Shown here: positions 1-12,045 of the stretch, piece by piece | Numbering within the stretch: position 1 is the stretch's first letter | Layout of the letters: each line of letters begins with the position of its first letter | Assembly: GCA_017508345.1 (NCBI GenBank) | Contig: JAFVZD010000123.1 | Location: 1-12,045 of the forward strand | Length of the DNA: 12,045 nt | From: Clostridia bacterium | Lineage (GTDB): Bacteria; Bacillota_A; Clostridia; Christensenellales; UBA1242 | Direction: 5' to 3' | Position numbers and translations under genes: made by a program | Notes under the pieces: generated by a model | Database searches by the model: none | Seen by the model: the letters and a program-made list of their open reading frames with translations, nothing else | Told to the model about the DNA's origin: nothing

Positions 1-2
1 CA

Positions 3-2408
3 AAAGACATTACTTGTAATACCGATCCAGTGGTTGGTAAAGTGTCTGAGACTACCACATTTAGCGGTGTGGTTTATGCTCCAGCATTGTCTGGTGCATT
101 CACAAAACACAAGGTTGACACAGACCATGTGATTTCAGACGATAAATTTGAAGAACTAATTGATACTACCTATAAATTATTCAATTTGCCAAAATCAACA
201 TCTACTACCTTTGACTTGTCCACATATCCTGAGATGAATGTTACTGTTGTGACAAAACTTAGTGATTTGGATACAGATTTGGATACAAGTATTAGTTCAA
301 CATCTCGCCGTTCTATACTACTTAATTTGACTAATAACACTGATAGCACTGATAGTACTGATAGCACTGATAGTACTGATAGCACTATCCAAGACTTTGG
401 TAAAGATAGACAACTTACACAATTTAGACGCGTGGTAGGTGTAGCAGGCACTACATTTACTGCTGGTGATATTACTATAGAGAATGCTAGTGATAAAGTA
501 GCATACTTTGATAGTATTGGCACAGGTGTGTTGTTATCCAATATCAATATCAACATCAATTCACTATGTATCGAGAATGCAGAGGAGAATGCAAATATTG
601 CAATATTGGTAGCAGAGAATAAAGGTGCAATATTCGGTTGCAGTGTAGGAGTTACTCCTGCAGTAAAGACTGCCACAGACGAATCCATAAAAGACTTTTC
701 TGCCAACCTTACCACCAATACTAATCCTAACAACACTGACGCTAGATTCAATAATACTATCAATGACTATGCTACCCAAGATGTGACTACTATTATCAAT
801 AAATCTGCCAACTCTATTAATCTAGCTACATTGTGTGCTACAAACTCAGGTACTATATCCACCTCACACATTTACGCAGATATCATATGTAATGAGGGTA
901 ACTCCAGCAATGTAGGACTACTTTCTGGTAAGTCTACCTCAGCATATATGATAAACAACTTTGTAATGGGTAGGATTACATATCTAAATCCTATTAGTAC
1001 AGATAAAGTCGGTGGAGTAGTTGGATCCATTAGTAATAGCATTATGGATACCTCTATATCCATAGTCAATATCTACCTATCTAGTGATGCTAGTGCTACT
1101 AATTCCGCTGCAGGATTGTTAGTAGGAGCCGAGAGTGGTACAAATACCTATTCAAATAATATTGCCAATAGTAGTATCTCTATCACCACCGAGCTCAATA
1201 CAACTGGGGTAGATGAAATACGCTCACTGACTACTGCAAAATTAAGTATGCAACAGACTACCTCGGCTATTATTGATAGCAATATTTGGCCTCAAGACAA
1301 AACCCCCAATATTTGGGCTCAAGACAAAACCATAAACTTTGGTTATCCATACTTAATACACAATATGCCTACTACATCTACTGGTGATGGTAGTGCTACT
1401 TCACCATTCCAGATTACTGAGGCAGAGCAATTTAGTATGCTAAATGACGATAGCACAGCTCAAATACTACTTGTTCGTGATGTTGTTTACTATGGTACTA
1501 GTTCACTAAATAATATCAACCGCTCACTCAATGGTAATGGCCATGTAATATTAGTAGATAAATTATCTAATGATGTTAACAATTACGCACTATTTGGTAC
1601 AATCAATGGTGTCACAGTATCCAACCTAGTAATACTGCACCACAAATCAATCTCTATTAGCGATGAGGCAATCATCAACTTTGGTGGACTAGCAATATCT
1701 GCTACAGATGGATCAACTATCAGCAATGTAGCAGTAGTGGGTATCAATAATGACTCTTACAACATAGAGTTTACCAATAGTGGTACTGATAGCATAATGG
1801 GTGGTCTGCTATCCAGCACTAGTGGTACAGTTAGTATTAATAATTGTTGGACAGACTTGGATATTCAGGCATCCAAGGGTAAATTGGGTGGTATGATAGG
1901 TACTACATCTAGCGGTACTACTATCAAGGAGAGTTTTGTAGCATCATCATTATCATTTATTGTCACTGATGAGAATAATAGTGTCACTGATGAGAATAAT
2001 AGTGGCACTGATGAGAATAATAGTGGCACTGGTGAGAATAATCTCCTAGGTAGAATAGTAGGAGAGGCCGATACATCTACTAAATTAGATAGTACCTACT
2101 ACTATGAGTACAACACTGATCCTAGTGAATTTGCAGGCGCACCTCTCACAGGTAATACTACTATTTACGAGCTAAAATCATCGGAGTTTTTAGTAGCAGC
2201 CGCTAAGGTAAGTAATTCATACCTATACAATCCTAGTGAGGGTCGATATTATTATACTGATAGGAATGGTTATAGTTTTAGCGAAACTGCTAATAGCATT
2301 CCTCAATGGTTGGCTGATGATGATGGATCCTTATTCACAATAGGTAATGGTGGTACAGTACCATACTTGATCAATACGACACCTGCTGACTACATCGCAA
2401 TTCCCTAA
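3..2408 (+). CDS. Large secreted beta-helix/GLUG-like repeat protein, 5' truncated by window edge
   Basis: The frame is open from base 3 with no stop, so the true start and any signal peptide lie upstream; the GTG at 30 has no Shine-Dalgarno site and is unlikely to be the start. About 800 residues are visible. They are rich in Ser, Thr, Asn and Asp, almost free of Cys, and built of repeated short strands of the type VGGVVGSISNS, FGGLAISATDGSTISN and LGGMIGTTSSGTTIKES, each followed by a variable strand. This resembles GLUG-type beta-helix surface proteins. The block GDGSATSPFQITEAEQFSML (from about base 1384) matches the usual entry signature of such domains, and GYPYLI (near 1342) and VPYLI near the C-terminus match their usual closing signature. 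The gene contains three in-frame tandem repeats. No LPXTG sorting signal or C-terminal membrane anchor is seen. A cell-surface or extracellular adhesin-like role is inferred; the exact function is unknown. Confidence 0.8.
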   Translation, partial: KDITCNTDPVVGKVSETTTFSGVVYAPALSGAFTKHKVDTDHVISDDKFEELIDTTYKLFNLPKSTSTTFDLSTYPEMNVTVVTKLSDLDTDLDTSISSTSRRSILLNLTNNTDSTDSTDSTDSTDSTIQDFGKDRQLTQFRRVVGVAGTTFTAGDITIENASDKVAYFDSIGTGVLLSNINININSLCIENAEENANIAILVAENKGAIFGCSVGVTPAVKTATDESIKDFSANLTTNTNPNNTDARFNNTINDYATQDVTTIINKSANSINLATLCATNSGTISTSHIYADIICNEGNSSNVGLLSGKSTSAYMINNFVMGRITYLNPISTDKVGGVVGSISNSIMDTSISIVNIYLSSDASATNSAAGLLVGAESGTNTYSNNIANSSISITTELNTTGVDEIRSLTTAKLSMQQTTSAIIDSNIWPQDKTPNIWAQDKTINFGYPYLIHNMPTTSTGDGSATSPFQITEAEQFSMLNDDSTAQILLVRDVVYYGTSSLNNINRSLNGNGHVILVDKLSNDVNNYALFGTINGVTVSNLVILHHKSISISDEAIINFGGLAISATDGSTISNVAVVGINNDSYNIEFTNSGTDSIMGGLLSSTSGTVSINNCWTDLDIQASKGKLGGMIGTTSSGTTIKESFVASSLSFIVTDENNSVTDENNSGTDENNSGTGENNLLGRIVGEADTSTKLDSTYYYEYNTDPSEFAGAPLTGNTTIYELKSSEFLVAAAKVSNSYLYNPSEGRYYYTDRNGYSFSETANSIPQWLADDDGSLFTIGNGGTVPYLINTTPADYIAIP
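339..386 (+). repeat. 9-bp in-frame tandem repeat (Thr-Asp-Ser)
   Basis: Five consecutive units of ACTGATAGY plus a final ACT. The last base alternates C, T, C, T, C, giving a higher-order 18-bp period. It encodes a Thr-Asp-Ser run that forms a flexible linker between the N-terminal part and the first beta-helix-like region. Unit length is a multiple of three, so copy-number change would keep the frame. Confidence 0.95.
1281..1334 (+). repeat. 27-bp tandem duplication (NIWxQDKTx)
   Basis: Two adjacent 27-base units, 1281-1307 and 1308-1334. They agree at 23 of the first 24 bases and differ in the last three. They encode NIWPQDKTP and NIWAQDKTI. The copies lie just before the GYPYLI closing signature of the first repeat domain, so the second copy may be a recent duplication of that domain's last strand. 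Confidence 0.9.
1962..2042 (+). repeat. 21-bp in-frame tandem repeat (xTDENNS), about 4 copies
   Basis: Units begin at 1962, 1983, 2004 and 2025; the last is partial. The consensus is GKCACTGATGAGAATAATAGT. They encode VTDENNS, VTDENNS, GTDENNS and GTGENN. Copies 1 and 2 are identical and later copies diverge slightly, which fits slippage or recent expansion. The encoded segment is acidic and hydrophilic and sits between two Gly-rich beta repeats as a probable exposed loop. Confidence 0.95.
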
Positions 2409-2431
2409 ACCAACCAATCAGGATAGATAAC

Positions 2432-2472
2432 AAAAAAAGAGAAGAGAGCAATTATGTTTGCTCTCTTTTTTT
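2432..2472. terminator. Bidirectional rho-independent terminator between convergent genes
   Basis: An 8-bp perfect stem, AGAGAGCA (2443-2450) with TGCTCTCT (2459-2466), closes an 8-base loop. On the + strand it is followed by a T run (2466-2472). On the minus strand the A run at 2432-2438 supplies the T run. It lies 24 bases after the stop of the upstream + gene and about 30 bases beyond the stop of the minus-strand signal peptidase gene, so it can serve both. Confidence 0.88.
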
Positions 2473-2504
2473 GTATCTACTCAATACAGTAGTATATATC
2501 TTAT

Positions 2505-3188
2505 TTATTCAAATCCCAGTACCCACGCCAATATGTCATTCAATACACTGCCATCTGGCACAATATTCTCCACCACACCTTGTACACAATCCATATTTAT
2601 AGGGCCAAAATATCGTGAGTCCTTGCTATTATCTCTATTATCACCCATGCAAAATATCATATTTTCAGGCAAAATTATCTCTCCATTGACAGGCTCAATC
2701 TTTTGTGCCCAATGTGTTTGTTGTTGGTAATTTTTGTAATAATGATAACTCTCACTATCTGCTATATAATCCTCGTTTAGTTTTGTACCATTCAGATACA
2801 CGTGAGTCTCGTGCGTGCCCTCATCATATGTTATCCTAATCCTATCCCCCGGCATCGCTATCACGCGCTTGATGAGTAGAGTAGCATTCTTGTCCGTTAT
2901 ACCTGTATATTGCGAGTCTATGCTAGATACATCCACTATTACAATATCACCATGACTAGGAGTAGCATACTTATTGGCTATCACGATATCCCTATCCGCC
3001 GCACTATCGTTATTTAGAGTTGGCTGCATACTAGCACCATGTACAGGCTTGGCATAATGCGTAGCCAAATACACAAATATTACAGTAATTACCGCAACCA
3101 GTAGCACAAATAACACATTCTTTACTATACTCTTGGCTCTGCTCTCCGGCTTATATGGATTGGTAATAGTCTCAAACTCTCTATACAT
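2505..3188 (-). CDS. lepB: Type I signal peptidase (Ser/Lys, bacterial S26A family)
   Basis: Membrane-bound peptidase that removes signal peptides from Sec-exported proteins on the outer face of the membrane. The 227 residues comprise a short cytosolic N-terminus, one membrane segment at about 24-43, then the extracytoplasmic catalytic domain. All signature boxes are present: GASMQPTL with nucleophile Ser53, LLIKRVIAMPGD with general base Lys107, and GDNRDNSKDSR at 182-192. Length and the single transmembrane segment fit Gram-positive SipS-type enzymes. The ATG start is supported by a GGGAGG ribosome site on the minus strand (about 3195-3200) and a promoter just upstream. It is transcribed alone, since a terminator separates it from the pyrophosphatase gene. 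It is the likely processing enzyme for ordinary secreted proteins, in contrast to the SipW-like enzyme at 9373. Confidence 0.96.
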   Translation of the reverse strand: MYREFETITNPYKPESRAKSIVKNVLFVLLVAVITVIFVYLATHYAKPVHGASMQPTLNNDSAADRDIVIANKYATPSHGDIVIVDVSSIDSQYTGITDKNATLLIKRVIAMPGDRIRITYDEGTHETHVYLNGTKLNEDYIADSESYHYYKNYQQQTHWAQKIEPVNGEIILPENMIFCMGDNRDNSKDSRYFGPINMDCVQGVVENIVPDGSVLNDILAWVLGFE

Positions 3189-3214
3189 ATTGGTCCTCCC
3201 GCTTACTTATATCT

Positions 3215-3243
3215 ATTATATATATTTTTTCCCGTTTTAGCAA
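3215..3243 (-). promoter_or_regulatory. Sigma-A-type promoter of the signal peptidase gene
   Basis: On the minus strand, the -35 box TTGCTA (3238-3243) is 17 bases from a perfect -10 TATAAT (3215-3220). It lies between the pyrophosphatase terminator and the signal peptidase ribosome site and predicts a short leader of about 20 bases. The same -35 hexamer occurs in the pyrophosphatase promoter. Confidence 0.75.
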
Positions 3244-3271
3244 CAAATTTTCCAAAAAATTACACCCAAAT

Positions 3272-3298
3272 AAAAAAATATGGGTCAGACCCATATTT
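3272..3298 (-). terminator. Rho-independent terminator of the pyrophosphatase gene
   Basis: A 10-bp perfect stem, AAATATGGGT (3276-3285) with ACCCATATTT (3289-3298), has a 3-base loop. Read on the minus strand it is followed by a run of T (complement of 3272-3278). It begins 10 bases after the pyrophosphatase stop codon. Confidence 0.88.
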
Positions 3299-3308
3299 AC
3301 CTAATCAA

Positions 3309-3839
3309 TTACCTGTCGTACTCAGCATCATAATTGATTATGCTGTCATAAATACACTTTTCTGCTGCTTCCAATCCTTCGATTGACCTAATCTCTGTCT
3401 CCTTGCCTTGTAGCTCCTTGTAACGCAAAAAGAAGTGTCTCATTTCATCAAAAGTGTGCTTTGGTAGATCGTCCATAGTGCGTACATTATTAAAGAATGG
3501 ATCTCCTGTAGCTACTGCAATGATCTTTTCATCCATCTCACCATCGTCTACCATCACAATCATACCTATTGGCCTACAATCTACTAGTACACCTGTGTCC
3601 AATGGCTCTGTAGTCAATACCAATACATCTAGTGGGTCTCCATCACCGCCCAATGTGCGTGGGATGAATCCATAGTTAGCAGGGTATACCATGCTAGTGT
3701 GCAATAGTCTGTCAAACTGGATTAGACCAGTCTCTTTGTCTAGTTCGTACTTTACCTTACCACCTTTCTTGATCTCAATAAAAGCAGTAAATTGCTCTGT
3801 CTTAATTCTAGATTTCTCTATGTCGTGCCAGATATTCAT
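3309..3839 (-). CDS. ppa: Soluble inorganic pyrophosphatase, family I
   Basis: Hydrolyses pyrophosphate to two phosphates in the cytosol, pulling nucleic acid, amino-acid activation and other PPi-releasing reactions forward. From ATG at 3839 it is 176 residues, the normal length for bacterial family I enzymes. The metal-binding signature GDGDPLDVLVL (Asp66, Asp68, Asp71) and the later Asp98/Asp103 in MVDDGEMDEK correspond to the five catalytic aspartates of the E. coli enzyme. YELDKETG and YPANYGFIPRT are also typical of the family. An earlier in-frame ATG at 3872 would add 11 residues, but it overlaps the -10 box. The ATG at 3839 has an AAGGAG site six bases upstream and begins the usual MNIWHDI. 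It is a single-gene transcript with its own promoter and terminator. Confidence 0.97.
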   Translation of the reverse strand: MNIWHDIEKSRIKTEQFTAFIEIKKGGKVKYELDKETGLIQFDRLLHTSMVYPANYGFIPRTLGGDGDPLDVLVLTTEPLDTGVLVDCRPIGMIVMVDDGEMDEKIIAVATGDPFFNNVRTMDDLPKHTFDEMRHFFLRYKELQGKETEIRSIEGLEAAEKCIYDSIINYDAEYDR

Positions 3840-3845
3840 AATAAT

Positions 3846-3851
3846 CTCCTT
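3846..3851 (-). promoter_or_regulatory. Ribosome binding site that fixes the ppa start
   Basis: AAGGAG on the minus strand, six bases before the ATG at 3839-3837. It selects this start over the ATG 33 bases upstream, which has no such site and lies at the promoter -10. Confidence 0.85.
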
Positions 3852-3870
3852 TGTAATTTTTGTACTCAAC

Positions 3871-3899
3871 ATTTTAGCACATTGGCAATTTTATAGCAA
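3871..3899 (-). promoter_or_regulatory. Sigma-A-type promoter of ppa
   Basis: On the minus strand, -35 TTGCTA (3894-3899), a 17-base spacer and -10 TAAAAT (3871-3876). The predicted start of transcription, near 3864, lies about 25 bases before the ATG at 3839. Confidence 0.72.
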
Positions 3900-3958
3900 G
3901 TGTTTTTGGTAAAATTTTAAATTTCTTAAATTCATTTTTCAAAATTTGCACATTTTAT

Positions 3959-3987
3959 TTGTTTTTCTTGCAAAAATTAGGTATAAT
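3959..3987 (+). promoter_or_regulatory. Possible upstream (distal) promoter of the 1673-residue protein gene
   Basis: A perfect -10 TATAAT (3982-3987) has a weak -35 TTGTTT (3959-3964) 17 bases upstream. It lies 116 bases before the start codon and 48 bases before the stronger proximal promoter. The -35 is poor, so its activity is uncertain. Confidence 0.45.
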
Positions 3988-4034
3988 AACCCTATAAACT
4001 TTTACAAAAATTCCGCTTTTATGTATGATTAATA

Positions 4035-4063
4035 TTGACACTAATTTGTTTATATGTTAAAAT
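4035..4063 (+). promoter_or_regulatory. Main promoter of the 1673-residue protein gene
   Basis: Perfect -35 TTGACA (4035-4040), a 17-base spacer and -10 TAAAAT (4058-4063). The predicted transcript would begin near 4070 and give a leader of about 33 bases containing the AGGAGG site. It is one of the strongest sigma-A-type matches in the window. Confidence 0.82.
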
Positions 4064-4092
4064 ATACAGTAATATTTATTGAGTGTATCGTT

Positions 4093-4098
4093 AGGAGG
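4093..4098 (+). promoter_or_regulatory. Ribosome binding site that fixes the start of the giant gene
   Basis: A perfect AGGAGG four bases before the ATG at 4103. It rules out the in-frame TTG at 4079, which has no ribosome site and falls within about 10 bases of the predicted transcription start. Confidence 0.85.
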
Positions 4099-4102
4099 AT
4101 AT

Positions 4103-7100
4103 ATGGCAAGAAATAATGTATTTACTTCTGCAATGGGCAGTGTAGGTAGCGCTATTGGTGCGGGGTCTCGCGGTGTGCTTAGATACCTACGCACCGCTTA
4201 CAATGATGGTGTGTATTTTTATGCAGACCAGACAGGTGCGAGTAATCCAAAGAGAGTCCGTGCCGCGGATACTTTATCTACTAGCAAGTCTTGGCTAGAG
4301 AGGGCTATCGCAGCCCCTACTATTGATGCTGTAGAGATAGTGACCAATTTGCCTCTCAATGCTCTACACAAGGCAGCAGATGTGCGCGACGGATATAGGC
4401 GTCTCAGAGTAGATGTGCGTGATGGTCGCAGGCATACTTTTGCGTCCACTCGCCCTATGCTAATGGTTATCACTGAGCAGAGTATGGTACACAAGCACAA
4501 TGACAGGACTAGTTTTGTATCTCGCTTCCACATCAACCAACGCACTCGTATAGTTACTAGAGCATACCAGCGCGAGCATGGCCACATACTATTGAATGAT
4601 AATGCAGACCAAGAGTTGGCTCTTAGTCACATTCGTGCCATGGGTGCAGGTAGTATGCGTAATGTACATATCTCATCCAATTATGGTGCTTGTATCCGCC
4701 ACTATGATGACCAAGGTAAATTGATAGATAGTGACAAGCAAGACCACAAATTGACAAAAGAGCAGACACTAGCATTGCGTGAGGCATTGGGCCAAGATGT
4801 ACAGGGCGAGGATAGTATGCTAATGCTTACCGCTCATGATGGCGATGGTCAATGTATTGTATCCGCTACTCCTAATGCTAGTGATACTATACAGTTAATG
4901 AAATTCAAGCACAACTCTCGTCAGCGTTCTCCACGATTTGAGTCTAGGAATGAGCGCGAGTTTGAGATGAATGCCAACAATGGTAGTTTCTATAATATCG
5001 TAGTAGAGCCACAGACCCTATCCCAGACACCGCGTTTGGACAATATGCTGACTCTATACAAGATTGCCCAGTCCTTCGCTACCCAGCGTGAGGTCAAGAG
5101 GCAAGAATTAGAGCGTAATACTGCACTCACTCCTGACGATATCAAGGCACAATTAGAGCAGTTTGATGCTGACCACCACTTTGACCTAGAGGTGCAATTT
5201 GGTAGAGATGGTGCATTGGTATTCACCCCAAAGGGTGTGTCCAAGCGTCAAGCCACCAAGGACATCCAGTCTTATCTCCATGTAGCAGACCAAGATGTAG
5301 GTATGCGTATCACTAGTGTCGCTGATGTGATAGAGAGTTTCAATCTAACCAAAGTATTTGATATGGTACACGACTTGCAGACTGCCTATGCCGCGGATAC
5401 TAGCATTGACAGGTCCGTGGTGAGTTTGGAGGAATACACTACTCAATATATGCTTGCTAGTCTCTATCAGCCTGACCCAGTAGTATTCCAGCAATCATTA
5501 GCCAATGACTTTGATGAGCGCGGACGCCCAGATAGCGAGCTCGCAGAGATTAGTCAGCTCCGTTATCAGTATTTGGATCAATTGCGCCGTTCAAAAGAGG
5601 TTAGTGACGCTATGGTAGGTCAGGCTATGAGTAGCCTAATCAATTCCCGCCTCATGACACTGGCTATGCAAGATACAGACCAAGAGTTAGAGCAGTTGAA
5701 AGCTTACCTAGAGGCTCATGGCAATGCTCAACAGACTAGGGCATACCAAGACAAATTGAATCAATACAAGGCCAAGTCAATCTACCGTGATTATGCTCAG
5801 AGGCACATGATGGAGACATTCAGGCAATTCTTTGATATTCCTGCATCCGTAGGTATTACCCGTCCACTACACAGAGATACTATCGTAGACCAAGTAATGG
5901 AAATGCAGGACAGATATGACAACACCTTGGCTACCTCTCCTAATGTGGATCTACAGGCTATGCATGACAAACGCCAAGAGTTCTTTAATACACTACAGAC
6001 ATACCTCAATTCTGATGTCCCTAATAGGAATGATATCCTGAATGCTATCGTATCTAGCGCTGCTACTGTTGCTGATGGTAGCCAGAGCCAAATGGATGCT
6101 TGGGATGCGTTGTTGCAGACAATGAATGCAAACACACTAGCACATCAACAAGCACAACAGGATTTGGTTCATCAGCAACAACTATTGGCTATAGATAAAA
6201 TATCCGAAATGACCGTAACCGAGGCAGTCAATGCGTTGCAGAATAATGTGGCGATGTTGCTACCTACTATCCGTCAAAACTACGAGGATGGTACACCTAG
6301 TACGGTCAACGACCTAGAGATGCTAGATGCCAATATGAAGAAAGTAGAAGAACTCTACGACATATTTATGCAGAGTAATGACCTAAATAATGTACAAAAG
6401 TTGTTACTATCCAAACAAATCACTACTTGGCGTAATTCACACCAGATTATACAGACCAGTAGATATGACAAGGGGCTGGACGCTCTCAAATTCCAAGAGA
6501 AATACGCAGAGACATCTTTCTCAGTATTGGACGATATAGTATCCACCCAAGGTGCTGACCCTCTAGCTATACTGGATTATATAGAGACAGAGGTGGCTAG
6601 GATTATACCTAATCACTTGCCTGAGATTATGCCTACCAATGTCGCAGATGTCCCTGGTGTTCCTACGCGTAAGGAATGGACCAACCGCATACAAGCCATG
6701 TCAGACTTGTATAATGCAGTTATCAAGGATAATGTATCATCCAGAGGATTCAGTTGTATGGATATGCATTACCGCCAGGCAATGGCAAAATACCTAGACA
6801 AACGATTGGAAATCATCAAGACAAATACCATAGCGGATGCTCAACCATCCAAGAGTGCGGAATACGCTGCAGAATTAAAAAAATATCTTGATGCAACCCA
6901 AGAAGCATTAAAGACTCGTAATGAATACGATAATGCTGATGCTAACGAAAAAGCAATCCTACTTACTCAGTATATGAATGATTTGGGTAGTCGCCTAGAT
7001 AATCTACCTGCCAACTCTCCTAACCGCAAGGCTATGATAGCAGATTACAGGAATTACATTGTAGAATTTCAACGCATAAAGAATGAGTACTATATCAACA

Positions 7101-9124
7101 ATGCAGTAACTCCAGAGGAGATGACTCGTGATCACTCATATACCGAGATGATCAATGCACATATTGCTGTACATACTATGGATGAGTATGTGCCTAGCAA
7201 TGACCCTGCATCCACATATGGTATTCAGGAGATTAGTGCAGAGCGCGCCAACAGGGCACAACGCTACCTAGATGCACAGCGTAATTTCACAAAAGAAAAG
7301 ATTGAGAGTATTAGTTCTCAACAGCCAAATAATACCAACAATATCTTTATCATTCTACAAAATGCCAATTCACCTACATCTTTCGATTTTGCGTCCATTG
7401 ACAGTTTGCCAATAGAATTGCAAGAAAAGATACAGCAAGCAAAAGAGTTGAAAGAGGAGCAAAATAGCCAAGACGATAGCGATGAATACAACCTGCCTAA
7501 CGGTCGCAAATTAGTACAATTGCCTATCTCAGACAAAGACAAAGCCGTAATCAAACAAGAATTATCCAAGATTGCAGAGTTTGACAAAGAACTAACCAGA
7601 CTTGGCTTTGCATATTTTGCAAAAGATGCCGACCGTATCTCTATCAAAAACGAAGAAGAAGAAAAACTCAAACAAATTGTACGCGCATTCAACAATATCA
7701 AGTCTTTTGTAGACAAATCTATAGCAAAAGAATACCGAGATAGCAATATGGCAAAGTATACTTTGAATGCCTTAATGGAGTTGCATGGTAACATTGGTGG
7801 TACTATTAGACGCAAAGAGAAACCTCACACTCAGACTTGGGAAGAATTCAAGAATAGTAAGATTGAGGAACGCAGAAAGTTGCAAGACTATATCACTGAG
7901 GCACTAGACCGCGGTGTAGAGGTGGATCGTAATGGTGCTATTTATATCAAAGACCAAATGATTGCCGGAGAACGCGACTATCAAAAAGATATGAAAGCAA
8001 GAATGTCCGATAAGGTAGCCAAAAAGGTAAAACCGAACGAATTCATTATTGATGTATGTGAGCAAAAGATTGATGAGGCAAAGCGAGTTTTGGATGGCGA
8101 ATCCAAGCGTAATTACTCCAAATCTAGACAGGATATTCACAAAAAGATTGCAGAGAACCAAGAGAAAATCTATACTCAAATTCTAGACCGTATCAGTCAT
8201 GGTGATGATATATCTTGGTCACTTGACGAAGACCGCAAAGCAGTCGTAGTTACATTTGAGCCAAAAGATGATGACACCAAGAGAACTACTTACAAAAAGT
8301 ATTTTTATGAGCACGAACTCAAAGAATTTGATGTAGACATCGCTGAATTCAGTAGGACTGTAATCCAGCTGGAAAAATCTAAGTTAGAAAAAGCCCAAGC
8401 AGATGAAGCGGCAAAAGAAGAAGAGGCACAAAATAAAGAGAAAGCAGATAAAGAAGCCAAAGAAAAAGCAATACTCGCTGAAAAAGAGGAAAAAGAAAAA
8501 TTAGCACAGCTCCAAAAAGATGCAGATGCAGCCAAAAAAGCAAAAGAAGAAGCAGAAAAGCAAAGAAAGGCCGAAGCTGCACAGCGAGCAAAAGAAGAGA
8601 AAAAGCGTCAAGAGGAACTCCGCAAGGCAGAAAAAGAACAAGAGACCAACAAACTCAAGGAAAATATAGCTACCCTTAACGAGGGAATTGACAAATCCAT
8701 AGAAGACCTAAAGAATACCAAAGACGCAGACAAACGAAGTCAAATAACCAATAACTTGCAAATATTAAAAGACCTCAAAAAGGATATGGAAAAAGAACTC
8801 AAAGAAATCCAAGAATATATCCTTAGCGAAGAGAAAATTGAGAATGCAGAGACCACACACAATAGTATGCAAGATATGCTAACCAATTCTCATAAGGAGA
8901 ACCCACCTACAACCAAAACATGGTATGAGATGGCAGAAGAACAGTATAATAATGCGGGTTATGGTGAAGACAACGAAAATGATGAATCATTGAAACAATT
9001 GCTCTCAGAAGGGAAATGGACTAGTGATGGTAAGGTAGGTCCATTGGGGGATACTCTTACACCAGTACAAGAAGAAAGCAAAAAGAATAAAAGCACAAAT
9101 ACCAATGCTGCAGGAAGAAAGTGA
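4103..9124 (+). CDS. 1673-residue cytosolic coiled-coil protein of unknown function
   Basis: I do not recognise a family. No signal peptide, membrane segment, P-loop or other catalytic motif is visible, so a cytosolic structural or scaffold role is the cautious reading. Residues 1 to about 330 are mixed, Arg- and His-rich, with several predicted strands. From about 330 to 1230 the chain is largely helical, with many Gln, Asp and Met. From about 1230 to 1415 it is basic, with a small strand segment. From about 1420 to 1585 it is a long Lys/Glu/Ala/Gln-rich coiled coil. The last 90 residues are polar and probably disordered, ending in a basic AAGRK. The start is set by the AGGAGG site. The gene has its own promoter and terminator and reads in the same direction as the SipW-like operon that follows. 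Codon choice shifts markedly along the gene, from AAG/GAG to AAA/GAA. The reading frame is secure; function is unknown. Confidence 0.92.
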   Translation: MARNNVFTSAMGSVGSAIGAGSRGVLRYLRTAYNDGVYFYADQTGASNPKRVRAADTLSTSKSWLERAIAAPTIDAVEIVTNLPLNALHKAADVRDGYRRLRVDVRDGRRHTFASTRPMLMVITEQSMVHKHNDRTSFVSRFHINQRTRIVTRAYQREHGHILLNDNADQELALSHIRAMGAGSMRNVHISSNYGACIRHYDDQGKLIDSDKQDHKLTKEQTLALREALGQDVQGEDSMLMLTAHDGDGQCIVSATPNASDTIQLMKFKHNSRQRSPRFESRNEREFEMNANNGSFYNIVVEPQTLSQTPRLDNMLTLYKIAQSFATQREVKRQELERNTALTPDDIKAQLEQFDADHHFDLEVQFGRDGALVFTPKGVSKRQATKDIQSYLHVADQDVGMRITSVADVIESFNLTKVFDMVHDLQTAYAADTSIDRSVVSLEEYTTQYMLASLYQPDPVVFQQSLANDFDERGRPDSELAEISQLRYQYLDQLRRSKEVSDAMVGQAMSSLINSRLMTLAMQDTDQELEQLKAYLEAHGNAQQTRAYQDKLNQYKAKSIYRDYAQRHMMETFRQFFDIPASVGITRPLHRDTIVDQVMEMQDRYDNTLATSPNVDLQAMHDKRQEFFNTLQTYLNSDVPNRNDILNAIVSSAATVADGSQSQMDAWDALLQTMNANTLAHQQAQQDLVHQQQLLAIDKISEMTVTEAVNALQNNVAMLLPTIRQNYEDGTPSTVNDLEMLDANMKKVEELYDIFMQSNDLNNVQKLLLSKQITTWRNSHQIIQTSRYDKGLDALKFQEKYAETSFSVLDDIVSTQGADPLAILDYIETEVARIIPNHLPEIMPTNVADVPGVPTRKEWTNRIQAMSDLYNAVIKDNVSSRGFSCMDMHYRQAMAKYLDKRLEIIKTNTIADAQPSKSAEYAAELKKYLDATQEALKTRNEYDNADANEKAILLTQYMNDLGSRLDNLPANSPNRKAMIADYRNYIVEFQRIKNEYYINNAVTPEEMTRDHSYTEMINAHIAVHTMDEYVPSNDPASTYGIQEISAERANRAQRYLDAQRNFTKEKIESISSQQPNNTNNIFIILQNANSPTSFDFASIDSLPIELQEKIQQAKELKEEQNSQDDSDEYNLPNGRKLVQLPISDKDKAVIKQELSKIAEFDKELTRLGFAYFAKDADRISIKNEEEEKLKQIVRAFNNIKSFVDKSIAKEYRDSNMAKYTLNALMELHGNIGGTIRRKEKPHTQTWEEFKNSKIEERRKLQDYITEALDRGVEVDRNGAIYIKDQMIAGERDYQKDMKARMSDKVAKKVKPNEFIIDVCEQKIDEAKRVLDGESKRNYSKSRQDIHKKIAENQEKIYTQILDRISHGDDISWSLDEDRKAVVVTFEPKDDDTKRTTYKKYFYEHELKEFDVDIAEFSRTVIQLEKSKLEKAQADEAAKEEEAQNKEKADKEAKEKAILAEKEEKEKLAQLQKDADAAKKAKEEAEKQRKAEAAQRAKEEKKRQEELRKAEKEQETNKLKENIATLNEGIDKSIEDLKNTKDADKRSQITNNLQILKDLKKDMEKELKEIQEYILSEEKIENAETTHNSMQDMLTNSHKENPPTTKTWYEMAEEQYNNAGYGEDNENDESLKQLLSEGKWTSDGKVGPLGDTLTPVQEESKKNKSTNTNAAGRK

Positions 9125-9165
9125 TGATGGTTTCACACATTTGCCTGAGGTAAAATAATTACACA

Positions 9166-9196
9166 AAAAAACACCCAGAGTGGTGTTTTTTGTTTT
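9166..9196 (+). terminator. Rho-independent terminator after the giant gene
   Basis: AAAAAACACC (9166-9175) pairs with GGTGTTTTTT (9182-9191) around a 6-base loop, followed by further T (to 9195). It begins 41 bases after the stop. It separates the giant gene from the SipW-like operon, which has its own promoter. The rest of 9197-9309 is very AT-rich and shows no gene. Confidence 0.86.
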
Positions 9197-9309
9197 AGCA
9201 AATTACACATTTCACTGATAAATATATTTAATTTTTTCAGCCAAACTAATAAATAAACGCAAAATTTTACAAAATCCAAAAAATTTTTATCAAAATAACA
9301 CAAAATCAT

Positions 9310-9338
9310 TTGAGTTTTTTGTATTAATTTGCTACAAT
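9310..9338 (+). promoter_or_regulatory. Promoter of the SipW-like operon
   Basis: -35 TTGAGT (9310-9315), a 17-base spacer and -10 TACAAT (9333-9338), preceded by an A/T-tract region that could act as an UP element. The predicted leader is about 28 bases and includes GGAGG at 9356-9360. That site is 12 bases from the ATG, longer than usual; an in-frame TAA at 9367 excludes any earlier start. Confidence 0.7.
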
Positions 9339-9372
9339 AATCTAATAAGTATTTTGGAGGTATACATAAATA

Positions 9373-10278
9373 ATGTCTTCTTTTAGAAGTAAACAAAAAT
9401 TAACTATCCCAGATGCACCTCTGCTATCCAAACGCAACGAGATAGAGGAGGAGCAACCCGTAGTGGATAGTGTGGATGTCACATTTGACCCAAATAGTCC
9501 AAAGTCCGTGCTAAAGAATTCTATGATGCGCGAGGCTGCAGTTAGTCAAAATCTTAGCCAAAATACTATGAAAATGCGCAAATACAAGATTGACCAAATG
9601 GAGGATTTTGCTAACGAGTATGCCATATCTATATCCGAGACATCCTCTACATCCAATACATTAGGTATAATCAACACTACCTTGATCACTATCGCATTGG
9701 CTATATCACTATTAATGGTCTTTTGTATGTTATTCGGTATACGCACCTGCTCCGTGATTACGGATACTATGGAGCCCTCCATATCTAGCGGTAGCCTAGT
9801 AATAGTACGCGATATTGCACCAGCCGATATTGTCCAAGGTGATATAATTAGTTATACCAAACCTGATGGCAAGACATACATCCACAAAGTAGCCCGCATT
9901 GAGCAATCTACATCCGTACCGAATGAATATGTAATTACAGTGAATTGTGTTAATATTGATAAATACCCAAGTTTCCAAGAGGTAATTCGCTCTAGTATGG
10001 TCCAAGGTATCTATGTAATGCATATGCCTGCTGTAGGTGGATTATTCCTCTGGATACAGAATAATTGGATAATAGTACTGATTTTCTCTATTGCTATCAT
10101 TATGGGTATGACTATCACAAAGTATATTTTTGACAAGCAACACAATCGTGCCGTACTAGAGCGCTATATAGAGAAGCGTGACGCATTGGAGGTTAGACAC
10201 GAGCAAAGATACCTCAACTACAAGCGTCAACAAGATATTGAAGAACTAGATGATTTATTGAATACAAAAAGAGAATAG
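9373..10278 (+). CDS. sipW: SipW-like (ER/archaeal-type) signal peptidase with atypical active site
   Basis: A 301-residue member of the SipW branch of signal peptidase I, which matures filament proteins such as TasA. Topology: a hydrophilic cytosolic N-terminus of about 96 residues, membrane segment about 97-121, extracellular domain about 122-230, membrane segment about 231-251, and a charged helical cytosolic tail of about 50 residues. Family boxes are easily aligned: TDTMEPSISSGSLVIVRD (130-147), then VQGDIISYTKPDGKTYIHK with the general-base position His171, as expected for SipW rather than Lys. Two key positions differ. The nucleophile Ser of the SMEP box is Thr132 (ACT), and the usual GDxN is NCVN (191-194), replacing the conserved Asp with Cys. 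It may be a slow Thr-dependent peptidase or an inactive relative. Ordinary SipW is about 190 residues, so both cytosolic extensions are unusual. It is the first gene of a tight operon with its candidate substrates. Confidence 0.85.
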   Translation: MSSFRSKQKLTIPDAPLLSKRNEIEEEQPVVDSVDVTFDPNSPKSVLKNSMMREAAVSQNLSQNTMKMRKYKIDQMEDFANEYAISISETSSTSNTLGIINTTLITIALAISLLMVFCMLFGIRTCSVITDTMEPSISSGSLVIVRDIAPADIVQGDIISYTKPDGKTYIHKVARIEQSTSVPNEYVITVNCVNIDKYPSFQEVIRSSMVQGIYVMHMPAVGGLFLWIQNNWIIVLIFSIAIIMGMTITKYIFDKQHNRAVLERYIEKRDALEVRHEQRYLNYKRQQDIEELDDLLNTKRE

Positions 10279-10282
10279 GAGA
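10277..10282 (+). promoter_or_regulatory. Ribosome binding site supporting a TTG start
   Basis: AGGAGA overlaps the stop codon of the SipW-like gene and lies seven bases before TTG at 10290. No ATG or GTG fits this site, and the TTG start gives an intact signal peptide (Lys-Lys-His followed by a hydrophobic run). Confidence 0.8.
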
Positions 10283-10289
10283 TACAATA

Positions 10290-11702
10290 TTGCTAACTAC
10301 AAAAAAACATAGTATAGCCCTAATAATTATTGTAATTATGCTGTCACTAATTAGTGTCGGCGGTATTTGCTATGCATATTTTACTCGTGTTAGCAACCAC
10401 TCTCACGATGGCGAGCCTGCCACCACCTCTACCCAAATTTATTCACTCACCGCCACTAGCGATAGCTATACCATAGGCACACCTTATACCCAGTCAATCT
10501 CTGCAGATGCCAACTCTGTCAATAATATAGCAATCCACAATTCTGGTGATTTGGCTGTGTATATGAGAGTAAATTTGATGGTGGTTACCGCTCAGGAGAA
10601 TGTACTAACACCACTAGGCAATGACTATTATGATACCACCATTTACCAAGATGACCTACCTATAATACACGATACCGATACATTTGATTATCATGGTTGG
10701 ACATTGGTAGAGAATGGTTATTATTACTACAATAGCATAGTTAGTCCGGGAGATTTTGTGCCTTTTGCAAGTGTCTCTCGTACCAACGCAAATGTCCAAG
10801 GTGCTACTATCAAGGTAGCAGTAGAGGTTGTCCAAGCCACCCCAGCCATTGCCAATCTGTGGCATCCTAGTATGACATGGAATACCAACGATCGCCTAGA
10901 CCACAATGGACAATTGTCATTAGATGGAGTAGACCTCAGCCCTCATTGGAGCGAAGGTGCCTCTGACAAGATAGTGCCAATCTACCCAAATGGTAATAAA
11001 TGGAAAACATTAACACCACAAGAGCGAGAGGACCAAAAATTGTTAGTACCACTCACACGAGGTACTACCACCGCACAGATAAACAATCTAGTAGGCGACA
11101 ACAACAATAGTTATCTGAGATTGTACAACGCTACCCGTAAATATATGATGTTTAATGTCAATTACAACATTATGCTCCAAGAATCCACCGATGGAATTGA
11201 TTACCATGATGTCACTGCACTTTGGGCTCAGGGTAATTACTTTGGTGATGTCAAACTCGAGTTGCAATTTGTGGATTCTACAAATTGGATAGATGTGAGG
11301 GCGGATGCTAGTAATCAATTCGTCAACGATACTGGTGCCGTATCTTATGTGTACAATAGATTGGTAAATCCCGGAGAAAGTATAGGTGCACTAGCATCTA
11401 CTGTCACACTCACTGGATTGGATGCTAATCTATTGGATGAAAATAATCAATACAACGGCAAATACTATGCCTTTAGAATCTATATTTCTATTACCGGTCT
11501 AGAGTCTACCGTGCTAGATGGCGAGGATACTGTCCAAAAAGCACTAGATACCACGGATGGTGCAGATGGATTTTTTGCAAAACAATTGTCCAAAGAATTT
11601 GATACCACCAAGCTAGATACACTACGCCAAAACCTCACTACTCAATACACTAGATGGTTGGACAAAATAGGTTTGCTAGACAATAGCGGAGGAGGTGAGT
11701 AA
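10290..11702 (+). CDS. TasA/camelysin-like surface protein with SipW-type signal peptide, two-domain
   Basis: The 470 residues begin with MLTTKKH, then a hydrophobic core (about 9-28) ending GGICYAYFTR. This matches the GG..YAYF(S/T) pattern of SipW-dependent signal peptides and suggests cleavage near CYA|YFT, around residue 30. The mature chain starts with a TasA/camelysin-like domain: IHNSGDLAVYMRVNL (82-96) and GYYYYNSIVSPGD (143-155) are typical motifs. A second, diverged copy seems to follow: LYNATRKYMMFNV (278-290) and YVYNRLVNPGES (353-364). The C-terminus is a helical stretch, FFAKQLSKEF onward, ending SGGGE. No sorting signal or membrane anchor is seen. It probably forms or decorates extracellular filaments. 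It starts from TTG with a good ribosome site 11 bases after the SipW-like gene, which implies co-transcription and processing by that enzyme. The exact role is inferred. Confidence 0.85.
   Translation: MLTTKKHSIALIIIVIMLSLISVGGICYAYFTRVSNHSHDGEPATTSTQIYSLTATSDSYTIGTPYTQSISADANSVNNIAIHNSGDLAVYMRVNLMVVTAQENVLTPLGNDYYDTTIYQDDLPIIHDTDTFDYHGWTLVENGYYYYNSIVSPGDFVPFASVSRTNANVQGATIKVAVEVVQATPAIANLWHPSMTWNTNDRLDHNGQLSLDGVDLSPHWSEGASDKIVPIYPNGNKWKTLTPQEREDQKLLVPLTRGTTTAQINNLVGDNNNSYLRLYNATRKYMMFNVNYNIMLQESTDGIDYHDVTALWAQGNYFGDVKLELQFVDSTNWIDVRADASNQFVNDTGAVSYVYNRLVNPGESIGALASTVTLTGLDANLLDENNQYNGKYYAFRIYISITGLESTVLDGEDTVQKALDTTDGADGFFAKQLSKEFDTTKLDTLRQNLTTQYTRWLDKIGLLDNSGGGE
11691..11695 (+). promoter_or_regulatory. 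Ribosome binding site of the last gene
   Basis: GGAGG (within GGAGGTGAG) overlaps the last codons of the preceding gene, eight bases before the ATG at 11704. The arrangement (stop and start one base apart) indicates translational coupling. Confidence 0.85.
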
Positions 11703-11703
11703 T

Positions 11704-12045
11704 ATGCGTGGAGCATTTAGGACAGGAATAGCTATGTTTGCTATTGCCATTCTATTGTGCGGTGCATTCATAGGTGTAGGTTATGCTACATTTACCTCAC
11801 ATCACCGAGGTGTAGCCAATATCACTATCAATTCATTAGGCAAGACGGATTTTGCTGTGACATCTACCACCAAATATTACCCGGGTTGCCAAGATGGTAG
11901 AGTAGAGATAGCTATCAAGTATGGTGTGTCCGATAGTGATCTACCTGTCAACATACAGGAAATTACACTGCAAAGTATAGAGATAGGTTACCAGTGGTTG
12001 CCTGACAAAATGGTCAATGCAGATGGTATCGTCACTCTGAGTGTC
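11704..12045 (+). CDS. Exported protein with SipW-type signal peptide, 3' truncated by window edge
   Basis: An open frame of 114 codons runs off the window. It starts MRGAFRTGIAMF, then a hydrophobic core (about 8-26) ending GVGYATFTSHHRG, which repeats the small-residue/YAxFT cleavage context of the preceding protein; cleavage is expected near GYA|TFT. The visible mature part (VANITINSLGKTDFAV, then alternating polar/hydrophobic residues such as GRVEIAIKYGVSD and QEITLQSIEIGYQWL) looks beta-rich. One Cys is visible, in YYPGCQDG. It is one base from the preceding stop, so it belongs to the same operon and is a likely second substrate of the SipW-like enzyme, for instance a minor subunit or anchoring partner (compare tapA in Bacillus). 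The family cannot be settled from the visible part. Confidence 0.82.
   Translation, partial: MRGAFRTGIAMFAIAILLCGAFIGVGYATFTSHHRGVANITINSLGKTDFAVTSTTKYYPGCQDGRVEIAIKYGVSDSDLPVNIQEITLQSIEIGYQWLPDKMVNADGIVTLSV

Follow-up and report, generated by a model that had tools for sequence, protein, structure and literature searches.

Does a SipW-type signal peptidase whose nucleophilic serine has been replaced still cut its substrates, or has the protein been kept for something else? The question is raised by a gene in a 12,045-nucleotide stretch of Clostridia DNA (the window), which encodes a homologue of the SipW-type (S26B) signal peptidases with altered catalytic residues. Comparison with related sequences suggests that the protein has, on balance, probably lost all or nearly all of its protease activity through the changes S132T, G192C and D193V, and that it has been kept for a second, non-proteolytic job. 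This reading is based on the changed catalytic residues, the intact reading frame, the conservation of both terminal arms, the TasA-like genes downstream and, on another branch, fully dead orthologues at the same locus, for which purifying selection is indicated by the pair close enough to be tested.

The peptidase gene and its catalytic residues

The original prediction of an intact peptidase gene, with Thr132 at the nucleophile position and His171 retained, was confirmed (Table 1). The frame is full-length, with zero internal stops or frameshifts; Thr132, which stands in VITDTMEPSISSGSLVIV of the window translation, aligns to the serine of the relatives, and His171 aligns with the general-base histidine of the orthologues that keep both residues (Ser/His orthologues). 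Threonine thus takes the place of the nucleophilic Ser before Met of an active SipW-type (S26B) enzyme, and valine that of the Asp of its Gly-Asp pair, while the TIGR02228 score of 44.7 bits lies below the curated cut-off of 51.85 bits. The S26 fold is present, with SEC11, SipA and LexA fold matches spanning residues 121–220 (SEC11A was matched by profile A2 with an E-value of 4e-8); a single-sequence PDB search with the window protein returned weak transporter matches only.

Table 1. Features of the window, with position, strand and supporting evidence.
Feature	Position	Strand	Basis
Ordinary P-type signal peptidase I (SPase I)	2505..3188	-	TIGR02227 105.4 bits, PF10502 119.9 bits
1681-aa protein, degenerate Cof-type HAD-related region and long C-terminal part	4079..9124	+	BLAST match to L001_2, E 7e-27
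Promoter-like site TTGAGT-17-TACAAT, preceded by TG	9310..9338	+	Motif scan upstream of peptidase gene
SipW-type (S26B) signal peptidase homologue, catalytic residues altered	9373..10278	+	Intact ORF, 301 aa
Conserved N-terminal arm, residues 1–92, putatively cytosolic	9373..9648	+	0/92 window-only changes
Predicted first transmembrane helix, residues 93–120	9649..9732	+	Hydrophobic; model helix 92–120
S26 domain, residues 121–220, putatively outward-facing	9733..10032	+	Model strands E123–127 to E210–218
Nucleophile position Thr132, codon ACT	9766..9768	+	Alignment to relatives
Retained His171, codon CAC	9883..9885	+	Alignment to relatives
Cys192-Val193 replacing catalytic Gly-Asp (TGT 9946–9948, GTT 9949–9951)	9946..9951	+	Alignment to relatives
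Second membrane-spanning helix followed by cytosolic C-terminal helix, residues 221–301, predicted topology	10033..10275	+	Helix 232–300
TasA-like protein 1, 470 aa, candidate substrate	10290..11702	+	Starts 11 bp after peptidase gene
TasA-like protein 2, candidate substrate, truncated by window end	11695..12045	+	L001_5 match 27%, E 4e-7

The plausible substrate genes foreseen by the same prediction were found as two candidates directly downstream of the peptidase gene. We take their products to be TasA-like on the grounds of position, size and signal-peptide form. The first has no Pfam or NCBIfam match and shares 33% identity with the corresponding protein of L001, a locus of an uncultured Clostridia bacterium and the only one returned by a scan of genome contigs; its Ala29, the presumed last residue before cleavage, is invariant in all 13 aligned sequences of this protein. 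The signal peptide of the second reads GVGYATFT. The SPase I of the window, which carries the Ser box GASMQPTL and the Lys box KRVIAMPGD, could also process the TasA-like proteins. A gap of 248 bp separates the gene of the 1681-aa protein from the peptidase gene, and the promoter-like site is weak, given that three such sites were counted where shuffled sequence would yield 1.8 (sd 1.3).

Seven relatives were found at E ≤ 0.001 in a protein database search, the closest of which, P0001 and P0002 (70% and 69% identical, respectively), are both metagenome-derived. Their nucleophile boxes read TDSMEP and TDSMET, those of P0003–P0007 (47–48% identical) read TNSMEP, and GDN is present in all of P0001–P0007. 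The third box aligns without gaps, as ITMTGDNQD in P0001 and P0002 against ITVNCVNID in the window, and since Asn194 and Asp196 are invariant across eight aligned rows, Cys192 takes the place of the Gly and Val193 that of the Asp. The predicted substitution of Asn-Cys for Gly-Asp was therefore off by one residue, and Cys192 was rejected as the replacement of the Asp.

A Thr-nucleophile lineage, with Thr/His/Cys conserved in a clade, had been put forward as one outcome of a homologue comparison, and it was likewise rejected. Both close relatives have Ser and Gly-Asp, so that the window combination is not a clade feature and is confined to one sequence. Among 32 other SipW-like frames of related genomes, Ser occupies the nucleophile position in 28 and Thr in none, the four frames without Ser being the dead orthologues L017 and L019, a degenerate second copy (L004) and a domain-less frame (L003). 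Thr was equally absent from 17 further rows (12 Ser, 5 Asp), some of which are genes already counted among the 32. Residues 93–256 used as a protein-database query gave zero matches, P0001 being missed too, which makes this search uninformative on the frequency of Thr, and no relative was found in phage records or IMG/VR.

These comparisons also bear on whether the window protein could itself be a working enzyme in which a Thr-His dyad, with the Asp dispensable, still cuts both TasA-like proteins. Apart from Thr132 the nucleophile box is unaltered, His171 is kept, the exchange of Ser for Thr is mild, and the TasA-like genes remain intact with the presumed cleavage-site Ala, all of which count against a pseudo-peptidase. 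Moreover, relatives with Ala (L008, L011 and L012) or Glu (L013) at the catalytic Asp have Ser, His and TasA1 all present, and the three Ala copies indicate that loss of the Asp alone need not mean death. However, the three Ala genomes (G162, G122 and G155) each have another canonical SipW, and their Asp-to-Ala copies may thus be weak or inactive themselves. In the window the Gly of the GD box is gone as well, Thr occurs in no other sequence compared, and Ser, His and Asp were each reportedly found by Tjalsma and colleagues in 2000 to be required in B. subtilis SipW. A working Thr-His enzyme is consequently unlikely.

A second canonical SipW is found in 8 of the 12 Ser/His genomes, namely the three Ala genomes and five others; among the remainder, the second copy is degenerate in G001 and atypical in G087, while G016 and G029 have a single copy only. 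The degenerate gene of G001 (L047:7443–8033) shows TDVVSPAY at the Ser box and Tyr at the His, and the operon copy of the same genome is intact.

Uneven change along the window protein

Window-only changes were counted at sites where P0001, P0002 and P0004 agree, with all sites compared as totals. The N-arm (0/92) and residues 257–301 (0/45) were free of them, which amounts to 0/137 for the pooled cytosolic arms, and the changes fell in residues 93–120 (2/28), the outside domain (12/99) and residues 221–256 (4/36). One domain change was private to P0001 and two to P0002. Among the 12 window-only domain changes, G192C and D193V are the only ones with negative BLOSUM62 scores, a pattern taken to exceed chance; the other ten score zero or above, which suggests that the fold is kept, as would also be expected of a Thr-His enzyme.

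Maximum-likelihood branch lengths were higher for the window than for P0001 and P0002 in the domain (0.70 vs 0.16 and 0.14) and the transmembrane parts (0.45 vs 0.21 and 0.16), and lower in the arms (0.018 vs 0.071 and 0.071). The acceleration of the domain was not confirmed by one-outgroup relative-rate counts, which fell short of significance (12 v 7, p 0.36; 15 v 8, p 0.21), as did the relative-rate test of domain against arms (p 0.07 and 0.19). In the tree, the window groups with P0001 and P0002 (100/99) within the Ser/His rows, which makes its catalytic loss independent of that in the dead branch.

The faster domain and transmembrane parts, the restriction to one sequence and the common occurrence of second canonical SipWs in relatives would suit an early pseudogene, in which a takeover by another peptidase recently removed the constraint and the frame is still unbroken. 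It had indeed been proposed that close homologues with Ser and Gly-Asp would mark this copy as erroneous or as a lone gene in decay. Such homologues exist, but the conclusion drawn from them does not hold well: the arms are unchanged at all shared sites, most domain changes are conservative and the full-length frame contains no stop or frameshift. The window gene does not look like a case of simple decay, and an early pseudogene is improbable.

The lower identity of the outside domain to P0001 and P0002 (56%, compared with 86–90% for the N-arm) could mean that the domain came from a distant paralogue by gene conversion or fusion, yet the domain-only tree keeps the window with P0001 and P0002 (92.4/92), by which such a swap was rejected as very improbable. 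That the catalytic codons were misread in sequencing or assembly, in favour of which stands the single contig, was rejected as scarcely credible, because this needs three wrong codons in a domain with nine other window-only shared-site changes and an otherwise clean frame.

Orthologues with a dead active site

Orthologues were found by searching 309 genomes of the family of the L001 genome, whereas 396 genomes drawn from the order of G001 contained no orthologue besides G001 itself at E ≤ 1e-20. They occupy one locus in this family of small-genome Clostridia, with a partly shared gene order, and we presume the identity of the neighbouring pyrophosphatase, rpsF, ssb and rpsR genes from sequence likeness. 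TasA-like genes lie directly downstream in 11 of the 12 Ser/His loci, and lepB and the pyrophosphatase-like gene are nearby in 9/12 Ser/His and 7/8 dead loci, several contigs ending close by. In L045 (G087) the SipW-like gene is located apart from the TasA1 gene, approximately 6.6 kb off and on the opposite strand.

Eight genomes harbour fully dead copies, in which the nucleophile Ser is replaced by Asp, Glu or Lys, with no His at the site and no Gly-Asp. The first search yielded L017 (G042) and L019 (G085), both full-length, whose nucleophile positions hold Glu and Lys and whose aligned boxes lack His and GD. A second profile search added G002, G144, G154, G104 and G121, followed by G133, whose catalytic-column residues were read by eye; in all six, Asp stands in the nucleophile column and Arg in that of the His. 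The outside domain is devoid of any His in 7/8 dead copies, that of G002 having one elsewhere, and the N-arm motif is still recognisable in the dead orthologues. The database protein P0009, with Ala at the nucleophile, constitutes a ninth dead row, and P0008, a near copy of L019, represents 18 member sequences.

Each of the eight genomic dead copies has a longer gene ahead of it and is followed immediately by rpsF-ssb-rpsR, and none of these loci has a TasA-like gene between sipW and rpsF. A profile of TasA-like protein 1 matched 12 of 14 genomes, the misses being the dead G042 and G085, and 0/6 further genomes, all dead (0/8 dead genomes in total). The 12 matches arise by construction, as the window and the same 12 genomes supplied the sequences of the profile, so that the weight falls on the 0/8 and on the lack of such genes within the dead loci, and the absence outside the dead loci is not firm since genome completeness figures are absent. 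TIGR04088, the SipW signal-peptide model, missed G042 and G085 but also the TasA-bearing G162 and G087, and is thus a weak test of TasA absence. Across the orthologues, the absence of TasA-like genes tracks the fully dead active site.

A TIGR02228 search of G042, G085 and G002 gave no match, while weak matches corresponded to lepB in G104 and G121 and to the dead copy itself in G133. G154 and G144 encode a longer, atypical SipW-like protein that keeps Ser and His without GD, so that 2/8 dead genomes have a possible Ser/His SipW-type enzyme. Long SipW-like proteins of approximately 390–430 aa, with Ser, His and a long insert but no GD, are encoded at L088:1336-2502 (G154), L091:916-2193 (G144) and L057:2499-3752 (G087).

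In a tree whose midpoint root separates the dead from the Ser/His rows, the former make up a single group (99/97), and they are therefore probably one event seen many times rather than eight; the dead state would be the derived one, given the Ser and His of other SipWs. One close dead pair showed a dN/dS of about 0.07 overall and 0.06 in the dead domain, and more distant pairs gave values of 0.16–0.40, which are rough because dS reaches 1.2–1.5. Judged on the one pair close enough to test, the dead orthologues look to be under purifying selection, and they strengthen the option of a pseudo-peptidase that the original prediction had left standing beside the Thr lineage.

Possible roles and known counterparts

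The product of the gene upstream of the peptidase gene also BLAST-matches proteins of approximately 580 aa in relatives, the window copy being much longer, and has no Pfam match at E 0.1. PF08282 scored above cut-off in 4/5 of the relatives' upstream proteins tested, with matches starting at profile position 15–20 (L036:7272-9086, L040:7629-9368, L041:5596-7368 and L034:10796-12448). The first HAD motif, which holds the nucleophilic Asp, thus seems to be missing, apparently leaving a pseudo-HAD next to a pseudo-peptidase. A HAD-like gene immediately precedes the peptidase gene in the window and in six of the Ser/His loci (G001, G068, G106, G169, G044 and G145), with a weak resemblance in G029, while five Ser/His loci have none adjoining sipW. 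The longer gene before the dead copy is HAD-like by profile or BLAST in G042, G085, G002, G104 and G121, with no HAD-like match in G144, G154 and G133. It is possible that the upstream HAD-like protein is a partner of the SipW-type protein. The Asp-less loci L008, L011, L012 and L013 have no HAD-like gene directly upstream.

As a pseudo-peptidase, the window protein would have its N- and C-terminal arms facing the cytosol and its S26 domain facing out, and could serve at the membrane as an anchor or scaffold, possibly together with the pseudo-HAD-like upstream product. It may still bind signal peptides. The TasA-like proteins would then be left to another peptidase (the SPase I of the window, or some other SipW encoded elsewhere) or might alternatively remain membrane-anchored. 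A broader and more tentative idea is that the general job of the SipW-type protein in this small-genome Clostridia lineage might be a structural or regulatory one, exerted at the membrane via the cytosolic arms and perhaps with the upstream pseudo-HAD, the cutting of TasA-like fibres being a dispensable extra. If so, the active site would have been erased where the fibre genes are absent, with the protein kept, and the window would represent an active site on its way out with the fibre genes still in place.

The window protein resembles SipW (S26B; TIGR02228) and SEC11 in its S26 fold between two membrane helices and in its SMEP-like box, His and GD-like box position, and resembles SipW in its adjoining TasA-like genes. 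It differs from both in the replacement of Ser by Thr and of Gly-Asp by Cys-Val, in its long conserved terminal arms and in scoring below the TIGR02228 cut-off. The catalytic triad described for human Sec11A includes His, Asp and Ser (mutated to Ala in the structure) (PMC13385932).

A report on S. pyogenes SipA describes a protein with a signal peptidase fold and Asp and Gly for Ser and Lys, which is essential for pilus polymerisation, and mentions other inactive signal peptidases predicted in Gram-positive genomes (PMC4049620). SipA, which is the top fold match of a dead orthologue, is like the window protein in lacking catalytic residues in a peptidase fold, though the latter keeps its His, and is, as described there, encoded with surface-fibre genes; its Ser to Asp change recurs as the Asp of 6/9 dead rows. 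In contrast to the window protein, with its Thr, its retained His and its TasA-like neighbours, SipA is P-type and belongs to a sortase-pilus cluster. No sortase or pilin family was among the Pfam and NCBIfam matches of the six window proteins scanned, the window ending at 12045.

B. subtilis SipW has been described as a bifunctional protein that is required, independently of its peptidase activity, for biofilm formation on solid surfaces (Terra et al. 2012, as cited in PMC5817204). That enzyme is active, as described there, whereas here two distinct branches have each lost catalytic residues but retained the gene. Among the matches listed in the open-licence literature, none concerned by title a Thr nucleophile in signal peptidases or a SipW pseudoprotease, though other reports may exist; searches of that literature for inactive signal peptidases or pseudoenzymes gave off-topic matches only, and for SEC11 residues none. 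The locus offers a natural series, from active through Asp-less and Thr/His/Val to fully dead, which would allow proteolysis by SipW to be told apart from its other job and would supply ready-made test proteins for its role beyond cutting.

The first gene of the window (3-2408) encodes short Asp-Ser-Thr and Glu-Asn-Asn repeats, and very long relatives of its product are found beyond lepB in six loci (L034, L035, L094, L097, L098 and L099).
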